From the NCBI RefSeq assembly GCF_000420745.1, contig NZ_ATVN01000004.1, forward strand, positions 1 to 64,000: a DNA stretch of 64,000 nucleotides, read 5' to 3'. Source of the stretch: Pseudorhodobacter ferrugineus DSM 5888 (GTDB taxonomy: Bacteria > Pseudomonadota > Alphaproteobacteria > Rhodobacterales > Rhodobacteraceae). The notes below the pieces were generated by a model. The model made no database searches, was not told the DNA's origin, and saw only the letters and a program-made list of their open reading frames with translations. Positions 1-64,000 of this stretch are shown here, in pieces; position 1 is the stretch's first letter, and each line of letters opens with the position of its first letter. Both the position numbers and the translations under genes were made by a program.

Positions 1-273
1 GGATACCTGCCGTTCAGTGCCTCTGGCGGTGCATTGCTCTTCCACCTTCTGAGCAAGCTGTATGAACGCACCAGCGTCATCATCACCACCAACCTGAGCT
101 TCAGCGAATGGGCCAGCGTGTTCGGCGATGCCAAGATGACCACCGCACTGCTCGATCGTCTTACCCATCGCTGCCACATCCTCGAGACTGGCAATGACAG
201 CTACCGCTTCAAGGCCAGCTCCGAAACAGCGAAGAAAAAGCGAAAGGAGGCAACAGCATTGACGCCATCATGA
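1..273 (+). CDS. istB: IS21-family helper ATPase IstB, C-terminal part (5' end outside window)
   Basis: The frame is open from the first base and ends in TGA at 271-273, giving 90 residues of an IstB-type AAA+ ATPase, the transposition helper that acts with the IstA transposase. The residues [15 protein letters not shown], then EWASVFGD and ALLDRLTHR, are the conserved tail of IstB (sensor region and the arginine-containing LDRL segment). The Walker A and B part lies before the window. Immediately downstream are terminal repeats of the element, so this is the right end of an insertion sequence. Whether the complete element is functional cannot be told from here. Confidence 0.9.
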
Positions 274-290
274 CATAGAGAACATAACTA

Positions 291-346
291 ATGGGTGGGT
301 CAAATCGCGGTGACAATGCCGGGTCAGTTCTCAGTGACAATCAACA
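291..346. mobile_element. Right end of the IS21-family element with two tandem terminal repeats
   Basis: Two similar units lie in tandem behind istB: GGGTCAAATCGCGGTGACAA at 297-316 and GGGTCAGTTCTCAGTGACAA at 321-340. Repeated 20-24 bp units near the ends are typical of IS21-type elements, where they serve as transposase binding sites. The outer boundary is set only approximately, near 340-346, because the left end and the target duplication are outside the window. Confidence 0.7.
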
Positions 347-438
347 CTATTGGGTTACACAACAAAAGTCCCGTGTGTTCGCATTAAAATTTGGTTAATA
401 AAAAACACAATATCATTCAATATCAATAGCTTATAAAA

Positions 439-456
439 ATGTCCGCGCGCGGTCAT
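439..456. promoter_or_regulatory. GC-core palindrome ATGTCCGCGCGCGGTCAT (copy 1)
   Basis: An 18-bp near-perfect palindrome lies directly beyond the stop codon of the proline iminopeptidase gene and is bordered on the left by very AT-rich sequence. A second copy with two changed bases sits at 2230-2247, directly beyond ubiG. The sharing of an unusual alternating CG core in an AT-rich setting suggests a protein binding site or a dispersed repeat; which one cannot be decided from two copies. Confidence 0.45.
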
Positions 457-458
457 TT

Positions 459-1427
459 CTATGGTCGCAACCTGTCCATCACTTCAACCAAAGCCGCCGA
501 AATCCCTGGCTCAGACAAGGCATGCCCCGCCATCGGAACCATATTCAGCCTCGCTTTTTTCCAACCTTGGGCCAGTTCAAAGGCCGCCACAGGGGGGCAA
601 ACCATATCAAACCGCCCCTGAACAATATCGGCCCCGATCCCCTCAATCCGGTGGCGGTTTTTCAAGATCCAGCGGTCCTCCTCTAAAAACCCCAGATTGA
701 CAAAATAATGGTTTTCCAGCCGCGAAAACGCGCGGGCATAATCGGATGGCCCCTCCCCCCCGATAAGGCTGGAATCGATGGTCGCAAGGGCGTTTTCCCA
801 GTTGGCCCAAAGCCGCGCGAACCGCATTTCCTCGGCCAGATTCCCCGAAAATAACCGGCGGTGATAGGCCCCAATAATATCCCCCCGCTCGGCCTCTGGC
901 AGGGCCGAAACGACCCGATCCCAAAGATCAGGAAAGAACCGCCCCGCCCCACCCCCGTAAAACCAATCCAGCTCGGCTCGGGTCATCGTAAAAACGCCCC
1001 TCAAGACCAAATGGGCCGTGTTTTCGGGGTGGGTAATCGCGTAAATCAGGGCCAAGGTCGCCCCCCAGCTGCCGCCAAAAAGGATGACCTTACCCAGTTT
1101 CAAATCGGCTCGGATCGCCTCCATATCGGCGACCAAATGCCAGGTCGTGTTTTCTTCAACGCTGGCATGGGGCTTTGATCGCCCGCAGCCTCTTTGGTCG
1201 AACAAAATGATCCGATAAACCGCGGGGTCAAAATAACGCCGCATCGCGGGGCTGCACCCACCCCCCGGCCCGCCGTGAACCACCAAAACAGGCACCCCAT
1301 CGGGGCGGCCGCATTGCTCGACATAAATCTGATGCCCGCCGCCCACATCCATCATTTTCTGATGATATGGGTCCACCGGGGGGTATAAATACTGAGCTGC
1401 GCTCTTTTGGCCTGATCTATGGTCCAT
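459..1427 (-). CDS. pip: Proline iminopeptidase (alpha/beta hydrolase, peptidase S33)
   Basis: A 322-residue cytoplasmic peptidase that should remove N-terminal proline from peptides. The oxyanion-hole motif HGGPGGG is at residues 51-57, the nucleophile elbow GGSWG places the catalytic serine at 120, and the likely Asp and His partners are D274 in GRFDMVCP and H302 in GHALSEP. Length matches the family (about 315-320). It is divergent from ubiG with 61 bp between the start codons, so the two share a promoter region. The region 347-458 between the insertion element and the 3' end of this gene is AT-rich and holds no gene. Confidence 0.93.
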   Translation of the reverse strand: MDHRSGQKSAAQYLYPPVDPYHQKMMDVGGGHQIYVEQCGRPDGVPVLVVHGGPGGGCSPAMRRYFDPAVYRIILFDQRGCGRSKPHASVEENTTWHLVADMEAIRADLKLGKVILFGGSWGATLALIYAITHPENTAHLVLRGVFTMTRAELDWFYGGGAGRFFPDLWDRVVSALPEAERGDIIGAYHRRLFSGNLAEEMRFARLWANWENALATIDSSLIGGEGPSDYARAFSRLENHYFVNLGFLEEDRWILKNRHRIEGIGADIVQGRFDMVCPPVAAFELAQGWKKARLNMVPMAGHALSEPGISAALVEVMDRLRP

Positions 1428-1488
1428 GATTGCCCTATATAGTCACCCAAGCCTGCCCGTCCCGGCAAGAAACTGCAAGGAGTGAGAG

Positions 1489-2229
1489 ATGACTTTGAAC
1501 ACGATTGACCCCGCTGAGGTTGCAAAATTCGAGGCGATGGCGGCGGAATGGTGGGACCCTGCGGGAAAATTCAAGCCGCTTCATATGCTCAACCCCACCC
1601 GTCTGGATTATATCACGACTCAAATTGCCGCCGAATTTGACCGCGATTTAACCGCGCCCTTGCCGTTCAAAGGGCTACGGCTGCTGGATATTGGCTGCGG
1701 GGGGGGGTTGCTTTCGGAGCCGATGACGCGGCTTGGGGCAGACGTTTTGGGGGCGGATGCGGCGGCTCGGAATATTCCGGTGGCAAAACTTCATGCCGAA
1801 CAGATGGGGCTGGAGATTGATTACAGGCATTGCGCGGCCGAAGATCTGGCGCGGGATGGCGAGGTTTTTGATGTGGTTTTGAATATGGAAGTGGTCGAAC
1901 ATGTGGCCGATCCGCAGGAATTTTTGACCGCCTGTCAGGGGCTTTTGAAACCGGGGGGATTGATGATTTGTTCGACGTTGAATCGCAATCCGAAAAGCTT
2001 TTTGATGGGGATTATCGGGGCGGAATGGGTGATGCGGTGGCTTCCGAAAGGGACACATGATTGGGCAAAATTTATCACCCCCGATGAACTGTTTTCGATG
2101 ATTGAAAAGGCGGGTCTGAAACCGGTTGATAAAAAGGGCATGGTTTTCAATCCAATCAGCTGGAATTGGTTCTTGTCTGATCGCGATTTATCGGTGAATT
2201 ATGTGACTGCAAGCGTGAAGACGGCCTGA
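1489..2229 (+). CDS. ubiG: Ubiquinone biosynthesis O-methyltransferase
   Basis: A 246-residue SAM-dependent methyltransferase that carries out both O-methylations in ubiquinone biosynthesis. The SAM-binding motif LDIGCGGG occupies residues 66-73, and the N-terminal block [19 protein letters not shown] (14-32) is the UbiG signature. A strong ribosome binding site (AAGGAG) precedes the ATG. Length is typical of UbiG. The gene stands alone with its own promoter region shared with the divergent pip gene; the following folate gene begins 102 bp downstream. Confidence 0.95.
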
Positions 2230-2247
2230 ATGTTCGCGCGCGGACAT
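2230..2247. promoter_or_regulatory. GC-core palindrome ATGTTCGCGCGCGGACAT (copy 2)
   Basis: Second copy of the palindrome seen at 439-456; it starts one base after the ubiG stop codon and is followed by AT-rich sequence leading to the 5-formyl-THF cyclo-ligase gene. It lies about 85-100 bp upstream of that gene's start, a position compatible with either an upstream control site or the end of the ubiG transcript. Confidence 0.45.
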
Positions 2248-2331
2248 ATTTGTAACTATTTGATACAAAACGATTTTATGCTTTTTGTTTACCAAATATT
2301 AATGCGTACACACAGCAGAAGGGGGCGCGGA

Positions 2332-2979
2332 ATGACTGGCATCGACACCGCGGGCGATCCGCCGTGTATGGGGCATCTGATCGTGGCGGGGCATGCGATT
2401 GACCCGCAAACCTGGGCCGATGTGAAGGTGTTTCGCAAGGCCCAACGCGCGCGGCTTTATGGGCTGCGGGCGGCCCTGACCACGGCCCAGCGTGCCGAGG
2501 CGATAGAGACCATCAGCGCGCAATTGACGGCCTGTTTGGGCGATATTTCGGGCAAAACCATTGGGGGCTATTGGCCAATCAAGGGCGAGGTCAATCTGCG
2601 GCGGTGGATGGAGGAGTGTGTGGCGCGGGGGGCCACTGTCGGCCTGCCTGTGGTCACAGAAAAACAACATCCCGTCAGCTTTTACCGCTGGACGCCAAGC
2701 CATAAAATGACGCGCGGGTTTTGGGATATTCCGGTGCCCGCCGTGCCCGAGGTGCTGACGCCCGATATCGTGATTGTACCGCTGGTCGGCGGCGACACAC
2801 GCGGGTTCCGGCTGGGCAATGGCGGCGGGTATTATGACCGGACGCTGGCGCTGCTGCCGAATGCGCGGCGGATCGGGGTGGGGCACAGCTTTGCCGCCAT
2901 TGAAACGATCTTTCCGATGCCGTGGGACATTGCAATGCATGGGATCGTGCTGGGTGACGGAACGCAGCTTGAGTTCTGA
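2332..2979 (+). CDS. 5-formyltetrahydrofolate cyclo-ligase
   Basis: A 215-residue enzyme that converts 5-formyl-THF to 5,10-methenyl-THF using ATP. The glycine-rich block RLGNGGGYYDRTL near the C-terminus is the family ATP/Mg site, and the KxxxR segment FRKAQRARLYGLR begins the catalytic domain. The frame is open from the ubiG stop, but I place the start at 2332 because AGAAGGGGG lies just before this ATG while the upstream leader is AT-rich and has no family similarity. This leaves an N-terminal stretch of about 30 residues before the conserved domain, longer than in many homologues. Confidence 0.88.
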   Translation: MTGIDTAGDPPCMGHLIVAGHAIDPQTWADVKVFRKAQRARLYGLRAALTTAQRAEAIETISAQLTACLGDISGKTIGGYWPIKGEVNLRRWMEECVARGATVGLPVVTEKQHPVSFYRWTPSHKMTRGFWDIPVPAVPEVLTPDIVIVPLVGGDTRGFRLGNGGGYYDRTLALLPNARRIGVGHSFAAIETIFPMPWDIAMHGIVLGDGTQLEF

Positions 2980-2996
2980 AGATGTGGTTGGGCCAG

Positions 2997-3021
2997 AGTC
3001 GGGGTAAAACCCGACCTACGC
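2997..3021. repeat. Hairpin repeat of the GTCGGGGT family (copy 1)
   Basis: AGTCGGGGTAAAACCCGACC with a trailing TACGC lies 17 bp after the 5-formyl-THF cyclo-ligase stop codon. The arms GTCGGG and CCCGAC can pair. Related copies occur at 3574-3600 and 15211-15235, each downstream of a gene, so it may help end transcripts or protect 3' ends, although no T-run follows. Confidence 0.55.
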
Positions 3022-3075
3022 AGTGCTGTGCCTGCTTCATGCAGGGATTTTGTGAAACGCGAAGTTGCGCACACT

Positions 3076-3525
3076 TTAATTCAGCTTGCGGGGCGGCAGG
3101 AAAGGCAAGGGCATGACGGGCACACCGTCTTCGACCAGCTTTTTCGCTTCGTCCAGCCGCGCCTCGCCGTGGATGGCGCGGGGTGGGGCTGTGCCTTCGT
3201 GCATTTTGCGGGCCTCGGCCACAAAGGATTTGCCGACATAATCGGAATTCGCCTCGACCTCGGCGCGCAGTTTGGCCAGCGCTTGTTCTTGGGGGTTTGC
3301 GGGGGTCGTTAGGGGGCTTTCGAGCGTGGGCAATTCTGGCACCGATGCGCCGGATTTGCGGGCCGGGGCCACGGCAGGGGCCATCAGGGTTTTGACGATT
3401 TGGGCGCTGCCACAAGATGGGCAGGTCACATGGCCTGCGGCCGCCAAGGCATCAAAGGCGGCAGCCGATTGGAACCAGCTGTCAAAGCTGTGATCGATGG
3501 CGCATTTGAGGGAATAGCGGATCAT
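3076..3525 (-). CDS. DUF1178 family protein
   Basis: A 149-residue protein beginning MIRYSLKC with Cys8 and a C35-x2-C38 pair (TCPSCGS), the zinc-ribbon-like N-terminal arrangement shared by DUF1178 proteins; the remainder is hydrophilic with a conserved block near YVGKSFVAEARKMHEG. Function is unknown for the family. It lies downstream of the Nudix gene on the same strand, but a 123-bp gap containing a hairpin repeat separates them, so co-transcription is uncertain. Confidence 0.85.
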   Translation of the reverse strand: MIRYSLKCAIDHSFDSWFQSAAAFDALAAAGHVTCPSCGSAQIVKTLMAPAVAPARKSGASVPELPTLESPLTTPANPQEQALAKLRAEVEANSDYVGKSFVAEARKMHEGTAPPRAIHGEARLDEAKKLVEDGVPVMPLPFLPPRKLN

Positions 3526-3573
3526 GTTGGGCCTTGGAAACGTTTGGGGTCGGCATTTGGGGTCGGGGCGGCA

Positions 3574-3600
3574 GAGACGGGGTGAACCCCGACCTACAGC
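3574..3600. repeat. Hairpin repeat of the GTCGGGGT family (copy 2)
   Basis: GACGGGGTGAACCCCGACC with a trailing TACAGC; the GGGGT/ACCCC arms pair around a short loop. It lies between the Nudix stop and the DUF1178 start, thus 3' of the Nudix gene in transcription order, matching the placement of the other copies. Confidence 0.55.
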
Positions 3601-3648
3601 GGTGTTGTTTTACCTATAGCGTTTGTGGCGCGACGCAAGGCCGTGATG

Positions 3649-4137
3649 CTAGCGTTTCTTGCGCTTTGCGATTGGCGGGTCGTAAGGGGGCAGCGTGGGG
3701 TTAAAGGCCGAAAGCATGGCCTTAAGCTCTGCCTCGGCCACTTTGCGGGCGGCATCCACGGGCGCGAACCACTTGCGCCGCCGCTGGCGCTGTTCGGGAA
3801 ATTCGGGTGCAAACTTTGCCACCTGAAGGGGAAACACCTCAACAATACAGGGTTGTAGGATTTCTTTTTTGGTGTCCCGTTTCAGAACCTTGGTATAGGT
3901 GAAATGGCCCAGTTTTTCATCGGCAATCTGGCCTTTTACCCCCGCTTCTTCCCACGCCTCAATTTCGGCGGCTTGGGGGCCGGTGCGGCCCTTCATCGGC
4001 CAGCCTTTGGGAATGACCCAGCGGCCAGTTTCACGGCTGGAAATCAACAACACCTCAGCCCCTGCCTTGCCTGCGCGCCAACACAGCGCGCCGAATTGCG
4101 CGGCGGATTCAGTTTGCGGTTGGGCCGTGTTGGACAT
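3649..4137 (-). CDS. Nudix hydrolase
   Basis: A 162-residue protein with a Nudix box, GWPMKGRTGPQAAEIEAWEE followed by AGV. Two canonical positions differ: the first glutamate is Arg and the Arg of the REUxEExGU core is Ile, while the metal-binding EE pair is kept. Nudix proteins of this short type hydrolyse diphosphoinositol- or dinucleoside-type polyphosphates; the substrate here is not predictable. The C-terminus ends in a basic run (KRKKR). Confidence 0.85.
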   Translation of the reverse strand: MSNTAQPQTESAAQFGALCWRAGKAGAEVLLISSRETGRWVIPKGWPMKGRTGPQAAEIEAWEEAGVKGQIADEKLGHFTYTKVLKRDTKKEILQPCIVEVFPLQVAKFAPEFPEQRQRRRKWFAPVDAARKVAEAELKAMLSAFNPTLPPYDPPIAKRKKR

Positions 4138-4237
4138 GATTTTTTTCGCTGCCTGTTATGCCGAGCCTGCCGGAATGGCGGCCAGTTTGTGGCTTATAGG
4201 TTAAGATATAGCGAAAAAGGGGCCGTTTTTCAAGGGG

Positions 4238-4813
4238 TCAGCTGCCGGTGCGGCCTGCGCCCGATGTGCCAAAGCCACCACGCGACATGGCCGTGGCGCG
4301 CGACATCGGCGGTTTGCCTGCTGTTGTGGCGGGGCGGGCGAATTGCGAGCTGCCCAATTTGGCCGAGCCGGAATTGTTGGAAAACGTGCTGGTGCCAGCC
4401 GCGTTGCTGAACGACCCTTTTCCGTTTTTGTAAAGCGGTTGGCTGGCAGCGGCTCCGCCCCGCCCACCCAGCATATTGCCGATCAGGTAGCCTGCAATAA
4501 GCGGCATAAAGATGCTGCCGGACCCACCTTGGGTGGCGGTCGCCTCGGACCCGCAATTGCCTTGGCCGTGCTGTTCTTCGCAGACCGCGATGCTTTCATA
4601 GCGGGGGGCGGATTCAACGTGGAGGGCGTTGGCTTCGGCAAAGGCGGCGTCGCAATCTTGGGCGGTGAAAGTGCCGCCGTTTTGGGCCTGCGCCGTGCAG
4701 CTTTGCAGATCGGGAAAGGCGGATGCGTCGATCTGTTCTTCCTGGCAGCCGGCAAGGGTAAAGGCGGCGGCCCCGAGGATCGTGATAGCGACGGTTTTGG
4801 AGCGTTTGATCAT
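4238..4813 (-). CDS. YgiB-like DUF1190 lipoprotein
   Basis: A 191-residue protein with a lipoprotein signal (lipobox LAGC, Cys23), then a cysteine-containing segment (QSCTAQAQ, AQDCDAAF, VCEEQHGQGNCG), a glycine-rich membrane-like stretch (IFMPLIAGYLIGNMLGG) and a low-complexity Ser/Gly/Ala tail. This is the layout of DUF1190/YgiB proteins. It is the second gene of a pair with the YgiC-like gene 42 bp upstream, the same pairing as in enterobacteria. Its role is unknown; envelope location is implied by the signal. Confidence 0.82.
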   Translation of the reverse strand: MIKRSKTVAITILGAAAFTLAGCQEEQIDASAFPDLQSCTAQAQNGGTFTAQDCDAAFAEANALHVESAPRYESIAVCEEQHGQGNCGSEATATQGGSGSIFMPLIAGYLIGNMLGGRGGAAASQPLYKNGKGSFSNAAGTSTFSNNSGSAKLGSSQFARPATTAGKPPMSRATAMSRGGFGTSGAGRTGS

Positions 4814-4855
4814 GGGGCGGGCCTTTTTGTCTGATTTCGGGCTGTTTAGCGCGAT

Positions 4856-6082
4856 TTATGGCGTAATGAAATGCGGTTTAAAGCGCGACAGGTCTTGGGT
4901 GATGCGGGAACAGTCCTCGCGCACGCCCATTCCGGCGCAGGTTTGGCCCACGATCCACGCGCCGATGACGGGGCGAAAACCGTCGAATTGCGGGAGAGGG
5001 GCGTAGGATTGGACGATGCGGGGATGTTCGGAATAGGTGGTGTTGGTCGAGGATTCGATGATTTTGCCGTGTTTGTAGATGGAGACCGACGCCCCTTCAC
5101 GCGACAGGATGGGTTTGCGGACATGGGCAGCGGACAGCTGCACCGAGGCGCGGGCAAAGGCGTTTGCGACATGCGGGGCGGCGGGGCCGTGGCCGTTGAT
5201 GGCGTCTGCGATGTCGGATTCAAAGAATGCGGGGAGGAGGTTGGGGTGGCCTTCGAACATCTGCCACAGCACGGGCAGCAGGCCTTTGTTCGACAAGACC
5301 GCCTTCCACGCCGGTTCAAGGAACAGACAGCCCGAGGGGGCGATGTGAGCGGCGAAATCGTCGCGCAGCAGATCCTCCCACGGGTAGAGTTTGAACAGGG
5401 TGCCGATGACGCGGTCCTGGTCATCAAGGAACTGGCCTTCGTCGCTGACGGCAAGTTTTTCCAGATCGCAGTAATGCGCGCCAAGGCCCGCTTCGCGGGC
5501 GGCCCAAGCCATTGCCTCGACCGTGGCGTAATCTTCGGGGGTGTCGGCGGTGGCGGTGAAATGGATGTCGGTTTCGGGGGCGAAAAGGGCGGCAAAGCGG
5601 GCGACGAGTGCTTCGTGCAGGCCGTTGAACTGATCGCTGTCAGGGGCGAGGATGCCTGCGGATAGCTGATCCTCGAGCCACTGCCATTGAAAGGATGCGG
5701 ATTCGTAGAGGGATGTGGGCGTATCGGCGTTGTACTCCAGCAGCTTGGCGGGGCCAGTCCCATCATAGGCCAAATCAAAACGGCCATAAATCTCGGGTTC
5801 ACCCCTGCGCCAGCTTTGCGCCACAAGGTCGCGGTGGGTTTGGGGAATGGCCAAACGGTCCATCAATTCCTCGGACGCGACAATATGGGCTACCGCCTCG
5901 CGGCACATGGAATGAAGTTCGGTTGAGGGATCTTCGATATCGTCCTCGACTTGCCGCAGCGAAAAGGCATAGGCCGAGGTTTCATCCCAATAGGGTTCGC
6001 CGTGCATATCGGCAAAGGTAAACCCCACCTCTTGCGCGTGGTCGCGCCAGTGGGGCCGTTCGGGCAGGGATATCTTTTTCAT
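4856..6082 (-). CDS. YgiC-like glutathionylspermidine synthase family ATP-grasp protein
   Basis: A 408-residue protein of the glutathionylspermidine synthase C-terminal (ATP-grasp) family. Recognisable blocks are YGRFDLAYDG, LLEYNADTPTSLYES, LLRDDFAAHIAPSG and the C-terminal GAWIVGQTCAGMGVRED. It lacks the amidase half found in bifunctional Gsp proteins, as YgiC does. I use the ATG at 6082, preceded by AAAAAGGTG, rather than the in-frame upstream start at 6130. It should ligate an amine to a peptide or small acid using ATP, but the substrate is unknown. Co-transcribed with the YgiB-like lipoprotein gene. Confidence 0.85.
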   Translation of the reverse strand: MKKISLPERPHWRDHAQEVGFTFADMHGEPYWDETSAYAFSLRQVEDDIEDPSTELHSMCREAVAHIVASEELMDRLAIPQTHRDLVAQSWRRGEPEIYGRFDLAYDGTGPAKLLEYNADTPTSLYESASFQWQWLEDQLSAGILAPDSDQFNGLHEALVARFAALFAPETDIHFTATADTPEDYATVEAMAWAAREAGLGAHYCDLEKLAVSDEGQFLDDQDRVIGTLFKLYPWEDLLRDDFAAHIAPSGCLFLEPAWKAVLSNKGLLPVLWQMFEGHPNLLPAFFESDIADAINGHGPAAPHVANAFARASVQLSAAHVRKPILSREGASVSIYKHGKIIESSTNTTYSEHPRIVQSYAPLPQFDGFRPVIGAWIVGQTCAGMGVREDCSRITQDLSRFKPHFITP

Positions 6083-6210
6083 ACGGCACCTTTTTGGGAC
6101 ATGACCTGTATTTAGGGCGTGGGGCGGCAAGGCACCAGTGCGGGACGGGTTCTTTTATCACGCAGATGGATTTGTTAGGAACAGGGGCGGCGGAAAATGG
6201 GAGGGGTGGA

Positions 6211-6753
6211 ATGCGGGTCTTTGTAGCGCTGGATATACCAAGCGATGTGGAAAGCCAGCTGGTCGTGCAGCAATTCCTGATGCCCATCCCGCGCAAGGTG
6301 GACCGCGCGCAGTTTCACCTAACCTTGGGCTTTTTGGACGAGATGGATGACACCGCGCTGGAGGCGTTGCACGAGGGGCTGATGGCGTTGCGCATGGCCC
6401 CGTTTGACGTGGCGCTGGCGGGGTTCGGGATTTTCGGCAAGGCCAAACCACATTCGGTTTGGGCCGCCGTGGTGCCATCCGAACCCTTGGCGCGCTTGCA
6501 GGCCAAAGTTGAACGGGTGGCGCGCGAAGCGGGCGCGGACGTGCCGGCCCGCCGCTTTGTGCCGCATATCACGCTGGGCCGTTTTCCCGCCATGCGCCCC
6601 GAGGATGCCGCGCGGCTGGAACTGGCTGTGATAAACGGTGCGGGGTTTCGCGCGGGGCCGTGGGAGGTGACGGAAATGGTGCTGTACCAATCGACGCTAA
6701 CGCCGGACGGGCCGCGCTATGACGCGTTGATGCAGTATGACTTGGTCAGTTAA
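6211..6753 (+). CDS. thpR: RNA 2',3'-cyclic phosphodiesterase (LigT/2H family)
   Basis: A 180-residue two-histidine phosphoesterase. The paired catalytic motifs are HLTL at residues 36-39 and HITL at 119-122, spaced as in ThpR. I chose the ATG at 6211, where the family-typical MRVFVALDIP begins and GGGAGGGG precedes it; the frame is open further upstream but without similarity. The gene ends by overlapping the converging end of the tetronate operon by 4 bp. Confidence 0.9.
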   Translation: MRVFVALDIPSDVESQLVVQQFLMPIPRKVDRAQFHLTLGFLDEMDDTALEALHEGLMALRMAPFDVALAGFGIFGKAKPHSVWAAVVPSEPLARLQAKVERVAREAGADVPARRFVPHITLGRFPAMRPEDAARLELAVINGAGFRAGPWEVTEMVLYQSTLTPDGPRYDALMQYDLVS

Positions 6754-7520
6754 AGGGTTTTGAGCCAGCCCAAGGTCGCATCGGTATCGCCGCGCGGTTT
6801 GTATTCGGCACCAAGGGGGGCAGTGTAGCCAAGGTTTTGGATATGCGCGAAGATATGGGGGTAATTTACCTCGCCATGATCGGGGGCGCCACGGTCGGGG
6901 ACCGATGCGAATTGGATATGCCCGATGATCGGCAACAGGTTGGACAGGCGGTGCGTCAGGTCGCCTTGCGTCAGTTGGACATGGTAACAATCGAACATCA
7001 GTTTCAGGTTGGGTGCGCCGAGTTCCGCGATGATTGCCTGTGCCTGATCCGTGCTGGACAGAAAATAACCGGGGGCATCATAAGGGTTCAGCGGTTCGAT
7101 CAGGATGGTTATGCCGTGCGGGGCGGCCTGTGTGCAGGCATAGCGCAGGTTTTCGGCAAAGGTTTGCGCGGCGTGATCGCCTGCCGCAAAGCCTGCCATG
7201 ACGTGAATATTGGGCGTGCGGGTGGCGCGGGCATAGGTGATGGCTTGGTCAATCGCGGCGCGGGCATCATCGGTGCGGTTCGGCAGTGCAGACAGGCCGT
7301 TTTCCCCCTTGGTCGTGTCGCCGCGTGTGGTGTTCAGGCCCAACATGTGCAGGCCCGTTTCCGCTAAGGCGGATGCGACATCGGCGGCGGGGGTGGCATA
7401 GGGCCAATGGCATTCGACCGCGTCAAAGCCTGCCTTGTGCGCGGCGCGAATGGCATCGGGTAGGGATTTTTCGGTCCATAGGAACCCGAGGTTGGCCGAG
7501 AATTTTGTCTTTTGCATCAC
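6750..7520 (-). CDS. otnI: 2-oxo-tetronate isomerase (hydroxypyruvate isomerase-like TIM barrel)
   Basis: A 256-residue xylose-isomerase-like TIM barrel of the Hyi/OtnI family. Family blocks are FSANLGFLWTE at the N-terminus, AVECHWPY, EPLNPYDAPGYFL and MFDCYHVQLTQGD. In characterised tetronate pathways this protein interconverts 2-oxo- and 3-oxo-tetronate; alone it might be called hydroxypyruvate isomerase, but its position as last gene of a ltnD-otnK-otnC operon makes OtnI the better call. Overlaps otnC by 4 bp. Confidence 0.88.
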   Translation of the reverse strand: MMQKTKFSANLGFLWTEKSLPDAIRAAHKAGFDAVECHWPYATPAADVASALAETGLHMLGLNTTRGDTTKGENGLSALPNRTDDARAAIDQAITYARATRTPNIHVMAGFAAGDHAAQTFAENLRYACTQAAPHGITILIEPLNPYDAPGYFLSSTDQAQAIIAELGAPNLKLMFDCYHVQLTQGDLTHRLSNLLPIIGHIQFASVPDRGAPDHGEVNYPHIFAHIQNLGYTAPLGAEYKPRGDTDATLGWLKTL

Positions 7521-8167
7521 GCGTCCCAGTCCACGTTAAATTTGGTGACAAGGTTTTGGACCTGATCGGGCGTCAGCATCTTGGCATCATAGCCGCGCAT
7601 CAACATGGCAAGGCGGGCGGTGTCCTCCAGTTCTTCGATCGCGTTGCAGGCGGCCTCGATATCCTTGCCAGCGACCACGGGGCCGTGGTTGGCCAGCATG
7701 ACGGCGCTGCGTTTGCCCGCAAGGCCGCGCACGGCATCGCCCATCGCGGGGTCGCCGGGCATGTAAAAGGGGAGGAGTTTGACGCGGCCCAGTTTCATGA
7801 TCGCATAAGGGGTCATGGGCGGCAGAAAATTGTCGGGGTCCACATCGGGCATCATTGACCATGCAACGGAATGGCAGGAATGCAGGTGGACGACCGCGCC
7901 TGTCGTACTGCGCGTGCCATAAAACGCGGAATGCAGGGGCATTTCCTTGGTCGGTTGGTCGCCCGAGATATGGCGGCCCGTGGCATCGAAGCGGCTGAGG
8001 CGGGCGGGGTCCAAGCGGCCAAAGCTGATGCCTGTGGGGCTGACCAAAAGGCCACCATCAGGGGTGCGGGCCGAGATATTGCCCGTGGACCCACCTGTAA
8101 GGCCACGGTCGAACATGGATTTTGCCAGCGTGCAGATAAGGTCGCGGAGTTTGGACTCTTCTGTCAT
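7517..8167 (-). CDS. otnC: 3-oxo-tetronate 4-phosphate decarboxylase (class II aldolase family)
   Basis: A 216-residue class II aldolase/adducin-fold protein. It shows the phosphate-binding block GGSTGNISAR (residues about 20-30), a catalytic acid in TKEMPLHSAFY, and the metal-binding histidines in VVHLHSCHSVAW. In the D-erythronate/L-threonate pathway OtnC decarboxylates 3-oxo-tetronate 4-phosphate to dihydroxyacetone phosphate. Its start overlaps the otnK stop (ATGA) and its stop overlaps the otnI start, indicating translational coupling. Confidence 0.9.
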   Translation of the reverse strand: MTEESKLRDLICTLAKSMFDRGLTGGSTGNISARTPDGGLLVSPTGISFGRLDPARLSRFDATGRHISGDQPTKEMPLHSAFYGTRSTTGAVVHLHSCHSVAWSMMPDVDPDNFLPPMTPYAIMKLGRVKLLPFYMPGDPAMGDAVRGLAGKRSAVMLANHGPVVAGKDIEAACNAIEELEDTARLAMLMRGYDAKMLTPDQVQNLVTKFNVDWDA

Positions 8168-9420
8168 TTCAGCGCCTTTAGGGCATCGGCGAAAAAGGTT
8201 TCCGCGCCAAAATTGCCCGATTTAAGGGTGATCGCGATAGTCTGGCCTGCGCTGGTGGCAAAGCACCACGGTACGCCGGGGGCAATTTCGGTGCCGATGG
8301 TCAGGCGGTCCACACCAAGCGCCTGGGTCACAGCGCCCGAGGTTTCGCCGCCTGCGACGACAAAGCGGTGGGCACCAAGGTTGCGGGCGGCGATTGCCAG
8401 TTGTGACAGTGCGTGTTCGACGATTTCGCCTGCCGCTGCGGTGCCAAGTTTGGCTTGGGTCGCGCGGACGGCATCGGGTTCGGCGGTGGCATAGATCAGG
8501 GGGGCATGGGTCAAGTCTTGGGTTGCCAGCCATGCAAGCGCGGTTTTGGGGCCGTTTTCGGCAAGGTCAACCGGGTCCAACCCGTGTTTTGGGCCGGAGT
8601 AGGCGGCGACTTGGGCGCGGGTCATGGCGGAACAACTGCCCGACAGCAGGATGGTTTCTGTGGAAAGGTCTGGGGCTGTGGCGCGGGGGGCATCGGCGGC
8701 CAGCGTGCCATTCGCCGCATAAAGCGCAGGCAGCGGCATGGCCACGGCGCTGCCTCCGGTCATCAGGGGCATATCGCGGCAGGCGCTCGCGATGGTGTAA
8801 AGATCATCATTGGCCACGGCGTCAACGATGACATGCGCCACGCCTTGTGTAGCCAGTTCGGACAGTTTGGCGCGCAAGGCATCGGCCCCTTTGGCGACGG
8901 TCAAGCGATTGGCAAGGCCCACGGGTTTGGTGGTTTGCGGGGCCAGCAGGCGCATCAGGTTGCTGTCGCGCATGGGGGTCAGCGGGTGGTCGCGCATGGG
9001 GGATTCCGCCAGCGGGGTTTCGCCGACGAACAGATTGCCCATGAAAATAGAGCGGCCATTTTCGGGGAAGGCGGGGCAATAGATGGTTTGATGGGTGTTC
9101 AGGTCGCGCATCAACGCCTCGGCCACAGAGCCGATGTTGCCTGTCGCGGTGCTGTCGAAAGTAGAGCAGTATTTCCAGAAAAACCGTTTTGCACCCGCCG
9201 CTTGCAGCCATTTCAGGGCGGCACGGGCTTGGGCAATCGCCTCCTCGACTGGGGCGGTGCGGGATTTCAGCGCGATCACTTCGAACGCGGCGGTGTCGGT
9301 TGGTGGGGCGTCAGGGATGCCGATGCGCAAGTTTACCTTTACGCCCGACCGCGCGAGCAGGCCCGCAAGGTCGGTGGCCCCTGTGAAATCATCGGCGATG
9401 CAGCCTAGAACGGTTTTCAT
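8164..9420 (-). CDS. otnK: 3-oxo-tetronate kinase (four-carbon acid sugar kinase, DUF1537)
   Basis: A 418-residue DUF1537 kinase that phosphorylates 3-oxo-tetronate. The N-terminal substrate domain starts with CIADDFTGATDLAG, and the C-terminal nucleotide-binding domain contains FVVAGGETSGAVTQALGV and GVPWCF. Both halves are intact and the length is family-typical. The neighbouring otnC, otnI and ltnD homologues fix the pathway much better than the kinase alone could. Confidence 0.92.
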   Translation of the reverse strand: MKTVLGCIADDFTGATDLAGLLARSGVKVNLRIGIPDAPPTDTAAFEVIALKSRTAPVEEAIAQARAALKWLQAAGAKRFFWKYCSTFDSTATGNIGSVAEALMRDLNTHQTIYCPAFPENGRSIFMGNLFVGETPLAESPMRDHPLTPMRDSNLMRLLAPQTTKPVGLANRLTVAKGADALRAKLSELATQGVAHVIVDAVANDDLYTIASACRDMPLMTGGSAVAMPLPALYAANGTLAADAPRATAPDLSTETILLSGSCSAMTRAQVAAYSGPKHGLDPVDLAENGPKTALAWLATQDLTHAPLIYATAEPDAVRATQAKLGTAAAGEIVEHALSQLAIAARNLGAHRFVVAGGETSGAVTQALGVDRLTIGTEIAPGVPWCFATSAGQTIAITLKSGNFGAETFFADALKALK

Positions 9421-10313
9421 GCGTCACCTGGCAGTTTAAGGCTCGCGTTGCGGGCGTAGACTTTGGCGACGGCGGCGTCATCCTCATGGCCCAACCCCTG
9501 CCCTGCGGCGGCAAGAAATTGCTGCATGGCGGCGGCGGTGATGGGGGCGGCAAATTTCGCATCGCGGGCGATGTCGAGGACGATCCCAAGATCTTTGGGC
9601 CAGATATTGACCGAAGAATGCGGGGTATAATCGCCCGCCACAATGTGCGGCGCGCGGTTTTCCAGCATCCACGAGGTGCCGGCGCATTTCGAGATCACCT
9701 CGAGGAATTTATCGGGGCTGACACCTTGGGTCATGCCAAAGGTCATCGCCTCGGCCATCGCGGCGATATGCACGCCTGCAAGGAGTTGGTTGACCGCTTT
9801 CATGGCCGAGCCTGCGCCTGCGCTATTGCCGAGTTCGAACACGGTCTCGGACGTGGCCCTGAGCACGGGTGCTGCGGCGGCAAAGGCGGCGGGGGTGCCC
9901 GAGGCCATGACCGAGAGTTTGCCATTGGCCGCCTTGGCCGAGCCACCGGAAATGGGAGCATCAAGGTAGTGCAGGCCAAGGGCTGTGCAGCGGGCCGCCA
10001 TATCACGGGCAAAGGCGGGGGGGACGGTGGCGCAAGCGATGACGACCGCGCCTTTGGGCATAAGGGAGGCCACGCCTTGCGGCCCGAACAACACGGTTTC
10101 GGTTTGGGCGGCATTAAGGACCACTACGACAACGGCATCAAGGCTGGGGGCGATGTCAGGCAATGCGCCTTGTGCGCCGCCTTCGGCCATGAAACGGGCG
10201 GATTGTGCGGGGTTTACGTCATAGCCATAGGTGGCGTGACCCGCCCGCAGGATCGAAGCGGCAATGCCGTAGCCCATAGAGCCAAGGCCGATAACGGCGG
10301 TTTTCAGGGTCAT
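9417..10313 (-). CDS. ltnD: L-threonate dehydrogenase (beta-hydroxyacid dehydrogenase family)
   Basis: A 298-residue NAD-dependent dehydrogenase. The Rossmann motif GLGSMGYGIA is at residues 9-18, the substrate-binding block DAPISGGSAKAANGKL follows around 120-135, and the catalytic lysine lies in MKAVNQLLAG. LtnD oxidises L-threonate to 2-oxo-tetronate, the entry into this operon's pathway. It overlaps galM-like and otnK genes by 4 bp on either side. Specificity for L-threonate is inferred from operon context. Confidence 0.87.
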   Translation of the reverse strand: MTLKTAVIGLGSMGYGIAASILRAGHATYGYDVNPAQSARFMAEGGAQGALPDIAPSLDAVVVVVLNAAQTETVLFGPQGVASLMPKGAVVIACATVPPAFARDMAARCTALGLHYLDAPISGGSAKAANGKLSVMASGTPAAFAAAAPVLRATSETVFELGNSAGAGSAMKAVNQLLAGVHIAAMAEAMTFGMTQGVSPDKFLEVISKCAGTSWMLENRAPHIVAGDYTPHSSVNIWPKDLGIVLDIARDAKFAAPITAAAMQQFLAAAGQGLGHEDDAAVAKVYARNASLKLPGDA

Positions 10314-11311
10314 GGGGCGGTCCTTGCAAAGACGAATTGGCTATGTTGAGTGTAGGTTTTATCAGGGTTGAGAACGGGCTGTGCCCAGTCGGGGTGATTG
10401 ATGGCATCGGGCCAAAGCTGGGGCTCTATTGCGATGCCCGCATAAGGGCCATAGGTTTGGCCGCCCAAGCCCGCGACTGGCACATTCATCCGCGCGGCAT
10501 CATAGATTTGCAGGCCGGGTTGGTCGGTGTTGATGCGCATGGTGATTGCATCAGCCGCAAGCGTGGCCACGAGGCGCAGGGGTTCGGGGCTATGCGATAG
10601 GCAGAAATTATGGTCGATCGCGGCGGCATCGCAGGCATTGGCAAGCGGCACGGGCCTGCGAAAATCGAACGGCGTGCCAGTGACATCTGCGATTTGGCCT
10701 GTGGGGATGAGGCCTGCATCGACTGGCAAATAATGGTCAGCGTTGATCTGCAACTGATGCGACAGAATATCGGCGCCGCCGAGGTTGAAATAGCTGTGAT
10801 GGGCAAGGTTGCACAGGGTTGGCGCATCACTGGTGGCCGACATTTGCAGGTCCAACACGCCGTCTTGTTGCAGGCTGATTGTCAGGGAGATGTGCAGGGC
10901 GGCGGGATAGCCCGTGTCACCATCGAGCGAGGTCAGGGTTAGGGTGACGCTGTGATCGGTATGGTCCGCAATGGTCCAAATTTGGTGGGAAATACCGCCC
11001 CTGCCCCCATGCAAATGGTTGGGGCCGTTGTTGCAGTCAAGCTGATGGGGCTGACCGTTCAGGGTAAAGCGGCCCGCCGCAATCCGGTTGGCGCAAGGGC
11101 CAACCGTGGCACCGAAATAACCGGGGTGGTCGATGTAGGGCGCAAAGGTTTCGAACCCGAGGACAAGCGGTTGGGCGTGCCCATCGAGCCGCAGGTCGCG
11201 TAATATAGCGCCATAGGTCAGCACCTGCGCCGAAAGACCGCCACCGCGCAAGGTGATTTGGTCAACGCTGCGACCATCGGGTGTTTTACCAAAGGGTAGG
11301 ATTTGGGCCAT
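10310..11311 (-). CDS. Aldose 1-epimerase family protein, first gene of the tetronate operon
   Basis: A 333-residue galactose mutarotase-like protein: NRIAAGRFTLNGQPHQL, NNGPNHLHGG (catalytic His), LAHHSYFNLGG and IEPQLWPDAINHP near the C-terminus (catalytic Glu) match the family. I place the start at 11311, where AAGGCAG precedes the ATG; the frame is open to 11419 but that would cover the GntR-type palindrome at 11393. It is the promoter-proximal gene, coupled to ltnD by a 4-bp overlap. No other galactose genes are near, so its sugar substrate is unknown; a tetrose or a precursor of the acid is a guess. Confidence 0.86.
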   Translation of the reverse strand: MAQILPFGKTPDGRSVDQITLRGGGLSAQVLTYGAILRDLRLDGHAQPLVLGFETFAPYIDHPGYFGATVGPCANRIAAGRFTLNGQPHQLDCNNGPNHLHGGRGGISHQIWTIADHTDHSVTLTLTSLDGDTGYPAALHISLTISLQQDGVLDLQMSATSDAPTLCNLAHHSYFNLGGADILSHQLQINADHYLPVDAGLIPTGQIADVTGTPFDFRRPVPLANACDAAAIDHNFCLSHSPEPLRLVATLAADAITMRINTDQPGLQIYDAARMNVPVAGLGGQTYGPYAGIAIEPQLWPDAINHPDWAQPVLNPDKTYTQHSQFVFARTAP

Positions 11312-11392
11312 TTGGCTGCCTTGAATTATGGGGCAGATGCCCGAAAATACGTTGCCGCATCTTTGCGCGGCGGTGCGAAAATGGCAAGCTGC

Positions 11393-11406
11393 TTTGGTAT
11401 ACCAAA
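11393..11406. promoter_or_regulatory. GntR-type operator TTTGGTATACCAAA (tetronate operon)
   Basis: A perfect 14-bp palindrome, 82-95 bp upstream of the start of the galM-like gene that leads the tetronate operon. Identical 14-mers occur at 29040-29053 and 39206-39219 and a shorter version at 40998-41007, all in front of sugar-acid genes. Binding by the GntR protein of 39304-39981 is inferred. Confidence 0.75.
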
Positions 11407-11492
11407 AATGGCCATACATATTTTGGGGTGGCTTTTTGATCGGGGTGGTCTATGCCCATACCAAACCGCAGCGATGTTGGGATAAGTGGGCA

Positions 11493-12218
11493 ATGGCAAA
11501 GACACAATATACACTGCCCCGCATTTTGTGGCTGGATATTGCGCGCAGTTTGGCGGTGCTGGGGATGGTGATTTACCATTTCACCTTTGATCTGGCGATG
11601 TTCGGATTTATCGCACCTTATGTGCCGGTATCGGGGTTTTGGGCGGTATTTGCTCGGGCCGTTGCGGGCAGTTTTTTGCTGTTGGCAGGGTTTAGCCTTG
11701 TCTTGATGCATGGGCAGAGGATTGCATGGCCACGATTTTGGCGGCGGCTTGCGATTGTTGTGGGGGCGGCCTTGCTGATTACCCTGACCACATGGGTGGT
11801 GATGCCGACGCAGTTCATATTCTTTGGGATTTTGCATTCGATCGCGCTGTGTTCGCTGTTGGGGCTGGCATTCTTGCGGCTGCCGTGGGCGGTGACGCTG
11901 TTGGTGGCGGTGGTGTTTTTGGTGGTGCCGCAGGTGTACCGCGATGTGGCCTTTAATACGCCTGTGCTGTTGTGGGTCGGCTTGGCCCCCGATTTCCCCC
12001 CCACGATGGATTATGAGCCCGTGTTCCCGTGGTTCGGGGCGTTCTTGCTAGGCGTAGTTTTTGCGCGGGTGATGCTGGCGCGGGGGGCCTTGCCGCAGGT
12101 GGTGCCGTCAGCGCTGCTGTCGCGGCTGACATGGCCGGGCCGGCATTCACTGGTGATTTATCTGGTGCATCAGCCTGTTTTGATCGGGCTGTTCAACCTG
12201 TATGTCTGGTTTCGTTAA
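11493..12218 (+). CDS. DUF1624 integral membrane protein (heparan-alpha-glucosaminide acetyltransferase-like)
   Basis: A 241-residue inner-membrane protein with about seven hydrophobic segments. The opening RILWLDIARSLAVLGMVIYH plus downstream FDLAMFG, and the C-terminal SRLTWPGRHSLVIYLVHQP, are the two hallmarks of DUF1624 proteins, which are related to acyltransferases that move acyl groups across membranes. The ATG at 11493 fits the family start; the upstream open frame overlaps the operator region of the divergent tetronate operon. Substrate unknown. Confidence 0.82.
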   Translation: MAKTQYTLPRILWLDIARSLAVLGMVIYHFTFDLAMFGFIAPYVPVSGFWAVFARAVAGSFLLLAGFSLVLMHGQRIAWPRFWRRLAIVVGAALLITLTTWVVMPTQFIFFGILHSIALCSLLGLAFLRLPWAVTLLVAVVFLVVPQVYRDVAFNTPVLLWVGLAPDFPPTMDYEPVFPWFGAFLLGVVFARVMLARGALPQVVPSALLSRLTWPGRHSLVIYLVHQPVLIGLFNLYVWFR

Positions 12219-12222
12219 TTGG

Positions 12223-12687
12223 CTAAACGGGCAGATCGCGGGCATCGGCAATCGCCTCCATCGTGATGTAGGATGTGACGGTTTCCAATTCGACCTTGGC
12301 GGTCAGGCGTTGGTAGATCTGGTCAAAGGCGTTCATATCCTCGGCCACGATTTTCAGCATGTAATCGTAATCGCCCGCGATGCGGTAAAAGTCGATCACA
12401 TGGGGGATGTTCATCACCTCACGCCGGAAAACTGCAAGCCAGTCCTTGCTGTGATGGCGGGTGCGGACCATGACAAAAACGGTTAGGCCTAGGCCCAGTT
12501 GTGGCGCGTTCAGGCGGAGGGTTTGGCCCGCGATCAGGCCACTTTCTTGCAAGATTTTAAGGCGGCGCCAGCAGGCGTTTTGCGACAGGCCCACGGTTTC
12601 GGCCAGTTCGCGCTGCGATTGACTGGCGTCGCGTTGCAGAGCGCGCAGAATGGCGCGGTCTATTTGATCTAAGGATTCGGGTTTCAT
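12223..12687 (-). CDS. Lrp/AsnC family transcriptional regulator
   Basis: A 154-residue regulator: an N-terminal winged helix-turn-helix (DQIDRAILRALQRDASQSQR, then ELAETVGLSQNACWRRLKIL), followed by a RAM/AsnC effector domain (HHSKDWLAVFRREVMNIPHV, DYDYMLKIVAEDM). Such proteins sense amino acids and often control a divergent neighbour. Here the neighbour is a cysteine-desulfurase-like PLP enzyme, with 105 bp between the two starts containing an inverted repeat at 12724-12743. Confidence 0.93.
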   Translation of the reverse strand: MKPESLDQIDRAILRALQRDASQSQRELAETVGLSQNACWRRLKILQESGLIAGQTLRLNAPQLGLGLTVFVMVRTRHHSKDWLAVFRREVMNIPHVIDFYRIAGDYDYMLKIVAEDMNAFDQIYQRLTAKVELETVTSYITMEAIADARDLPV

Positions 12688-12723
12688 TTGGTCATTTGAC
12701 CCAATTTCATACGTTCAATCAAT

Positions 12724-12743
12724 GGTAAAAGGTGGAGTTTACC
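12724..12743. promoter_or_regulatory. Inverted repeat GGTAAA-N8-TTTACC, candidate Lrp-type operator
   Basis: The arms GGTAAA (12724-12729) and TTTACC (12738-12743) are perfectly complementary and lie midway between the divergent Lrp-type regulator and the PLP enzyme gene. This is the usual place for an autoregulatory Lrp/AsnC site. A single copy only, so the assignment is tentative. Confidence 0.45.
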
Positions 12744-12792
12744 CCGTTTGGTTAAAGGTATGATCGGGAATACCCTGATTTGGAGATGCCCG

Positions 12793-14232
12793 ATGCCCAC
12801 CGCCCTTGACGATTTTGCCGCCAGCCTTGCCACCCCCGATGTGATTGCGCAGTTGCGCGCGGGCGTGATTGGGGAAGGGGCCGAATTTGACGGGCCGTTT
12901 GGAGTTCAAAAGCTGGTCTATGCCGATTATGTGGCGTCTGGTCGGGCGTTGCGGCAGGTAGAAAGTTTTGTAATGGAACAGGTGTTGCCGTTCTATGCCA
13001 ACAGCCACACCGAGGCGTCATATTGCGGGGGAATGATGACGCGGATGCGGCGTGAGGCGCGAGGTGTGATTGCGCGCGAATGCGGCGCGGATGACGGGTT
13101 TGCCACGGTGTTTGCAGGTGCGGGCGCTACGGCGGGGTTGAACCGTTTGGTGCATTTGCTGGGCGTGCCCGAGGCTGTGGCGCGGGGCGAAAACCCGCTG
13201 GTGTTGATCGGGCCGTATGAGCATCATTCCAACATTTTGCCATGGCGCGAAAGTGGGGCCGAGGTAGTGGAGATTGACGAGGCTCTGGGCGGCGGGCCAG
13301 ATATGGCGGTGCTGGAGGCGGCTTTGATTGCTGCGCAGGGGCGGCGGGTTATTGGCGCGTTTTCGGCTGCGTCGAATGTGACGGGGATTGTGACCGATGC
13401 GGATGCGGTGACGCGGGTGCTGAAACGCTACGGCGCGCTGGCGGTGTGGGATTATGCGGGCGGGGCACCGTATTTGGCCATTGATATGCAGGCGGGAACG
13501 GATGCCGAGAAGGACGCGGTTGTGCTGTCGGCGCATAAGTTTCTGGGCGGACCGGGTGCTTCGGGCGTGATGATCGTGCGCAAGGGGGCGGTATGTTCAA
13601 AGCGCATGTCTCAGCCCGGTGGTGGGACAGTGCGGTTCGTGTCGCCCACGGGCCATGATTTCAGTAGTGATATTGCCACGCGAGAGGAGGCAGGGACGCC
13701 GAATGTGGTGGGCGATATTCGCGCAGCTTTGGTGTTTATCGTCAAGGCGGCGATCGGGCAGGCGCGGATGGACGCGCGGCATGCCGAATTGCAGGCACGG
13801 GCGCGGGCGGTGTGGCAGGGCAATTCGAATATTCAGTTGATGGGAAATATGGACGCGCAGGCGCTGCCGATATTTTCGTTCCGCGTGCGGGATGCCGCAA
13901 AAGGCGGGTATTTGCATCATCAGCTGTTCACGCGGCTGTTGTCGGATGCGCATGGCATTCAGGCGCGGGGTGGCTGTGCCTGTGCCGGGCCTTATGCGCA
14001 TCGGCTGTTGGGGATTGGGGCGGCGGAGTCCGAGGGTCTTCGCGCGGCAATTTTGCGCGGCGAAGAAATGGAAAAGCCAGGCTGGACCCGGTTGAACCTG
14101 TCGGTGTTGATGGATGATGCCAAGGTTGATCTGGTGATTGCGGCGGTGGACGGTTTGGCGCGCAATCCCTATCCGATGGCGGATGTGTATTGCTGCGAGG
14201 CGGCAACGGCGCGGTTTCGGCCAGCGGCGTGA
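12793..14232 (+). CDS. Class V aminotransferase / cysteine desulfurase-like PLP enzyme
   Basis: A 479-residue fold-type I PLP enzyme. PLP-Lys is K249 in SAHKFLGGPGASG; a PLP-phosphate/ring environment is visible in EHHSNILPW (143-151) and VWDYAGGAPY (218-227). A cysteine-containing loop RGGCACAGPYAHRL (392-405) occupies the place where group II desulfurases carry their active cysteine. The ATG at 12793 follows GGAGATG. It is longer than usual desulfurases (about 400). Control by the divergent Lrp-type regulator suggests amino-acid-responsive catabolism; the actual substrate (cysteine or another amino acid) is open. Confidence 0.83.
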   Translation: MPTALDDFAASLATPDVIAQLRAGVIGEGAEFDGPFGVQKLVYADYVASGRALRQVESFVMEQVLPFYANSHTEASYCGGMMTRMRREARGVIARECGADDGFATVFAGAGATAGLNRLVHLLGVPEAVARGENPLVLIGPYEHHSNILPWRESGAEVVEIDEALGGGPDMAVLEAALIAAQGRRVIGAFSAASNVTGIVTDADAVTRVLKRYGALAVWDYAGGAPYLAIDMQAGTDAEKDAVVLSAHKFLGGPGASGVMIVRKGAVCSKRMSQPGGGTVRFVSPTGHDFSSDIATREEAGTPNVVGDIRAALVFIVKAAIGQARMDARHAELQARARAVWQGNSNIQLMGNMDAQALPIFSFRVRDAAKGGYLHHQLFTRLLSDAHGIQARGGCACAGPYAHRLLGIGAAESEGLRAAILRGEEMEKPGWTRLNLSVLMDDAKVDLVIAAVDGLARNPYPMADVYCCEAATARFRPAA

Positions 14233-14428
14233 TGGGGTGAACCGCCGGAGACGGGCTGTAGGTATGTTTGCTGGCGATGTCGCGGTCGGTAAAGGCGTAG
14301 GTGCTTGCGTGTGATGGCAGGCCGAGGCTGGGCGTGGCCGCGCCGGACCCCAAGATGGTGTTGATGGCGGCAGCAGGAATGGTCGCTGTGGATTGCGGGG
14401 GCGTCAAGGCCACCTATGCACGTTCGCC
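14233..14428. other. 196-bp gap with no convincing gene
   Basis: Between the converging PLP-enzyme and Crp/Fnr genes. The minus strand is open from 14413 through the gap and could encode about 60 residues (starting MALTPPQSTATIP) before running antisense into the PLP enzyme; the peptide matches no family I recognise and no good ribosome binding site is seen. Sequence at 14240-14272 (GGGGTGAACC, then GACGGGCTGTAGGT) vaguely resembles a decayed copy of the GTCGGGGT hairpin repeat. Confidence 0.3.
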
Positions 14429-15130
14429 CTAAGGCTGCGGGTCGGCGATTTGCAGCAAGGCCGCGACGTTACATTCCATCGCGTCCCCCGCTTTTTGCAA
14501 GATGCCGGCATCGCGCAAGGATTGCAGGGCGCGGTTTACCTTGGGGCGGCTGGCGCCGAGCACGGCGGCGATATCGGATTGGTTGATTTCCAATTGCAGC
14601 AACGGGTTGGGCGGCAAATCATCACCGTGGATCTGGCGCAGAGTAAAGAGGAGGAAGCGCGCGACGCGGGCCTCTAGGGTGTAAAGGGCCAAGCCTTCAA
14701 GCTGTTCTGTGGTGTCGCGCAGCATGCGGCAGAGGTAGTGCGTGACGGCGATGCGCAGGGCCGGTTCGCGCAGGGCTATGGCGTCAAAATCACGGCGGGA
14801 CAGGATAAAACCTTGGGAGGCGACCACTGCTGTTGCCTCGGCAGAGCGGGGGGCGCCGTCGAACAACGAGAGTTCACCAAAGATATCGCCGCCTTCGGCA
14901 TAGCGCAGCACCAGTTCCTTGCCGCGCGGGGTGCTTACGGACAGACGGATGCGGCCAGCGGTAAGGGCCACCAGATATTCGCCTGCCTCGCCCCGCTGAA
15001 ACAGGGTCGTACCTGCTGGCCATTGGCGGGTTTGGGCAGCAGCAATGACTTGCGCCAGCACAGCGGCATCGAGAGACTCGAACAGGCGGAACGACCGCCA
15101 AAACGCGTGATTGACCTGTGGTTTGTTCAT
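14429..15130 (-). CDS. Crp/Fnr family transcriptional regulator
   Basis: A 233-residue protein with an N-terminal cyclic-nucleotide-binding-like barrel (GTTLFQRGEAGEYLVALTAG; GDIFGELSLFDGAPRSAEATA) and a C-terminal helix-turn-helix (INQSDIAAVLGASRPKVNRA). It has no N-terminal cysteine cluster, so it is not an iron-sulfur Fnr. The GELSLFDGAPRSAEA block resembles the cNMP-binding motif. Start at 15130 is preceded by AAGG. It lies 145 bp downstream of fdsA on the same strand, separated by a hairpin repeat at 15211-15235; a role in formate dehydrogenase control is possible but unproven. Confidence 0.9.
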   Translation of the reverse strand: MNKPQVNHAFWRSFRLFESLDAAVLAQVIAAAQTRQWPAGTTLFQRGEAGEYLVALTAGRIRLSVSTPRGKELVLRYAEGGDIFGELSLFDGAPRSAEATAVVASQGFILSRRDFDAIALREPALRIAVTHYLCRMLRDTTEQLEGLALYTLEARVARFLLFTLRQIHGDDLPPNPLLQLEINQSDIAAVLGASRPKVNRALQSLRDAGILQKAGDAMECNVAALLQIADPQP

Positions 15131-15210
15131 TGCCTTGGCGCAGTCCCTTGGGCCGTGGGTAAAGCCTAGCGCGGTAAGGGGTTGTGGGGAAGTGCCTTGT
15201 TTTCGACGCG

Positions 15211-15235
15211 GAGTCGGGGTGAACCCCGACCTGCG
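15211..15235. repeat. Hairpin repeat of the GTCGGGGT family (copy 3), 3' of fdsA
   Basis: GTCGGGGTGAACCCCGAC at 15213-15230 is a perfect 7-bp stem with a TGAA tetraloop. It sits 40 bp beyond the fdsA stop codon in transcription order and before the Crp/Fnr gene. It may reduce read-through between the two genes. Confidence 0.6.
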
Positions 15236-15274
15236 GGCCACAGTGGCCTTGGTCGGGGTAGTGGCGTTGCGCGG

Positions 15275-18040
15275 TTACTCTGCTGCGACCGCGCTTTCGG
15301 CTTTTTCAACCTTGACCGCCGAGAATTTAAACTCGGGGATTTTACCGTAAGGGTCGACTGCGGGGTTGGTCAGGATATTCGCTGCCGCCTCGACATAGGC
15401 GAAGGGCAGGAACACCATATCCTCGGCCACGGCACGGTCTGCGCGGGCCATGATAACGATGCTGCCGCGGCGGGTGGACAGGCGCACATGGCCGCCCGGT
15501 TCCACGCCCAAGGCCCGCAGGGTTTTGGGGTGAAGAGAGCAGTTCGCCTCGGGTTCTACCGCGTCCAGAACCTTGGAACGGCGGGTCATGGAGCCGGTGT
15601 GCCAATGTTCCAACTGTCGCCCCGTTGTCAGAATCATCGGGTATTCAGCATCTGGCACCTCATCAGGGGCAATCACCGATGCAGGGGCAAACCGTGCGCG
15701 ACCGTTTGCGCGCGGGAAGCCATCGGCGAACACAATCGGCTGGCCGGGGTCGGTGGGCGACAGGCTGGGGTAGGTGACGCAGCCCTCAGATTCGAGCCGG
15801 TCCCATGTGATGTTGTTCAGCGACTTCATATTCAGCTTCATTTCGGCGAACACTTGGGACGGGTGGGTGTAGGTCCAGTTCAGACCAAGGCGTTTTGCAA
15901 GTTCAACCGTGATCGCCCAATCCTCGCGCGCCTCACCCGGTGGTTTCACCGCTGGGCGGCCCATTTGCACCTGACGGTTGGTATTCGTCACGGTGCCGGA
16001 TTTTTCATAGAACGCGGCGGCGGGCAGGATGACATCGGCGTAATTGGCGGTTTCTGTCAGGAAAATATCCTGCACAATCAGGTGTTCCAGTTTCGCCAGC
16101 GCCTCACGCGCATGGGTGACGTCGGGGTCGGACATCGCCGGATTTTCACCAAGGATATACATGCTTTTGATATGGCCTTCGTGGACCGCATCCAGAATTT
16201 CGGTGACGGTCAGGCCCTTTTCGGCGCTGAAATCGCCTGATCCCCAGACCTCGGTAAAGGCGTTGCGGATATTGTCGCTGGTGACGGTTTGGTAATCGGG
16301 CAGGAACATCGGGATCAGGCCCGCATCGGACGCGCCTTGGACGTTGTTCTGGCCGCGCAACGGGTGAAGGCCCGCGCCGGGGCGGCCAACTTGGCCCGTC
16401 ATAAGCGCCAAAGCGATCAGGCTGCGGGCATTGTCGGTGCCGTGGATGTGTTGCGACACGCCCATACCCCAGAAAATCATGCCCGCTTTGGCACCTGCAA
16501 AGGTGCGCGCCACGTCGCGGAGGGTTTCGGCGGGGATGCCGCAAACCGCCGCCATCTTTTCGGGTGGGAAGTTTGCAAGGTGAGCTTTTTCAGCCTCCCA
16601 ATTCTCGGTGTAGGCCTCGATATATTGTTGATCGTACAGCTTTTCCTCAACAATCACATGCATGATGGCGTTGAGCATCGACACATCCGAACCGGGGCGG
16701 AATTGCAGCATGTGGCTGGCAAAACGGCGCAGGCCAACGCCGCGCGGGTCCATCACGATCAGCTTGCCGCCGCGTTTGGTGAATTGCTTGAAAAAAGTCG
16801 CGGCGACGGGGTGGTTTTCAACCGGATTGGCACCGATGACGATGGCGACATCCGAGTTTTCGATTTGGTTGAAGGTGGCCGTTACGGCGGCGGAACCCAC
16901 GTTTTCCATCAGCGCCGCCACAGATGAGGCGTGGCACAGGCGCGTGCAGTGATCGACGTTGTTATGGGCAAACCCTTGGCGGATCAGCTTTTGGAAGAGA
17001 TATGCCTCCTCATTCGAGCATTTGGCCGAGCCAAAGCCCGCAATCGCGCGACCGCCATCGCTGTCGCGCAGTTTGGTCATGCCTTTGGCGGCGAAGTCCA
17101 GCGCCTCGTCCCATGTTGCCTCACGGAAATGGGTCATCAGGTTGCCGGGGTCCACGTTCAGGCCTTTGGGCATGTTCGGCTTGCGGATCAGCGGTTTGGT
17201 CAGGCGGTGCGGGTGGTGGATATAGTCATAGCCGAAGCGACCTTTGACACACAGGCGGCCTTCGTTGGCGGGGCCGTTGATGCCGTCGACGAACTTGACC
17301 TTGCCGTCTTTGACTTTCAGCGAGACCTGACAGCCGACACCGCAGAACGGGCAGATGGATTTGACTTCGGTGTCGAAATCCTTGCTGTCGCCGCGCTGTT
17401 GGTCATCCATCACCGAAGCGGGCATCAGAGCGCCCGTGGGGCAGGCCTGCACACATTCACCGCAGGCAACGCAAGTGCTGGCACCCATCGGGTCGGCCAT
17501 ATCAAAGGTGGGATAGCTGTTTTGGCCGCGACCCGACATGCCGATCACGTCATTCACCTGCACCTCGCGGCAGGCGCGCACGCAAAGGCCACAGGAAATG
17601 CAGGCATCAAGGTTGACGCGCATGGCGACGTGAGAGTCGTCCAAGAGCGGGATGCGGGTGGATTCGAGTTTCGGCAAACGGGTGCCTGTGGCGCCGGTGG
17701 CCGCGATCATATCAACCATGTGGGATGAGGCGTCATGCTTGGTTTCGGGCAGATCTGTCACCAGCATTTCCACAACCATCTTGCGGGCGGCAAGGGCACG
17801 GGCGGACCCAGTATGCACGACCATGCCCGCCACGGGTTCGCGGATACAAGACGCGGCAAGGGTGCGTTCGCCTTCCACCTCGACCACGCAGGCGCGACAG
17901 TTGCCATCGGGACGGTAACCGGGGGCAGGTTTGTGGCACAGATGCGGGATGATCAGGCCGCGACCGTTCGCGACCTCCCATATCGTTTGGCCAGCTTCGG
18001 CAGTGGTCTCAATGCCATCAAGGGTGAATGTTACGGACAT
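15275..18040 (-). CDS. fdsA: NAD-dependent formate dehydrogenase, alpha (molybdenum) subunit
   Basis: A 921-residue catalytic subunit that oxidises formate to CO2. Visible cofactor sites in order: a [2Fe-2S] domain with C35, C48, C51 and C65; two ferredoxin clusters (C147/C150/C153/C157 and C190/C193/C196/C200); a [4Fe-4S] with C230/C233/C237/C264; and the molybdenum ligand C369 followed by H370 in TRLCHASSV, so this is a cysteine rather than selenocysteine enzyme. The remainder is the bis-MGD domain. I start at 18040, overlapping the preceding fdsB stop by one base (TGATG); the longer open frame merely covers the end of fdsB. Soluble, cytoplasmic, partner of the gene upstream. Confidence 0.95.
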   Translation of the reverse strand: MSVTFTLDGIETTAEAGQTIWEVANGRGLIIPHLCHKPAPGYRPDGNCRACVVEVEGERTLAASCIREPVAGMVVHTGSARALAARKMVVEMLVTDLPETKHDASSHMVDMIAATGATGTRLPKLESTRIPLLDDSHVAMRVNLDACISCGLCVRACREVQVNDVIGMSGRGQNSYPTFDMADPMGASTCVACGECVQACPTGALMPASVMDDQQRGDSKDFDTEVKSICPFCGVGCQVSLKVKDGKVKFVDGINGPANEGRLCVKGRFGYDYIHHPHRLTKPLIRKPNMPKGLNVDPGNLMTHFREATWDEALDFAAKGMTKLRDSDGGRAIAGFGSAKCSNEEAYLFQKLIRQGFAHNNVDHCTRLCHASSVAALMENVGSAAVTATFNQIENSDVAIVIGANPVENHPVAATFFKQFTKRGGKLIVMDPRGVGLRRFASHMLQFRPGSDVSMLNAIMHVIVEEKLYDQQYIEAYTENWEAEKAHLANFPPEKMAAVCGIPAETLRDVARTFAGAKAGMIFWGMGVSQHIHGTDNARSLIALALMTGQVGRPGAGLHPLRGQNNVQGASDAGLIPMFLPDYQTVTSDNIRNAFTEVWGSGDFSAEKGLTVTEILDAVHEGHIKSMYILGENPAMSDPDVTHAREALAKLEHLIVQDIFLTETANYADVILPAAAFYEKSGTVTNTNRQVQMGRPAVKPPGEAREDWAITVELAKRLGLNWTYTHPSQVFAEMKLNMKSLNNITWDRLESEGCVTYPSLSPTDPGQPIVFADGFPRANGRARFAPASVIAPDEVPDAEYPMILTTGRQLEHWHTGSMTRRSKVLDAVEPEANCSLHPKTLRALGVEPGGHVRLSTRRGSIVIMARADRAVAEDMVFLPFAYVEAAANILTNPAVDPYGKIPEFKFSAVKVEKAESAVAAE

Positions 18041-19725
18041 CAGATTTCCTCCGCGAAGTGTTTCATCACCAGCTTGATCGGGTTGGGAGCGGCTTGGCCG
18101 AGGCCGCAGATCGAGGCGTCGACCATGACGTTTGACAGTTCCGTCAGAAGCGCTTGGTCCCATGTGTCGGCTTGCATCAGTTTCACGGCCTTTTCGCAAC
18201 CCACACGGCAGGGGGTGCATTGGCCGCAGGATTCCGCCTCAAAGAACTTGAGCATGTTGAGGGCGGCATCGCGGGCGCGGTCTTGGTGGCCCAGAACCAC
18301 AACAGCGGCGGACCCGATAAAGGTGCCATGCGGTTGCAACGTGTCAAAATCGAGCGGGATATCGTGCATCGACGCGGGCAGCAGGCCCGAGGAGGGACCA
18401 CCCGGTTGATAGGCCTTGAAGGTGTGACCTTCCGCCATGCCGCCAGCGGCATGGAGGACATCGGTGATGGTAGAGCCTGCGGGCAAAAGGTAGACACCCG
18501 GCTTTGCCACGCGGCCCGACACGGAATAGGAACGCAGGCCGGTGCGCCCGTTCAGGGTGGTGTTGTTCAAAACCTCGGGGCCTTCGCGCACGATGCGGGC
18601 GACCCATTTCAGGGTTTCGACGTTATGGACAAGGGTCGGGCGGTCAAAGATGCCGACTTGGGCCACAAAAGGCGGACGGTGGCGGGGCAGGCCGCGCTTG
18701 CCCTCGATGCTTTCGATCATCGCGGATTCTTCGCCGCAGATATAGGCACCCGCGCCGCGGCGCAGGTCGATATAGCCGGGAGCGACAATGCCGGCCTGTT
18801 CCAGCGCTGCGATTTCATGGGCGAGGATATGGAGTACGGCGGGATATTCGTCGCGCATGTAGATAAAGCATTTATCCGCCTCGACCGCCCAAGCGGCGAT
18901 CAGCATGCCTTCGAGGAAAAGATGGGGCGTGCGTTCCAGATAATGGCGGTCTTTGAACGTGCCAGGTTCGCCTTCGTCCCCGTTCACGGCCAGATAGCGG
19001 GGGCCAGCGTTGGCGCGCACAAAGCCCCATTTCTTGCCCGACGGAAAGCCCGCCCCGCCAAGGCCGCGCAGGCCAGAGGCCATGACCAAATCCTGCACCG
19101 CCGACCAATCGCCATTGGTGCGCAGTTGCGTCAGGTGTTTATAGCCGCCTGCATGGGCATAGGCGTCAAACCCTTCGTAAAGCGGGATGACGGGGTGGAA
19201 ATCGCCCTTTGTGATCGCGTCTTCGACCTTGGCGGGGGTGGCGTGGTCGATGTGGAGGTGGCCGATTTCAAGGGTCGGGGCGGTATCGCAACGGCCCATG
19301 CACGGCGCACGCAGAACGCGGACCTTTGCCGGATCGTGACCCTTGGTCAGCGCATCAAACAGCGCCTCGGAGCCAGCGAGTTCGCACGACAGGCTGTCGC
19401 AGACACGGATGGTCAGGTCGGGCGGCGGCGTGTCATTTTCGCGGATCGGGTCAAAATGGGCATAGAAGGTCGCGACCTCCCACACCTCGGCCATCGAGAC
19501 GCGCATTTCCTCGGCCAGTGCGCGCAGATGGGCGGCAGACAGATGGCCGTATTCATCTTGGATCAAATGTAGGAATTCAATCAGCAGATCGCGGTGGCGG
19601 GGGCGGTCGCCCAGCAGGGATTTGACCTGATCCCATGCGGCATCGTCCAATTGGCGGCCCTTGGTGGCGCGGCGGCCCTTGCCCTTGCCCGATTTCCAGA
19701 TGCCGTCTTGCTGATCGAGTGCCAT
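18040..19725 (-). CDS. fdsB: Formate dehydrogenase diaphorase subunit, fused gamma (NuoE-like) and beta (NuoF-like)
   Basis: A 561-residue protein joining two subunits that are often separate. Residues about 1-155 are a NuoE/FdsG-like thioredoxin-fold domain with [2Fe-2S] cysteines C109, C114, C142 and C146. The rest is NuoF/FdsB-like, with the FMN/NADH region GLRGLGGAGFPSGKKWGF and NGDEGEPGTFKDRH, and a C-terminal [4Fe-4S] motif SCGQCTPCRVGC. It passes electrons from FdsA to NAD+. Start at 19725 follows AAAGGATACGGCC; an upstream in-frame ATG at 19788 lacks such a site. First gene of the fds operon; divergent from tusA. Confidence 0.93.
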   Translation of the reverse strand: MALDQQDGIWKSGKGKGRRATKGRQLDDAAWDQVKSLLGDRPRHRDLLIEFLHLIQDEYGHLSAAHLRALAEEMRVSMAEVWEVATFYAHFDPIRENDTPPPDLTIRVCDSLSCELAGSEALFDALTKGHDPAKVRVLRAPCMGRCDTAPTLEIGHLHIDHATPAKVEDAITKGDFHPVIPLYEGFDAYAHAGGYKHLTQLRTNGDWSAVQDLVMASGLRGLGGAGFPSGKKWGFVRANAGPRYLAVNGDEGEPGTFKDRHYLERTPHLFLEGMLIAAWAVEADKCFIYMRDEYPAVLHILAHEIAALEQAGIVAPGYIDLRRGAGAYICGEESAMIESIEGKRGLPRHRPPFVAQVGIFDRPTLVHNVETLKWVARIVREGPEVLNNTTLNGRTGLRSYSVSGRVAKPGVYLLPAGSTITDVLHAAGGMAEGHTFKAYQPGGPSSGLLPASMHDIPLDFDTLQPHGTFIGSAAVVVLGHQDRARDAALNMLKFFEAESCGQCTPCRVGCEKAVKLMQADTWDQALLTELSNVMVDASICGLGQAAPNPIKLVMKHFAEEI

Positions 19726-19851
19726 TGGCCGTATCCTTTGTGCGTCTGGTGGTTTGGGCAGGTGTCGTGCGGGCAGGGTATGTGGCATGTTCTGTCACTT
19801 GGCCGCGCAAAACAATAGACGGATGGCGGCATTTTACCGAAGGAAAGCGGC

Positions 19852-20079
19852 ATGGATTGGGATGATGAACTGGATGCGCAGGGGCTGTTATGTCCGTTGC
19901 CGGTGCTGAAGGCGCGCAAGCGTCTGAAGGGCCTGCCAGCGGGGGCGGTTTTGCGCGTTTTGGCGACAGATCCGGCAGCAGTGATTGATATTCCGCATTT
20001 TTGCAGTGAGTCGGGGCATGTGTTGGTCGGGTCGGGAGATATTGGGCCAAGTCAGTATTATTTGATCCGGCGGGTTTAA
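19852..20079 (+). CDS. TusA-like sulfurtransferase
   Basis: A 75-residue TusA/SirA-family protein. The sulfur-carrying CPxP motif is CPLP with Cys14, preceded by LDAQGLLCPLPVLKARK, the family signature; GGAAAGCGGC precedes the ATG. It stands between fds (divergent) and the molybdenum cofactor operon (converging). In other bacteria TusA-type proteins shuttle sulfur toward tRNA thiolation and molybdenum cofactor or formate dehydrogenase maturation; the location next to formate dehydrogenase and fdhD makes the second role attractive here, by inference only. Confidence 0.9.
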   Translation: MDWDDELDAQGLLCPLPVLKARKRLKGLPAGAVLRVLATDPAAVIDIPHFCSESGHVLVGSGDIGPSQYYLIRRV

Positions 20080-20112
20080 CCAAGGCCGGTACTTTTGTGG
20101 CGGCGTTGGAAT

Positions 20113-20145
20113 GAGTATTTTTGCAAAGATGAAATGGGGGTCAGG
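20113..20145 (+). repeat. GAGTATTT...CAAAGATGAAA repeat (copy 1)
   Basis: GAGTATTTTTGCAAAGATGAAATGGGGGTCAG-type unit between the convergent tusA and moeA ends. Closely similar units occur at 30177-30199 and 30210-30235 (reverse orientation) and 60293-60322, with a more divergent one at 26389-26413. All are intergenic and near gene ends. Confidence 0.6.
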
Positions 20146-22267
20146 TTAGGCCCATGCCGGTGTAGGGCAGGAAGCTTACCGGCATGCCGGGGGTGACCTC
20201 GGTCGCGGCATCGGGCAGTTCAATCAGGCCTGTGGCCCATGCGAGGCCGGATATGCGGCCCGACCCTTCGGATTGGAACACCTCGGCATGGCCATCGGCA
20301 TTGAGGCGGGCGCGCAGGTATTCGCGGCGACCGGCCTTTTTGGATTTGGAAAAGGCGGCGGGGACGGTGAAGCGTTGGGGTTCCACCCAGCCCGCGCCAG
20401 CAAGGGTTGAGAGGGTGGGGCGGGCGAAGATGAGCGCGCAGGTGAGGGCAGCGACGGGATTGCCAGGCAGGCCGAGGACGGGGATGCCGTTCCAAATGGC
20501 CAGCGCCAGCGGGCGGCCCGGTTTCATCGCGATGCGCCAGCTGGACAAGGTGCCTTCGGTGGAAAGGAGTTTGGACACGTGATCCTCATCCCCTGCCGAG
20601 GCACCGCCGGAGGTGAGGATGACATCGGTGGTTTGAGCGCCGAGGGTGAGCTTTTCACGAATATCATTAGGGGTGTCAGGCGCATGGCCGAGGTCGATGG
20701 CGTCATAGCCCCAACCTGTGGCAAGGGCGAGGAGCATGGGGCGGTTGGCATCATAGATCTGGTGGAGTGCGGCGGCGTTGCTGGTGATTTCATCACCCGT
20801 AGACAGAACGCCCACACGCAGGCGGCGAAAGGTTTGCACCTGCCCCGTACCAGTGGCCGCAAGCAGCGCCAAGTCGGGCGCGCGGAGTTTGTGGCCTTTT
20901 TGCAGGGCGGTGGCACCTTGGGGCAGGTCTTCACCCGCGCGGCGGGTGTTGGCGCGGGGCTTGATGGGGCCATCAAAGGCGATGGCGGTGGCGCTGATCG
21001 CGCAGTCTTCCTCTAGCACCACGGTATCAACGCCGTGGGGCAGGATCGCGCCAGTCAGGATACGCACGGCTTGGCCATGTGGGACGGTGCCGGTAAAGGG
21101 TTGGCCTGCGGCGGCGCGGCCCTGTGCCAAGGGGAGCTGGCAGATGCCTGAGCCCGTGGCGGCATGGGCAAAGCCGTAACCGTCGACTGCCGAATTGGCA
21201 TGGGGCGGGTTGGCGCGTTGGGCCGTGACATCGACGGCAAGAACGTGGCCGAGGGCGCTGTGCAGAGGCACGGTTTGGATGCCCGTCACGGGGTGCAAGG
21301 CGGCACGCAGGCGGGCCAGCGCAGCATCCACTGGGGTCCACGCCACACCTTGCGGCATGGCAAAGCAATCGTTGCGCAGGCGGGGCGGGGTTAGGGTTTT
21401 ACGCTGGGCTTGCAGTGCTTTTGCCATGCCCGCGCCAAGATACCAGCCTTCAGCTTGCAGCAATTCCTGGGGTTCATTCGGGGCCATAAGGTCCCCAAGT
21501 TTGCCGGTTTGCGACAGGTCGAAGAAGGCCTTGGCATGGGTGCGGGTTTGCGCCTCATCCGCGGTCATGCCGCCTGCGACCAAGGCGGCGACATCGGTTT
21601 TGAGCAGGGATAAATACGCCTCGGCAATGACCACAGGGGCATTGGCGGTGGGTTCCAGCGGCCAGACCGCGATTTTGCCCGCATGGGCAGCGCGCAGGCG
21701 GTGCAGCACAGGGATACCGGTCAGCGATTGCGCGCCAACGGCCCCAGCGCCGGCCAGTTGCCAGATGGTTTTGGGCTGCAAGCCCTGCTCGTGCCCGACG
21801 GTTTCGGCGCGGCGGAAATGAGCCAGTTCGGGGGGGAGCGCGGGTTTCAGGCGCGGCAGATCGGGGGTGTCTGCCTTTTGCCCATTGCCCCAGAACGGGC
21901 CACCACCGGTGAAATGGCGGTTCATTTCGGCGGCAATATCGCGGTAGTTCGTGCCGTTTTTCGGTGTGTCGGTGACGCGGGCCACAAGCCAGTCCCACAG
22001 GGCGAGCGCGTGGGGCTGGCCGGTAAGCCGTTCGGCCAGACCGCGCGGCGCGCCATAGGCGAAATCGCAGGCCAGCAGCAGGCGGGTGCCTTGGGTTAAG
22101 GCGTCAGCGATAAGTTCGGACAGTCGCACCTCGGCACCGTGACGGGTGGCGATGTTTTCGGCGGTGGTGCCTTGGGGCGTGGCGATGGCGATCCAAATGG
22201 AATCGCCGCCCGTGGTCGGTTTGCCCGCCGCCGACCAATCGACTACGATCACGCTGTCAAACGTCAT
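20141..22267 (-). CDS. moeA: Molybdopterin molybdotransferase MoeA fused to an N-terminal DUF429-like domain
   Basis: A 708-residue two-part protein. Residues about 310-708 are a complete MoeA, with PPHANSAVDGYG (354-365), STGDEITS, SGGASAGDEDHV and GLPGNPVAA; this part inserts molybdate into adenylylated molybdopterin. Residues 1 to about 300 form an additional domain beginning VIVVDWSAAGKP and including LLLACDFAYGAPRGL and GPFWGN, which looks like the RNase-H-like DUF429 type seen in uncharacterised proteins. Usual MoeA is about 400 residues, so the extra domain is a true fusion: the frame is uninterrupted. It overlaps mobB by 4 bp and is the last gene of the fdhD-mobA-mobB operon. Confidence 0.85.
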   Translation of the reverse strand: MTFDSVIVVDWSAAGKPTTGGDSIWIAIATPQGTTAENIATRHGAEVRLSELIADALTQGTRLLLACDFAYGAPRGLAERLTGQPHALALWDWLVARVTDTPKNGTNYRDIAAEMNRHFTGGGPFWGNGQKADTPDLPRLKPALPPELAHFRRAETVGHEQGLQPKTIWQLAGAGAVGAQSLTGIPVLHRLRAAHAGKIAVWPLEPTANAPVVIAEAYLSLLKTDVAALVAGGMTADEAQTRTHAKAFFDLSQTGKLGDLMAPNEPQELLQAEGWYLGAGMAKALQAQRKTLTPPRLRNDCFAMPQGVAWTPVDAALARLRAALHPVTGIQTVPLHSALGHVLAVDVTAQRANPPHANSAVDGYGFAHAATGSGICQLPLAQGRAAAGQPFTGTVPHGQAVRILTGAILPHGVDTVVLEEDCAISATAIAFDGPIKPRANTRRAGEDLPQGATALQKGHKLRAPDLALLAATGTGQVQTFRRLRVGVLSTGDEITSNAAALHQIYDANRPMLLALATGWGYDAIDLGHAPDTPNDIREKLTLGAQTTDVILTSGGASAGDEDHVSKLLSTEGTLSSWRIAMKPGRPLALAIWNGIPVLGLPGNPVAALTCALIFARPTLSTLAGAGWVEPQRFTVPAAFSKSKKAGRREYLRARLNADGHAEVFQSEGSGRISGLAWATGLIELPDAATEVTPGMPVSFLPYTGMGLT

Positions 22268-22755
22268 AGCCCCACCTCTGTCGCGATGAAGTTGGCGATG
22301 GCGGTGGTGTCATCAAGGTGGAACAACGGCAGGGCGGTTGCGGGGTTGGCATTCGATGCCACAGCGCGGATCGATGGGTTATCGGGCGACAGCAAGGGGC
22401 GGCCGGTTTCTGTGCGGTGCGCCTCGATCTTTGGGTGGGGGGCTTGTTTATAGCCTTCGATCAGGATCAGGTCGACGGGGTCTAGGCGTTGGAGGAGGTC
22501 GTCCAACGCGGGTTCCGACGCACCGCGCAATTCGGTCATCAGCGCCCAGCGTACGGGGGATGATACCAGCACCTGCCCCGCGCCTGCGGTACGGTGGCGG
22601 TAACTGTCGCGGCCTTCGTGGTCGATTTCCGTGGCGTGATGGGCGTGTTTGATGGTGGAAACGGACAGCCCCCGCGCGGTGAATTCGGTGATCAGGCGTT
22701 CCATGAGGCCGGTTTTGCCTGCGTTTTTAGTGCCTGTGATGCCGTAGATCTTCAT
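22264..22755 (-). CDS. mobB: Molybdopterin-guanine dinucleotide biosynthesis adaptor MobB
   Basis: A 163-residue P-loop GTPase: Walker A GTKNAGKTG at residues 8-16, then VSTIKHAHHATEIDHEGRDS, the metal/nucleotide region of MobB, and DLILIEGYK as Walker B. MobB assists MobA in attaching GMP to molybdopterin, as needed for the bis-MGD cofactor of FdsA. Overlaps both mobA (upstream) and moeA (downstream) by 4 bp. Confidence 0.93.
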   Translation of the reverse strand: MKIYGITGTKNAGKTGLMERLITEFTARGLSVSTIKHAHHATEIDHEGRDSYRHRTAGAGQVLVSSPVRWALMTELRGASEPALDDLLQRLDPVDLILIEGYKQAPHPKIEAHRTETGRPLLSPDNPSIRAVASNANPATALPLFHLDDTTAIANFIATEVGL

Positions 22756-23360
22756 GCCTGCCCCATCAGGGTTTCTGCCTCAAGTATATCTTCGGGTGTG
22801 TTGATGTTGAAGAACGGATCAAAGGGGTGGCTGACAAATTCGGCGGTGCCTGCGTGGTGGCTGTCGGTCCACAAAACGATTTTGCGCAGGCCACCCGTGA
22901 GCGCCGCGCGCAGGTCGTGGCGCAGGGCGGTGGGCCACAGGCCAAAGGTGGGTTGGCGGTGCAGCTTGCCCATAGGGTCGCGGCTGGCGGCAAGGCACAG
23001 GCCGGAGGGGCCTGCGTTCTCTTGCAGTTTGACGGCCAGATCGGCAGGGAAAAACGGGGTGTCGGCGGCGGCGGTGATGATTGCTGTTGCCCCAAGGTTT
23101 GCGGCCCAATCTAGGCCTGCGAGGACACCCGCCAAGGGGCCGGGGTGATCGGGCAGGCTGTCGGGTAGGATGGGCAGGCCAAATTCGGCAAGGCGTGCGG
23201 GGTCACCATTGGCGTTGATAGCAAGGGGCGTGCATTGAGCGGACAGGCGGGTGATGACATGGTCGATAAGCCGCTGACCTGCGACCATGCGCAAGCCTTT
23301 GTCGCCGCCGCCCATGCGGGTTGCGCGCCCGCCTGCAAGGATGATGCCGAGCAGGGTCAT
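22752..23360 (-). CDS. mobA: Molybdenum cofactor guanylyltransferase MobA
   Basis: A 202-residue nucleotidyltransferase. The N-terminal GTP-binding motif ILAGGRATRMGGGDKG is at residues 7-22, and the later FFNINTPEDILEAE block is typical of MobA. I start at 23360, where the ATG overlaps the upstream stop as ATGA; an in-frame ATG six codons earlier is possible. It makes the MGD form of the cofactor required by the formate dehydrogenase in this block. Confidence 0.92.
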   Translation of the reverse strand: MTLLGIILAGGRATRMGGGDKGLRMVAGQRLIDHVITRLSAQCTPLAINANGDPARLAEFGLPILPDSLPDHPGPLAGVLAGLDWAANLGATAIITAAADTPFFPADLAVKLQENAGPSGLCLAASRDPMGKLHRQPTFGLWPTALRHDLRAALTGGLRKIVLWTDSHHAGTAEFVSHPFDPFFNINTPEDILEAETLMGQA

Positions 23361-23887
23361 TGTGCCGCCGTGTGCCATGATTGCATTTGGGCAAAGGCGG
23401 CTTTGGGGTCGTCAAAGGCGCGGTTTGGCAGAATAAAGGCCGCGCCGCCGATCGACATGAAAATCGCAGTTTTGCCATGGGTCAACTGGAACACAGCGGG
23501 CCAGCCCAGACGCCTGTCTTCATGTGTAGTTTGAACGTGAATGCCTGCCGCATCAACGGTGATACGGGTGCCCGTCGGGTCTTCACAGGCCAAGGCGCGG
23601 GTGGACATCCAATCCAGCTGCATCCCGTATTGAAGCAACCCAAAACCACCCACCAAAAGAAACACGATTGGCCCGATGTAAAAGGGCGGCATGCCGCCAG
23701 TTGCGGCCGTGTAGGCCCAGATGAACAGGCCCATGGCCCCCGCCCCCGCCAAAAGCGCCATAACAAGCAGGGCCACCGAAATGACGCGGCGTTGCCACGG
23801 CAACAGCAAGGCGTTGGATGCCATGGCGATGCCTTCGACCATTTCATCTTGGGCCAGGGTGAAATCAAGCGTGATCTTGTCAGTCAT
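23357..23887 (-). CDS. Small two-helix membrane protein (YcxB-like), function unknown
   Basis: A 176-residue protein with two hydrophobic segments (VISVALLVMALLAGAGAMGL and FYIGPIVFLLVGGFGLLQYG) between a short N-terminal part and a C-terminal cytoplasmic domain with RITVDAAGIHVQTTHEDRRLGW and AAFILPNRAF, resembling YcxB-like proteins. It is locked between fdhD (8-bp overlap) and mobA (4-bp overlap), so it is certainly expressed with the molybdenum cofactor genes, yet no known step needs such a protein. Could be a hitchhiker. Confidence 0.72.
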   Translation of the reverse strand: MTDKITLDFTLAQDEMVEGIAMASNALLLPWQRRVISVALLVMALLAGAGAMGLFIWAYTAATGGMPPFYIGPIVFLLVGGFGLLQYGMQLDWMSTRALACEDPTGTRITVDAAGIHVQTTHEDRRLGWPAVFQLTHGKTAIFMSIGGAAFILPNRAFDDPKAAFAQMQSWHTAAQ

Positions 23888-24749
23888 CCTGCGCTCCTTT
23901 GCGGCGGTGTTTGCGGTCTTCCTCGGCGGGGGTCACGTCTGTATCGCGTATAAGCCGATCCTCGCCCGACAGGCAGACAAAGCGTTGGCCGCGCATCCGG
24001 CCAATCAGGGTCAGGCCCACTTGTCGCGCGATTTCGACACCCCATGCGGTAAAGCCGGAGCGCGAGGCGAGGGTGGGGATGCCCATTAAAGCGGTTTTTA
24101 TGACCATTTCCGAGGTGAGGCGGCCGGTGGTGTAGAGGATTTTATCCGCCGCCGGAATGTTGTGTTGGAACATGAAGCCGCTGATTTTGTCGACTGCGTT
24201 ATGGCGGCCCACGTCTTCCATATAGACCAGCGGTTTATCCCCTTGGCAGAGCGTCGTGCCGTGGATCGCTCCCGCCTCCAAATACAAGGATGGGACCGTG
24301 TTGATCTGATGCGCCAGCGCGTAGAGCCATGAGGTGCGGACGGGGGTTGCAGGCAGGGTCAGCCCCTCTAACCCTTCCATCATATCGCCAAAAACCGTGC
24401 CCACGGCGCAACCGGACGTGCGGGTTTTCTTTTTGACCTTTTCCTCATAACTGGTTTTGCGCTGGGTGCGCACGACGACGGTTTCAACGTCTTCCTCATA
24501 GTCCACGCCTGTTACCACATCATCGGCGCGCAGCATGCCTTGGTTGCGCAAAAACCCAAGGGCGAGGTATTCGGGATAATCGCCGATGGTCATCGCCGTG
24601 ACGATTTCCTGCGCATTCAGGTAAATGGTCAGGGGCCGTTCCTCGACCACCGAAAGCGTCACGTCAGCGCCAGTGTGATCGGTGCCCGTAATCGCACGGG
24701 TCAGGCGCGGGTCGGACGGGTTGGGCAGGATTGGATAGGTCGGTGTCAT
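23880..24749 (-). CDS. fdhD: Formate dehydrogenase accessory sulfurtransferase FdhD
   Basis: A 289-residue sulfur carrier that sulfurates the molybdenum cofactor before insertion into formate dehydrogenase. The conserved cysteine loop is TSGCAVGT with Cys114; the second cysteine of the CxxC seen in E. coli FdhD is a glycine here. Other family blocks are YLALGFLRNQGM, YMEDVGRHNAVDKI and LTSEMVIKTALMGIP. First gene of a five-gene operon (fdhD, YcxB-like, mobA, mobB, moeA), divergent from the DUF2478 gene with 63 bp between starts. Confidence 0.94.
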   Translation of the reverse strand: MTPTYPILPNPSDPRLTRAITGTDHTGADVTLSVVEERPLTIYLNAQEIVTAMTIGDYPEYLALGFLRNQGMLRADDVVTGVDYEEDVETVVVRTQRKTSYEEKVKKKTRTSGCAVGTVFGDMMEGLEGLTLPATPVRTSWLYALAHQINTVPSLYLEAGAIHGTTLCQGDKPLVYMEDVGRHNAVDKISGFMFQHNIPAADKILYTTGRLTSEMVIKTALMGIPTLASRSGFTAWGVEIARQVGLTLIGRMRGQRFVCLSGEDRLIRDTDVTPAEEDRKHRRKGAQDD

Positions 24750-24812
24750 AGGGTGCTTTCATCGGGTAGCTGCATCTTGTATGTCAGTTACAGCAGTTGC
24801 AAGAGGGCCGCG

Positions 24813-25322
24813 ATGCTGGGGTTTGTCACAGGGGGAACGCGCGGCCAAGCCGATGTGGTTTTGGCCGAAGTTGCGGCGCAGTTGCGCGGTGACGGTGTGG
24901 CGCTGGCCGGTGTGGTGCAGGTGAACGAAGACTTTGACCCCGCGCGGCCCTGCCACATGGATTTGCACATTTTGACAGGTGTGCAGGTGGTGCGGATCAG
25001 CCAGAACCTTGGGGCGCTGTCCAAGGGCTGCCGCCTTGACCCTGCGGGCTTAGAGCAGGCGGTGGGGCTGGTGGAGCGGGCATTGGATTTGTCGCCCGAC
25101 TTGTTGATCGTGAACAAATTCGGCAAGCAAGAGGCTGATGGCCGCGGGTTTCGCCCGCTGATCGGGCAGGCGCTGGCGGCGGGGATTCCGGTTTTGACGG
25201 CAGTTAATACCGGCAATCGGGCAGCGTTTGACGCCTTTGCGGATGGGTTGGGCATAGCGTTGCCATGCGCGCCCAAAGAGATTTTGCAGTTTTGCAGGGA
25301 CCATATAAAGGGCAACCTATGA
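24813..25322 (+). CDS. DUF2478 family protein, probable molybdenum-linked nucleotide-binding protein
   Basis: A 169-residue protein with a P-loop-like start (MLGFVTGGTRGQADVVLAEV) and the DUF2478 signature DLLIVNKFGKQEADGRGFR followed by GIPVLTAVN. Family members frequently sit with molybdenum uptake or cofactor genes, consistent with the divergent fdhD operon. The ATG at 24813 follows AAGAGGGCC. Biochemical role is unknown. Its stop overlaps the start of the sugar kinase gene (ATGA). Confidence 0.82.
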   Translation: MLGFVTGGTRGQADVVLAEVAAQLRGDGVALAGVVQVNEDFDPARPCHMDLHILTGVQVVRISQNLGALSKGCRLDPAGLEQAVGLVERALDLSPDLLIVNKFGKQEADGRGFRPLIGQALAAGIPVLTAVNTGNRAAFDAFADGLGIALPCAPKEILQFCRDHIKGNL

Positions 25323-26242
25323 CAGTTACACGACCCCAAAAGCGCCGTATCACCTGTGTTGGCGAAGCAATGGTTGAAATGGCGCCAAGTGCAGCGCCGG
25401 GCGATTACCGGATGGGGTTTGCGGGCGATACGCTGAACACCGCGTGGTATCTGCGCCGCGCCTTGGGCAAGGCTTGGGCGGTCGAGTATTTGACCGCTGT
25501 GGGGCAAGATTCCGTGTCGGACCGTCTGGTCGGCTTTATTGAGGGTGCGGGTGTTGGCACGGCGCATATTGCGCGGATCGCAGGGCGCACAGTTGGGCTG
25601 TATTTGATCGAGCTGAAGGATGGCGAGCGCAGCTTTGCCTATTGGCGTGGGCAATCGGCGGCGCGGGTGTTGGCGCAAGATGCGGGGCATTTGGCGCGGG
25701 CGTTGGACGGGGCGGGGATTGTGTATTTGTCGGGCATTACGCTGGCGGTTTTGGAAGGGGCGGGGCGGGCAAACCTTTATGCCGCTTTGACGCAGGCGCG
25801 GGCGGCAGGGGCAAAGGTGGTGTTTGACCCGAACCTGCGGCCAAGGCTGTGGCCGGATACGGCGACCATGTGCCGTGTGATCATGGAAGCGGCGGCACTG
25901 TCGGATGTGGTTTTGCCATCGCACGAGGATGAGGCCACGTTCTTTGGCGACGCGGATGTCAGGGCGACGGCAGACCGATATTCGGATGCGGGCGCGGGGT
26001 TGGTTGTGGTGAAAAACGGCGGCGGTGACATGCTGACGCGGGATGGGGCGGTTTATGCCAGCCATGCGCCGGAAGTGGTGGCGCGGATCGTGGATACCAC
26101 AGCGGCAGGCGACAGTTTCAACGCAGGGTTTCTGGCCGCATGGGTTGCGGGGGGCGATGTGGCCACTTCCGTGCGGGCTGGTGCGCGGTTGGCGGCGCAG
26201 GTGATTGGCCAGCGCGGGGCGTTGTGTGAGGTAGAGGGATAA
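25319..26242 (+). CDS. PfkB-family sugar kinase, 2-dehydro-3-deoxygluconokinase-like
   Basis: A 307-residue ribokinase-fold kinase. It has the N-terminal GEAMVEMAPSAAPGDYRMGFAGDTLNTAWYLRRAL block typical of KDG kinases and the C-terminal PfkB signature DTTAAGDSFNAGFLAAW with the catalytic Asp. It would phosphorylate 2-keto-3-deoxygluconate, linking acid-sugar breakdown to the Entner-Doudoroff aldolase. It is translationally coupled to DUF2478, an odd partner, and no KDPG aldolase is visible in the window. The dehydratase genes downstream could provide a 2-keto-3-deoxy acid substrate. Confidence 0.85.
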   Translation: MTVTRPQKRRITCVGEAMVEMAPSAAPGDYRMGFAGDTLNTAWYLRRALGKAWAVEYLTAVGQDSVSDRLVGFIEGAGVGTAHIARIAGRTVGLYLIELKDGERSFAYWRGQSAARVLAQDAGHLARALDGAGIVYLSGITLAVLEGAGRANLYAALTQARAAGAKVVFDPNLRPRLWPDTATMCRVIMEAAALSDVVLPSHEDEATFFGDADVRATADRYSDAGAGLVVVKNGGGDMLTRDGAVYASHAPEVVARIVDTTAAGDSFNAGFLAAWVAGGDVATSVRAGARLAAQVIGQRGALCEVEG

Positions 26243-26341
26243 AGCGTTTCGGCATAAACCTGAATCACAAATCGCTGCCTGAAATCAAAGATTTCAACGC
26301 GTTATGTGATACGCCGTGTTTCTAGTTAAAGTCGTAACGCT
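26243..26341. repeat. Long imperfect palindromic element (MITE-like)
   Basis: The ends read AGCGTTTCGGCATAAACC and, in reverse complement from the other end, AGCGTTACGACTTTAACT. Inside, ATCACA (about 26263) pairs with TGTGAT (about 26305), and GAAATC-AAA-GATTTC at 26281-26295 forms the tip. The whole 99 bp can fold into one imperfect hairpin directly after the kinase stop codon. It has no coding capacity and no target duplication is obvious. Confidence 0.5.
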
Positions 26342-26343
26342 CT

Positions 26344-26379
26344 AGGGGGCGCTCGCGCCCCCCTTGCCCTTGAGGGCAA
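26344..26379. terminator. Two adjacent GC-rich hairpins after the KDG-kinase-like gene
   Basis: GGGGGCGC-TC-GCGCCCCC at 26345-26362 is followed immediately by TTGCCCT-TG-AGGGCAA at 26364-26379; both stems are perfect. They lie between the convergent kinase and SDR genes and probably end transcription from one or both sides, though a long T-run is missing. Confidence 0.5.
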
Positions 26380-26388
26380 TTCCCCCCT

Positions 26389-26413
26389 GAGGATATTTTT
26401 GCCGAAAAGAAAG
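26389..26413 (+). repeat. Divergent copy of the GAGTATTT repeat
   Basis: GAGGATATTTTTGCCGAAAA followed by GAAAG resembles the GAGTATTTTTGCAAAGATGAAA units at 20113 and 60293 with several substitutions. It closes the palindrome cluster between the kinase and SDR genes. Confidence 0.45.
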
Positions 26414-26421
26414 CGCGGCCG

Positions 26422-27159
26422 TTAGCCCCTGCCGACGAAGGGCATGGCGCTGGCCATGATGGTCATGAACTGCACGTTTGTATCCAGCGGCAGCGTTGCC
26501 ATTTGCAAAACCGATTGCGCGACGTGTTTCACATCCATCACGGGTTCAATCGCATTGGTGCCATTGGCTTGTGGCACGCCTTTTGTCATGGCCACGGCCA
26601 TATCGGTCAGCGCATTGCCGATATCGATTTGACCGCAAGCAATGTTGAACGGGCGGCCATCGAGCGACAAGGTTCGCGTCAGGCCCGTGACCGCATGTTT
26701 CGACATGGTGTAGGGCGCCGAGCCCGGGCGCGGCACATGGGCCGAGATCGAGCCGTTGTTGATGATGCGCCCGCCTATCGGATTTTGGATCCGCATATGC
26801 CGGAAGGCGGCGCGCGCGCACAGGAACATGCCCGTAATATTGACGTTAGACAGATGCAGCCAATCCTCGACTTTGATCTCATCAATCAAGGTTGACGGCA
26901 GCGACGCACCGGCATTGTTGAACAGCGCGTCGATGCGGCCCCAGGTTTTGGCGGCGGATGCAAAGGCGGCGTCCACTTGGGTAGGGTCTGTCACGTCACA
27001 CGGCAGGACAAGCGCGCTGGGGTTGCCAGCGGCTGTGTCCGTCAGTGCAACCTCGCGCCGGCCAATCAGGCCCACGCGCCAACCCGCAGCCAAGAACGCC
27101 TGCGCGGTGGCGCGACCGATGCCAGAGCCTGCACCTGTGATAAGGATCGTGTTGGTCAT
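26422..27159 (-). CDS. Short-chain dehydrogenase/reductase
   Basis: A 245-residue SDR: cofactor motif TGAGSGIG at residues 8-15, NNAGA at about 86-90, and the catalytic Ser/Tyr/Lys in NNGSISAHVPRPGSAPYTMSKHA. Length is classical. It lies 12 bp downstream of the xylonate-dehydratase-type gene and is presumably the second gene of that operon, under the palindrome at 29040-29053. It may oxidise the sugar or sugar acid upstream of the dehydratase, but the substrate is not predictable from sequence. Confidence 0.87.
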   Translation of the reverse strand: MTNTILITGAGSGIGRATAQAFLAAGWRVGLIGRREVALTDTAAGNPSALVLPCDVTDPTQVDAAFASAAKTWGRIDALFNNAGASLPSTLIDEIKVEDWLHLSNVNITGMFLCARAAFRHMRIQNPIGGRIINNGSISAHVPRPGSAPYTMSKHAVTGLTRTLSLDGRPFNIACGQIDIGNALTDMAVAMTKGVPQANGTNAIEPVMDVKHVAQSVLQMATLPLDTNVQFMTIMASAMPFVGRG

Positions 27160-27171
27160 GGAACTGCCCCT

Positions 27172-28953
27172 TTAGTGGTTATCGCGCGGCAAATCCTTGA
27201 CCACGCGGTGATAGGATGTGGCCAGTTCCAAACACCCGCCCTCGGCCAATTGGCCGACATGGGTGCGGTAGATTTCCTGCCACGGGGTTTGATGGTGCAG
27301 CACAGGGGCCACCCAATCGGCACGGCGCTGCGCCCATTCGGCATCATCGACCAGCGCGTTCATGGTGCTGGCGTTCAGATCCAGCCGCACGCGGTCGCCG
27401 GTTTTCAACAGAGCAAGGCCACCACCCACAACTGCTTCGGGTGAGGCGTTGAGGATCGAGGGGCTTTCCGACGTGCCGGATTGGCGACCATCGCCGACCG
27501 TGGGCATATGGTTGATGCCTGCCTTGATCATCGCATCCGGCGGCTGCATATTCACCACCTCGGCCGAGCCGGGGTAGCCGACGCAACCGACATTGCGGAT
27601 GAAGAGGATGCAGGTTTCATCAATCTCAAGTGCTGCGTCATTGATGCGGTCGTGGTAATCTTCGGGGCCTTCAAACACAATCGCGCGGGCCTCGTGGATA
27701 TTTTCTTCGCCCGGACGCGACAGGAACCGCGCGCGGAAATCGGCTGAGATTACACTGGTTTTCATCAAGGCGCTGTCGAACAGGTTGCCCGACAGCACGA
27801 GGAAACCTGCGTTTTCGCGCATGGGTTTGTCATAGGGCAGGATCACGTCGGTATCGCGGCTGCGCCATTTACCCACGGTTTCCGATACAGGCTTGCCTGC
27901 GGCGGTCATCGCATCACCGTGCAGACGGCCTGCGGCAAACAGCTCACCCATGATCGCGGGGACGCCGCCGGCGCGGTAGAAACTCTCGCTCAGGTATTTG
28001 CCTGCGGGTTGGATATTGGCAAGTAGCGGCACGTCAAAGCCGTGCTTTTGCCAATCGGTCACATGCAATTCCACACCTGCATGGCGCGCAATCGCCTGCA
28101 AATGCGGCGGGGCGTTAGTGGAGCCACCAATGGCCGAGTTGACCACAATCGCGTTTTCGAACGCCTTACGCGTCAGGATGTCGGACGGTTTCAGATCCTC
28201 CTCGACCATCGCGACAATCCGGCGACCGGTTTCATAGGCCATGGCCATACGCTCGCGGAACGGCGCGGGAATAGCGGAGTTTCCGGGTAGCGACATGCCC
28301 AGCGCCTCGGCCATCGCGTTCATCGTGGAGGCGGTGCCCATCGTGTTGCAATGGCCCAAGGACGGGGCCGAGGAACACACCCGCGACATGAATTCTTCAA
28401 GGTCGATCTTGCCATCCGCCAGCAGGCGGCGGCTTTCCCAGACGATGGTGCCAGACCCTGTACGCTCGCCATTCCACCAGCCGTCCAGCATCGGACCGCC
28501 GTTCAGCGCGATCGCTGGAAGGTCAACCGTGGCCGCCCCCATCAACATGGCGGGCGTGGTTTTGTCGCAGCCTGTGGTCAGCACTACACCGTCGAGCGGA
28601 TAGCCATGCAGCACCTCAACCAGCGACAAATACGCAAGGTTGCGGTCCAGTGCTGCGGTCGGGCGCTTGCCGGTTTCCTGAATCGGATGGACCGGAAATT
28701 CCATCGGCACGCCGCCTGCATCGCGGATGCCTGCCTTGATACGGTCCATCAGGAACACGTGGATTTTGTTGCAGGGCGTCAGGTCTGACCCCGTTTGTGC
28801 AATGCCAATCACGGGCCGGTTGCCCTGCAATTCGCCGCGCGTGTATTCTTGGTTCAGATACCGCTCCAGATACAGCGCCGTCATGCCGGGGTTGTTGGGG
28901 TTATCGAACCATTCCTGAGAACGGTATTTTTTGTTCGCGCGTGTATCGGACAT
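27172..28953 (-). CDS. IlvD/Edd-family sugar-acid dehydratase, closest to D-xylonate dehydratase
   Basis: A 593-residue iron-sulfur dehydratase. Cluster cysteines are C61 (SDLTPCNKI), C129 (TTGCDKTTP, with Lys131 as the likely carbamylated metal ligand) and C202 (GHCNTMGTAST). The N-terminal KYRSQEWFDNP and the block MEFPVHPIQETGKRPTAALD resemble the D-xylonate/L-arabonate branch rather than dihydroxy-acid dehydratase of valine synthesis. It would remove water from an aldonate to give a 2-keto-3-deoxy acid. The palindrome TTTGGTATACCAAA lies 87-100 bp upstream of its start, joining it to the GntR regulon. Confidence 0.87.
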   Translation of the reverse strand: MSDTRANKKYRSQEWFDNPNNPGMTALYLERYLNQEYTRGELQGNRPVIGIAQTGSDLTPCNKIHVFLMDRIKAGIRDAGGVPMEFPVHPIQETGKRPTAALDRNLAYLSLVEVLHGYPLDGVVLTTGCDKTTPAMLMGAATVDLPAIALNGGPMLDGWWNGERTGSGTIVWESRRLLADGKIDLEEFMSRVCSSAPSLGHCNTMGTASTMNAMAEALGMSLPGNSAIPAPFRERMAMAYETGRRIVAMVEEDLKPSDILTRKAFENAIVVNSAIGGSTNAPPHLQAIARHAGVELHVTDWQKHGFDVPLLANIQPAGKYLSESFYRAGGVPAIMGELFAAGRLHGDAMTAAGKPVSETVGKWRSRDTDVILPYDKPMRENAGFLVLSGNLFDSALMKTSVISADFRARFLSRPGEENIHEARAIVFEGPEDYHDRINDAALEIDETCILFIRNVGCVGYPGSAEVVNMQPPDAMIKAGINHMPTVGDGRQSGTSESPSILNASPEAVVGGGLALLKTGDRVRLDLNASTMNALVDDAEWAQRRADWVAPVLHHQTPWQEIYRTHVGQLAEGGCLELATSYHRVVKDLPRDNH

Positions 28954-29039
28954 GATTTCGCTTTCTTATGGCAGGGCGTGGCTGTTCAAAGGGCGTGGCG
29001 TCTGGCAGAAATCGGTTGCGGTCTACGGTCATATTGAGG

Positions 29040-29053
29040 TTTGGTATACCAAA
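29040..29053. promoter_or_regulatory. GntR-type operator TTTGGTATACCAAA (dehydratase-SDR operon)
   Basis: Perfect 14-bp palindrome identical to those at 11393-11406 and 39206-39219, located in the divergent gap between the sugar-acid dehydratase and azlC. Distance to the dehydratase start (87-100 bp) matches that at the tetronate operon; azlC starts 62 bp to the other side and could also be affected. Confidence 0.75.
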
Positions 29054-29114
29054 GTGCAAGCCTGATCCCATGTCATTTTACATGGTTTCACATAATGGGA
29101 ACTAAAACCACATA

Positions 29115-29843
29115 ATGAAACTTGTTAGCAATCCCCGCGCCTATTGGCAAGGTCTGCGCGACTGCGCGCCGTTTGTCGTGATCGTTGTTCCGTTTTCGGC
29201 GATGTTTGGCATGGTGGCGACCGATGCAGGGCTGAACATCCTGCAAGTGGTGGCTATGTCGGCGATTGTGATCGCGGGGTCGGCGCAGTTTACCGCCCTT
29301 AGCCTGCTGCAAGACGAGGCGCCGGTGTTTGTGGTGCTGTTGGCGTCACTGGCGGTGAATATGCGGATGGCGATGTATTCGGCGGCCTTGGTGCCGCATA
29401 TCGGGGCGGCGTCGATGCGGATGCGGATGCTGATGGCCTATGTGATGGTTGACCAAACCTTTGCGGTGTCGGTGCGCACCTTTGATGCGGCCCCGCAAAT
29501 GAGCCTGAATGAAAAGATCAGCTATTACTTTGGCTGCGTGACCATTGTTTGTGTCCCCTGGTATGTCTGCACCTATCTGGGCGCGGTTTTGGGCCAGCTT
29601 ATCCCTACATCCCTGTCGCCCGATTTCGCCGTGCCCGTTTGCTTTATCGCGATCTTTGCGCCGATGCTGCGCAGCTTGCCACATATCGTGGCGGCGGGGG
29701 TGTCGATTGTCGCGGCGGTGGTGTTTTCGGGCGTGCCGTGGAATTTCGGGCTGATTATCGCGGCCACGCTGGCCATGATGGCAGGCGCACAGGTGGAATT
29801 CTGGCAACGCCGCCGCGCCGCGCGTGCGGAGGGGGCACGATGA
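29115..29843 (+). CDS. azlC: AzlC family branched-chain amino acid exporter subunit
   Basis: A 242-residue inner-membrane protein with several hydrophobic helices; FVVIVVPFSAMFGMVATDAGL and IVIAGSAQFTALSLLQDEAPV are AzlC signatures. With AzlD it forms a two-component branched-chain amino acid exporter. The ATG at 29115 has no clear ribosome binding site (preceding bases are AACTAAAACCACATA), while CACATAATG is present twice in tandem (29089 and 29109), so the start or initiation mode deserves attention. Stop overlaps the azlD start by 4 bp. Confidence 0.9.
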   Translation: MKLVSNPRAYWQGLRDCAPFVVIVVPFSAMFGMVATDAGLNILQVVAMSAIVIAGSAQFTALSLLQDEAPVFVVLLASLAVNMRMAMYSAALVPHIGAASMRMRMLMAYVMVDQTFAVSVRTFDAAPQMSLNEKISYYFGCVTIVCVPWYVCTYLGAVLGQLIPTSLSPDFAVPVCFIAIFAPMLRSLPHIVAAGVSIVAAVVFSGVPWNFGLIIAATLAMMAGAQVEFWQRRRAARAEGAR

Positions 29844-30178
29844 TCGACACGCCTACTATTGATACGGGCACCTTTTGGCTGGTCACAATTGCGCTTGGCA
29901 TCGGCACCTACCTGATCCGCTTTTCCTTTCTTGGCCTTTTAGGCGGGCGGCAATTGCCGGATTGGTTGCTGGTCCATCTGCGCTATGTTGGCGTCGCGGT
30001 GCTGCCCGCCCTTGTCACCCCAATGATCCTGTGGCCCGCCGCCACCGCAGGCCAGTTTGACCCGCTGCGCATGACCGCCGCCTTGATTGCCCTGCTGGCC
30101 GGATGGCGCTTTGGGGTGATCTGGACCATCGTCATGGGCATGGGCAGCTTATGGGCGCTACAATACGCCTTTGGCTGA
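29840..30178 (+). CDS. azlD: AzlD family branched-chain amino acid exporter small subunit
   Basis: A 112-residue protein with three to four hydrophobic segments (FWLVTIALGIGTYLIRFSFL; VAVLPALVTPMILWPAA; LIALLAGWRFG), matching AzlD in size and in the GTYLIRFSFL start. Coupled to azlC by ATGA. The open frame upstream of 29840 lies inside azlC and is not used. Confidence 0.9.
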   Translation: MIDTPTIDTGTFWLVTIALGIGTYLIRFSFLGLLGGRQLPDWLLVHLRYVGVAVLPALVTPMILWPAATAGQFDPLRMTAALIALLAGWRFGVIWTIVMGMGSLWALQYAFG

Positions 30179-30199
30179 TTTCATCTTGGCGCAAATACC
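30177..30199 (-). repeat. GAGTATTT repeat (copy 2, reverse orientation)
   Basis: Reverse complement reads GGTATTTGCGCCAAGATGAA followed by ATC. It begins within the azlD stop codon region and is the first of two adjacent copies between the convergent azlD and beta-hydroxyacid dehydrogenase genes. Confidence 0.5.
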
Positions 30200-30209
30200 C
30201 CCCCCACCT

Positions 30210-30235
30210 GATTTCATCTTTGTCCAAATACTCGC
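30210..30235 (-). repeat. GAGTATTT repeat (copy 3, reverse orientation)
   Basis: Reverse complement reads GCGAGTATTTGGACAAAGAT followed by GAAATC, nearly identical to the copy at 60293. Ten bases separate it from copy 2. Confidence 0.6.
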
Positions 30236-30269
30236 GCCGCAGGCATGCCAACCTCAGGGACGGCGCCCG

Positions 30270-31190
30270 TTAAACCGCCCCCTTTTTCACGGCTTCTGCC
30301 AAATCCAACCCGTTCAAAGCGGCCACATGGTCCGACAGGCTCGGCACATAGTCGCCGCCCTTCCCCGCCGCCTCGGCTTGGGCAAAGGCATTGCGGATCG
30401 CAGATCCCATCGGGTTCGCCATGCCCGCCGCCATTGCCATGCCGGCGATATAGCGCGTGTCTTTGGCGGCGTTCTGGATGCTGAATTTATGCGCATTCAC
30501 ATCCCGCCCCACGGCATATTTCATAAAGCTGTCGAACATCCCGTTGGTCAGCCGCGATGACCCGATCACCCGCTGCACATCTTGCGGCGACAGGCCCGAT
30601 TTTACCGCCATCACCAGTGCCTCGGAATACAGGGCGGCATAGCCCATGCCGATGAAATTCATCACCAGCTTCATCCGGTGCGCCGACCCGACAGACCCCA
30701 TGTGGTTGATGTTTCCGGCCCATGTTTCAATCACGGGCTTGACCGTTGCAAACACCTCGGGGCTACACCCCACCATCGCGTCCAACGTGCCCGCCGCCGC
30801 CTCAACCGGTGTGCGGCCAAGGGGGGCGTCAACCAACGTCATGCCATTCGCGGCCATTTCCTGCGCCAAAACTACGGTCGAGTTCGGGTCGGCAGTGGTT
30901 GTGTCAATGACGATCAACCCTGTCTTGCCGCTGGCCATAATGCCATCGGGGCCACGCAAAACGGCCTCGACAGCGGGGCTGTCGGGCAGACACAGGTGGA
31001 TAATATCACAGGCCTCGGCCATCGCTTTGGGGCTTGTGGCCTCGCGTGCGCCAAGGGCCAGCACCTCGTCAATCGGGGCACGGTTGCGGTTGCCGCGCAC
31101 CCACAGCGGGTATCCCTTTTTCACAAGGTTCGACGCCATGCCAACCCCCATAAAGCCAAGGCCGATAAAGCCGATCACTGGTTTTGTCAT
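30270..31190 (-). CDS. Beta-hydroxyacid dehydrogenase (HIBADH / tartronate-semialdehyde reductase type)
   Basis: A 306-residue NAD(P)-dependent dehydrogenase with Rossmann motif GFIGLGFMGVGMAS (8-21), substrate block VDAPLGRTPVEAAAGTLDAMVG and catalytic lysine in HRMKLVMNFIGMG. In this block the usual DAPVSGG signature is altered to DAPLGRT, which may mark a different substrate. It is the last gene of the TRAP/DenD operon, 13 bp after the EamA transporter gene. It is a paralogue of LtnD in the tetronate operon. Confidence 0.86.
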   Translation of the reverse strand: MTKPVIGFIGLGFMGVGMASNLVKKGYPLWVRGNRNRAPIDEVLALGAREATSPKAMAEACDIIHLCLPDSPAVEAVLRGPDGIMASGKTGLIVIDTTTADPNSTVVLAQEMAANGMTLVDAPLGRTPVEAAAGTLDAMVGCSPEVFATVKPVIETWAGNINHMGSVGSAHRMKLVMNFIGMGYAALYSEALVMAVKSGLSPQDVQRVIGSSRLTNGMFDSFMKYAVGRDVNAHKFSIQNAAKDTRYIAGMAMAAGMANPMGSAIRNAFAQAEAAGKGGDYVPSLSDHVAALNGLDLAEAVKKGAV

Positions 31191-31203
31191 GGTCTTCTCC
31201 CTT

Positions 31204-32121
31204 TCATGTCAGCGCGGCGGCTTCTACGCGGCGGCGCTGCAACATCAATTCCCGTTCACGTTGCCAGATATAAACACCCGACGCGATGATGATCGCCGTG
31301 CCCAGCGCCGTGGCCCAAGTTGGCAAATTGCCAAAGATGAAATAGCCCGATGCGGTGGCATAGATCACCTGAATATAGGTCATCGGCGCAAGGCTGGACG
31401 CGTTGGCAAAGCGGTGGGCGGCCACCGCGATGCCGTGACCTGCGGCACCAAACACGCCAATCATGCACATCACCACCCAATCCAGCGGGGTCGTGGGCCA
31501 AACCCATGCCACCAGCCCAAACGGTGCCAGCGTTAGTGTGGCCAACCCTGCGGCCCAAAGCTGGCTGGTGGAATTGCTATCCACCCCCGCCAGTCGCCGC
31601 GTCAAAACAAAATAGCTTGAGGCGCACAAAAGCCCGCAGAGCGACAAGAACATCGCGGGGTGAAAGGCCGCCCCCCACGGTTGCACCACAACCATAACGC
31701 CTGCAAACCCCACCAAAATCGCCGCCACCCGCCGCGCCCCGATCCGTTCGCCAAGAAACAGCACCGACAGGATGGTGATGATGATGGGGGATGAAAAATA
31801 GATCGCCGTGGTGATAGTGATGGGCAGGTATTTCAGCGCGGCAAAGTTAAAGATTGTGCTGGCCAGCAACAGCACCGCCCGCAGCAATTGCAGCCTTGGT
31901 GCGTTGGACCGCAGCGCGCCCAACCCTTCGCGCGGAATAAATGCCAGCGCCGAGGCGATGAAATGCCCCGCATAGCGTACGAACACCACCTGAATGATCG
32001 GCAGACCCGACAAGATAAGCCACTTGGCCGAGGTGTCGATAGACGTGAACATCGCCAAGGCCACGCACATCATCCCAAGGCCCAACATGGGTTTGTCTTC
32101 GCGGGCCTGCGGGTTCAACAT
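31204..32121 (-). CDS. EamA/DMT family transporter
   Basis: A 305-residue inner-membrane protein with about ten predicted helices in two EamA repeats; GLGMMCVALAMFTSIDTSAK opens the first and LSLCGLLCASSYFVLTRRLA the second. Members move small metabolites in or out. The start at 32121 shares one base with the denD-like stop (TGATG), so it is co-translated with catabolic genes; a role in export or uptake of an acid or aldehyde intermediate is inferred. A second start 11 codons in (32088) is possible. Confidence 0.86.
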   Translation of the reverse strand: MLNPQAREDKPMLGLGMMCVALAMFTSIDTSAKWLILSGLPIIQVVFVRYAGHFIASALAFIPREGLGALRSNAPRLQLLRAVLLLASTIFNFAALKYLPITITTAIYFSSPIIITILSVLFLGERIGARRVAAILVGFAGVMVVVQPWGAAFHPAMFLSLCGLLCASSYFVLTRRLAGVDSNSTSQLWAAGLATLTLAPFGLVAWVWPTTPLDWVVMCMIGVFGAAGHGIAVAAHRFANASSLAPMTYIQVIYATASGYFIFGNLPTWATALGTAIIIASGVYIWQRERELMLQRRRVEAAALT

Positions 32122-33089
32122 CAGGATGCCTTTGCGATGTCATCCGCCAGAAACCAGCGCACGGTATCGGCAAATGACGCATCGGTGACAAACCCCAAAC
32201 GCTGCGCCTTTTCAGGGCGCACATGGCCGCGCCAGCCTTTTACAATCGCTTGTATGGTGGGGTCGGGGTTCCATGTGATGCGGTTTGCAGGCTCGGCCCC
32301 CGCGACACACGTCATCGCGGCAATCATTTCGGCCACGGTATCACTGCGCCCCGGCAGGTTGATGCAGCGGTTGGGGCCGAACGCAGCGCCGTCCAGATTG
32401 GCGGCATGGATCAGGTTGGCGATCACCGTGCGGGGGGCGGTGTGATAGATCGGGTAGTCCTTGGCTACCGGACAGTTCGAGGTATCGCCTTGCATCGTGT
32501 CGCGGAAGATTGACGACATAAAGCTGGACGCCGCCGCATTGGCGCGGCCCGGGCGGATAGACACGGTGGGCAGGCGCAACCCGCGCCCATCCACCATGCC
32601 GCGCCGCGACATATCATTCAGCAACAGCTCGCCCATCACCTTTTGCGTGCCGTAGGATGTTTGCGGGTTCAACTCGACCCCGTCGACAATCACCTCTGGT
32701 TCCTCGCCACCATGCGCCGCGATGGATGAGGCATAGACCACAACAGGGCAATTGCCCGCCGCCCGCGCCGCTTGCAACAGGTGCAAGGTGCCGAACAGGT
32801 TGACCTGTAGGCCAAGATCAAAATCTGCCTCGGCTTGACCCGATACAATGGCCGCAAGGTGAAAGATCACGTCAAAGGGTTGCGCCATCAAGGTTTGCAC
32901 ATCGCCCGCTGCCGCCACGTTGCAGGCAACACCCGTCACGGGAAAGGGCATGTCAGGGCACGCAGGGGCAGCAATATCGGCCAAGGTCAGGGCTGCAATC
33001 TTTTGCCCCCGCAAGCGGCCCGATTGGCCCAAAGCGCAGGCCAGCTTTTGCCCCAAAAACCCGCCGCCGCCTGTGATTAATACCCGCAT
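32121..33089 (-). CDS. denD: NAD-dependent epimerase/dehydratase family, D-erythronate dehydrogenase-like
   Basis: A 322-residue extended SDR. Cofactor motif TGGGGFLG is at residues 6-13, and the active site is Ser121/Ser122 with Y146-x3-K150 in YASSIAAHGG and SYGTQKVMGE. DenD proteins of this family oxidise D-erythronate to 2-oxo-tetronate, which OtnI, OtnK and OtnC (encoded at 6750-9420) would then process. The name rests on family resemblance plus the presence of that operon under an identical palindrome; a plain epimerase cannot be excluded. Ten bp downstream of the UxaA-type gene. Confidence 0.78.
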   Translation of the reverse strand: MRVLITGGGGFLGQKLACALGQSGRLRGQKIAALTLADIAAPACPDMPFPVTGVACNVAAAGDVQTLMAQPFDVIFHLAAIVSGQAEADFDLGLQVNLFGTLHLLQAARAAGNCPVVVYASSIAAHGGEEPEVIVDGVELNPQTSYGTQKVMGELLLNDMSRRGMVDGRGLRLPTVSIRPGRANAAASSFMSSIFRDTMQGDTSNCPVAKDYPIYHTAPRTVIANLIHAANLDGAAFGPNRCINLPGRSDTVAEMIAAMTCVAGAEPANRITWNPDPTIQAIVKGWRGHVRPEKAQRLGFVTDASFADTVRWFLADDIAKAS

Positions 33090-33099
33090 ACCGCCCCCG

Positions 33100-34593
33100 T
33101 CACATCACCGCCCCGATTTGCCACGGCACAAATTCATAATCCCCCAAACCCTGCGCCTCGGATTTGGTTTGCTGCCCTGACGCCACGGCCAGCAGCATAT
33201 CGTAAATCTCGCGTCCCACCTGTTCGACTGACTTGCCATCTGACAGGATCGTGCCTGCGTTGATGTCCATGTCCTCTTCCATCCGCGTGAACATTTCGGT
33301 GTTGGTCGCGACTTTCAGCGAAGGCGAGGGTTTCGCGCCAAAGGCAGACCCGCGCCCTGTGGTAAACACCACCAAATTGCACCCTGATGCGATTTGCCCT
33401 GTGACCGATGCAGGGTCATAGCCGGGGCTGTCCATAAAGGTGAAGCCTTTTGCGGTGACGGGTTCGGCGTATTTATAGACCCCGTTCAACGGCGTGGTGC
33501 CGCCTTTGGCAGCTGCCCCCAAGGACTTTTCCAAAATCGTGGTCAGCCCGCCTTTTTTATTGCCGGGGCTGGGGTTGTTATCCATGCTGCCTTGGTTGCG
33601 CTTGGTGTAATCTTCCCACCATTTGATCAGCCCGATCAGCTTTTCCCCGATCGCGGGGGTGGCCGCGCGCATGGTCAGCAAATGTTCGGCGCCGTAAATC
33701 TCGGGCGTTTCGGCAAGCACGCCAGTGCCGCCTTGGGCCACCAGAAAATCGCAGGCATAGCCCAGCGCGGGGTTGGCAGTGATCCCCGACATCGCATCCG
33801 ACCCGCCGCATTGCAGCGCGACCATCAAGTCCGACACGGGGCATTCCTCACGCTCAAAGGCGTTTACCACGGGCAGCATCGCCTCGACCTTGCTGATCCC
33901 CAGTTCAATCGTGCGGCGCAGACCTGCGACATCCTGAATATTCATCGACTGGAACAGCGGACCGGGTTTCAGCCCATAGCTTTCGATCAGCCAGTCGATC
34001 TGCATCATCTCGCAGCCAAGGCCCACCAGAACCACGCCGCCGATATTGGCGTTGCGGGCATAGCCCCACAGCACGCGTTGCAGCGCCTCAAACCCTTCGC
34101 CATTGCCGCCCATCGCGCAGCCCGTGCCATGCGCAAAGGCCACCACACCATCGACATTCGGGTATTTCGCCAGCAATTCAGGGCTAAAGTGATCGGCAAT
34201 CCGGTGCGCGGCAGTGGCCGAACAGTTCACCGAAGTCAGCACCGCGATGTAATTGCGGGTGCCCACCCGACCCGTGGCGCGGCGGTAGCCCATGAAGGTG
34301 TCAACGGCCTCGGCGGGTTTAACGGGGCGCAGGTTGGTACCAAATTCATAGGCCATATCGACAGTGCGAAATTCAAGGTTATGGGTGTGCACATGGTCGC
34401 CTGCCGCAATATCGCTGGCGGCATAGCCGATGATTTGCGCGTATTTGCGCACGGGTTCGCCCTTGGCAATCGGGCGCAGGGCAAGTTTGTGCCCGCGCGG
34501 GATGGGCTGGGTCGCCCCATCCATGCCCGCGGTCAGCGCTTTGGTTGCCGTGGCGACATTGTCGGATGGGTCAAGCAGGATCGTGGTGGTCAT
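33100..34593 (-). CDS. UxaA family sugar-acid dehydratase (altronate/galactarate dehydratase-like)
   Basis: A 497-residue protein with both UxaA parts: an N-terminal SAF domain (TQPIPRGHKLALRPIAKGEP and GDHVHTHNLEF) and the large iron-dependent dehydratase domain (HGTGCAMGGNGEGFEALQRV, VGLGCEMMQIDWL, MVALQCGGSDAMSG, PSPSLKVATNTEMF). It eliminates water from a sugar acid. I start at 34593 (MTTTILLDP), because the earlier open frame overlaps the PhyH gene. It is not needed for the simple erythronate route, so the operon probably handles a further acid. Confidence 0.87.
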   Translation of the reverse strand: MTTTILLDPSDNVATATKALTAGMDGATQPIPRGHKLALRPIAKGEPVRKYAQIIGYAASDIAAGDHVHTHNLEFRTVDMAYEFGTNLRPVKPAEAVDTFMGYRRATGRVGTRNYIAVLTSVNCSATAAHRIADHFSPELLAKYPNVDGVVAFAHGTGCAMGGNGEGFEALQRVLWGYARNANIGGVVLVGLGCEMMQIDWLIESYGLKPGPLFQSMNIQDVAGLRRTIELGISKVEAMLPVVNAFEREECPVSDLMVALQCGGSDAMSGITANPALGYACDFLVAQGGTGVLAETPEIYGAEHLLTMRAATPAIGEKLIGLIKWWEDYTKRNQGSMDNNPSPGNKKGGLTTILEKSLGAAAKGGTTPLNGVYKYAEPVTAKGFTFMDSPGYDPASVTGQIASGCNLVVFTTGRGSAFGAKPSPSLKVATNTEMFTRMEEDMDINAGTILSDGKSVEQVGREIYDMLLAVASGQQTKSEAQGLGDYEFVPWQIGAVM

Positions 34594-34606
34594 TTTCGGT
34601 TTCCGT

Positions 34607-35548
34607 TCAGGCACAGGCGGGGCTGTCGGCCTGCCATCTGTGAATGGGTTTGTGCGGGGCAATGGCAAGGCGGGTGCGGGCGGCGTGCCACATATCGCGC
34701 CATGCCTGCCAATCGTGCAATTCCGTTTCGGGCTGCGCGCGGCTGCGGGCAATAAAATCGGGGAAATGGCTGCGCCCCGTGTTTTGGCCTGTCACATTAT
34801 ACCGCAAATCAAACGACCAGCGAAAACCATCGGTTTGGTTCACCAACGAAGAATGCGGCGTCAGCGGGTGGAAAATCACCGCGCCCCCCGCCTTGACCGG
34901 AAGCGGCACAGCGCTGGCCGGATCGACATAGCCATCGGCAATGGCGGTTTGGGTTTTGGGGCAATGGGGCAGCATCCCCACCTTGCCGGGCGCCACCTGA
35001 AGGCAGCCGTTTTCGACCGTGGCATCGGTGATCGCCAGCCAGACGGTGACCATATCGGTTTTGTCCGCCTCCTCCAGTGCCACGGCGCGGTCTTGGTGCC
35101 AATCGGTCGCGGTGATATGGGCGCGCACCTCGTCGCCGCGCAGGGTGGTTGTGGGTGGTTTGATGCGGACGTGCTGGATCGGGTTTGAGGTAATTTCGGG
35201 GCCAATCAATTGTTCCACGATGTCCAGAAGGCGCGGATTTGTGACCATATCAAACACCGCAGGGCCAAAATGGAACGGCGTATCGGCAAAAATCTGATCG
35301 CCTGGCAACGAGATATCCATCGGCTGAAACCAGTCACACCCCGCGCGATACGCCGCCAGCAACTTGCCCCAATAATCGAGCCCCGCGCCATCCGGCACAC
35401 GGCCTTGCACCTGCCAATCGGCATAAAGCCTGTCCATCAGGCCCGCATATTCCGCCTTGATCGCGGCCAGTCGGGCCGTGTCCAACACATCCTCGACCAC
35501 CAGATAGCCTGTGGCGTCAAACTGTTGGACTTGCGCGGTCGTCAGCAT
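34607..35548 (-). CDS. Phytanoyl-CoA dioxygenase (PhyH) family protein
   Basis: A 313-residue Fe(II)/2-oxoglutarate oxygenase. The facial triad is H151-x-D153 (DWHQDRAV) with H232 (TPHSSLVN), and R243 (GFRWSFDLRY) probably binds 2-oxoglutarate. All key residues are present, so it should be active. Substrates in this family are usually small hydroxylatable molecules. It lies 16 bp downstream of dctM and 13 bp upstream of the UxaA-type gene, which suggests that it hydroxylates or opens the imported compound. No known tetronate pathway uses such an enzyme. Confidence 0.87.
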   Translation of the reverse strand: MLTTAQVQQFDATGYLVVEDVLDTARLAAIKAEYAGLMDRLYADWQVQGRVPDGAGLDYWGKLLAAYRAGCDWFQPMDISLPGDQIFADTPFHFGPAVFDMVTNPRLLDIVEQLIGPEITSNPIQHVRIKPPTTTLRGDEVRAHITATDWHQDRAVALEEADKTDMVTVWLAITDATVENGCLQVAPGKVGMLPHCPKTQTAIADGYVDPASAVPLPVKAGGAVIFHPLTPHSSLVNQTDGFRWSFDLRYNVTGQNTGRSHFPDFIARSRAQPETELHDWQAWRDMWHAARTRLAIAPHKPIHRWQADSPACA

Positions 35549-35564
35549 CTTCGTGACCCTTTCC

Positions 35565-37160
35565 TTACAGGAACACTGAAATAATCGGCGGCCAGATCAG
35601 CAAGACGGACAGCGCCAAAAGCTGGATGCAGATAAAGGGCAAAAAGCCTTTGAAGATGTCGGTCAGTGAAATATGCGCCGGTGCCACGGATTTGAGGTAA
35701 AACGCGGCGGGCCCAAAGGGTGGCGACAAGAACGACACCTGCATGTTCATACAGAACACCACACCAAACCAGATCGCGACATGGCGGGGGTTCAACTCTC
35801 CGAACAGGCCAAGCTCTTCGACGGGCAGTTTCAGAACGATTGGCAGGAACACGGGCATAACCAGCAGTACAATGCCCACCCAATCCATCAAAGCGCCAAG
35901 GATCAGGAAGATCAGCATCATCACAAGGATGATCCCCATCGCCGGCACATCAAGACCGACAATCGCGCTGGCGATATAGGTTGGGCCGCCTGCGATGGTA
36001 TAGGCGCCTGCCAGCGCGGTTGCGCCAATCGTTACCCAAATGATCGTTCCGGTCGATTTCAACGTGCGCTTAAGGCTGTCCCACAGCAAATGGCCCGTCA
36101 TTTCGCCGCGCATCACGGCAATAACGAACACGGCGATGGCCCCCATGCCTGCCGCCTCGGTTATCCCCGTAATACCGCCGTAAATCGACCCAAGCACCAC
36201 ACCAATTACCAAGATCGGCGCGACAAGACCTTTGCCCATCGCCCAGCTTTTCTTGAACCGGTCCTTGCCAAAGACAAAGGCAACAAGGGCTGTACAAATC
36301 AACACAAATGCCCCGATTTTCCAGACATATTCAGGTGTGCCCAGGGTGATAGGGTCCACCCCTTCGATAAAGCGGTTTTGGCCCGTGACTGTAAAGAACG
36401 CCACACGCAACCACAGCGCCGCACCAAAGCCCGCGCCCAAGGTGGCAAGGAAGGTCAGGAACAGCATCGTCTTTTCACGGCCCTTGGGGTCGTTCGGATC
36501 ATCGGGCGGCAAAGGCGCATCTTCGGGGCGCAGTTGCGTGCGGATGATGATATAGATGATAAAGAACGACGCCAGCATGAACCCTGGCAGGAAGGAAGCG
36601 GTGAACAGCGCCTTGATCGAGGTTTCGGTGATAAGCCCGTACATAATAAGCACAATCGACGGCGGAATCATGGTGCCCAGCGAACCCGACGCGCAGATAA
36701 CACCAATCGCAAGGTTCTGGTTATAGCCGAGTTTGAGCATTTGCGGCAGGGCGATCAGGCCCAACAGCACCACCTCGCCGCCGATGATCCCCGACATCGC
36801 CGCCATGATGACGGCCATGATGGATGTGACAATCGCAATGCCGCCACGGGTGCGCGACAACCAGACGTTCAGGCTGTCATACATTTGCCCCGCGATGCCC
36901 GACCGTTCCAAAAGGTTGGCCATAAAGATAAATAACGGGATGGAGATTAGTACATAATCCGTCAGCAACCCGTAAATCCGTTGCGACAAAATCCCCAATG
37001 GCCCCGTGCCAAAGGTGCCAAACAAAAAGTCCGGCCCGAATTTCATGAACATCACCAGCGCGGCAAGTGCTGCCGAGGCAAAGCCCAAAGGCATGCCGAT
37101 GGCCAGCAACAACAGCATCGCAAGCAGCAAGACCAAGGAAATGGTTGAGATATCAAACAT
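35565..37160 (-). CDS. dctM: TRAP transporter large permease (DctM)
   Basis: A 531-residue membrane protein with about 12-14 helices; GLLTDYVLISIPLFIFMANLLER, GEVVLLGLIALPQMLKLGYN and GSLGTMIPPSIVLIMYGLI are DctM signatures. It is longer than usual (about 430) owing to an inserted hydrophilic stretch (RPEDAPLPPDDPNDPKGREK) and extra helices in the middle, a form associated with the larger permease subgroup. Couples sodium entry to substrate import. Three bp separate it from dctQ. Confidence 0.93.
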   Translation of the reverse strand: MFDISTISLVLLLAMLLLLAIGMPLGFASAALAALVMFMKFGPDFLFGTFGTGPLGILSQRIYGLLTDYVLISIPLFIFMANLLERSGIAGQMYDSLNVWLSRTRGGIAIVTSIMAVIMAAMSGIIGGEVVLLGLIALPQMLKLGYNQNLAIGVICASGSLGTMIPPSIVLIMYGLITETSIKALFTASFLPGFMLASFFIIYIIIRTQLRPEDAPLPPDDPNDPKGREKTMLFLTFLATLGAGFGAALWLRVAFFTVTGQNRFIEGVDPITLGTPEYVWKIGAFVLICTALVAFVFGKDRFKKSWAMGKGLVAPILVIGVVLGSIYGGITGITEAAGMGAIAVFVIAVMRGEMTGHLLWDSLKRTLKSTGTIIWVTIGATALAGAYTIAGGPTYIASAIVGLDVPAMGIILVMMLIFLILGALMDWVGIVLLVMPVFLPIVLKLPVEELGLFGELNPRHVAIWFGVVFCMNMQVSFLSPPFGPAAFYLKSVAPAHISLTDIFKGFLPFICIQLLALSVLLIWPPIISVFL

Positions 37161-37163
37161 GGA

Positions 37164-37955
37164 TTAGCCCTTTTTCGTGAGCTTTGCGCCCATTTCCTGA
37201 ACGAATTCTTCGATTTCACTTTCATCGACCACGGCGTGGATCTCCTTGTCCTTGCCCCAGTCATTGATCAGGTTAATCACGGCTTGCAACGCCACCAGAC
37301 AGATAAAGACAATCAGCAAGGGCTTGATCGTGGCGGGGATAGGCGGGTCAAAGGCGGTGCCAAAGGTTTCCCAGCGCATGAATTTATCCCGCGCCTCGTT
37401 GTAACTGCCCCACAGCATCACAAAGGCAAAGCCGACAATCAGCGCGGTGGAAAACAAGTCGCAGACCCGCTGCAGATTGCGCGGCATCATGTCATACAGC
37501 AGGTAAATCCGGATATGCGAGCGTTGCTGCATCGCATAAAGGCCCGAAAACAGAAAGATCGCGCCAGCCATCCACAAGGACAGCTCATTCGCCCAAAGCG
37601 TTGGCTTTTCAAAGACATAGCGCGCGACGACTTCGTAGAACATGACCAGAACCAGCGACACGATCAACAGCATGGTGACGCGACCCATAAACAGGCTCAT
37701 CCGGTCAAAAACGCCCATATTGGTGCCTTCTTGCGCGGTGGGGCGGATGGTTAGAACGCCTATAACCAGTGACCCGATTGCGCCAAACAGCGCCAGAAAT
37801 TCCAACACGCCCGCAGTTGGGAACCGCGTAATCATGGCATCCGACGCATGGCCGGAAAAGACGATCAGGCGGGGCGTATACCACGCCAGATAGCCCGCCG
37901 CAAAAACGAACACCAAGGGCCAAAGCAGCTCTCTTGAAGCACTTGACGCGCGCAT
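37164..37955 (-). CDS. dctQ: TRAP transporter small permease (DctQ)
   Basis: A 263-residue protein with a DctQ domain in its C-terminal part (MLLIVSLVLVMFYEVVARYV, LSLWMAGAIFLFSGLYAMQQ, FVMLWGSYNEARD). The N-terminal 70 residues add two further helices (LLWPLVFVFAAGYLAWYTPR and LEFLALFGAIGSLVIGVLTI), so it is longer than typical (about 170). Together with the enlarged dctM, this implies a subfamily of TRAP transporter with an extended membrane module. Confidence 0.88.
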   Translation of the reverse strand: MRASSASRELLWPLVFVFAAGYLAWYTPRLIVFSGHASDAMITRFPTAGVLEFLALFGAIGSLVIGVLTIRPTAQEGTNMGVFDRMSLFMGRVTMLLIVSLVLVMFYEVVARYVFEKPTLWANELSLWMAGAIFLFSGLYAMQQRSHIRIYLLYDMMPRNLQRVCDLFSTALIVGFAFVMLWGSYNEARDKFMRWETFGTAFDPPIPATIKPLLIVFICLVALQAVINLINDWGKDKEIHAVVDESEIEEFVQEMGAKLTKKG

Positions 37956-38032
37956 GTCGCGACTCCTTTATTTCGGAAAGTAATTATTTTTTTATCACAT
38001 GAAAGTCACCATAGAGGTGCTGCGGTCAGGTG

Positions 38033-38065
38033 AAAACGGCAGGCAAGGAAAGCCCTCGCCTGCCG
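38033..38065 (-). terminator. Hairpin between dctP and dctQ, partial terminator
   Basis: On the minus strand CGGCAGGC and GCCTGCCG form a perfect 8-bp stem (38058-38065 with 38037-38044) followed by TTTT (38036-38033). Placed between the binding-protein gene and the permease genes, it would make the binding protein more abundant than the permeases. Confidence 0.65.
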
Positions 38066-38078
38066 TGGCATCATAAGC

Positions 38079-39086
38079 TTATTTCTTAACCAGACCAAGC
38101 TTGGTCAGGAAGGCCATGTGGCTGTCAACCAAGGCGCGTGCCTCGGGTGTTTTTTCAGCCCAGCCCTGCCATGCCGCCTGTGCGGCGGCACGGAACTCGG
38201 CACGGTCAGCTTCGGACCAGTTGGAAATGGTCACGCCTTCGGCTTCCAGCTGTGCTTTGGCTTCAAGGTTCTTCACCTCGAATGTCAGCGCGATCTGGAA
38301 CGACAGCTTTTGCATTGCCACTTCCAAGATGCGCTTGTGCTGATCGCTCAGGCTGTCCCATTTGGCTTTGTTACAGGCCAAGTGGTCGGATGGCATGGAG
38401 TGAAAGCCAGGGAAGTTGGCGTTCTTGGCGATGTCATAAAGGCCCATGCCTTTGTTGTTCGCCAGACCCGACGCATCGGCCCCATCAATGATGCCGGTTT
38501 CAAGCGCGGTAAAGATTTCGGTGAAATCCATCACGACAGGCTTGGCACCCAAGGATGCAAAAATCTCGGTTTCCAGACCTGGAGGGGAACGGAATTTCCA
38601 ATCCTTCAAATCGGCCATACCACGGATAGGCTTGGTAGATGCAAAAGATTCAAGCCCATAGATCGACCAACCGATCAGCTTCATCCCGTACTGGCCATAC
38701 AGAGCGTCAGCCGCTTCAAAGCCACCGTTATAAAGCCACGCATACTGCTGCCACGGGGTGTCATAGCCGCCCATGATATCACCAACGAATTGGAACGCAG
38801 GGTTTTTGCCGGTCTGATAGGCGCCGCCTGTCATGTCGCAATCCAGGATGCCGGTTGCTGCGGCGTCAAAGGTTTCCACCGTTTTTACAACAGACGACGA
38901 ATAGAACATTTCAATCGCCAGATCGCCGCCGGACATCACAGTCACATCGTCAACAAATTGCTGGATCTGTTTGCCCGACTCGGTCTCGGGGGCGTAATGG
39001 TTTTGAATGCGCAGCGTTTCGGCGGTGGCCGGGGCGGCAATGGCAGCCGCGACAAGCGCTGGCACGATATAGGTGCTAAATTTCAT
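38079..39086 (-). CDS. dctP: TRAP transporter substrate-binding protein (DctP)
   Basis: A 335-residue periplasmic protein with a signal peptide (MKFSTYIVPALVAAAIAAPA, cleavage after ATA at about residue 22). DctP family blocks include GIFTALETGIIDGADA-like FTEIFTALETGIIDGAD and LKDWKFRSPPGLETEIF with the carboxylate-binding arginine. First gene of the operon, with an excellent ribosome binding site (GGGAGGAA). Together with DenD, UxaA and the operator shared with the tetronate operon, its likely ligand is a small polyhydroxy acid such as erythronate or threonate; this is inferred. Confidence 0.92.
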   Translation of the reverse strand: MKFSTYIVPALVAAAIAAPATAETLRIQNHYAPETESGKQIQQFVDDVTVMSGGDLAIEMFYSSSVVKTVETFDAAATGILDCDMTGGAYQTGKNPAFQFVGDIMGGYDTPWQQYAWLYNGGFEAADALYGQYGMKLIGWSIYGLESFASTKPIRGMADLKDWKFRSPPGLETEIFASLGAKPVVMDFTEIFTALETGIIDGADASGLANNKGMGLYDIAKNANFPGFHSMPSDHLACNKAKWDSLSDQHKRILEVAMQKLSFQIALTFEVKNLEAKAQLEAEGVTISNWSEADRAEFRAAAQAAWQGWAEKTPEARALVDSHMAFLTKLGLVKK

Positions 39087-39204
39087 GGTTCCTCCCAGAA
39101 CGACTGTTAAATTGGCTTTTGGGGCACGCGCCCTTTCACGGCCCGACAGGACGTTTGGTCCTTGTCCATGTCAACGCTAACGGAGTTCGGACAAATTGCA
39201 ACCA

Positions 39205-39220
39205 TTTTGGTATACCAAAA
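39205..39220. promoter_or_regulatory. GntR-type operator TTTTGGTATACCAAAA (TRAP operon / gntR divergent promoter)
   Basis: The longest copy, a perfect 16-bp palindrome, in the divergent region between dctP (start 119 bp away) and the GntR regulator gene (start 84 bp away). Location next to the gene for a DNA-binding protein of the right family is the main reason for assigning this site, and the three others, to that regulator. Confidence 0.8.
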
Positions 39221-39303
39221 AATTTGTTTTTTATTTTGGTCCGGTTTTGCACTATGAAAGACCGTGCGCCGATCAAAACAGTTGGAATGGACCTGAGTGC
39301 CCT

Positions 39304-39981
39304 ATGTCGGAACTAACACTGGCCGAACAAATCGCAGACAGCCTGCGCCGCGACATTCTGGTCGGAACCCTTGCCCCCGGCGCGCTTATCAAAGAACGCG
39401 ACAACTCGGCAGGTCATGGTGTAAGCCGCACCCCGCTGCGTGAGGCGATCCGGATTTTGGCAAGCGAAGGGTTGGTGGTTTTGCGGCCATCGCGCAGCCC
39501 GATTGTCGCCGACCCGACGTTGAAGGAAATCACCGACGATTTGATCGTGATGAACACGCTGGAGTCGCTTGGCGCGCGACTGGCTTGCTTGAATGTTACG
39601 GCGCCCGAGCTGGCAGAAATTGAAGCCTTGAACGAAAAGATGCTGGACATTTCGGACACCGCCGATTCGGTAGATTATTTCGAGGTGGATATGCGGTTTC
39701 ACCGTCTGATCACCGCCGCATCGCATAATGTATCGCTGATCGACACACATGCCGCCTATATGGCGCGGCTGTGGCGGCCCCGGTTTTTGGCCGCCAGCCT
39801 GCGCCGCGACAGGCCGCGCGTGTTGCAACAGCACGGCGCGATGGTCAAAGGCCTGCGGACCCGCGATGTCACGCTGGTAAGCGCAGAGGTGGAAAGCCAT
39901 ATGCGGCATCTGGCGCTGAACATCACCGACATTTACGAACGCAAGGAAAACCCGACCGCAGCAAAAGCAGTCGGGGCTTGA
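39304..39981 (+). CDS. GntR family regulator, FadR/FCD subfamily, candidate master of the sugar-acid regulon
   Basis: A 225-residue protein with an N-terminal winged helix (LAEQIADSLRRDILVGTLAP; SRTPLREAIRILASEGLVV) and a C-terminal FCD effector domain (FEVDMRFHRLI; AEVESHMRH supply metal-binding Asp/His residues). FCD regulators sense small carboxylic acids. Divergent from the TRAP operon with the 16-bp palindrome between them. The first helix-turn-helix segment is slightly short (KERDNSAGHGVSRTP), but the frame is intact. Start at 39304 gives the normal family length; an earlier in-frame TTG is unlikely. Confidence 0.92.
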   Translation: MSELTLAEQIADSLRRDILVGTLAPGALIKERDNSAGHGVSRTPLREAIRILASEGLVVLRPSRSPIVADPTLKEITDDLIVMNTLESLGARLACLNVTAPELAEIEALNEKMLDISDTADSVDYFEVDMRFHRLITAASHNVSLIDTHAAYMARLWRPRFLAASLRRDRPRVLQQHGAMVKGLRTRDVTLVSAEVESHMRHLALNITDIYERKENPTAAKAVGA

Positions 39982-40000
39982 AAGCCTAAATTTACAGGCG

Positions 40001-40948
40001 TTAGTTGACGGGCGTCAGCAACCGCTTACCCGCCAGATGCGCGCGGATATTGGCACGCTGCAATGCCCCCATCCCCTTGCGGGTTTCAACTGTGGCCGAG
40101 CCTTGGTGCGGCTGCAAATACACGTTCTTCAACGCCAAAAAGCGTGGGTCAAACTGCGGCTCGACCCGGAACACATCCAACGCGGCGCCACGAATATGCC
40201 CCGCCTCCAGCGCCTCTAGCAAGGCATCTTCGTCAATCGTGGTCCCGCGAGAGATATTGGCGATCACTGCATCTGCCCCCATCGCGGCGATAACATCGCG
40301 CGACACATAGTTTTCGGTGGCTTTACCTCCCACCAGCGCCACGACCATATAGTCGCAAGCCGCCGCCAACCCTTCGGGTGTTTCATGCCAAACCCAACCT
40401 GCCGGCGTGTTCTTTTTGCTGCGGCTGTGATAGTGGATTTCCATCTTGAACGCCGCCAAACGGTCCGCAATCTCGCGGCCAATGCGGCCCAGCCCCATGA
40501 TGCCCGCCCGCGCACCGCTAAATTTGCGCGCCAAAGGTGGGTCGCCTTTTTCCGCCCAATCGCCGCGCGCCTGCCATGCCGCATTGAACGCCATGTTACG
40601 GGTAAAGGACAACAACATCGCCACGGCAAGATCGGCAACATCATCGTTCAAAACATCCGGCGTATTGGTGACACGGACCCCGCGTTTCGTCGCCGCCTCG
40701 ACATCAATTGCGTCATAGCCGACGCCGTAATTCGCGATGATCTCCAAACTTGGCAGCAGGTCCATCTCGGTCGCACCAAAAGGATTGTGGCCTTTATAGG
40801 CCACCGCTTTGATCCCCTGACGCCGCGCCACGTCGACCCCAGCCAAGGCGCTGGCCGATGCGATTTGCAACAGGTCAAACCCTTCCTGCATGTCGGGAAC
40901 ATCCCAGTCAGCATAGGCGCCAATAGCAAGAAGGGCGGGAAGTGTCAT
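40001..40948 (-). CDS. D-isomer-specific 2-hydroxyacid dehydrogenase (glyoxylate/hydroxypyruvate reductase type)
   Basis: A 315-residue NAD(P)-dependent enzyme. The Rossmann motif GLGRIG is visible, and the catalytic Arg/Glu/His are in ANISRGTTIDE, VFRVEPQF and LQPHQGSAT. It reduces 2-oxo acids such as hydroxypyruvate or glyoxylate, or works in reverse. Start at 40948 follows GGAAACAGCC. The core palindrome TGGTATACCA lies 50-59 bp upstream, so it is likely in the same regulon as the TRAP and tetronate genes. It converges on the GntR gene with a 19-bp gap. Confidence 0.9.
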   Translation of the reverse strand: MTLPALLAIGAYADWDVPDMQEGFDLLQIASASALAGVDVARRQGIKAVAYKGHNPFGATEMDLLPSLEIIANYGVGYDAIDVEAATKRGVRVTNTPDVLNDDVADLAVAMLLSFTRNMAFNAAWQARGDWAEKGDPPLARKFSGARAGIMGLGRIGREIADRLAAFKMEIHYHSRSKKNTPAGWVWHETPEGLAAACDYMVVALVGGKATENYVSRDVIAAMGADAVIANISRGTTIDEDALLEALEAGHIRGAALDVFRVEPQFDPRFLALKNVYLQPHQGSATVETRKGMGALQRANIRAHLAGKRLLTPVN

Positions 40949-40997
40949 GGCTGTTTCCTTTTGTCGATTGGTCGATACGGTGGAGAGATTGCCAAAA

Positions 40998-41007
40998 TGG
41001 TATACCA
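40998..41007. promoter_or_regulatory. GntR-type half-extended operator TGGTATACCA (2-hydroxyacid dehydrogenase)
   Basis: The central 10 bases match the other three sites exactly, but the left flank is AAA rather than TTT-type, so the symmetric part is shorter. It is closer to its start codon (50-59 bp) than the others. Probably a weaker site. Confidence 0.62.
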
Positions 41008-41214
41008 AATTTCTAGCGACTTCTGGTTTGCAACACCAGCCCCCAAAAGCGGCGCCGTATTTTCCAAAGGATCAAGGATGCCCCGCGCAAACTTACAAAA
41101 GACAAGCCAACCCAAGCCAGCATTAAGCAATGTTTAATCAATTCAAATTAGCCAGATAGGGTCGCCTGCGGTTAAACGCGCTTTGTTAACCGATCGCTCT
41201 AGTTGGGAATGTTG

Positions 41215-43119
41215 ATGCCGCCCTTTCGGACCTTCTTTTTCAATCGCGTGAAACGGCTGTCTCGGTCGCAAAAAAAGCTGTGCCTTGCGCTGGTTGATGT
41301 TGTGCTTGCCCCAATCTCGTTTCTACTTGCTTTTGGGGTTATGTACGAAACGCTTCCTGACGTGGCATTTTTTCAAACCCACGGGGCGGTTTTGCTGATT
41401 TTGGCAGGTCTGGGGGGCGCGTTTTCTGTTGCGCTGAAAATGCCGAACATCAAACTCAATTCCTATGAGGCGCATGGTATTTTGCGCACGGGGGCAATGA
41501 CGCTTTTGGTGGCTGGCAGCCTTACATTGGTTGTCGCGGCCTTGGGGGTCGCAGTGCCGCGGCTTGGCATCATTCTGTTTGGCCTGTTCTTTTTTCTGTC
41601 AGCCGTGGCCCTGCGGTTTGCGATGTTGCACACGCTGTTGTGGGTGCTTCGTGCCGATCAGCCGCGCCAACGCGTGCTGATTTACGGTGCAGGAAAAACG
41701 GGGGAACAATTGCTTGCCGCGCTGCGGTCGCATGACAGCATTTGGCCCGTTGCCTTTGTCGATGACAATCCGGCGTTGCACAATTTGTCGTCGGGCGGGC
41801 TGCATATTTACGGTTCGGACCGGATTTTGGAACTGACCGCGCGGCTGGGCGTTGACAGGATCTTGCTAGCGATGCCGTCTGTATGCGCGCCAAAACTGGC
41901 GCAAATCGCCTGCAAACTTCAGGTTATGGGGCTGACCGTCATGTCGGTGCCCTCCTTTGCGCAGATCACAGGGGTAGAACGGCTTGTCGATACGCTGACC
42001 CTGATCGAACCCGACACGTTTTTGGGGCGCATGCAGGTTGGCAATGCCATGCCTTTGGGGACCGAAGCGTACCAAGGGCGGACCATTTTGGTATCGGGCG
42101 CAGGGGGGTCGGTTGGCGCGGCGCTGTGTCGAAAACTATTGTCCAGCAAACCGGCCTGTATCGTCTTGTATGAGGCAAGCGAATTCGCACTTTACACCGT
42201 TGAACGCGCGCTTTCAAAGCTGGCGGCAGATACGGGAACACGCCTTCAGCCTATCCTTGGATCAATCAGCGATAGCCGTTTGGCCCGCACGGTCATGGTG
42301 GAACACAAGGTCGAAGTCGTCTTTCATGCTGCCGCCTATAAGCATGTGCCCTTGGTCGAGGCGAACCCGATTTCCGGCTTGGCAAACAATGTTTTAGGCA
42401 CGCGCAGCTTTGCTGATGCCGCGATTGCAGCTGGCGTTCAAAAGTTTGTCCTTATTTCGACCGACAAGGCGGTACGGCCGACGAATGTGATGGGCGCATC
42501 GAAACGGATGGCTGAACTGGTCATCCAAGACCTTGCCAAACGCACACAAAGGACCGCATTTTCGATGGTACGGTTTGGCAATGTTCTCGGCTCGTCCGGC
42601 TCGGTCATACCCTTGTTCAAAGACCAGATCGCCAAGGGCGAAGCGATTACACTGACCCATGAAGATGTGACCCGTTATTTCATGACCTTGTCCGAAGCGG
42701 CGCGGCTTGTTTTGCTTGCCGGTTCCTTTTCTGATGCGCGCTGTGGCGGCGATGTGTTTGTGCTGGATATGGGCGAACCTGTTCGAATCCGCGATTTGGC
42801 CGAACAAATGATCCAAGCCGCAGGGTTGACGGTGTGTAGTGCCGATAGGCCTGACGGAGATATAGAAATTATTGTCACAGGGCTTCGCCCTGGTGAAAAG
42901 CTGCATGAAGAGTTGCTGATCGGCCAAGGTCTATTGCCGACCCCACACCCGAAGATCCTGCGCGCCGAGGAGCAAAGCCTGACGGAATTGCAAATGGCAA
43001 CGGCCCTTCAGGCCCTGCGCGCAGCCGTTGAAACCGGTGATGTCGAACGCGCGCTTGGCATTCTGCACAGCTGTGTCGAAGGATACGGTGATCCGCTTCA
43101 AGGGATCGCTGCGCAGTAG
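41215..43119 (+). CDS. CapD/FlaA1-type nucleoside-diphosphate sugar epimerase/dehydratase
   Basis: A 634-residue membrane-bound SDR for surface polysaccharide. Four N-terminal hydrophobic segments (to about residue 130) are followed by a CoA-binding-like Rossmann region (VLIYGAGKTGEQLL) and the catalytic SDR domain with VSGAGGSVGAALCRKLL, FHAAAYKHVPLVE and ISTDKAVRPTNVMGASKRMAE. The active-site motif has Asp-Lys in place of the usual Tyr-Lys context, as in this family. Several closely spaced possible starts exist (41203 TTG, 41209, 41215); I chose the one with GGGA at suitable distance. It stands alone without glycosyltransferases. The 266-bp gap before it carries the hydroxyacid dehydrogenase promoter and otherwise nothing recognised. 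Confidence 0.9.
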   Translation: MPPFRTFFFNRVKRLSRSQKKLCLALVDVVLAPISFLLAFGVMYETLPDVAFFQTHGAVLLILAGLGGAFSVALKMPNIKLNSYEAHGILRTGAMTLLVAGSLTLVVAALGVAVPRLGIILFGLFFFLSAVALRFAMLHTLLWVLRADQPRQRVLIYGAGKTGEQLLAALRSHDSIWPVAFVDDNPALHNLSSGGLHIYGSDRILELTARLGVDRILLAMPSVCAPKLAQIACKLQVMGLTVMSVPSFAQITGVERLVDTLTLIEPDTFLGRMQVGNAMPLGTEAYQGRTILVSGAGGSVGAALCRKLLSSKPACIVLYEASEFALYTVERALSKLAADTGTRLQPILGSISDSRLARTVMVEHKVEVVFHAAAYKHVPLVEANPISGLANNVLGTRSFADAAIAAGVQKFVLISTDKAVRPTNVMGASKRMAELVIQDLAKRTQRTAFSMVRFGNVLGSSGSVIPLFKDQIAKGEAITLTHEDVTRYFMTLSEAARLVLLAGSFSDARCGGDVFVLDMGEPVRIRDLAEQMIQAAGLTVCSADRPDGDIEIIVTGLRPGEKLHEELLIGQGLLPTPHPKILRAEEQSLTELQMATALQALRAAVETGDVERALGILHSCVEGYGDPLQGIAAQ

Positions 43120-43278
43120 CACCGCGCCGGATTACATTACCGCCCAAGCTGCGCATGACGACCGCGTCGCCACGGGCATTTTCCTGCCTTTCTTGTTGTG
43201 CTGCCCTTGCCTATAGTCCGCCTTCATGCTGGACCCCGTTTTTCCGGCCAAGTCCAGCCTTTGCGAGACGGAACCAGA

Positions 43279-44100
43279 ATGACCCTTTTTCATGCCGCTC
43301 ACCGTGTTTGGCTTCGGGCATCCAATGCCGAAATTGGCCTCATCTCGGCAGGGATTGCGTTTTTCGGGTTTCTTGCGGTCTTTCCTGCGCTGGCGGCAGT
43401 TATCACGATCTGGGGCTTTGCGGCCGATCCGATTGTCGTTCAAACCCAACTCGAACTTGCCGAAAACTACCTCCCGCCCGAGGCTTTTGATCTGCTTTAT
43501 GGGCAGGTCCAGCGCATTCTGGCCACCAACAGCCGCAGTTTGGGGTTGGCGACTTTGGCCTCAACGCTGTTTGCCCTGTGGTCGGCGCGCGCGGGTGTTG
43601 GCGCGCTCATCAGCGGGATAAACGCCATCCACGGCCTTCCCAGCCGCAGTGGTGTGCGCCATGTGGTGCGGGCGTTTTTTCTGACATTGGTGCTGATCGG
43701 GTTGGTGTTGGCGGGAATGGTTTTGGCGGTTGTCATGCCCTTGGTCATCAGCTTTTTGCCGCTTGGGGCGGCCACGACAACCGCGCTGGGGGTCACAAAC
43801 TTTCTGGTCGGGATCGCGCTGGTCATGCTCAGCATCGCCATCGCCTACAGGCTTGGCCCAAACCGCGCGAACAAAAAACAGCATCGCGTGTTTTTCACCA
43901 TTGGCCTGCTTGTCGCCTTGGTGCTTTGGGTCGCCGTGTCGCGCGGGTTGGTGTTTTACCTTGGGAACTTCGCCAATTACAATCAGGTCTACGGCTCGAT
44001 CGGTGCCGTGGTCGCCCTGTTGATGTGGTTTTACCTATCGGCCTTTGCCGTCTTGCTTGGGGCCGCTGTCGATGCCGAACGCGACAACCGCGCTCAGTAA
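43279..44100 (+). CDS. YihY/BrkB family inner-membrane protein
   Basis: A 273-residue protein with about six helices; ASNAEIGLISAGIAFFGFLAVFPALAAVIT and VYGSIGAVVALLMWFYLSAFAVLLGA are YihY family blocks. Once labelled ribonuclease BN, the family is now regarded as membrane proteins of uncertain role, possibly transport. The ATG at 43279 follows GACGGAACC; an open upstream extension lacks similarity. Its end overlaps the converging tamB end by 7 bp. Confidence 0.88.
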   Translation: MTLFHAAHRVWLRASNAEIGLISAGIAFFGFLAVFPALAAVITIWGFAADPIVVQTQLELAENYLPPEAFDLLYGQVQRILATNSRSLGLATLASTLFALWSARAGVGALISGINAIHGLPSRSGVRHVVRAFFLTLVLIGLVLAGMVLAVVMPLVISFLPLGAATTTALGVTNFLVGIALVMLSIAIAYRLGPNRANKKQHRVFFTIGLLVALVLWVAVSRGLVFYLGNFANYNQVYGSIGAVVALLMWFYLSAFAVLLGAAVDAERDNRAQ

Positions 44101-47100
44101 TCCTTCTCGATAAACACCCCAAGGGCAGATGTACCGTCTGCCCCAACGGACCCGCGAACAGTGACGTTTTTCTTTAGATCAAGGTTCAGGTTGATCTTGC
44201 TTTGCCCGTTCTGGTCTACCTCCACCTCGGTATAAACCCGTTTGGACAGGTACTTGCCCGCCTTGACCGACACGTTGCCATCCGCATCGGTGGACAGGTC
44301 AAGGTCATCCAAACCAAAACTTTTGCGAAGCGACCCCACAATCCCTTCGCCGCCTTTACCCGCAAGACTTGCCACCGCCGACGCCAGCTGGGCGGCCTGC
44401 AATGCCGAAATCGAGGTCAGATCGCGGCCAAACAAAAGCTGGGCCAACACCTCTTCTTGCGGAAGATCGGGGGTCGAGGTGAAGGTTATTTCGGGGTCAT
44501 CGGCGCGGCCCTTGATGTTCACCGAAGTCGTCACGTTTTCACCTTCATTCGTGGCAACAATCGAAATGTAAGGGATCAGATCGCCTTGCAACAACAGTTG
44601 CGCCTCAGTCAGGTCAAGCCGTTTGCCGAGTATTTCCAAGCGCCCGCGGATTAGTTCAAACGCACCGCTGGGAATAACCGTGTTGGTGTCGCCGCGCACC
44701 ATAACACGGCCCCCAAATTCGGCATCAATCCCGCGCCCGCGCAAAAAGATGCGGGACGGCGCGCTGATGACAAGGTTAAGGCCAAAGGACCGCGCATTCG
44801 CCGCCTTGCCACCACCGCCAAGGTCAATCAGCCCCGCCTTATACCGCGTTTGTTTGACCGCCGCGGGTTCATTCTTGTGCTTTAACCCGGGCAGCGACCC
44901 GATACTGGAAAATCCGGATGTCGGCACCCGCAGCTCTGCCTCGCGGATATTTACCGCGCCGCCAATCACAGCGCCCCCTGCCAGCGGCCCTTTGATCGTG
45001 ACATCGCCGCCCAAGGATACGTTGTAAAGATCAGGGTCTTTAAGCGTCGCATTGCGCAGCGTAACGGCCAGATCGGTAGGATTGGGTGCCGCCAATCCGA
45101 TGGTTCCCTCCACCGCCAAACTGCCGCCCGTGCTGGGGGCCGAGGTCATATTCAGCCGCAGCTGATTGCCGCCCAACGTGACGGTTGAGGCGATATCTTG
45201 CAGACCAAACGGCAGGTTCGGGGCCGAAAAGCGCCCCCCCGTCAGGCTGCCTGTGCCCGACAGCGACGACAACGCCAAGAGGCCATTCAACCGCAGATCA
45301 AACCGCGCTTGTCCCGAAATAGACCTTGGGCCCAAAAACGCATTGGCCAATGCCGCTTGCGCCGATCCGGTGATCGCCAGATCCGCGCCGCGGAAATTCG
45401 GCGCCACCCGCCCTGCAACCCGCGCATCAATCCCGCCCGGCCCTGTGCCTTTCAGATCCAGCGTCATGCCGTTGCCGTTTTCAACAACACTGCCCGCCAC
45501 CGTCACAGCGCCCGGAAAATCCGGCACCAGCAGTGCAAGATTGGCCAGCCGCGCCTCAAGTTGCACCTGCCGGACATCATCGGTCACGGTGCCGGTCGCC
45601 TTGGCCGTGATTTGCGGGTTTGACACAGTCGCGCTTTCCACCACCAACCTGCGGTCACGGAGATTTACGGCCGCGTTTACAACACTTTTGCCCCGCAACA
45701 GGCTATCGGCCGGCGCATTGCCGATGGCCAAATTCGTGCCTTGTCCGGCCAGTTCTGCCCGCCCCGCCTCCAGCGTGCCTTTGGCCGTCACAACCGCCTG
45801 CAATGCCCCGCGATAGCCCGCCCCCAGCGGCGACAGGTTGGGCAGCGCCAGATTGGCCGTCACATCGCTGCCCGTAGGGTCGATATAGCCGGTCGCATCG
45901 GCGTTGATTTGCGGGTTGGCGATTTCGGCCTTTTCCAGCGTCAGCCGCTGCCCTTGCACACCGATTGCCACCGACAAACGGCTTTGCCCTGCAATCAAGG
46001 CATCGGCCTGCGCTTGGCCGATTTTCAAGGCATTCCCGATCCCGTCCAGCGTAATTCGGCCATTTTCAGGTGTGCCGGAAAAGGTGGCATCGGCCTGCAG
46101 GCTGCCGCCATATTTGTCACCCAAAGACGACAGGTCGGCAAAGCTCACGGTGCCTTTCAGGTCGCTACCGTCACTGGCCAGCTTGCCCTTGGCCGTTGCC
46201 ACAAGCTGCTGGGCCGTGATGTTCAGGCTGCGCAAGAATGTGCCCTGTTTCGACCGTGCCGCGGCAAATTCAATCTCGGACGCGCCTTTCAGCAGGTTGT
46301 CCAACTCGACAATCCCAAGGGTGATATTGGTGCCTTTGACTTTGCCCACGGCATCAAATTCACCGCCGAGCGGGCTTATTTGACCGCTGATCCGAAAGGC
46401 CCCTTTGCCGCCCAGCGCGCGGCCCGCCAAAGGCGACAGGCGCGACAGGTTGTTATATTCGGCCTCAATACTGCCCCGCGTTCTGAAACCGCTTTCAAGG
46501 TCGGCAATCCGCGCAGAGGTGGTGATCTTGTATCCGGGGGTTGGGCCCCCTTCGGTCAGCTCCAACTTGCCAATCCGAAAGCCAAGCCCGCCTTTTTGCC
46601 AGTCAAACACCAGCTTGCCATCAACGGCTTGCCCAAGCGCTGCGGCAAGGTTTTGATCGGTCAGCGCCACGTCCTCGGCCCCAAATACCAACGTGCCGCC
46701 GATAATCGTGCCACCGCTGCCCGCACGCCGGTTGATCCGCCCCGACCCTTTGATCGACGCCGTTCCCACCGCCACATCAGCGCGGGCAACGTCTGTCACC
46801 GTGACAGCCGCATTCCAACCATCGCCTTTTGTCGCGTCAAACCCGACGCGCAAATCGGCGCTGGCAACGCGGGTTTCATCGGCCCCGCCAAATGGCAGCA
46901 AAATCGGTTCGCCACTGGGCAGGCCCAACCGTCCCACCAGTGTGAATTTTTGCGGCAGCCCATCAGTCGCAATCGTCGCAGCCCCGTCCAAAGACAAGGC
47001 CCGCGTTTTCAAAGCCAAGGCCGACAGGTCCAACTGGCCGGACTCTTTGCGCTGCCCTTCGGCTTTGAACGCCACTTCGGTGCCGAAAAATTCGGCGTAA

Positions 47101-47954
47101 TCGGGCAGGAAAAGCGGTGCAACATCGCCGTTCAGATTGACGACAAAACTTTGCGCGCCGTCATCGCTGCCCTTTAGCGTCACCTCACCCGCCAGCCGTT
47201 CCTGACCGTCGGTGCGCAGGTCCAGCGTGGCTATAAAATCATCCAACGGCCCCGCACCTGCGATTTTCAGCGCAACGGACGGCTTGCCCGGAAGGTCAAG
47301 CAAACTGGCGGCAATCCCTTCTGCCTCTTCTGTCAGGTCCAGATCAAGGTTCAGCTGCTTGGTGGTGTTGTTATAGGCAATCTTTAGCGCCAGCTGCCCG
47401 TCCGGCCCCTCGCCCACCCGCGTCAGCGACAGATCGGCGCTTCCATCGCCACCTTTCAGCTTGGCCGATGCCGCAAACGACCCTTCGATCCGCTGCCCCA
47501 AAACCGATGCATCAAGCACGATTCGCTTGGCCGACAGCGTGTTGATTTCAATCGACACAGGCAGTTCGGGCAGGGCAAAACCGGTTGCCTCGGGCGCAGG
47601 AATGGCATTGGGGTCGGGCAAGGGTTTGCGCGCGACGATCACCTCATCCGCGGTCAATTCCGTCACATCGACCACGCCAAGCAACAGCGACGCGCGGCTC
47701 CAATCCAGCGTGACATTGTTCAAGGTCAGCCAAACACCTTGGGTGTCGGCAATGCTCAGACTTTGAATTTGGGCCTGCGATGAAAACGCACCGCTAAAGC
47801 CGGTCACGGTCACGGTGCGGCCCGCGCCTGACAAGTTGTCCTCTAGAAACGCAGTCAGCAGGTCACGCTCGTCGGTTTGGTTATCAGCTTGGGCCGCGGC
47901 CATAAACGGCAGCGACAACACAAAAACAAGGATGATCCAAAACGCGCGCATCAA
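44094..47954 (-). CDS. tamB: Translocation and assembly module subunit TamB
   Basis: A 1286-residue periplasm-spanning protein with an N-terminal signal or anchor (FWIILVFVLSLPFMAAAQA), a very long beta-rich body of repeating segments with AsmA-like character, and a C-terminal DUF490/TamB domain (IPSGAFELIRGRLEILGKRL, GRDLTSISALQAAQLA, RVYTEVEVDQNGQSKI) ending in aromatic EKDY. With TamA it moves lipids or autotransporter-type proteins to the outer membrane. Its start overlaps the tamA stop by 4 bp. Confidence 0.95.
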   Translation of the reverse strand: MMRAFWIILVFVLSLPFMAAAQADNQTDERDLLTAFLEDNLSGAGRTVTVTGFSGAFSSQAQIQSLSIADTQGVWLTLNNVTLDWSRASLLLGVVDVTELTADEVIVARKPLPDPNAIPAPEATGFALPELPVSIEINTLSAKRIVLDASVLGQRIEGSFAASAKLKGGDGSADLSLTRVGEGPDGQLALKIAYNNTTKQLNLDLDLTEEAEGIAASLLDLPGKPSVALKIAGAGPLDDFIATLDLRTDGQERLAGEVTLKGSDDGAQSFVVNLNGDVAPLFLPDYAEFFGTEVAFKAEGQRKESGQLDLSALALKTRALSLDGAATIATDGLPQKFTLVGRLGLPSGEPILLPFGGADETRVASADLRVGFDATKGDGWNAAVTVTDVARADVAVGTASIKGSGRINRRAGSGGTIIGGTLVFGAEDVALTDQNLAAALGQAVDGKLVFDWQKGGLGFRIGKLELTEGGPTPGYKITTSARIADLESGFRTRGSIEAEYNNLSRLSPLAGRALGGKGAFRISGQISPLGGEFDAVGKVKGTNITLGIVELDNLLKGASEIEFAAARSKQGTFLRSLNITAQQLVATAKGKLASDGSDLKGTVSFADLSSLGDKYGGSLQADATFSGTPENGRITLDGIGNALKIGQAQADALIAGQSRLSVAIGVQGQRLTLEKAEIANPQINADATGYIDPTGSDVTANLALPNLSPLGAGYRGALQAVVTAKGTLEAGRAELAGQGTNLAIGNAPADSLLRGKSVVNAAVNLRDRRLVVESATVSNPQITAKATGTVTDDVRQVQLEARLANLALLVPDFPGAVTVAGSVVENGNGMTLDLKGTGPGGIDARVAGRVAPNFRGADLAITGSAQAALANAFLGPRSISGQARFDLRLNGLLALSSLSGTGSLTGGRFSAPNLPFGLQDIASTVTLGGNQLRLNMTSAPSTGGSLAVEGTIGLAAPNPTDLAVTLRNATLKDPDLYNVSLGGDVTIKGPLAGGAVIGGAVNIREAELRVPTSGFSSIGSLPGLKHKNEPAAVKQTRYKAGLIDLGGGGKAANARSFGLNLVISAPSRIFLRGRGIDAEFGGRVMVRGDTNTVIPSGAFELIRGRLEILGKRLDLTEAQLLLQGDLIPYISIVATNEGENVTTSVNIKGRADDPEITFTSTPDLPQEEVLAQLLFGRDLTSISALQAAQLASAVASLAGKGGEGIVGSLRKSFGLDDLDLSTDADGNVSVKAGKYLSKRVYTEVEVDQNGQSKINLNLDLKKNVTVRGSVGADGTSALGVFIEKDY

Positions 47955-49759
47955 AACGACTGCCCTATGCCAACGTAAACCTGCGCACCTTTGCCGCCGC
48001 CCGAAATCGGCGCACCTATATCCAACCGGATCGGCCCAAATCCTGTGGCATAGCGCAGCCCGAACCCTGCCCCTGCGTGGCTTTGGGTCACGCCGGCCAG
48101 CAACCCGTCCGATGCGATTTGACCAAAATCAGCAAAGCCCACAAGCCCAATCGTTTTGGTGACTTTGCCCCGCACCTCTAACGATGCACCAATAAACCCA
48201 GTGCCGCCGGTTCGGTTTCCGGTGACGGTTGATGTATATCCAAGCGATTGGAACGAATGGCCGCGCACGGTGCCGCCGCCACCCGAATAGAACAAAAAGT
48301 CAGGTGGCAAATTGTCGATGGACCCACCCATAACAGTTTTCGCCTGCAGGCGCGCGGCAAGTGTAATGCGATCATCTTCGCCGAAGCTGCGGTAGGCCCG
48401 GGCATCCAGATTGAACCGGAACCCCGAGTCTGACGCACCAAAGCCCAAAAACGGGGCCGCCTCGGCGTCGACATAAAAGCCTTGGGTTGCATCGGTTTTA
48501 GAATTGCGCTTGTCCCATGTTATGCCAATCGGCAAAGCAAGGTTGCGGAAATTGATCGTGCTTGTGGGGTATTGCACGCGGTATTGCGAATATTCCAACC
48601 CGATCCGGCCCGTAATTTCGCGTGACAAATAGTGGGTGAAACCAATGCCAGCTTCGACATAATCTTGGGTGAAATCTGTGTCCGCCTCATGGCCGATCTT
48701 GAAAAACGATGTGCCCGTGGTGTCCGCGCTCAGGGTCGCGGGGCGGTCCAGCGTAAAGCCCAGCGCATAATCAACCCCGTTGTTTTGGGCACCAATCTGG
48801 GCAATCTCGCCTTCCACACGGAAACGCTCGCCGCCGCCCAGCAGGTTGCGGTGCAGCCAATAGCCGCTGATCTTGGCGCCTTCGGTGCTTGCCACCTCAA
48901 CGCCAAATCCAAAGCGGCGGGGTTTTTCCTCGACCACACGGGCCGAAATACCCAATGTGTCGGGGGCCGTAATTGCATCGTCTTCGACCAAGGCAACCGA
49001 CCGGAAAATTCCAGTCCGGCGCAGGCGTTCGGCAGCATCTTCCAACTCTTCGGGGCTGAATTGTTCGCCCGTCGGCAGGCCCGCGATCTTGATGATCCGG
49101 CGCACGTCCATCCGGTCTTGCCCTGAAACGGCCAACGGCCCAAAGCGCAGGCGCGGCCCTGCTGTCACCGTCAAATCCGCCGCCAACGTGGCGGTCGCAT
49201 GGTCGGCCGTCAAATCCTGCCCCGTCACGTCTGCTTTGGCATGGCCGGCCGCGCGCCAGCCGTCAACCGCTGTCGACGCCGCCGCCGATACCACATCACT
49301 TTCCGCCACAGCCCCCACGCGGTAGTCTTCGGGCAGCTTAGTGTCGGCGGCCAAGGGTGCAATCCGCGTCTTTGAAAACGTGAACGCAGGGCCCGGAGTC
49401 ACCTGAACCGTAATCGAATTAATCACGTTCGGGGCATCAAGCGGCGGAATATCCGCCACCTCACGGCCATTGATGCGAATTTCGACAACGCCCGAATAGC
49501 GCCCCATCGCATAAAGCGCGCCTACCAACCGCCCGTAATCGGCACGCGCCGACGCAAACAGATCTTGGGCGTTTGTCGTGCCTTCGGATTGGGCTGCAAG
49601 CAGCAGCGACGCGCCGCGCAAAGCCAATGCAACATCTGCATCATTACCTGTGACAGTAAAGCCAATGGGGTCCAAGGCGCGCGCCGGACCACCAAAGGCA
49701 AGCGTCACGCCCAAACAAAGCGCCGCCATGCCCAAGCCTTTGTGCCTCACTCGCCGCAT
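47951..49759 (-). CDS. tamA: Outer-membrane assembly protein TamA (Omp85 family)
   Basis: A 602-residue Omp85 protein. A signal peptide (GMAALCLGVTLAFGGPARA) precedes POTRA domains (FTVTGNDADVALALRGASLL; GPAFTFSKTRIAPLA; RLRFGPLAVSGQDRMDVRRI) and a C-terminal 16-stranded barrel ending GQSF with aromatic last residue. GTVRGHSFQSLGY near residue 505 corresponds to the RGF/Y motif of the family. First gene of the tamA-tamB operon; divergent from the di-heme peroxidase gene. Confidence 0.94.
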   Translation of the reverse strand: MRRVRHKGLGMAALCLGVTLAFGGPARALDPIGFTVTGNDADVALALRGASLLLAAQSEGTTNAQDLFASARADYGRLVGALYAMGRYSGVVEIRINGREVADIPPLDAPNVINSITVQVTPGPAFTFSKTRIAPLAADTKLPEDYRVGAVAESDVVSAAASTAVDGWRAAGHAKADVTGQDLTADHATATLAADLTVTAGPRLRFGPLAVSGQDRMDVRRIIKIAGLPTGEQFSPEELEDAAERLRRTGIFRSVALVEDDAITAPDTLGISARVVEEKPRRFGFGVEVASTEGAKISGYWLHRNLLGGGERFRVEGEIAQIGAQNNGVDYALGFTLDRPATLSADTTGTSFFKIGHEADTDFTQDYVEAGIGFTHYLSREITGRIGLEYSQYRVQYPTSTINFRNLALPIGITWDKRNSKTDATQGFYVDAEAAPFLGFGASDSGFRFNLDARAYRSFGEDDRITLAARLQAKTVMGGSIDNLPPDFLFYSGGGGTVRGHSFQSLGYTSTVTGNRTGGTGFIGASLEVRGKVTKTIGLVGFADFGQIASDGLLAGVTQSHAGAGFGLRYATGFGPIRLDIGAPISGGGKGAQVYVGIGQSF

Positions 49760-49924
49760 TCCGCCTCCGGCCGTTTATTCTCTATTATTACTACATCTAT
49801 TGCACTTTGACCGTGAACATACAACGAAACGAACCCGTGATCTTTTCGATATCGGCAACAATAGGCGCATTTTTCGTTTTCCGTTTGCTTAGGATTCAGC
49901 ATATATTGCGGGGCGGAGGCGAAC

Positions 49925-51250
49925 ATGCACAAAACCCTAGCTATGATACCGCTGTTCACGGCGTTTGGTTCCCTCGTTTTGGCAGAAACACCGCCAAAGC
50001 CCCTTACCGACGCCGATTTTCGACAGCACTCGACGGCCGAAGTGGCCTTGGGCCAGTTGTTGTTTTGGGATGCCGAATTGTCGGGAAACCGTAACATTTC
50101 GTGTGGAACCTGCCACCATCCGCGCTTTGGCACTGGCGATGGTGTGTCTTTGGCCTTGGGCGAAGGCGGAAAAGGCCTTGGCCCCGACCGCCGCTCCGAC
50201 CCCGAAAACCTGCCCGAACAACGCATCCCACGCAACGCGCCGGCCTTATTCAACCTCGGCGTTTTGGATCTGCGCACCATTTTTCACGATGGCAGGATAG
50301 AGGCTGACGCCACACGCGCGAGCAGTTTTAGGACGCCCTTAGAGGATGAAATGGTCACAGGTTTCGCCTCGCTTTTATCGGCGCAAAGCATGTTTCCGGT
50401 GCTGTCGCCCGATGAAATGGCGGGGCATTATTCCGAAAACGAAATCTCTAAGGCGGTGCGCACCGGCCAATTGACCGGCCCGAATGGCGCGTGGGAAAAG
50501 ATCGCCGCGCGCGTCAGTGCGATCCCCGCCTATGCAGACCAGTTCAGCGCGGTTTACCCCGATATCGCAGCAGGCCGCCCGATCCATTTCACTGATATTT
50601 CCAACGCCATCGCAGCCTTTATCAGCGTCGAATGGAGGTCCGATACCGCGCCCTTTGATGCGTGGTTGCGCGGCGATGCGCCCTTGCCCGACCTTGCCAC
50701 CCAAGGCGCAGATTTGTTTTACGGCACGGCAGGATGCAGCACCTGCCATTCCGGCCCCTTGCTGACCGATCAGGCCTTTCACGCGATGGGCAGCCCGCAA
50801 TTGGGACCAGGCAAGGGTGAGAGGTTTGAAAGTGCTCAGCGCGATATTGGCCGCATGCGTGTGACCAACAAGGCGCAGGATATTTATGCCTTTCGTACAC
50901 CATCCTTGCGCAATATCACCGCAACTGCACCCTATGGCCACGCAGGCGGGCACAGCGATTTACGCGCCTTTGTGATGCACCATGCAAACCCTGTGGCGGG
51001 TCTCGATGCCTATACGCCGCAAGCAGTTCTGTCAGAATTTGCGGCTGCCAAACCGGATTGGGCAATCGCTAATGACCCTATTGAGATCGCCGCGATCAAA
51101 CAGGCCATCCATCACCCCCCCCGGCCGCTGACCAGCCCCGAGGCGGCCGCAATCATGGCCTTCCTTGACAGTCTCACCGACCCTGCGGCGATTGCAGGCC
51201 GCCTTGGCATTCCCGCAACGGTACCAAGTGGCTTGCCGATTGACCGCTAA
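49925..51250 (+). CDS. Di-heme cytochrome c peroxidase/MauG family protein
   Basis: A 441-residue periplasmic protein with a signal peptide (MIPLFTAFGSLVLA, cleavage near residue 20). Two heme c sites are seen: C60-x2-C63-H64 (SCGTCHHP) and C271-x2-C274-H275 (GCSTCHSG). The segment between them contains AFRTPSLRNITATAPYGHAG after the second heme, the MauG/CcpA hallmark region. GGAGG precedes the start. It could reduce peroxide or oxidise a protein partner. It ends overlapping by 4 bp the convergent end of a CRTAC1-type protein, a possible partner. Confidence 0.9.
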   Translation: MHKTLAMIPLFTAFGSLVLAETPPKPLTDADFRQHSTAEVALGQLLFWDAELSGNRNISCGTCHHPRFGTGDGVSLALGEGGKGLGPDRRSDPENLPEQRIPRNAPALFNLGVLDLRTIFHDGRIEADATRASSFRTPLEDEMVTGFASLLSAQSMFPVLSPDEMAGHYSENEISKAVRTGQLTGPNGAWEKIAARVSAIPAYADQFSAVYPDIAAGRPIHFTDISNAIAAFISVEWRSDTAPFDAWLRGDAPLPDLATQGADLFYGTAGCSTCHSGPLLTDQAFHAMGSPQLGPGKGERFESAQRDIGRMRVTNKAQDIYAFRTPSLRNITATAPYGHAGGHSDLRAFVMHHANPVAGLDAYTPQAVLSEFAAAKPDWAIANDPIEIAAIKQAIHHPPRPLTSPEAAAIMAFLDSLTDPAAIAGRLGIPATVPSGLPIDR

Positions 51251-52758
51251 GGTTGCGAAATCTGCACCACACCATTAGCCGCCACCGCCTGCCAATCGCC
51301 AAACGTGCCATCGGGCCAGATCACCCGTACCTCGGTACTCGGCGCAGCCCCAAGCCCGAAATGCAGCGGCAGCGCTTGGCCAGACACATGGCCACCACCC
51401 ACGGTCACCTCGCGTGATTGCACGGTTTCACCCACGCGCACTTCAACCCACGCACCAACAGCAGCCGTATTCCCGCCCGCACCGCGCAAGGCCACGGCCA
51501 ACCAATGCCCCGTGTTCGCAGTCGTATTCTGCCAAATTTCCATCTGCGCGCGGCGGTTGACTACGACAATATCCAAAAGCCCATCGGCATTCAGATCGGC
51601 CAGCCCCGCCCCGCGGGACCGATCAGACGTGCCAATCCCCGCAACATCGCCCCTTTCCACAAACACCCCGTCCGCGCCTTGCATTAGCAGGTTGTTCGGG
51701 TCGTGCATTGCGTTGGAAGGCATCTGATCGACGTTCCCTTTGGCGATAAACAGATCATCGCGCCCGTCATTATCAATGTCCCCAAACTCGGCATGCCAGC
51801 CCGTGCTAGGCCGCCCATCATCACCCATATAGGGCTGGTGCGCATAGGTCCCGATGCCAAAAGGCGCGTTTTCCAGCTTGCCGCCACCTTTGTTGATTTG
51901 CAGCAACTGGTCGCCCATCGAGGTCATCATCACTTCGGGCAACCCATCTGCCGTGATGTCACGGCTGGCAATCCCCATGCCCCACAGCGAAAAGCGCGGC
52001 CAATCCACCTGCGAATAGGGGGCCAGTGGGTTCAGGTGCCACATCTCCTCATATCCGCCACGGACATAGTAATGGCGGTCGTTGGAAATCCGCAGATCGG
52101 GGGTGCCGTTGCGTTTCCAGTCGGAAAACAGCATCGACAAGGCGCAATATCCGGGGGTCAGCAGTTCGGGTGCCCCGTATCCGCCGCCCGGTTTGGGGCG
52201 GTACAGGCTGTTGCTGTCACAGGCCTCAAACGGGCCATCGGCGCGGGCACGGTCAACATAATGGCCAATCGCAATCGTCGGCCAATCCTGCCCGTCTTCC
52301 CATGTTGCGCTAAAGGCGGTGGACCATTGATCGCCCATCGTCAGGCCCCAATCAGCGGTGGCATCGGTAAACGAACATGCAGGCCCGCCTTTCAAAAACA
52401 CATCGGGACCAACCCGCAGCACGGCCAAATCCAACAGCCCGTCACCATCAAAATCCAACGGATAGGCCCCCGTCACCCCTGTCAGGTCCGGCAGGGCGCC
52501 TTGTACAAAGGCAATATCTCCCTTGGGCGCGGTGTCATTGACCAACAGGCTGGCCACGTTCGTGCCGCCCGCCACAAACAGATCAGGCCGCGCATCAGCG
52601 TTGCAATCGAAAACCGACACACCGCCACCGACAAAATGTTCCCACTCGCCGCCGTAAACAACGGGGGCAGGCAACGTCGCCGCACGGTTCACAAAGCTGG
52701 GATCGGCCAGCGCCGCATGGGCAACAAGCGCCCAAACCACCACGGACAGGCCCCTCAT
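51247..52758 (-). CDS. Secreted CRTAC1/FG-GAP repeat protein with C-terminal ASPIC/UnbV domain
   Basis: A 503-residue exported protein: signal peptide MRGLSVVVWALVAHAALA, then several calcium-binding FG-GAP/VCBS-type repeats (FDCNADARPDLFVAGG, DFDGDGLLDLAVLR, DIDNDGRDDLFIAKG, DLNADGLLDIVVV) forming a beta-propeller, and a C-terminal ASPIC/UnbV segment (GAWVEVRVGETVQSREVTVG; VRVIWPDG). Function unknown; such proteins often accompany redox or c-type cytochrome proteins. Its start overlaps the stop of the ROK regulator by 4 bp, an unexpected coupling to sugar regulation. Confidence 0.87.
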   Translation of the reverse strand: MRGLSVVVWALVAHAALADPSFVNRAATLPAPVVYGGEWEHFVGGGVSVFDCNADARPDLFVAGGTNVASLLVNDTAPKGDIAFVQGALPDLTGVTGAYPLDFDGDGLLDLAVLRVGPDVFLKGGPACSFTDATADWGLTMGDQWSTAFSATWEDGQDWPTIAIGHYVDRARADGPFEACDSNSLYRPKPGGGYGAPELLTPGYCALSMLFSDWKRNGTPDLRISNDRHYYVRGGYEEMWHLNPLAPYSQVDWPRFSLWGMGIASRDITADGLPEVMMTSMGDQLLQINKGGGKLENAPFGIGTYAHQPYMGDDGRPSTGWHAEFGDIDNDGRDDLFIAKGNVDQMPSNAMHDPNNLLMQGADGVFVERGDVAGIGTSDRSRGAGLADLNADGLLDIVVVNRRAQMEIWQNTTANTGHWLAVALRGAGGNTAAVGAWVEVRVGETVQSREVTVGGGHVSGQALPLHFGLGAAPSTEVRVIWPDGTFGDWQAVAANGVVQISQP

Positions 52759-54047
52759 TGCGCCGCAACCTCGCGCGCGGCGCCATCCCGCGCGCCCGAA
52801 AGAAGGCTTTCCGTCACCGCCGAAAGCGCCAGCGCCGCCGCCCCTTGGGCCCACAGCATATCGCCCCAAGCATGAATCTCGATCGGCGGGCGCGGGCGGC
52901 CTGTGACAATGGAAAGATTGTCCATTTCCGCCAAAGTATCCGCGGCATAAAGGTAATCATACCGCATGCGTTCCCCGCTCAGGATAATCAGCGACGGGTC
53001 AAACAGGTTCACCACATTTGACAAGCCAACGGCCAAATAGCGCCCCGCCCGCCGAAAAATCGACCGCGCGGCAGTATTGCCTGCTTTGGCATGGTCATAC
53101 AGACTTTCCAGCAGCACGTTGATGGATTGCCCGTCCTTACCTACCCAGTTCAGCGCGGTTGTCGCCTCTCGCGCCAGCGCATAATCGGCAACATAGGCCT
53201 CTAGGCAGCCGCGCTGGCCACAGCGGCACAAGGCCCCGTCCAGTTGCACCTTGGTATGTCCCAACTCCATCCCCAACCCTTGCGCACCGCGGTAAATGCG
53301 ATGGTTGATCACCACACCCATGCCCACGCCATGTTCAATCGTGACCACGGCAAAATCCGAAAGGCCGCGCCCCGCGCCGAACCACAATTCGGCCAGCGTC
53401 ACCAGATTGGCATCGTTATCCACCCTTACCGACAGGCCCAGATATTCGCTGGCCACATCGGCCAGCACCAACCCGCGCCCCGCCAAAACCGACGACCACA
53501 AAACCCGCCCCGTATGGCTGTCAATAAATCCCGGCAAGCCAAGGCCAAGCGCCGATACGTCCGACCGCGTGATCCCCGCCTTTTCGCACACCATGTCCAG
53601 CAGCTGCGCCAGAACCACCAAAAGCTGCGGCAATTCCATCGGTCCGGGGTTGCGGGTCATCGATTCATTGGCAATCAGATTCCCTGCAAAATCGACGATA
53701 ACGGCCGTGTGTTCACGGTCCGACAGCTTTATCCCCGCCACGCGGTACGCATTTGCCCGCACCCCCAGCGCCACGGCAGGGCGCCCACGCCCCGCTTCCC
53801 CGTCACGCGGGGGGGCTGCGACCTCTTCCAGCAAACCAGACTCGATCAGTTCCGAAACACCTGTGGTCACGGACGCGGGGCTTACGCCCAGCTCCTTGGC
53901 CACTTGCACCCGTGCAATTGTTCCAGCGGCCCGCACCCGTTCAAAGATTTGTTGCCGCAAGGGCCGCGACGATTCTGACAGTGGCGGGATAAGCGGGCCA
54001 CACCCTGGCACAGCGTTCGGGGTAAAGTTATTTCGCAGTTGCAGCAT
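52755..54047 (-). CDS. xylR: ROK family transcriptional regulator, probable xylose repressor
   Basis: A 430-residue regulator with an N-terminal helix-turn-helix (about residues 42-75: GTIARVQVAKELGVSPASVT) and a C-terminal ROK sugar-kinase-like domain containing the zinc site CRCGQRGCLEAY and the ATPase-like block VSALGLGLPGFIDSHTGRV. It is divergent from the xylose gene cluster, the classic arrangement of XylR-type repressors. Start at 54047 is preceded by GGGAAG; the earlier open frame (to 54341) overlaps the xylF start and is not used. Xylose as inducer is inferred from context. Confidence 0.88.
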   Translation of the reverse strand: MLQLRNNFTPNAVPGCGPLIPPLSESSRPLRQQIFERVRAAGTIARVQVAKELGVSPASVTTGVSELIESGLLEEVAAPPRDGEAGRGRPAVALGVRANAYRVAGIKLSDREHTAVIVDFAGNLIANESMTRNPGPMELPQLLVVLAQLLDMVCEKAGITRSDVSALGLGLPGFIDSHTGRVLWSSVLAGRGLVLADVASEYLGLSVRVDNDANLVTLAELWFGAGRGLSDFAVVTIEHGVGMGVVINHRIYRGAQGLGMELGHTKVQLDGALCRCGQRGCLEAYVADYALAREATTALNWVGKDGQSINVLLESLYDHAKAGNTAARSIFRRAGRYLAVGLSNVVNLFDPSLIILSGERMRYDYLYAADTLAEMDNLSIVTGRPRPPIEIHAWGDMLWAQGAAALALSAVTESLLSGARDGAAREVAAQ

Positions 54048-54264
54048 AATTAGTTTACTTCCCGAATTAAAAACTGCAGTCCACCCTGCAAAACGCCCAA
54101 GTTTTCGCTGCACAGCGGCATTTTCACCTAAAAATATCTGCTTAATCGCATAGTGGCAACTATTTTTATTTTGACAACTGAATTTAATATCGCCTACCAA
54201 TGTAATGTACCGACGAATCCGTCGGACCGGCCCGCAAAGGGTCGATTCCACAGGGAGGAAACAC
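54048..54264. promoter_or_regulatory. Divergent xylR-xylF promoter region with candidate operators
   Basis: AT-rich 217-bp gap. Visible elements are a perfect inverted repeat ATAGT-GGCA-ACTAT (54150-54163), a related direct repeat of CAACT about 18 bp further on (54175-54179), a TTGACA hexamer at 54171-54176 pointing toward xylF, and AGTTT/AAACT arms at 54052-54056 and 54071-54075 next to the regulator start. These are plausible ROK binding and promoter elements. None is proven by repetition elsewhere in the window. Confidence 0.45.
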
Positions 54265-55290
54265 ATGCGTAACGCAATTCTGCTGGCCGTTCTGGCTGTA
54301 ACAGGCTTTTCCACGGCTGCTTTGGCCGAAGGTAAAATCATCGGCGTGTCTTGGGCAAGCTTTCAAGAAGAGCGCTGGAAGATTGACGAAGCCGCTATGA
54401 AAGCCGCTATCGAAGCCGCTGGCGACACCTATATTTCGGCTGATGCCCAGTCGTCCTCGGCCAAGCAGTTGACCGACATCGAAGCGCTGATCGCACAAGG
54501 CGCAAACGCGCTGATCATCAACGCGTGGGACAAAGACGCCATTGGGCCAGCGATTGACAAGGCCGCATCCGAAGGCATCCCGATGGTCGGCTATGACCGT
54601 CTGATCGAAGATGACCGCACGTTCTATCTGACCTTTGACAACAAAGGCGTGGGTTCGATCATCGCAGAAACCGTTATGGCCGTGCAGCCAGAAGGCAACT
54701 ATGCCATCATCAAGGGCGACCCCGGTGATCCGAACGCAGCCTTCCTGCTGGAAGGCATGATGGAAGTGATCGGCGCAAGCGTTGACGCGGGCAAGATCAA
54801 AATCGTGGGCGAGGCGTTTTCGGACGGCTGGAAGCCAGAAAATGCACAAAAGAACATGGAGCAGATCCTGACCGCAAACAACAACGCGGTTGATGCTGTT
54901 CTGTCGCAAAACGATGGTATGGCGGGTGGCGTTGTGGCCGCTTTGGCAGCGCAGGGTCTTGTGATCCCTGTTGGCGGTCAAGATGGTGACTTGGCCGCGA
55001 TTAACCGTGTGGCCCGTGGGTCGCAGACCGTTTCGGTTTGGAAAGACTCGCGTCAACTGGGTAAAGCGGCTGGCGAAATCGCAGCGGCATTGGCTGGCGG
55101 TGCGGCATTGGACGCCATCGACGGCGCGTCCAAATTTAACGGCGGCGAAAAAGGGATTGAAATGAACGCAATCCTGCTGAAGCCAACACCGATCACCAAG
55201 GACTCGCTGGGTGATGCAATCGACGCTGGCCACATTTCCAAGGAAATGGCCTGCGAAGGTGCGATGGACGGCGTAGCCGCTTGCCAGTAA
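54265..55290 (+). CDS. xylF: D-xylose ABC transporter substrate-binding protein
   Basis: A 341-residue periplasmic sugar-binding protein. Signal peptide MRNAILLAVLAVTGFSTAAL with cleavage after ALA (residue 21). XylF-type blocks are GVSWASFQEERWKIDE, MVGYDRLIEDDRTFYLTFDN and VLSQNDGMAGGVVAAL. GGGAGGAAACAC precedes the ATG. First gene of the xylFHGBA operon; followed by a strong hairpin, which should raise its yield relative to the permease genes. Confidence 0.94.
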   Translation: MRNAILLAVLAVTGFSTAALAEGKIIGVSWASFQEERWKIDEAAMKAAIEAAGDTYISADAQSSSAKQLTDIEALIAQGANALIINAWDKDAIGPAIDKAASEGIPMVGYDRLIEDDRTFYLTFDNKGVGSIIAETVMAVQPEGNYAIIKGDPGDPNAAFLLEGMMEVIGASVDAGKIKIVGEAFSDGWKPENAQKNMEQILTANNNAVDAVLSQNDGMAGGVVAALAAQGLVIPVGGQDGDLAAINRVARGSQTVSVWKDSRQLGKAAGEIAAALAGGAALDAIDGASKFNGGEKGIEMNAILLKPTPITKDSLGDAIDAGHISKEMACEGAMDGVAACQ

Positions 55291-55306
55291 TGGCGTAAGG
55301 CTTTTT

Positions 55307-55347
55307 CTGGCACCAGCCCAAGGGGTTGGTGCCAGACCCCCTTTTTT
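55307..55347 (+). terminator. Rho-independent terminator or attenuator between xylF and xylH
   Basis: CTGGCACCA (55307-55315) and TGGTGCCAG (55327-55335) form a perfect 9-bp stem, followed by ACCCCC and a T6 run at 55342-55347. Its position after the binding-protein gene implies partial termination, giving excess XylF over XylHG. Confidence 0.82.
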
Positions 55348-55443
55348 CCCAATCAGGTTTATGGATTGCGCGCGGCACTTTGGGGCACGTCCCAAGCCTC
55401 TTGCCTGCAAACCATTCCCCCCTTTACAGCGTTGGACCCGGAT

Positions 55444-56757
55444 ATGACCGATACATCCACCCCTAAAACCGACCAAAACATCTCGCCCCTCAACCGCTTT
55501 TTGCGTGCCACCGAAATAGACACGCGCCTGTTGGGGATGCTCGGGGCGTTGATGCTGATCTGGTTCGGCTTTCACTTTTACGGTGCGATTTTTGGCAATG
55601 GCGGGTTCTTCCTGACACCGCGCAACCTGTGGAACCTGTCGGTACAGACATCATCTATCGGCATCATGGCCACGGGCATGGTGCTGGTGATCGTGACCCG
55701 TAACATCGATTTGTCGGTCGGCGCTCTGCTGGGCCTGACGGCAATGATCATGGGCTTGCTGCAAGTTAATATCCTGCCGCAATACCTTGGCCTTGGCAGT
55801 CCGTTCATCTGGATCATCGCGGTGGTCGTTGGCATGACAGCGGGCACAATTATCGGCGCGTTTCAGGGCTGGTTGATCGCCTATCGCGGCATCCCCGCCT
55901 TTATCGTCACGCTGGGTGGCCTGCTCATCTGGCGCGGCTGTGCGTTCCTTGCGGCAGGTGGCCGCACCATTTCGCCGGTTGATGCAAACTTTGCCCTTTT
56001 GGGCGGTGGCCCTTACGGCGCCGTTGGCGAAACGGGCAGCTGGATCGTGGGCCTTTTGGCCTGCGTTGGCGTGATCTGGATGCTGCATTCGGGCCGCAAA
56101 CAACGCCGCGAACATGATTTCAAACTGCGCCCGATGTGGGCCGAGGGCTTCCTCGCCGCAGTTGGCTGTGGCGCGATCATCGGGGCCGTACTGCTGGTGA
56201 ACGCCTATCCTTGGCCAACAGGCATCGTGAATGCCTATGCCAAGGCAAACAACATCACCGTTCCACCCGAAGGTCTGGTCATCAGCCACGGCTTTGCAAT
56301 CCCTGTGCTGATCCTTGTGACCGTTGGTATCTTGATGACCATCTTGATGACCCGCACCCGCTTTGGCCGCTATGTGTTCGCCATCGGTGGCAACCCCGAA
56401 GCGGCAGCGCTGGCAGGCATCAACACCAAATGGATGACGATGAAAATCTTTGCCCTGATGGGCATGCTCGCGGGCCTTGCTGGCGTGGTTGCCTCGGCGC
56501 GTCTGAACTCGGCTACCAACGCGCTTGGGGTTTTTGACGAACTTTACGTCATCGCCGCAGCCGTTATTGGCGGCACGTCACTGGCAGGTGGTTTGGGCAC
56601 GATTTACGGCGCAATCCTTGGCGCACTGGTGATGCAAAGCTTGCAAACCGGCATGGTGCTGATTGGCTTTGATACCGCTATCCAGCAAATCGTCGTAGGC
56701 TCTGTGCTGGTCCTCGCCGTCTATCTCGACAACCTCTACCGCAAAAAAGTGAAGTGA
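55444..56757 (+). CDS. xylH: Xylose ABC transporter permease
   Basis: A 437-residue membrane protein with about ten helices; [26 protein letters not shown] and [33 protein letters not shown] are XylH/RbsC signatures, and [20 protein letters not shown] is the ABC contact loop. The ATG at 55444 leads [10 protein letters not shown]; the ribosome binding site is weak, so expression may be low. The middle contains a large loop (about 200-250) as in xylose-type permeases. Confidence 0.92.
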
Positions 56758-56768
56758 AAGGGAACGCC

Positions 56769-57527
56769 ATGACCATTAAGGGAACACCTCTGGTCGAGAT
56801 GCGCGATATCTCGATTTCTTTCGGCGGGATCAAGGCCGTTGACCATGTGACGATTGACCTGCACCCTGGCGAAGTTGTGGGCCTGCTTGGCCACAACGGT
56901 GCAGGCAAATCCACGCTGATAAAATGCCTGTCGGGCGCCTATCAGGCCGATGCGGGGCAGATTTTAATCGATGGCAAACCTGTCACCATCGAAAACCCCC
57001 GCGATGCGCGTGCACAGAATATTGAAACCATCTACCAAACCCTTGCCCTTGCAGACAACCTTGATGCCGCATCCAACCTGTTCTTGGGCCGTGAACTTGT
57101 CAGCCCCTTGGGGTTTGTGAATGACAGCAAGATGGAGGCCGAAACCCGCAAGATCATGCAGCGGCTCAACCCCAACTTCAAAAAGTTCAACGTGCCTGTC
57201 TCGGCGCTTTCGGGTGGTCAACGCCAATCGGTTGCCATCGCCCGCGCGGTGTATTTCAACGCCCGCATCCTGATTATGGACGAACCCACCGCGGCCCTTG
57301 GCCCGCAAGAAACCGAAATGGTATCGGAACTGATCCAAGAGCTGAAGAAACAAGGCCTTGGAATTTTCCTGATCGAACATGACATTCACAACGTGATGAA
57401 ACTGTGCGACCGCGCATCGGTGATGAAAAACGGTCAGCTGGTTGGCACGGTGAACGTGGATGAGGTGACGGATGAAGACATCCTGAGCATGATCATCTTG
57501 GGCAAGAAACCGGAAAAGGCAGCCTGA
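56769..57527 (+). CDS. xylG: Xylose ABC transporter ATP-binding protein, single-domain type
   Basis: A 252-residue ATPase with Walker A GHNGAGKS (41-48), signature LSGGQRQ (147-153) and Walker B ILIMDEPT (167-174). It is a single nucleotide-binding domain, half the size of the duplicated XylG of enteric bacteria (about 510), so two copies must dimerise. Its start at 56769 follows AAAGGGA, 11 bp after xylH; its stop shares one base with the xylB start. Confidence 0.9.
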
Positions 57528-58963
57528 TGTTCATCGGCCTTGATCTGGGGACGTCGGGCCTAAAGGGCATTTTGATCGACCAAAATCAAAACGTTCTGGC
57601 CGAGGCGACTGCCCCCCTAACCGTGCAGCGGCCCCATGATGGCTGGTCCGAACAAAGCCCCGCCGATTGGATCGCCGCAGCCGAGGCGGTGATGGACACG
57701 CTGTCAACGCATGGGCTTGGGTCTGTGCGCGCCATTGGCCTGTCGGGCCATATGCACGGCGCAACCCTGCTTGATGCGGCGGATGAGGTGATCCGCCCCT
57801 GCATCCTGTGGAACGACACCCGCAGCGCGGATGAAGCCGCTGCGCTGGACGGCGACCCGATGTTTCGGCGCGTGACGGGCAATATCGTATTCCCCGGCTT
57901 TACCGCGCCCAAACTGCTGTGGGTCCGCAAGCATGAGCCCCGCAACTGGGAAAGGGTAGCGACGGTGCTGCTGCCAAAGGATTACCTGCGCCTGTGGCTG
58001 TCGGGCGAACATGCCGCCGAGATGTCGGATGCGGCAGGGACAAGCTGGCTGGATACAGGCGCGCGTGACTGGTCGGATGATTTGCTGGCGGCAACGGGCA
58101 TGACCCGCGAAAACATGCCGCGACTGGTCGAGGGGTCGGCCGTGTCCGGCACCTTGCGCACGGCACTGGCCACCCGCTGGGGGCTGCCTGCGGGTGTGGT
58201 GATTGCAGGCGGTGGCGGCGATAACGCAGCCTCGGGCGTCGGCGTCGGCGTGGTCCGCGCGGGTGAGGCGTTTGTGTCGCTTGGCACATCGGGTGTGTTG
58301 TTTGCCGCCAACGCAGGCTATCAACCCAGCCCCGAAACGGCGGTACATGCATTTTGCCATGCCCTGCCGAACACGTGGCACCAGATGGGGGTGATCCTGT
58401 CGGCCACGGATTCGCTGAACTGGTACGCGGGGCTGGTGGGCGAAACCGCCGCCAATCTGACCGCAGGATTGGGGCCATTGCAGGCCCCCAGCAAGGCGCT
58501 GTTCCTGCCCTATCTGGGCGGCGAACGTACACCCCTGAACGATGCTGCCATTCGCGGCGCTTTCTTGGGGTTGGAACACACCACCGACCGCGCGGCGGGA
58601 ACGCGGGCCGTGATGGAAGGTGTCACCTTTGCCTTTCGCGATTGTCGCGATGCCTTGGCGGCTACGGGAACACGACTTGAGAAATTGATTGCTGTGGGCG
58701 GTGGTTCACGGTCCGACTATTGGCTTGGGGCGATTGCAACGGCGCTGAACGTGCCGGTGCTGGTGCCCGAAGCTGGCGACTTTGGTGGTGCCTTTGGCGC
58801 GGCCCGCCTTGCCATCATGGCCGCCACAGGGGCCGGGGTTGAGATTGCAACCCTGCCCCCCATCGCCCGCCAAATTGACCCCGACACATCCCTTATCGCC
58901 GCGTTTGACATGGGCCACGCCCGTTATACCGCCGCACAATCCGCACTAAAGGCGCTGACATGA
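57527..58963 (+). CDS. xylB: Xylulokinase
   Basis: A 478-residue FGGY kinase that phosphorylates D-xylulose. N-terminal ATP motif [15 protein letters not shown] (3-17), substrate region [13 protein letters not shown] and [10 protein letters not shown], and the C-terminal [18 protein letters not shown] are all typical of XylB. Overlaps xylG by one base and xylA by 4 bp, so the operon is tightly coupled. In cells the product enters the pentose phosphate pathway. Confidence 0.95.
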
Positions 58964-60261
58964 CCGAATTTTTCAAATCCATCCCTGCGATCACATACGA
59001 AGGGCCAGACAGCACCAACGAATTTGCGTTCCGCCATTACAACCCCGATGAGGTGGTGATGGGCAAACGCATGGAGGACCATCTGCGCTTTGCCGCCGCC
59101 TATTGGCACAGCTTTGCTTGGCCGGGCGGTGACCCCTTTGGTGGCCAAACGCTGGACCGCCCGTGGTTTGGCGACACGATGGATTTGGCGCGCCTAAAGG
59201 CCGATGCGGCGTTTGAAGTGTTCGACATTCTGAACATGCCGTTCTTTTGTTTCCATGATGCCGATGCCCGCCCCGAAGGCGCCAATTTCGCCGAAAGCCA
59301 GCGGAATTTGGAAGAAATCGTCGATTATTTCGGCACCAAGATGGAGGCGTCGAAAACCAAACTCCTTTGGGGCACTGCCAATATGTTCAGCCACAAACGC
59401 TGGATGTCGGGCGCTGCCACCAACCCCGACCCGGATGTGTTTGCCTATGCCGCGGCCACCGTTAAGGGCTGCATGGATGCGACGCAAAAACTGGGCGGCG
59501 AAAACTATGTGCTGTGGGGCGGGCGCGAAGGATACGAGACGCTGCTGAACACCAATCTGCGGGTCGAGGCTGACAACATGGGCCGCTTCTTGCAGATGGT
59601 GGTCGAGTATAAGCACAAAATCGGTTTCAAAGGCGCGATCCTGATCGAGCCGAAACCGCAAGAGCCGTCGAAGCACCAATATGACTATGACGTGGCCACG
59701 GTCTACGGCTTCCTGTGCCGTTATGGTTTGGAAAAAGAGGTCAAGGTAAACATCGAGCAAGGCCATGCGATTTTGGCAGGCCACAGCTTTGAACATGAAA
59801 TCGCGACTGCGGCGTCTTTGGGGATTTTCGGGTCGATCGACATGAACCGCAACGATTATCAATCCGGTTGGGACACCGACCAATTTCCGAACAACCACGC
59901 TGAAAAAGCGCTGGCATTCTATGAAATCCTGCGCGCGGGCGGCTATACCACCGGCGGCACCAATTTTGACGCCAAAATCCGGCGGCAATCGTTGGATGCC
60001 GAAGATCTGATCCTTGCGCATGTCGGCGGGATGGACACCTGCGCACGAGCGATGAAAGCAGCGGCGGCCTTGCTGGCCGATGGCAGTTTGGAAGCGTTGC
60101 GCAAAACCCGCTATGCTGGTTGGGAAACCGATGCGGCGCAGGCGATGCTGAAGTCGGACCTTGCCAGCATTGCCCAAGATGTGCTGGCCCGCGATGTGAA
60201 CCCGCAGGCGCGATCGGGGCGGCAGGAGCGGTTGGAAAACCTGTGGAACCGGTTCGTTTAA
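58960..60261 (+). CDS. xylA: Xylose isomerase
   Basis: A 433-residue TIM-barrel isomerase of the long (class II) type. The catalytic His99 and Asp102 are in [13 protein letters not shown], equivalent to His101/Asp104 of E. coli; [15 protein letters not shown] and [15 protein letters not shown] carry the metal ligands, and [19 protein letters not shown] is also conserved. Converts D-xylose to D-xylulose for XylB. Last gene of the coupled xylose operon; a 117-bp gap with a repeat follows. Confidence 0.97.
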
Positions 60262-60292
60262 CAGGCATGGGTTCATAGGGTGCGGCCTGCGT

Positions 60293-60322
60293 GAGTATTT
60301 GGGCAAAGATGAAAGAGCGGGG
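60293..60322 (+). repeat. GAGTATTT...CAAAGATGAAA repeat (copy 4)
   Basis: GAGTATTTGGGCAAAGATGA followed by AAGAGCGGGG, between xylA and the aldo/keto reductase gene. With copies at 20113, 30177 and 30210 it defines the consensus GAGTATTTKGNCAAAGATGA. Confidence 0.6.
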
Positions 60323-60378
60323 GTTGTATTTGGCCCCCGATCCGCCCAAAACTGCCATACCAGACACAGGAGCCTGAC

Positions 60379-61407
60379 ATGTCCTATATGCCCGCCGACG
60401 ACCGCTATTCGAAAATGATCTATCGCCGTTGTGGCAAATCGGGGTTGAAGTTGCCGGCGGTGTCGTTGGGGCTGTGGCACAACTTTGGCTATGACACACC
60501 GCACGCAACCAAACGCGCGATTTGCCGAACGGCGTTTGACCACGGCATCACGCATTTCGATCTTGCCAACAACTACGGCCCGCCTCCCGGATCTGCCGAG
60601 GAAGCGTTTGGCGATATTCTGGCCACCGATTTTCGCGGGTATCGCGATGAGCTGATTGTCTCGTCCAAGGCGGGGTATAACATGTGGGATGGCCCGTATG
60701 GCGAATGGGGCAGCCGCAAGTATCTGATCGCGTCTTGTGACCAGTCGTTGAAGCGAATGGGGCTGGATTACGTCGATATCTTTTATTCCCACCGCTTTGA
60801 CCCCGACACCCCGCTGGAAGAAACCATGGGCGCGCTGGACCATATCGTGCGGTCGGGTCGCGCGCTTTATGCAGGGATTTCTAGCTATAATTCCGCCCGC
60901 ACGCGTGAGGCGGTGGCGATTTTAAAGGAGCTGGGGACGCCCTGTGTGATTCATCAGCCCAGCTATAACCTGCTGAATCGCTGGGTGGAAAAGGACGGGT
61001 TGAAGGACACGTTGGCCGAGCTTGGGGTGGGGTCGATTGCCTTTACGCCCTTGGCCCAAGGGATTTTGACCAAGAAATACTTGGGCGGAATTCCGGCAGG
61101 CAGCCGTGCCGCGCAAGGCAAATCGCTGAAACCCGCAACCATCACGCCCAGCGCTTTGGCATCGGTCCGCGCGCTGGACGATATGGCACAAGCGCGGGGG
61201 CAAACCTTGGCGCAAATGGCGATTGCGTGGGTTTTGCGTGGCGGTGGCATTACGACCGCGCTGATCGGCGCATCCAAGCCCGAGCAGGTGATTGATTGCG
61301 TGGGTGCCATTGGCAACCTGGAGTTTACCGCGGCAGAACTGGCCGAAATTGACCGCATTTCATCGGAAGAAGATATCAACCTTTGGGCGCGGTCTTCGGC
61401 AGAATAA
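60379..61407 (+). CDS. Aldo/keto reductase, L-glyceraldehyde 3-phosphate reductase type
   Basis: A 342-residue NADPH-dependent aldo/keto reductase. The catalytic Asp61, Tyr66 and Lys97 are in HFDLANNYGPPPGSAEEAFG and VSSKAGYN; GLWHNFGYDTPHATKRAI is shared with the YghZ-type subgroup. YghZ reduces L-glyceraldehyde 3-phosphate and methylglyoxal, detoxifying triose by-products. It sits 117 bp after xylA, with its own ribosome site (CAGGAGCC), so a link to pentose metabolism is only positional. Confidence 0.88.
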   Translation: MSYMPADDRYSKMIYRRCGKSGLKLPAVSLGLWHNFGYDTPHATKRAICRTAFDHGITHFDLANNYGPPPGSAEEAFGDILATDFRGYRDELIVSSKAGYNMWDGPYGEWGSRKYLIASCDQSLKRMGLDYVDIFYSHRFDPDTPLEETMGALDHIVRSGRALYAGISSYNSARTREAVAILKELGTPCVIHQPSYNLLNRWVEKDGLKDTLAELGVGSIAFTPLAQGILTKKYLGGIPAGSRAAQGKSLKPATITPSALASVRALDDMAQARGQTLAQMAIAWVLRGGGITTALIGASKPEQVIDCVGAIGNLEFTAAELAEIDRISSEEDINLWARSSAE

Positions 61408-61425
61408 CCCTTGCGGGCGCTACGC

Positions 61426-61845
61426 TTAACGGCGCTGCGCCTGCATGATCAACGTATCCCCCACAAACAACCGCAGCGTATCCGCCGCCATGTCATAGCG
61501 GTTCACGGCGGCCAATGCCTTGGTAAACCCTGACTCGACATCCATCAGCATCGGCGCGCAGGCCATGCGGGTCAGCGCGGTTGGCGCAAAGGTCAGCGCC
61601 TGCCCTTTTTGCACGAAATTACCGGAATAGCGGTTGCAGCCTGCATTGCCTGACACCGTTTTACCCGCAAAATCCAGCGTCACGCTTGCCCCCGCAGGCA
61701 GCGCGCCCCCAACCAGTGATGTGACCTGCCAGTTGCCCGCCAACGCCTCGCCCGCAGGCGCCGATTGCTGCTGCGCGACGCAAGCTCCCACGGTCAGCGC
61801 CAGCGCCATGCCCAAAAAGGCCGCCCCTTTGGTATTCATCTTCAT
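61426..61845 (-). CDS. META domain lipoprotein (HslJ-like)
   Basis: A 139-residue protein with a lipobox (VGAC, Cys22) after a signal segment, then a META domain (LAGNWQVTSLVGGALPAG, SGNAGCNRYSGNF, TRMACAPMLMDVESGFTKAL). HslJ-type proteins are linked to novobiocin tolerance and stress in E. coli; the role here is unknown. It converges on the aldo/keto reductase and follows the lytic transglycosylase gene by 9 bp on the same strand. Confidence 0.87.
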   Translation of the reverse strand: MKMNTKGAAFLGMALALTVGACVAQQQSAPAGEALAGNWQVTSLVGGALPAGASVTLDFAGKTVSGNAGCNRYSGNFVQKGQALTFAPTALTRMACAPMLMDVESGFTKALAAVNRYDMAADTLRLFVGDTLIMQAQRR

Positions 61846-61854
61846 TTCCCTCCC

Positions 61855-63093
61855 TCACTCCAACCGGTTCAGCACATCAAGGCTGGGATAGCCATCCGGC
61901 ACAATCCCTCGCGCCTTTTGAAACCCCTTTACCGCCGCAATCGTGTTTGGCCCCATCTTGCCGTCCACGCCCAGCGTGTCAAACCCTGCCGCCGTTAACC
62001 GCGTTTGCAAATCCAAGCGTTCATCCAGTGTCAGCGCCCGCAATTCGCGTGGCCAACCCGATTTGATCCGCGCGCCGCCTTTCAGCAGGTCGGCCAAATG
62101 CCCCACCGCAATGACATAGGCATCGGCGGTATTGTACCGTTCAATCACTTGGAAATTGGAAAATATCAGAAACGACGCCCCCCGCGCGCCACCGGGCAGC
62201 AACACCGATGCAGGCCCGTGGTCGGGTAAATCCGCGCCATCGGCGCCGCGCACACCCATCGCCTGCCAATTCGCCACAGGTTTTTTCACCCGTTCGCTGG
62301 TTTGGTCATAATCAAACCCCGCAGGCAGGGTGATTTCCAACCCCCAAGGGGCACCTTTGGTCCAGCCATACCCCGCCAGATAAGCCGCGGTAGAGGCCAG
62401 CGCATCGGTCGGATCATCGCCCCAGATGTTGCGCTTGCCATCGCCATCAAAATCCACGGCATAGGCAAGGAAAGACGAGGGCATAAATTGCGTATGCCCC
62501 ATCGCACCGGCCCACGACCCTTGCAGATTGGCCGCAACCGTATCACCCGCTTGCAAGATTTTCAGCGCCGCCAATAACTCGCCTTCAAAAAACGCCGAAC
62601 GCCTGCCATCATAGGCCAGCGTAGCCAGCGACTGCACTGTCCGTACCGAGCCGCGAAACGTGCCATAGGCACTTTCCAGCCCCCAGATCGCCGTGACCAC
62701 CTCTTTGTCCACGCCGTAAGTATCTTCGATCTTTTGCAAGGTCGCGGCCTGTTTGCGCAGGGCCGCCATACCATTGCTTACGCGATCGTCCGATACAGCC
62801 GTGTCCAGATAGTCCCAGATGGTTTTGGTAAATTCCGCTTGGTTGCGGTCGCGGCGAATGACATCCGCGTCATAGGCCAGCCCCGTCAACGCGCTGTCCA
62901 TCACCGCATCCGAAATCCCCGCCGCCGCCGCCCGCACCCGAAACGCGGCCAACCAAGCTTGCAAGCCTTGCGTATCACCTTGCGCGTCCACGACACCCTC
63001 TTTCTGCTCTGCCATTACGGGCACCTCTGCAGTGTTGGCAAAGGCTACACACGCCGCCAAACACCACATCATCCCTGCCAAAACTATCCGCAT
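61855..63093 (-). CDS. Lytic murein transglycosylase with C-terminal peptidoglycan-binding domain
   Basis: A 412-residue MltB-type (SLT_2) enzyme that cleaves peptidoglycan. The catalytic Glu140 is in AIWGLESAYGTF, followed by TRSLATLAYDGRRSAFFEGEL-like and GAMGHTQFMPSSFLAYAVDF blocks. The last 60 residues are a peptidoglycan-binding domain (GFDTLGVDGKMGPNTIAAVK). The N-terminus MRIVLAGMMWCLAAC could be a lipoprotein signal (LAAC, Cys15) or an ordinary one cut after FAN. I use the start at 63093; the longer open frame upstream is not similar to the family. Confidence 0.9.
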   Translation of the reverse strand: MRIVLAGMMWCLAACVAFANTAEVPVMAEQKEGVVDAQGDTQGLQAWLAAFRVRAAAAGISDAVMDSALTGLAYDADVIRRDRNQAEFTKTIWDYLDTAVSDDRVSNGMAALRKQAATLQKIEDTYGVDKEVVTAIWGLESAYGTFRGSVRTVQSLATLAYDGRRSAFFEGELLAALKILQAGDTVAANLQGSWAGAMGHTQFMPSSFLAYAVDFDGDGKRNIWGDDPTDALASTAAYLAGYGWTKGAPWGLEITLPAGFDYDQTSERVKKPVANWQAMGVRGADGADLPDHGPASVLLPGGARGASFLIFSNFQVIERYNTADAYVIAVGHLADLLKGGARIKSGWPRELRALTLDERLDLQTRLTAAGFDTLGVDGKMGPNTIAAVKGFQKARGIVPDGYPSLDVLNRLE

Positions 63094-63181
63094 CCTGCCG
63101 CCCGCCTGTTGTTTTACCAGCAGTCTAACGCCACCGGCATGATTGGCAACGCCCGCCACAAACCGCCCAACACATCGGCGG

Positions 63182-64000
63182 TTATTTGCGCCGCCGTACC
63201 ACTTTGCGTTTGGTCGCTTTGTCCTTAGCAGCCGCACGGCCCGGTTTGCGCGGCCCACCCCGCCCGCGCGGGGCATGGCCCTTGGGAAGCGCGCGGTCCT
63301 CAATCTCCAGCAGCTCCAAGATCAAGCCACCCGTCACGGGAACCGCCTCGGTCAGCCGCACGGTCACGCGTTGGCCGATGCCGATTGTCAGGCCCGTATC
63401 CGCACCCATCAGGGTTTGGGTATCCGCGTCAAAATGGAAAAATTCACGCCCCACAGACCGGATCGGGATCAACCCATCCGCGCCGCTATCATCCAGTTTC
63501 ACAAACAGCCCAAACCGCTGCACGCCCGACACGCGGCCTTTGAACGTGGCCCCCACGCGGTCCGACAAATAGGCCGCCAGATAGCGGTCTGTCGTGTCAC
63601 GCTCGGCTATCATCGACCGGCGTTCGGTATCGGAAATCGCCTTGGCGGTATCGGCCAATTCCTCAATATCCAGCGGCGTCAAACCATCATCGCCCCAGCG
63701 ATGCCCTGCAATCAAGGCGCGGTGGACAATCAGGTCCGAATAGCGCCGGATGGGCGAGGTGAAATGCGCATAATTCCGCAACGCCAACCCGAAATGGCCG
63801 AAATTCTGCGGGTTGTAATAGGCTTGGGTCATCGACCGCAGGGTCGTGATGTTCATCAACTCATCAAATTCGGTGCCTTCGGCCTGCGACAACAATTTGT
63901 TCAAATGTGCGGTTTTCAACACTTGCCCCTTGGCGAGCGTGAACCCAGATGCCTCGGCCACCTCGCGCAACGCCTCCAGCTTTTCGGGGCTTGGTTCCTC
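63182..64000 (-). CDS. rnr: Ribonuclease R, C-terminal part (5' end outside window)
   Basis: The frame runs open to the last base of the window. The 272 visible residues contain the end of the RNB catalytic domain (FTSPIRRYSDLIVHRALIAG) and the S1 RNA-binding domain (VGATFKGRVSGVQRFGLFVK), then a basic C-terminal tail (KRKVVRRRK) typical of RNase R rather than RNase II. A processive 3'-5' exoribonuclease for structured RNA. The N-terminal cold-shock domains lie outside. Confidence 0.93.
   Translation of the reverse strand, partial: EEPSPEKLEALREVAEASGFTLAKGQVLKTAHLNKLLSQAEGTEFDELMNITTLRSMTQAYYNPQNFGHFGLALRNYAHFTSPIRRYSDLIVHRALIAGHRWGDDGLTPLDIEELADTAKAISDTERRSMIAERDTTDRYLAAYLSDRVGATFKGRVSGVQRFGLFVKLDDSGADGLIPIRSVGREFFHFDADTQTLMGADTGLTIGIGQRVTVRLTEAVPVTGGLILELLEIEDRALPKGHAPRGRGGPRKPGRAAAKDKATKRKVVRRRK

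Follow-up and report, generated by a model that had tools for sequence, protein, structure and literature searches.

The fused gene X::moeA of Pseudorhodobacter ferrugineus DSM 5888 appears to encode a MoeA that inserts tungstate and, tied to it, a dispensable, hydrolase-like accessory domain (X) that is not specific to molybdenum, a reading that we hold with moderate confidence. The gene lies in the window (the whole stretch of 64,000 nucleotides analyzed here), within a minus-strand operon in the order fdhD, YcxB-like, mobA, mobB, X::moeA, FDH beta and FDH alpha (FDH, formate dehydrogenase). The uninterrupted frame of 708 residues that a first-pass annotation had reported at 20141-22267 was confirmed on the minus strand, with an ATG start and no internal stop. 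The features are as follows.

15275..18043, minus strand: FDH alpha (start placed near 18043, not 18220; NCBIfam and solved-structure match)
18040..19788, minus strand: FDH beta, NuoE-like and NuoF-like parts in one chain (Pfam and solved-structure match)
20141..22267, minus strand: X::moeA, whole gene, 708 codons plus stop (open frame)
20165..21334, minus strand: MoeA part, residues 312-701 (Pfam MoeA_N, MoCF_biosynth and MoeA_C)
20450..20452, minus strand: Ala606 of GNPVA, at the aligned position of MoeA1 Ala312
20513..20515, minus strand: Arg585 of KPGR, at the aligned position of Methylorubrum extorquens MoeA1 Arg291
21347..21397, minus strand: linker, residues 291-307 (pLDDT mostly below 50 in the full-length model)
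21392..22267, minus strand: X, the N-terminal domain, residues 1-292 (NCBIfam match, predicted fold and invariant residues)
22264..22755, minus strand: mobB, with a 4-base overlap with the start of X::moeA
22752..23378, minus strand: mobA, guanylyltransferase (Pfam and NCBIfam)
23357..23887, minus strand: YcxB-like protein (Pfam)
23880..24749, minus strand: fdhD, FDH sulfurtransferase (Pfam and NCBIfam)

The MoeA part was complete, as had been claimed, because all three Pfam MoeA domains were present above their curated cut-offs: MoeA_N at residues 312-473 (130.5 bits, cut-off 30.8), MoCF_biosynth at 486-620 (94.3 bits, cut-off 26.6) and MoeA_C at 635-701 (44.9 bits, cut-off 22.1). Residues 1-300 had no Pfam match, even at E up to 10. 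On the other hand, residues 2-286 matched positions 166-448 of the NCBIfam model NF011066/PRK14495 (E 2e-54), whose cut-off for the whole model (MobB plus X) was not reached because MobB is a separate gene in the window. NCBIfam thus already lists X, calling it the 'unknown domain' of the MobB fusion PRK14495; no paper on X was found in the open-licence literature. The fusion itself is real. A single stop-free frame held both X and MoeA at 36 of the 80 named loci taken from other genomes (the best 80 of at least 539 confirmed relatives), and 28 full-length fused proteins, that of the window among them, aligned with a mean column identity of 65%, which together argue that the fusion did not arise by chance. 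In the full-length model, pTM fell to 0.51 and the linker was poorly predicted; a flexible linker with a low pTM fits two independently placed parts. A separate internal start for MoeA (ATG at residue 304) was considered unlikely; inspection by eye showed no clear ribosome-binding site ahead of it. Ruegeria sp. TM1040 encodes X and MoeA in two distinct, adjacent genes. Two deposited X::MoeA proteins that we inspected were annotated merely as 'gephyrin-like molybdotransferase Glp'.

Several observations suggest that the MoeA part is probably of the tungsten type. In Methylorubrum extorquens, the accessible text of a 2026 study reports that the tungsten enzyme MeFDH1 requires MoeA1, MobB and FdhD, whereas the activity of the Mo-FDH depends on MoeA2 and FdhD and does not require MoeA1 or MobB (PMC13197769). 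For the tungstate preference of MoeA1, the same text points to Arg291 (in KPGR) and Ala312 (in GNPVA), residues tested in that one organism only (PMC13197769). The window protein has both residues, Arg585 and Ala606, with the same spacing of 21 residues. E. coli MoeA (1fc5), which aligned to the MoeA part with an E of 3e-58, carries Lys and Ser at these positions, and the second MoeA of the genome, a stand-alone protein with 35% identity to the MoeA part, has RPGK and GNPVSS. Scanning of X loci gave 44 MoeA rows; among the 41 longer than 300 residues (three shorter ones were left uncounted), Arg and Ala were both present in 39, and the remaining two were distant MoeA copies with KPGK or GNPVSA. 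Among solved structures, FDH beta best matched the tungsten FDH beta chain 7e5z_B (674 bits, compared with 227 for the formate dehydrogenase beta chain 6tg9_B) and FDH alpha the tungsten FDH alpha chain 7vw6_A (1326 bits, compared with 619 for 6tg9_A); the tungsten enzyme MeFDH1 is the solved protein nearest in sequence to the FDH of the operon. The reading as a tungstate insertase follows from the Arg and Ala residues together with a MeFDH1-like FDH encoded in one operon with fdhD, mobA and mobB. Thus, the metal is more likely tungsten than the molybdenum that had been assumed. A search of the genome with a single family, which gave two PBP_like_2 matches, revealed no clear tungstate-uptake gene. 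Rfam gave nothing at gathering score in the window, and therefore no known riboswitch there suggests regulation at the RNA level.

The X domain was modeled with AlphaFold2 from 62 aligned sequences (pLDDT 96.5, pTM 0.94). The predicted core consists of strands at 5-10, 24-30 and 33-39, a helix at 42-58, a strand at 63-67, a helix at 177-194, strands at 199-202 and 212-217, and a helix at 236-253. This order (beta1-2-3-alpha-beta4-...-beta5-alpha) is that of an RNase-H-like core in the model, and the RNase-H-like start that had been noted from the letters was thus supported by structure prediction; the conserved motif strings quoted for X are also present in the sequence. In VIA-align, the upper rows of the list were RNase-H-like with Z of about 5.5-7.5 (MutS among them) and RuvC-type structures stood at the top (Cas12a 7.5, RuvC 4ktw 7.0, RuvC 4ld0 6.9), followed by Spt6 (6.8), a terminase nuclease (6.5) and YqgF (5.9); actin-like ATPase folds appeared further down, and no structure reached a Z of 8. 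Foldseek gave nothing with E below 0.001 (best E 0.045), its first rows being RNase H, integrase cores and YeaZ, and single-sequence and profile searches against solved structures gave nothing useful. As Z stayed below 8 and the Foldseek E above 0.001, the assignment of the fold rests on the order of the elements, the consistency of the list and the positions of the residues; the model itself, an RNase-H-like fold of the RuvC/YqgF type, is predicted with high confidence by its pLDDT. In the model, Asp10 lies at the end of strand 1, Asp68 after strand 4 and Glu216 at the end of the strand 212-217, and the last core helix begins with Asp237. These four acidic residues were invariant in 62 of 62 rows and in 135 of 135 rows, the latter spanning every gene context (the placement of Asp237 is unsure in five far rows). 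Arg152 and Glu273 were invariant as well, and the stretch of about 110 residues that separates strand 4 from the helix at 177 contained invariant N116, G123, W126 and R152 in the 62 rows. Because the acidic residues are invariant in every context, the site of X does not look dead, contrary to the possibility, raised beforehand, that the domain is catalytically inactive. Judging from the predicted fold and the conserved residues, X probably hydrolyzes phosphoesters, on a substrate that would not be confined to molybdenum metabolism. A literature search found no enzymatic activity on record for X or DUF429.

X had been described as DUF429-like, a label that the sequence comparisons did not support. 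None of 30 X proteins matched PF04250 (E up to 10; threshold 23 bits). When a widened X profile was aligned with 17 DUF429 proteins by hhalign, the probabilities were 7.2% and 6.3% (E 0.005 and 0.006) for a local alignment of about 30 columns round one motif; when the alignment was forced to full length, the other motifs did not line up convincingly, and the far X group gave 0.4%. One DUF429 protein compared with solved structures gave only chance-level matches. These profile comparisons do not support membership of X in DUF429. By eye, short motifs of the two do follow the same order (a D near the start, DFxFGxP and DxPIGxP, E-x-Y-P-S and E-x-H-P-E, D-x-x-Q and D-D-x-x-D-A), and the accessible text of a survey assigns DUF429, like RuvC/YqgF, to clade D within the RNase-H-like superfamily (PMC3985635), the same neighborhood as the best structural matches of X. 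The sense of the fold in the first-pass annotation was therefore good, and a distant common branch is plausible. However, given the missing PF04250 matches, the profile-profile probability of 6-7% and the insert of about 110 residues, it seems doubtful that X is a true DUF429 protein escaping the Pfam model.

To place X in its genomic contexts, we searched 198 genomes, which we take to be Rhodobacteraceae in the wide sense (the family). X was found in 125 of them, with one match each except for two that were split into fragments, and was missing from 73, whereas MobA was present in 191. Contexts were sorted by proximity to a listed MobA match (within 3 kb; at least 81), then by scanning retrieved loci with HMMs (a further 18, with MobA or MobB beside X), and finally by a MobB match next to X (two more, G021 and G022). 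For the 125 X genes, 121 places were sorted in this way: 101 were mob contexts, 9 cobalamin contexts, 1 had a xanthine-dehydrogenase-like neighbor and 10 were other, one of these at a contig edge. Thus, mob and cobalamin contexts made up 110 of the 121 family places looked at. The 80 named loci (best 80 of at least 539) comprised, besides the 36 with X::MoeA, 6 with MobB::X, 28 with unfused X plus MobA (with or without MobB) and 10 in which no mob gene was seen, some of the contigs being short. X followed MobA with no MobB recognized in the fetched stretch in 22 of these 80 loci. One locus (L121) had a stop-free MobA::X frame. A triple fusion MobA::MobB::X in L023 and L031 was dropped, since MobA lies in another frame in both; the 227 residues ahead of MobB in L031 matched no NCBIfam family. 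The nearest named X among the matches listed was that of Pseudorhodobacter wandonensis (66%).

In the cobalamin contexts, the order was CbiX, X::CobH and a methyltransferase. Eight of the nine genomes had X::CobH (in locus L090, X at 38-330 and CobH at about 340-538 by Pfam and NCBIfam) and one had X unfused between CbiX and CobH. In all nine, this was the only X of the genome and MobA lay elsewhere. MoeA is a metal insertase, and CbiX, beside X::CobH, is a presumed cobalt chelatase. No paper on a link between X and CobH was found in the open-licence literature. Across the phylum, X occurred in 55 of 398 genomes, 40 of them outside the family. No mob gene was found beside X at the 22 places examined there (22 of the 40 genomes; 10 of the 22 with a 1.5 kb flank); the neighbors were an ADH-type oxidoreductase (7 places), MgsA/RarA, a NUDIX hydrolase and others, and there was one X::CobH. 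A MutY-like gene was also seen among X neighborhoods. No X was found in phage records. A tree of 135 X domains required at least 20 changes of context (shuffled mean 46), a count inflated by the class 'other' (25 rows), which is not one state. Taken singly, the mob label needed 11 changes, of which starred branches force 6, and the cobalamin label needed 8, of which they force 4, on a tree from a quick search in which long rows leave deep branches unsure. These changes suggest that X switched its neighborhood more than once.

We then compared the occurrence of X, MobB and the FDH in the family, taking the catalytic portion of FDH alpha from the window as query and at least 58% identity with E up to 1e-100 as a close FDH, which 121 of 198 genomes carried. 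With p-values serving only as guides among related genomes, X was present in 79 of 121 genomes with and 46 of 77 without this FDH (p 0.45) and MobB in 117 of 121 and 29 of 77, respectively (Fisher p 5e-21), and X occurred in 101 of 146 genomes with MobB and 24 of 52 without it (p 0.004). Hence X was absent from 42 of the 121 genomes carrying the same FDH. Using frame length, which is only a proxy for the fusion, the FDH was present in 53 of 57 genomes with long frames standing in for X::MoeA (at least 680 codons) and in 17 of 50 with short ones (below 480 codons). Based on these frame-length and presence counts, it is the fusion that accompanies the FDH operon, and X as such does not. Eight mob loci without X were fetched (four from the 42 X-less FDH genomes and four from genomes with X in a cob operon). 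All eight contained mobA, mobB and moeA with KPGR; MobB and MoeA shared one frame in four, and GNPVAA was readable in seven. Together with the counts, these loci suggest that the tungsten pathway follows MobB and the tungsten-type MoeA, not X. In the 2001 mob study of R. sphaeroides by Buchanan, mobB and mobC mutants were reportedly unimpaired; in that organism, X may be part of mobC or of what mobB encodes. In Cupriavidus necator, the accessible text reports no fitness effect for any of the three mobB copies (PMC11540253), and therefore MobB is not needed everywhere.

Taken together, we propose that the MoeA part, with MobB, MobA and FdhD, would insert tungstate into adenylylated molybdopterin for the downstream FDH; this specificity is suggested by the residues and by homology to a studied system. 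X would be an independent RNase-H-like (RuvC/YqgF-type) domain held by the flexible linker, in which Asp10, Asp68, Glu216 and Asp237 most likely bind a divalent metal and catalyze phosphoester hydrolysis, as the fold and the conserved residues indicate, on a substrate that would not be specific to molybdenum or tungsten. X is probably an accessory, being single-copy and found in mob, cob and other neighborhoods, and since this type of MoeA exists without it, the gene's absence from such genomes points to dispensability. That the domain might be absent in close relatives with no effect had been named beforehand as evidence against a role in the pathway; absence was indeed found at the genome level, and the effect is invisible to computation.

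Against this reading, 101 of 125 X genes in the family lie beside mob genes, X is somewhat commoner in genomes with MobB, the long frames standing in for X::MoeA accompany the FDH in 53 of 57, and fusions with both MobB and MoeA recur, a pattern that is hard to call accidental. The strongest argument against X as a pure passenger is that mob and cob operons make up 110 of the 121 family places, together with the recurrent fusions. The first-pass annotation had proposed, from the fusion, that X handles a step in molybdenum cofactor assembly. The part of this claim that stood is that X is usually encoded with molybdopterin genes in the family. A dedicated Mo/W-cofactor step performed or regulated by X, such as AMP or GMP removal from misloaded molybdopterin nucleotides or aid to MobA/MobB in making bis-MGD, would also agree with the existence of MobB::X, X::MoeA and one MobA::X frame and with the 22 of 80 named loci (best 80 of at least 539) in which X follows MobA and MobB is unrecognized. 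However, nine of the 125 genomes have their only X in a cobalamin operon and MobA elsewhere, 73 of 198 lack X and yet 191 have MobA, X is missing from 42 of the 121 that carry this FDH and from mob operons fetched for the comparison (8 of 8), and mob genes were not seen beside X at the 22 places outside the family (10 with a 1.5 kb flank). The fusion argues only weakly for such a step, and alone it gives X no molybdenum job, because relatives have X in B12 operons or none; we consider a dedicated step distinctly unlikely.

The same data bear on a different explanation, in which X acts generally, as a nucleic-acid nuclease or on nucleotides as a hydrolase, and came to lie in cofactor operons by chance, with fusions arising by stop loss where start and stop codons overlap, so that they would mean little for function. 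An active site independent of context, the many contexts (mob, cob, xdh, ADH, MgsA/RarA, MutY-like and NUDIX), the 4-base overlap of mobB in the window and the repeated context changes on the tree all agree with it. However, two cofactor pathways hold 110 of the 121 family places, which is above random expectation, and the cobalamin context occurs in separate parts of the tree; we therefore regard chance settling as rather unlikely. The 110 places and the recurrent fusions leave room for X as a shared accessory of metal-cofactor assembly, i.e., an RNase-H-fold hydrolase serving both W/Mo-pterin and corrin pathways, which are unrelated to each other, a reading to which we give little probability. 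We give equally little to its conceivable tasks, such as clearing a phosphoester-containing or wrongly metalated intermediate that both pathways share or supplying a divalent metal at insertion. The tungstate-inserting MoeA with a dispensable, non-specific X thus remains our preferred reading. More generally, function by fusion can mislead when one domain, present once per genome, is fused with molybdopterin genes in many relatives and with a B12 gene in others, and when the molybdopterin-tungsten operon also exists without that domain. Our results, with MobB and the FDH strongly co-occurring, suggest that many genomes of the family have the MoeA1-MobB-FDH tungsten pathway, which was shown in a single methylotroph. 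The interesting part is one domain that links Mo/W and B12 operons, which raises the question of what its conserved site hydrolyzes or binds and why it stands beside cofactor genes.

Compared with known systems, X shares with RuvC, YqgF (RuvX), the YqgF-like domain of Spt6 and terminase the placement of acidic residues behind strands 1 and 4 and where the C-terminal helix begins. The best VIA-align matches remain at Z 5.9-7.5 (below 8) with about 10% identity, and X differs by its insert of about 110 residues and has no known nucleic-acid role. DUF429 possibly belongs to the same RNase-H-like branch, from which X differs in length and insert. Precorrin-8X methylmutase (CobH/CbiC) can carry the same X at its N-terminus in the CbiX, X::CobH and methyltransferase operon, which belongs to the cobalamin pathway, with no molybdopterin gene seen beside it. 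In PRK14495, the second half of the model is X, and a MobB::X locus of Cereibacter johrii (L099) fits the whole model with 1036 bits; there X comes after MobB, whereas the window has X ahead of MoeA and encodes MobB separately, in a gene that overlaps X::moeA by 4 bases. The MobB::MoeA model (NF011060/PRK14491) is matched by MobB of the window and also by its MoeA part; in contrast with those fusions, X here sits between the two, joined to MoeA, and MobB is separate. Finally, MoeA1 of M. extorquens shares with the window KPGR/GNPVA, a MobB partner and a MeFDH1-type FDH; the accessible text on MoeA1 mentions no extra N-terminal domain, whereas the window protein carries X (PMC13197769).

The N-terminal RNase-H-like domain of the fused X::moeA gene, X, was also found fused to CobH/CbiC (precorrin-8X methylmutase) in loci fetched from other genomes (L-numbers), and in each of them the fusion gene lies behind CbiX:

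L090, 9887-11560: X::CobH fusion behind the CbiX gene
L111, 2846-4507: X::CobH fusion behind the CbiX gene
L144, 4456-6033: X::CobH fusion behind the CbiX gene
L181-L188: X::CobH fusions behind the CbiX gene

The X domain of these loci is the same domain as that in the window, placed in the cobalamin pathway. A xanthine-dehydrogenase-like large subunit was observed close to X in L045 (10001-10867), L051, L057 and L214; X is also adjoined in L045, L051 and L214 by a 227-residue protein, for which Pfam gave no match when checked in L045. Far relatives of X occur in genomes outside the family (L148-L153), and three of them (L148, L149 and L152) carry a DDHxTDA motif resembling that of DUF429. These relatives might form a bridge between X and DUF429, but a profile comparison of L148-L153 with DUF429 yielded no significant match. 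MgsA/RarA adjoins the relatives in L149 and L150.

Within the operon, MobB and MoeA share one frame in the X-less loci L217, L218, L219 and L221; thus, MobB-MoeA and MobB-X-MoeA are alternative layouts of the same operon. Between fdhD and mobA, the window contains a YcxB-like gene (23357-23887) that overlaps both neighbors. The entire fdhD-mobA-mobB-X::moeA-FDH cluster is also carried by plasmids of 274 and 497 kb in Salipiger and Alloyangia (L156 and L157), where a DUF2478 gene adjoins fdhD. Finally, among the 198 family genomes, MobB was present in 117 of the 121 that possess the MeFDH1-type FDH, whereas only 29 of the 77 lacking this enzyme had it. This co-occurrence is compatible with MobB acting specifically for tungsten in organisms other than M. 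extorquens as well.
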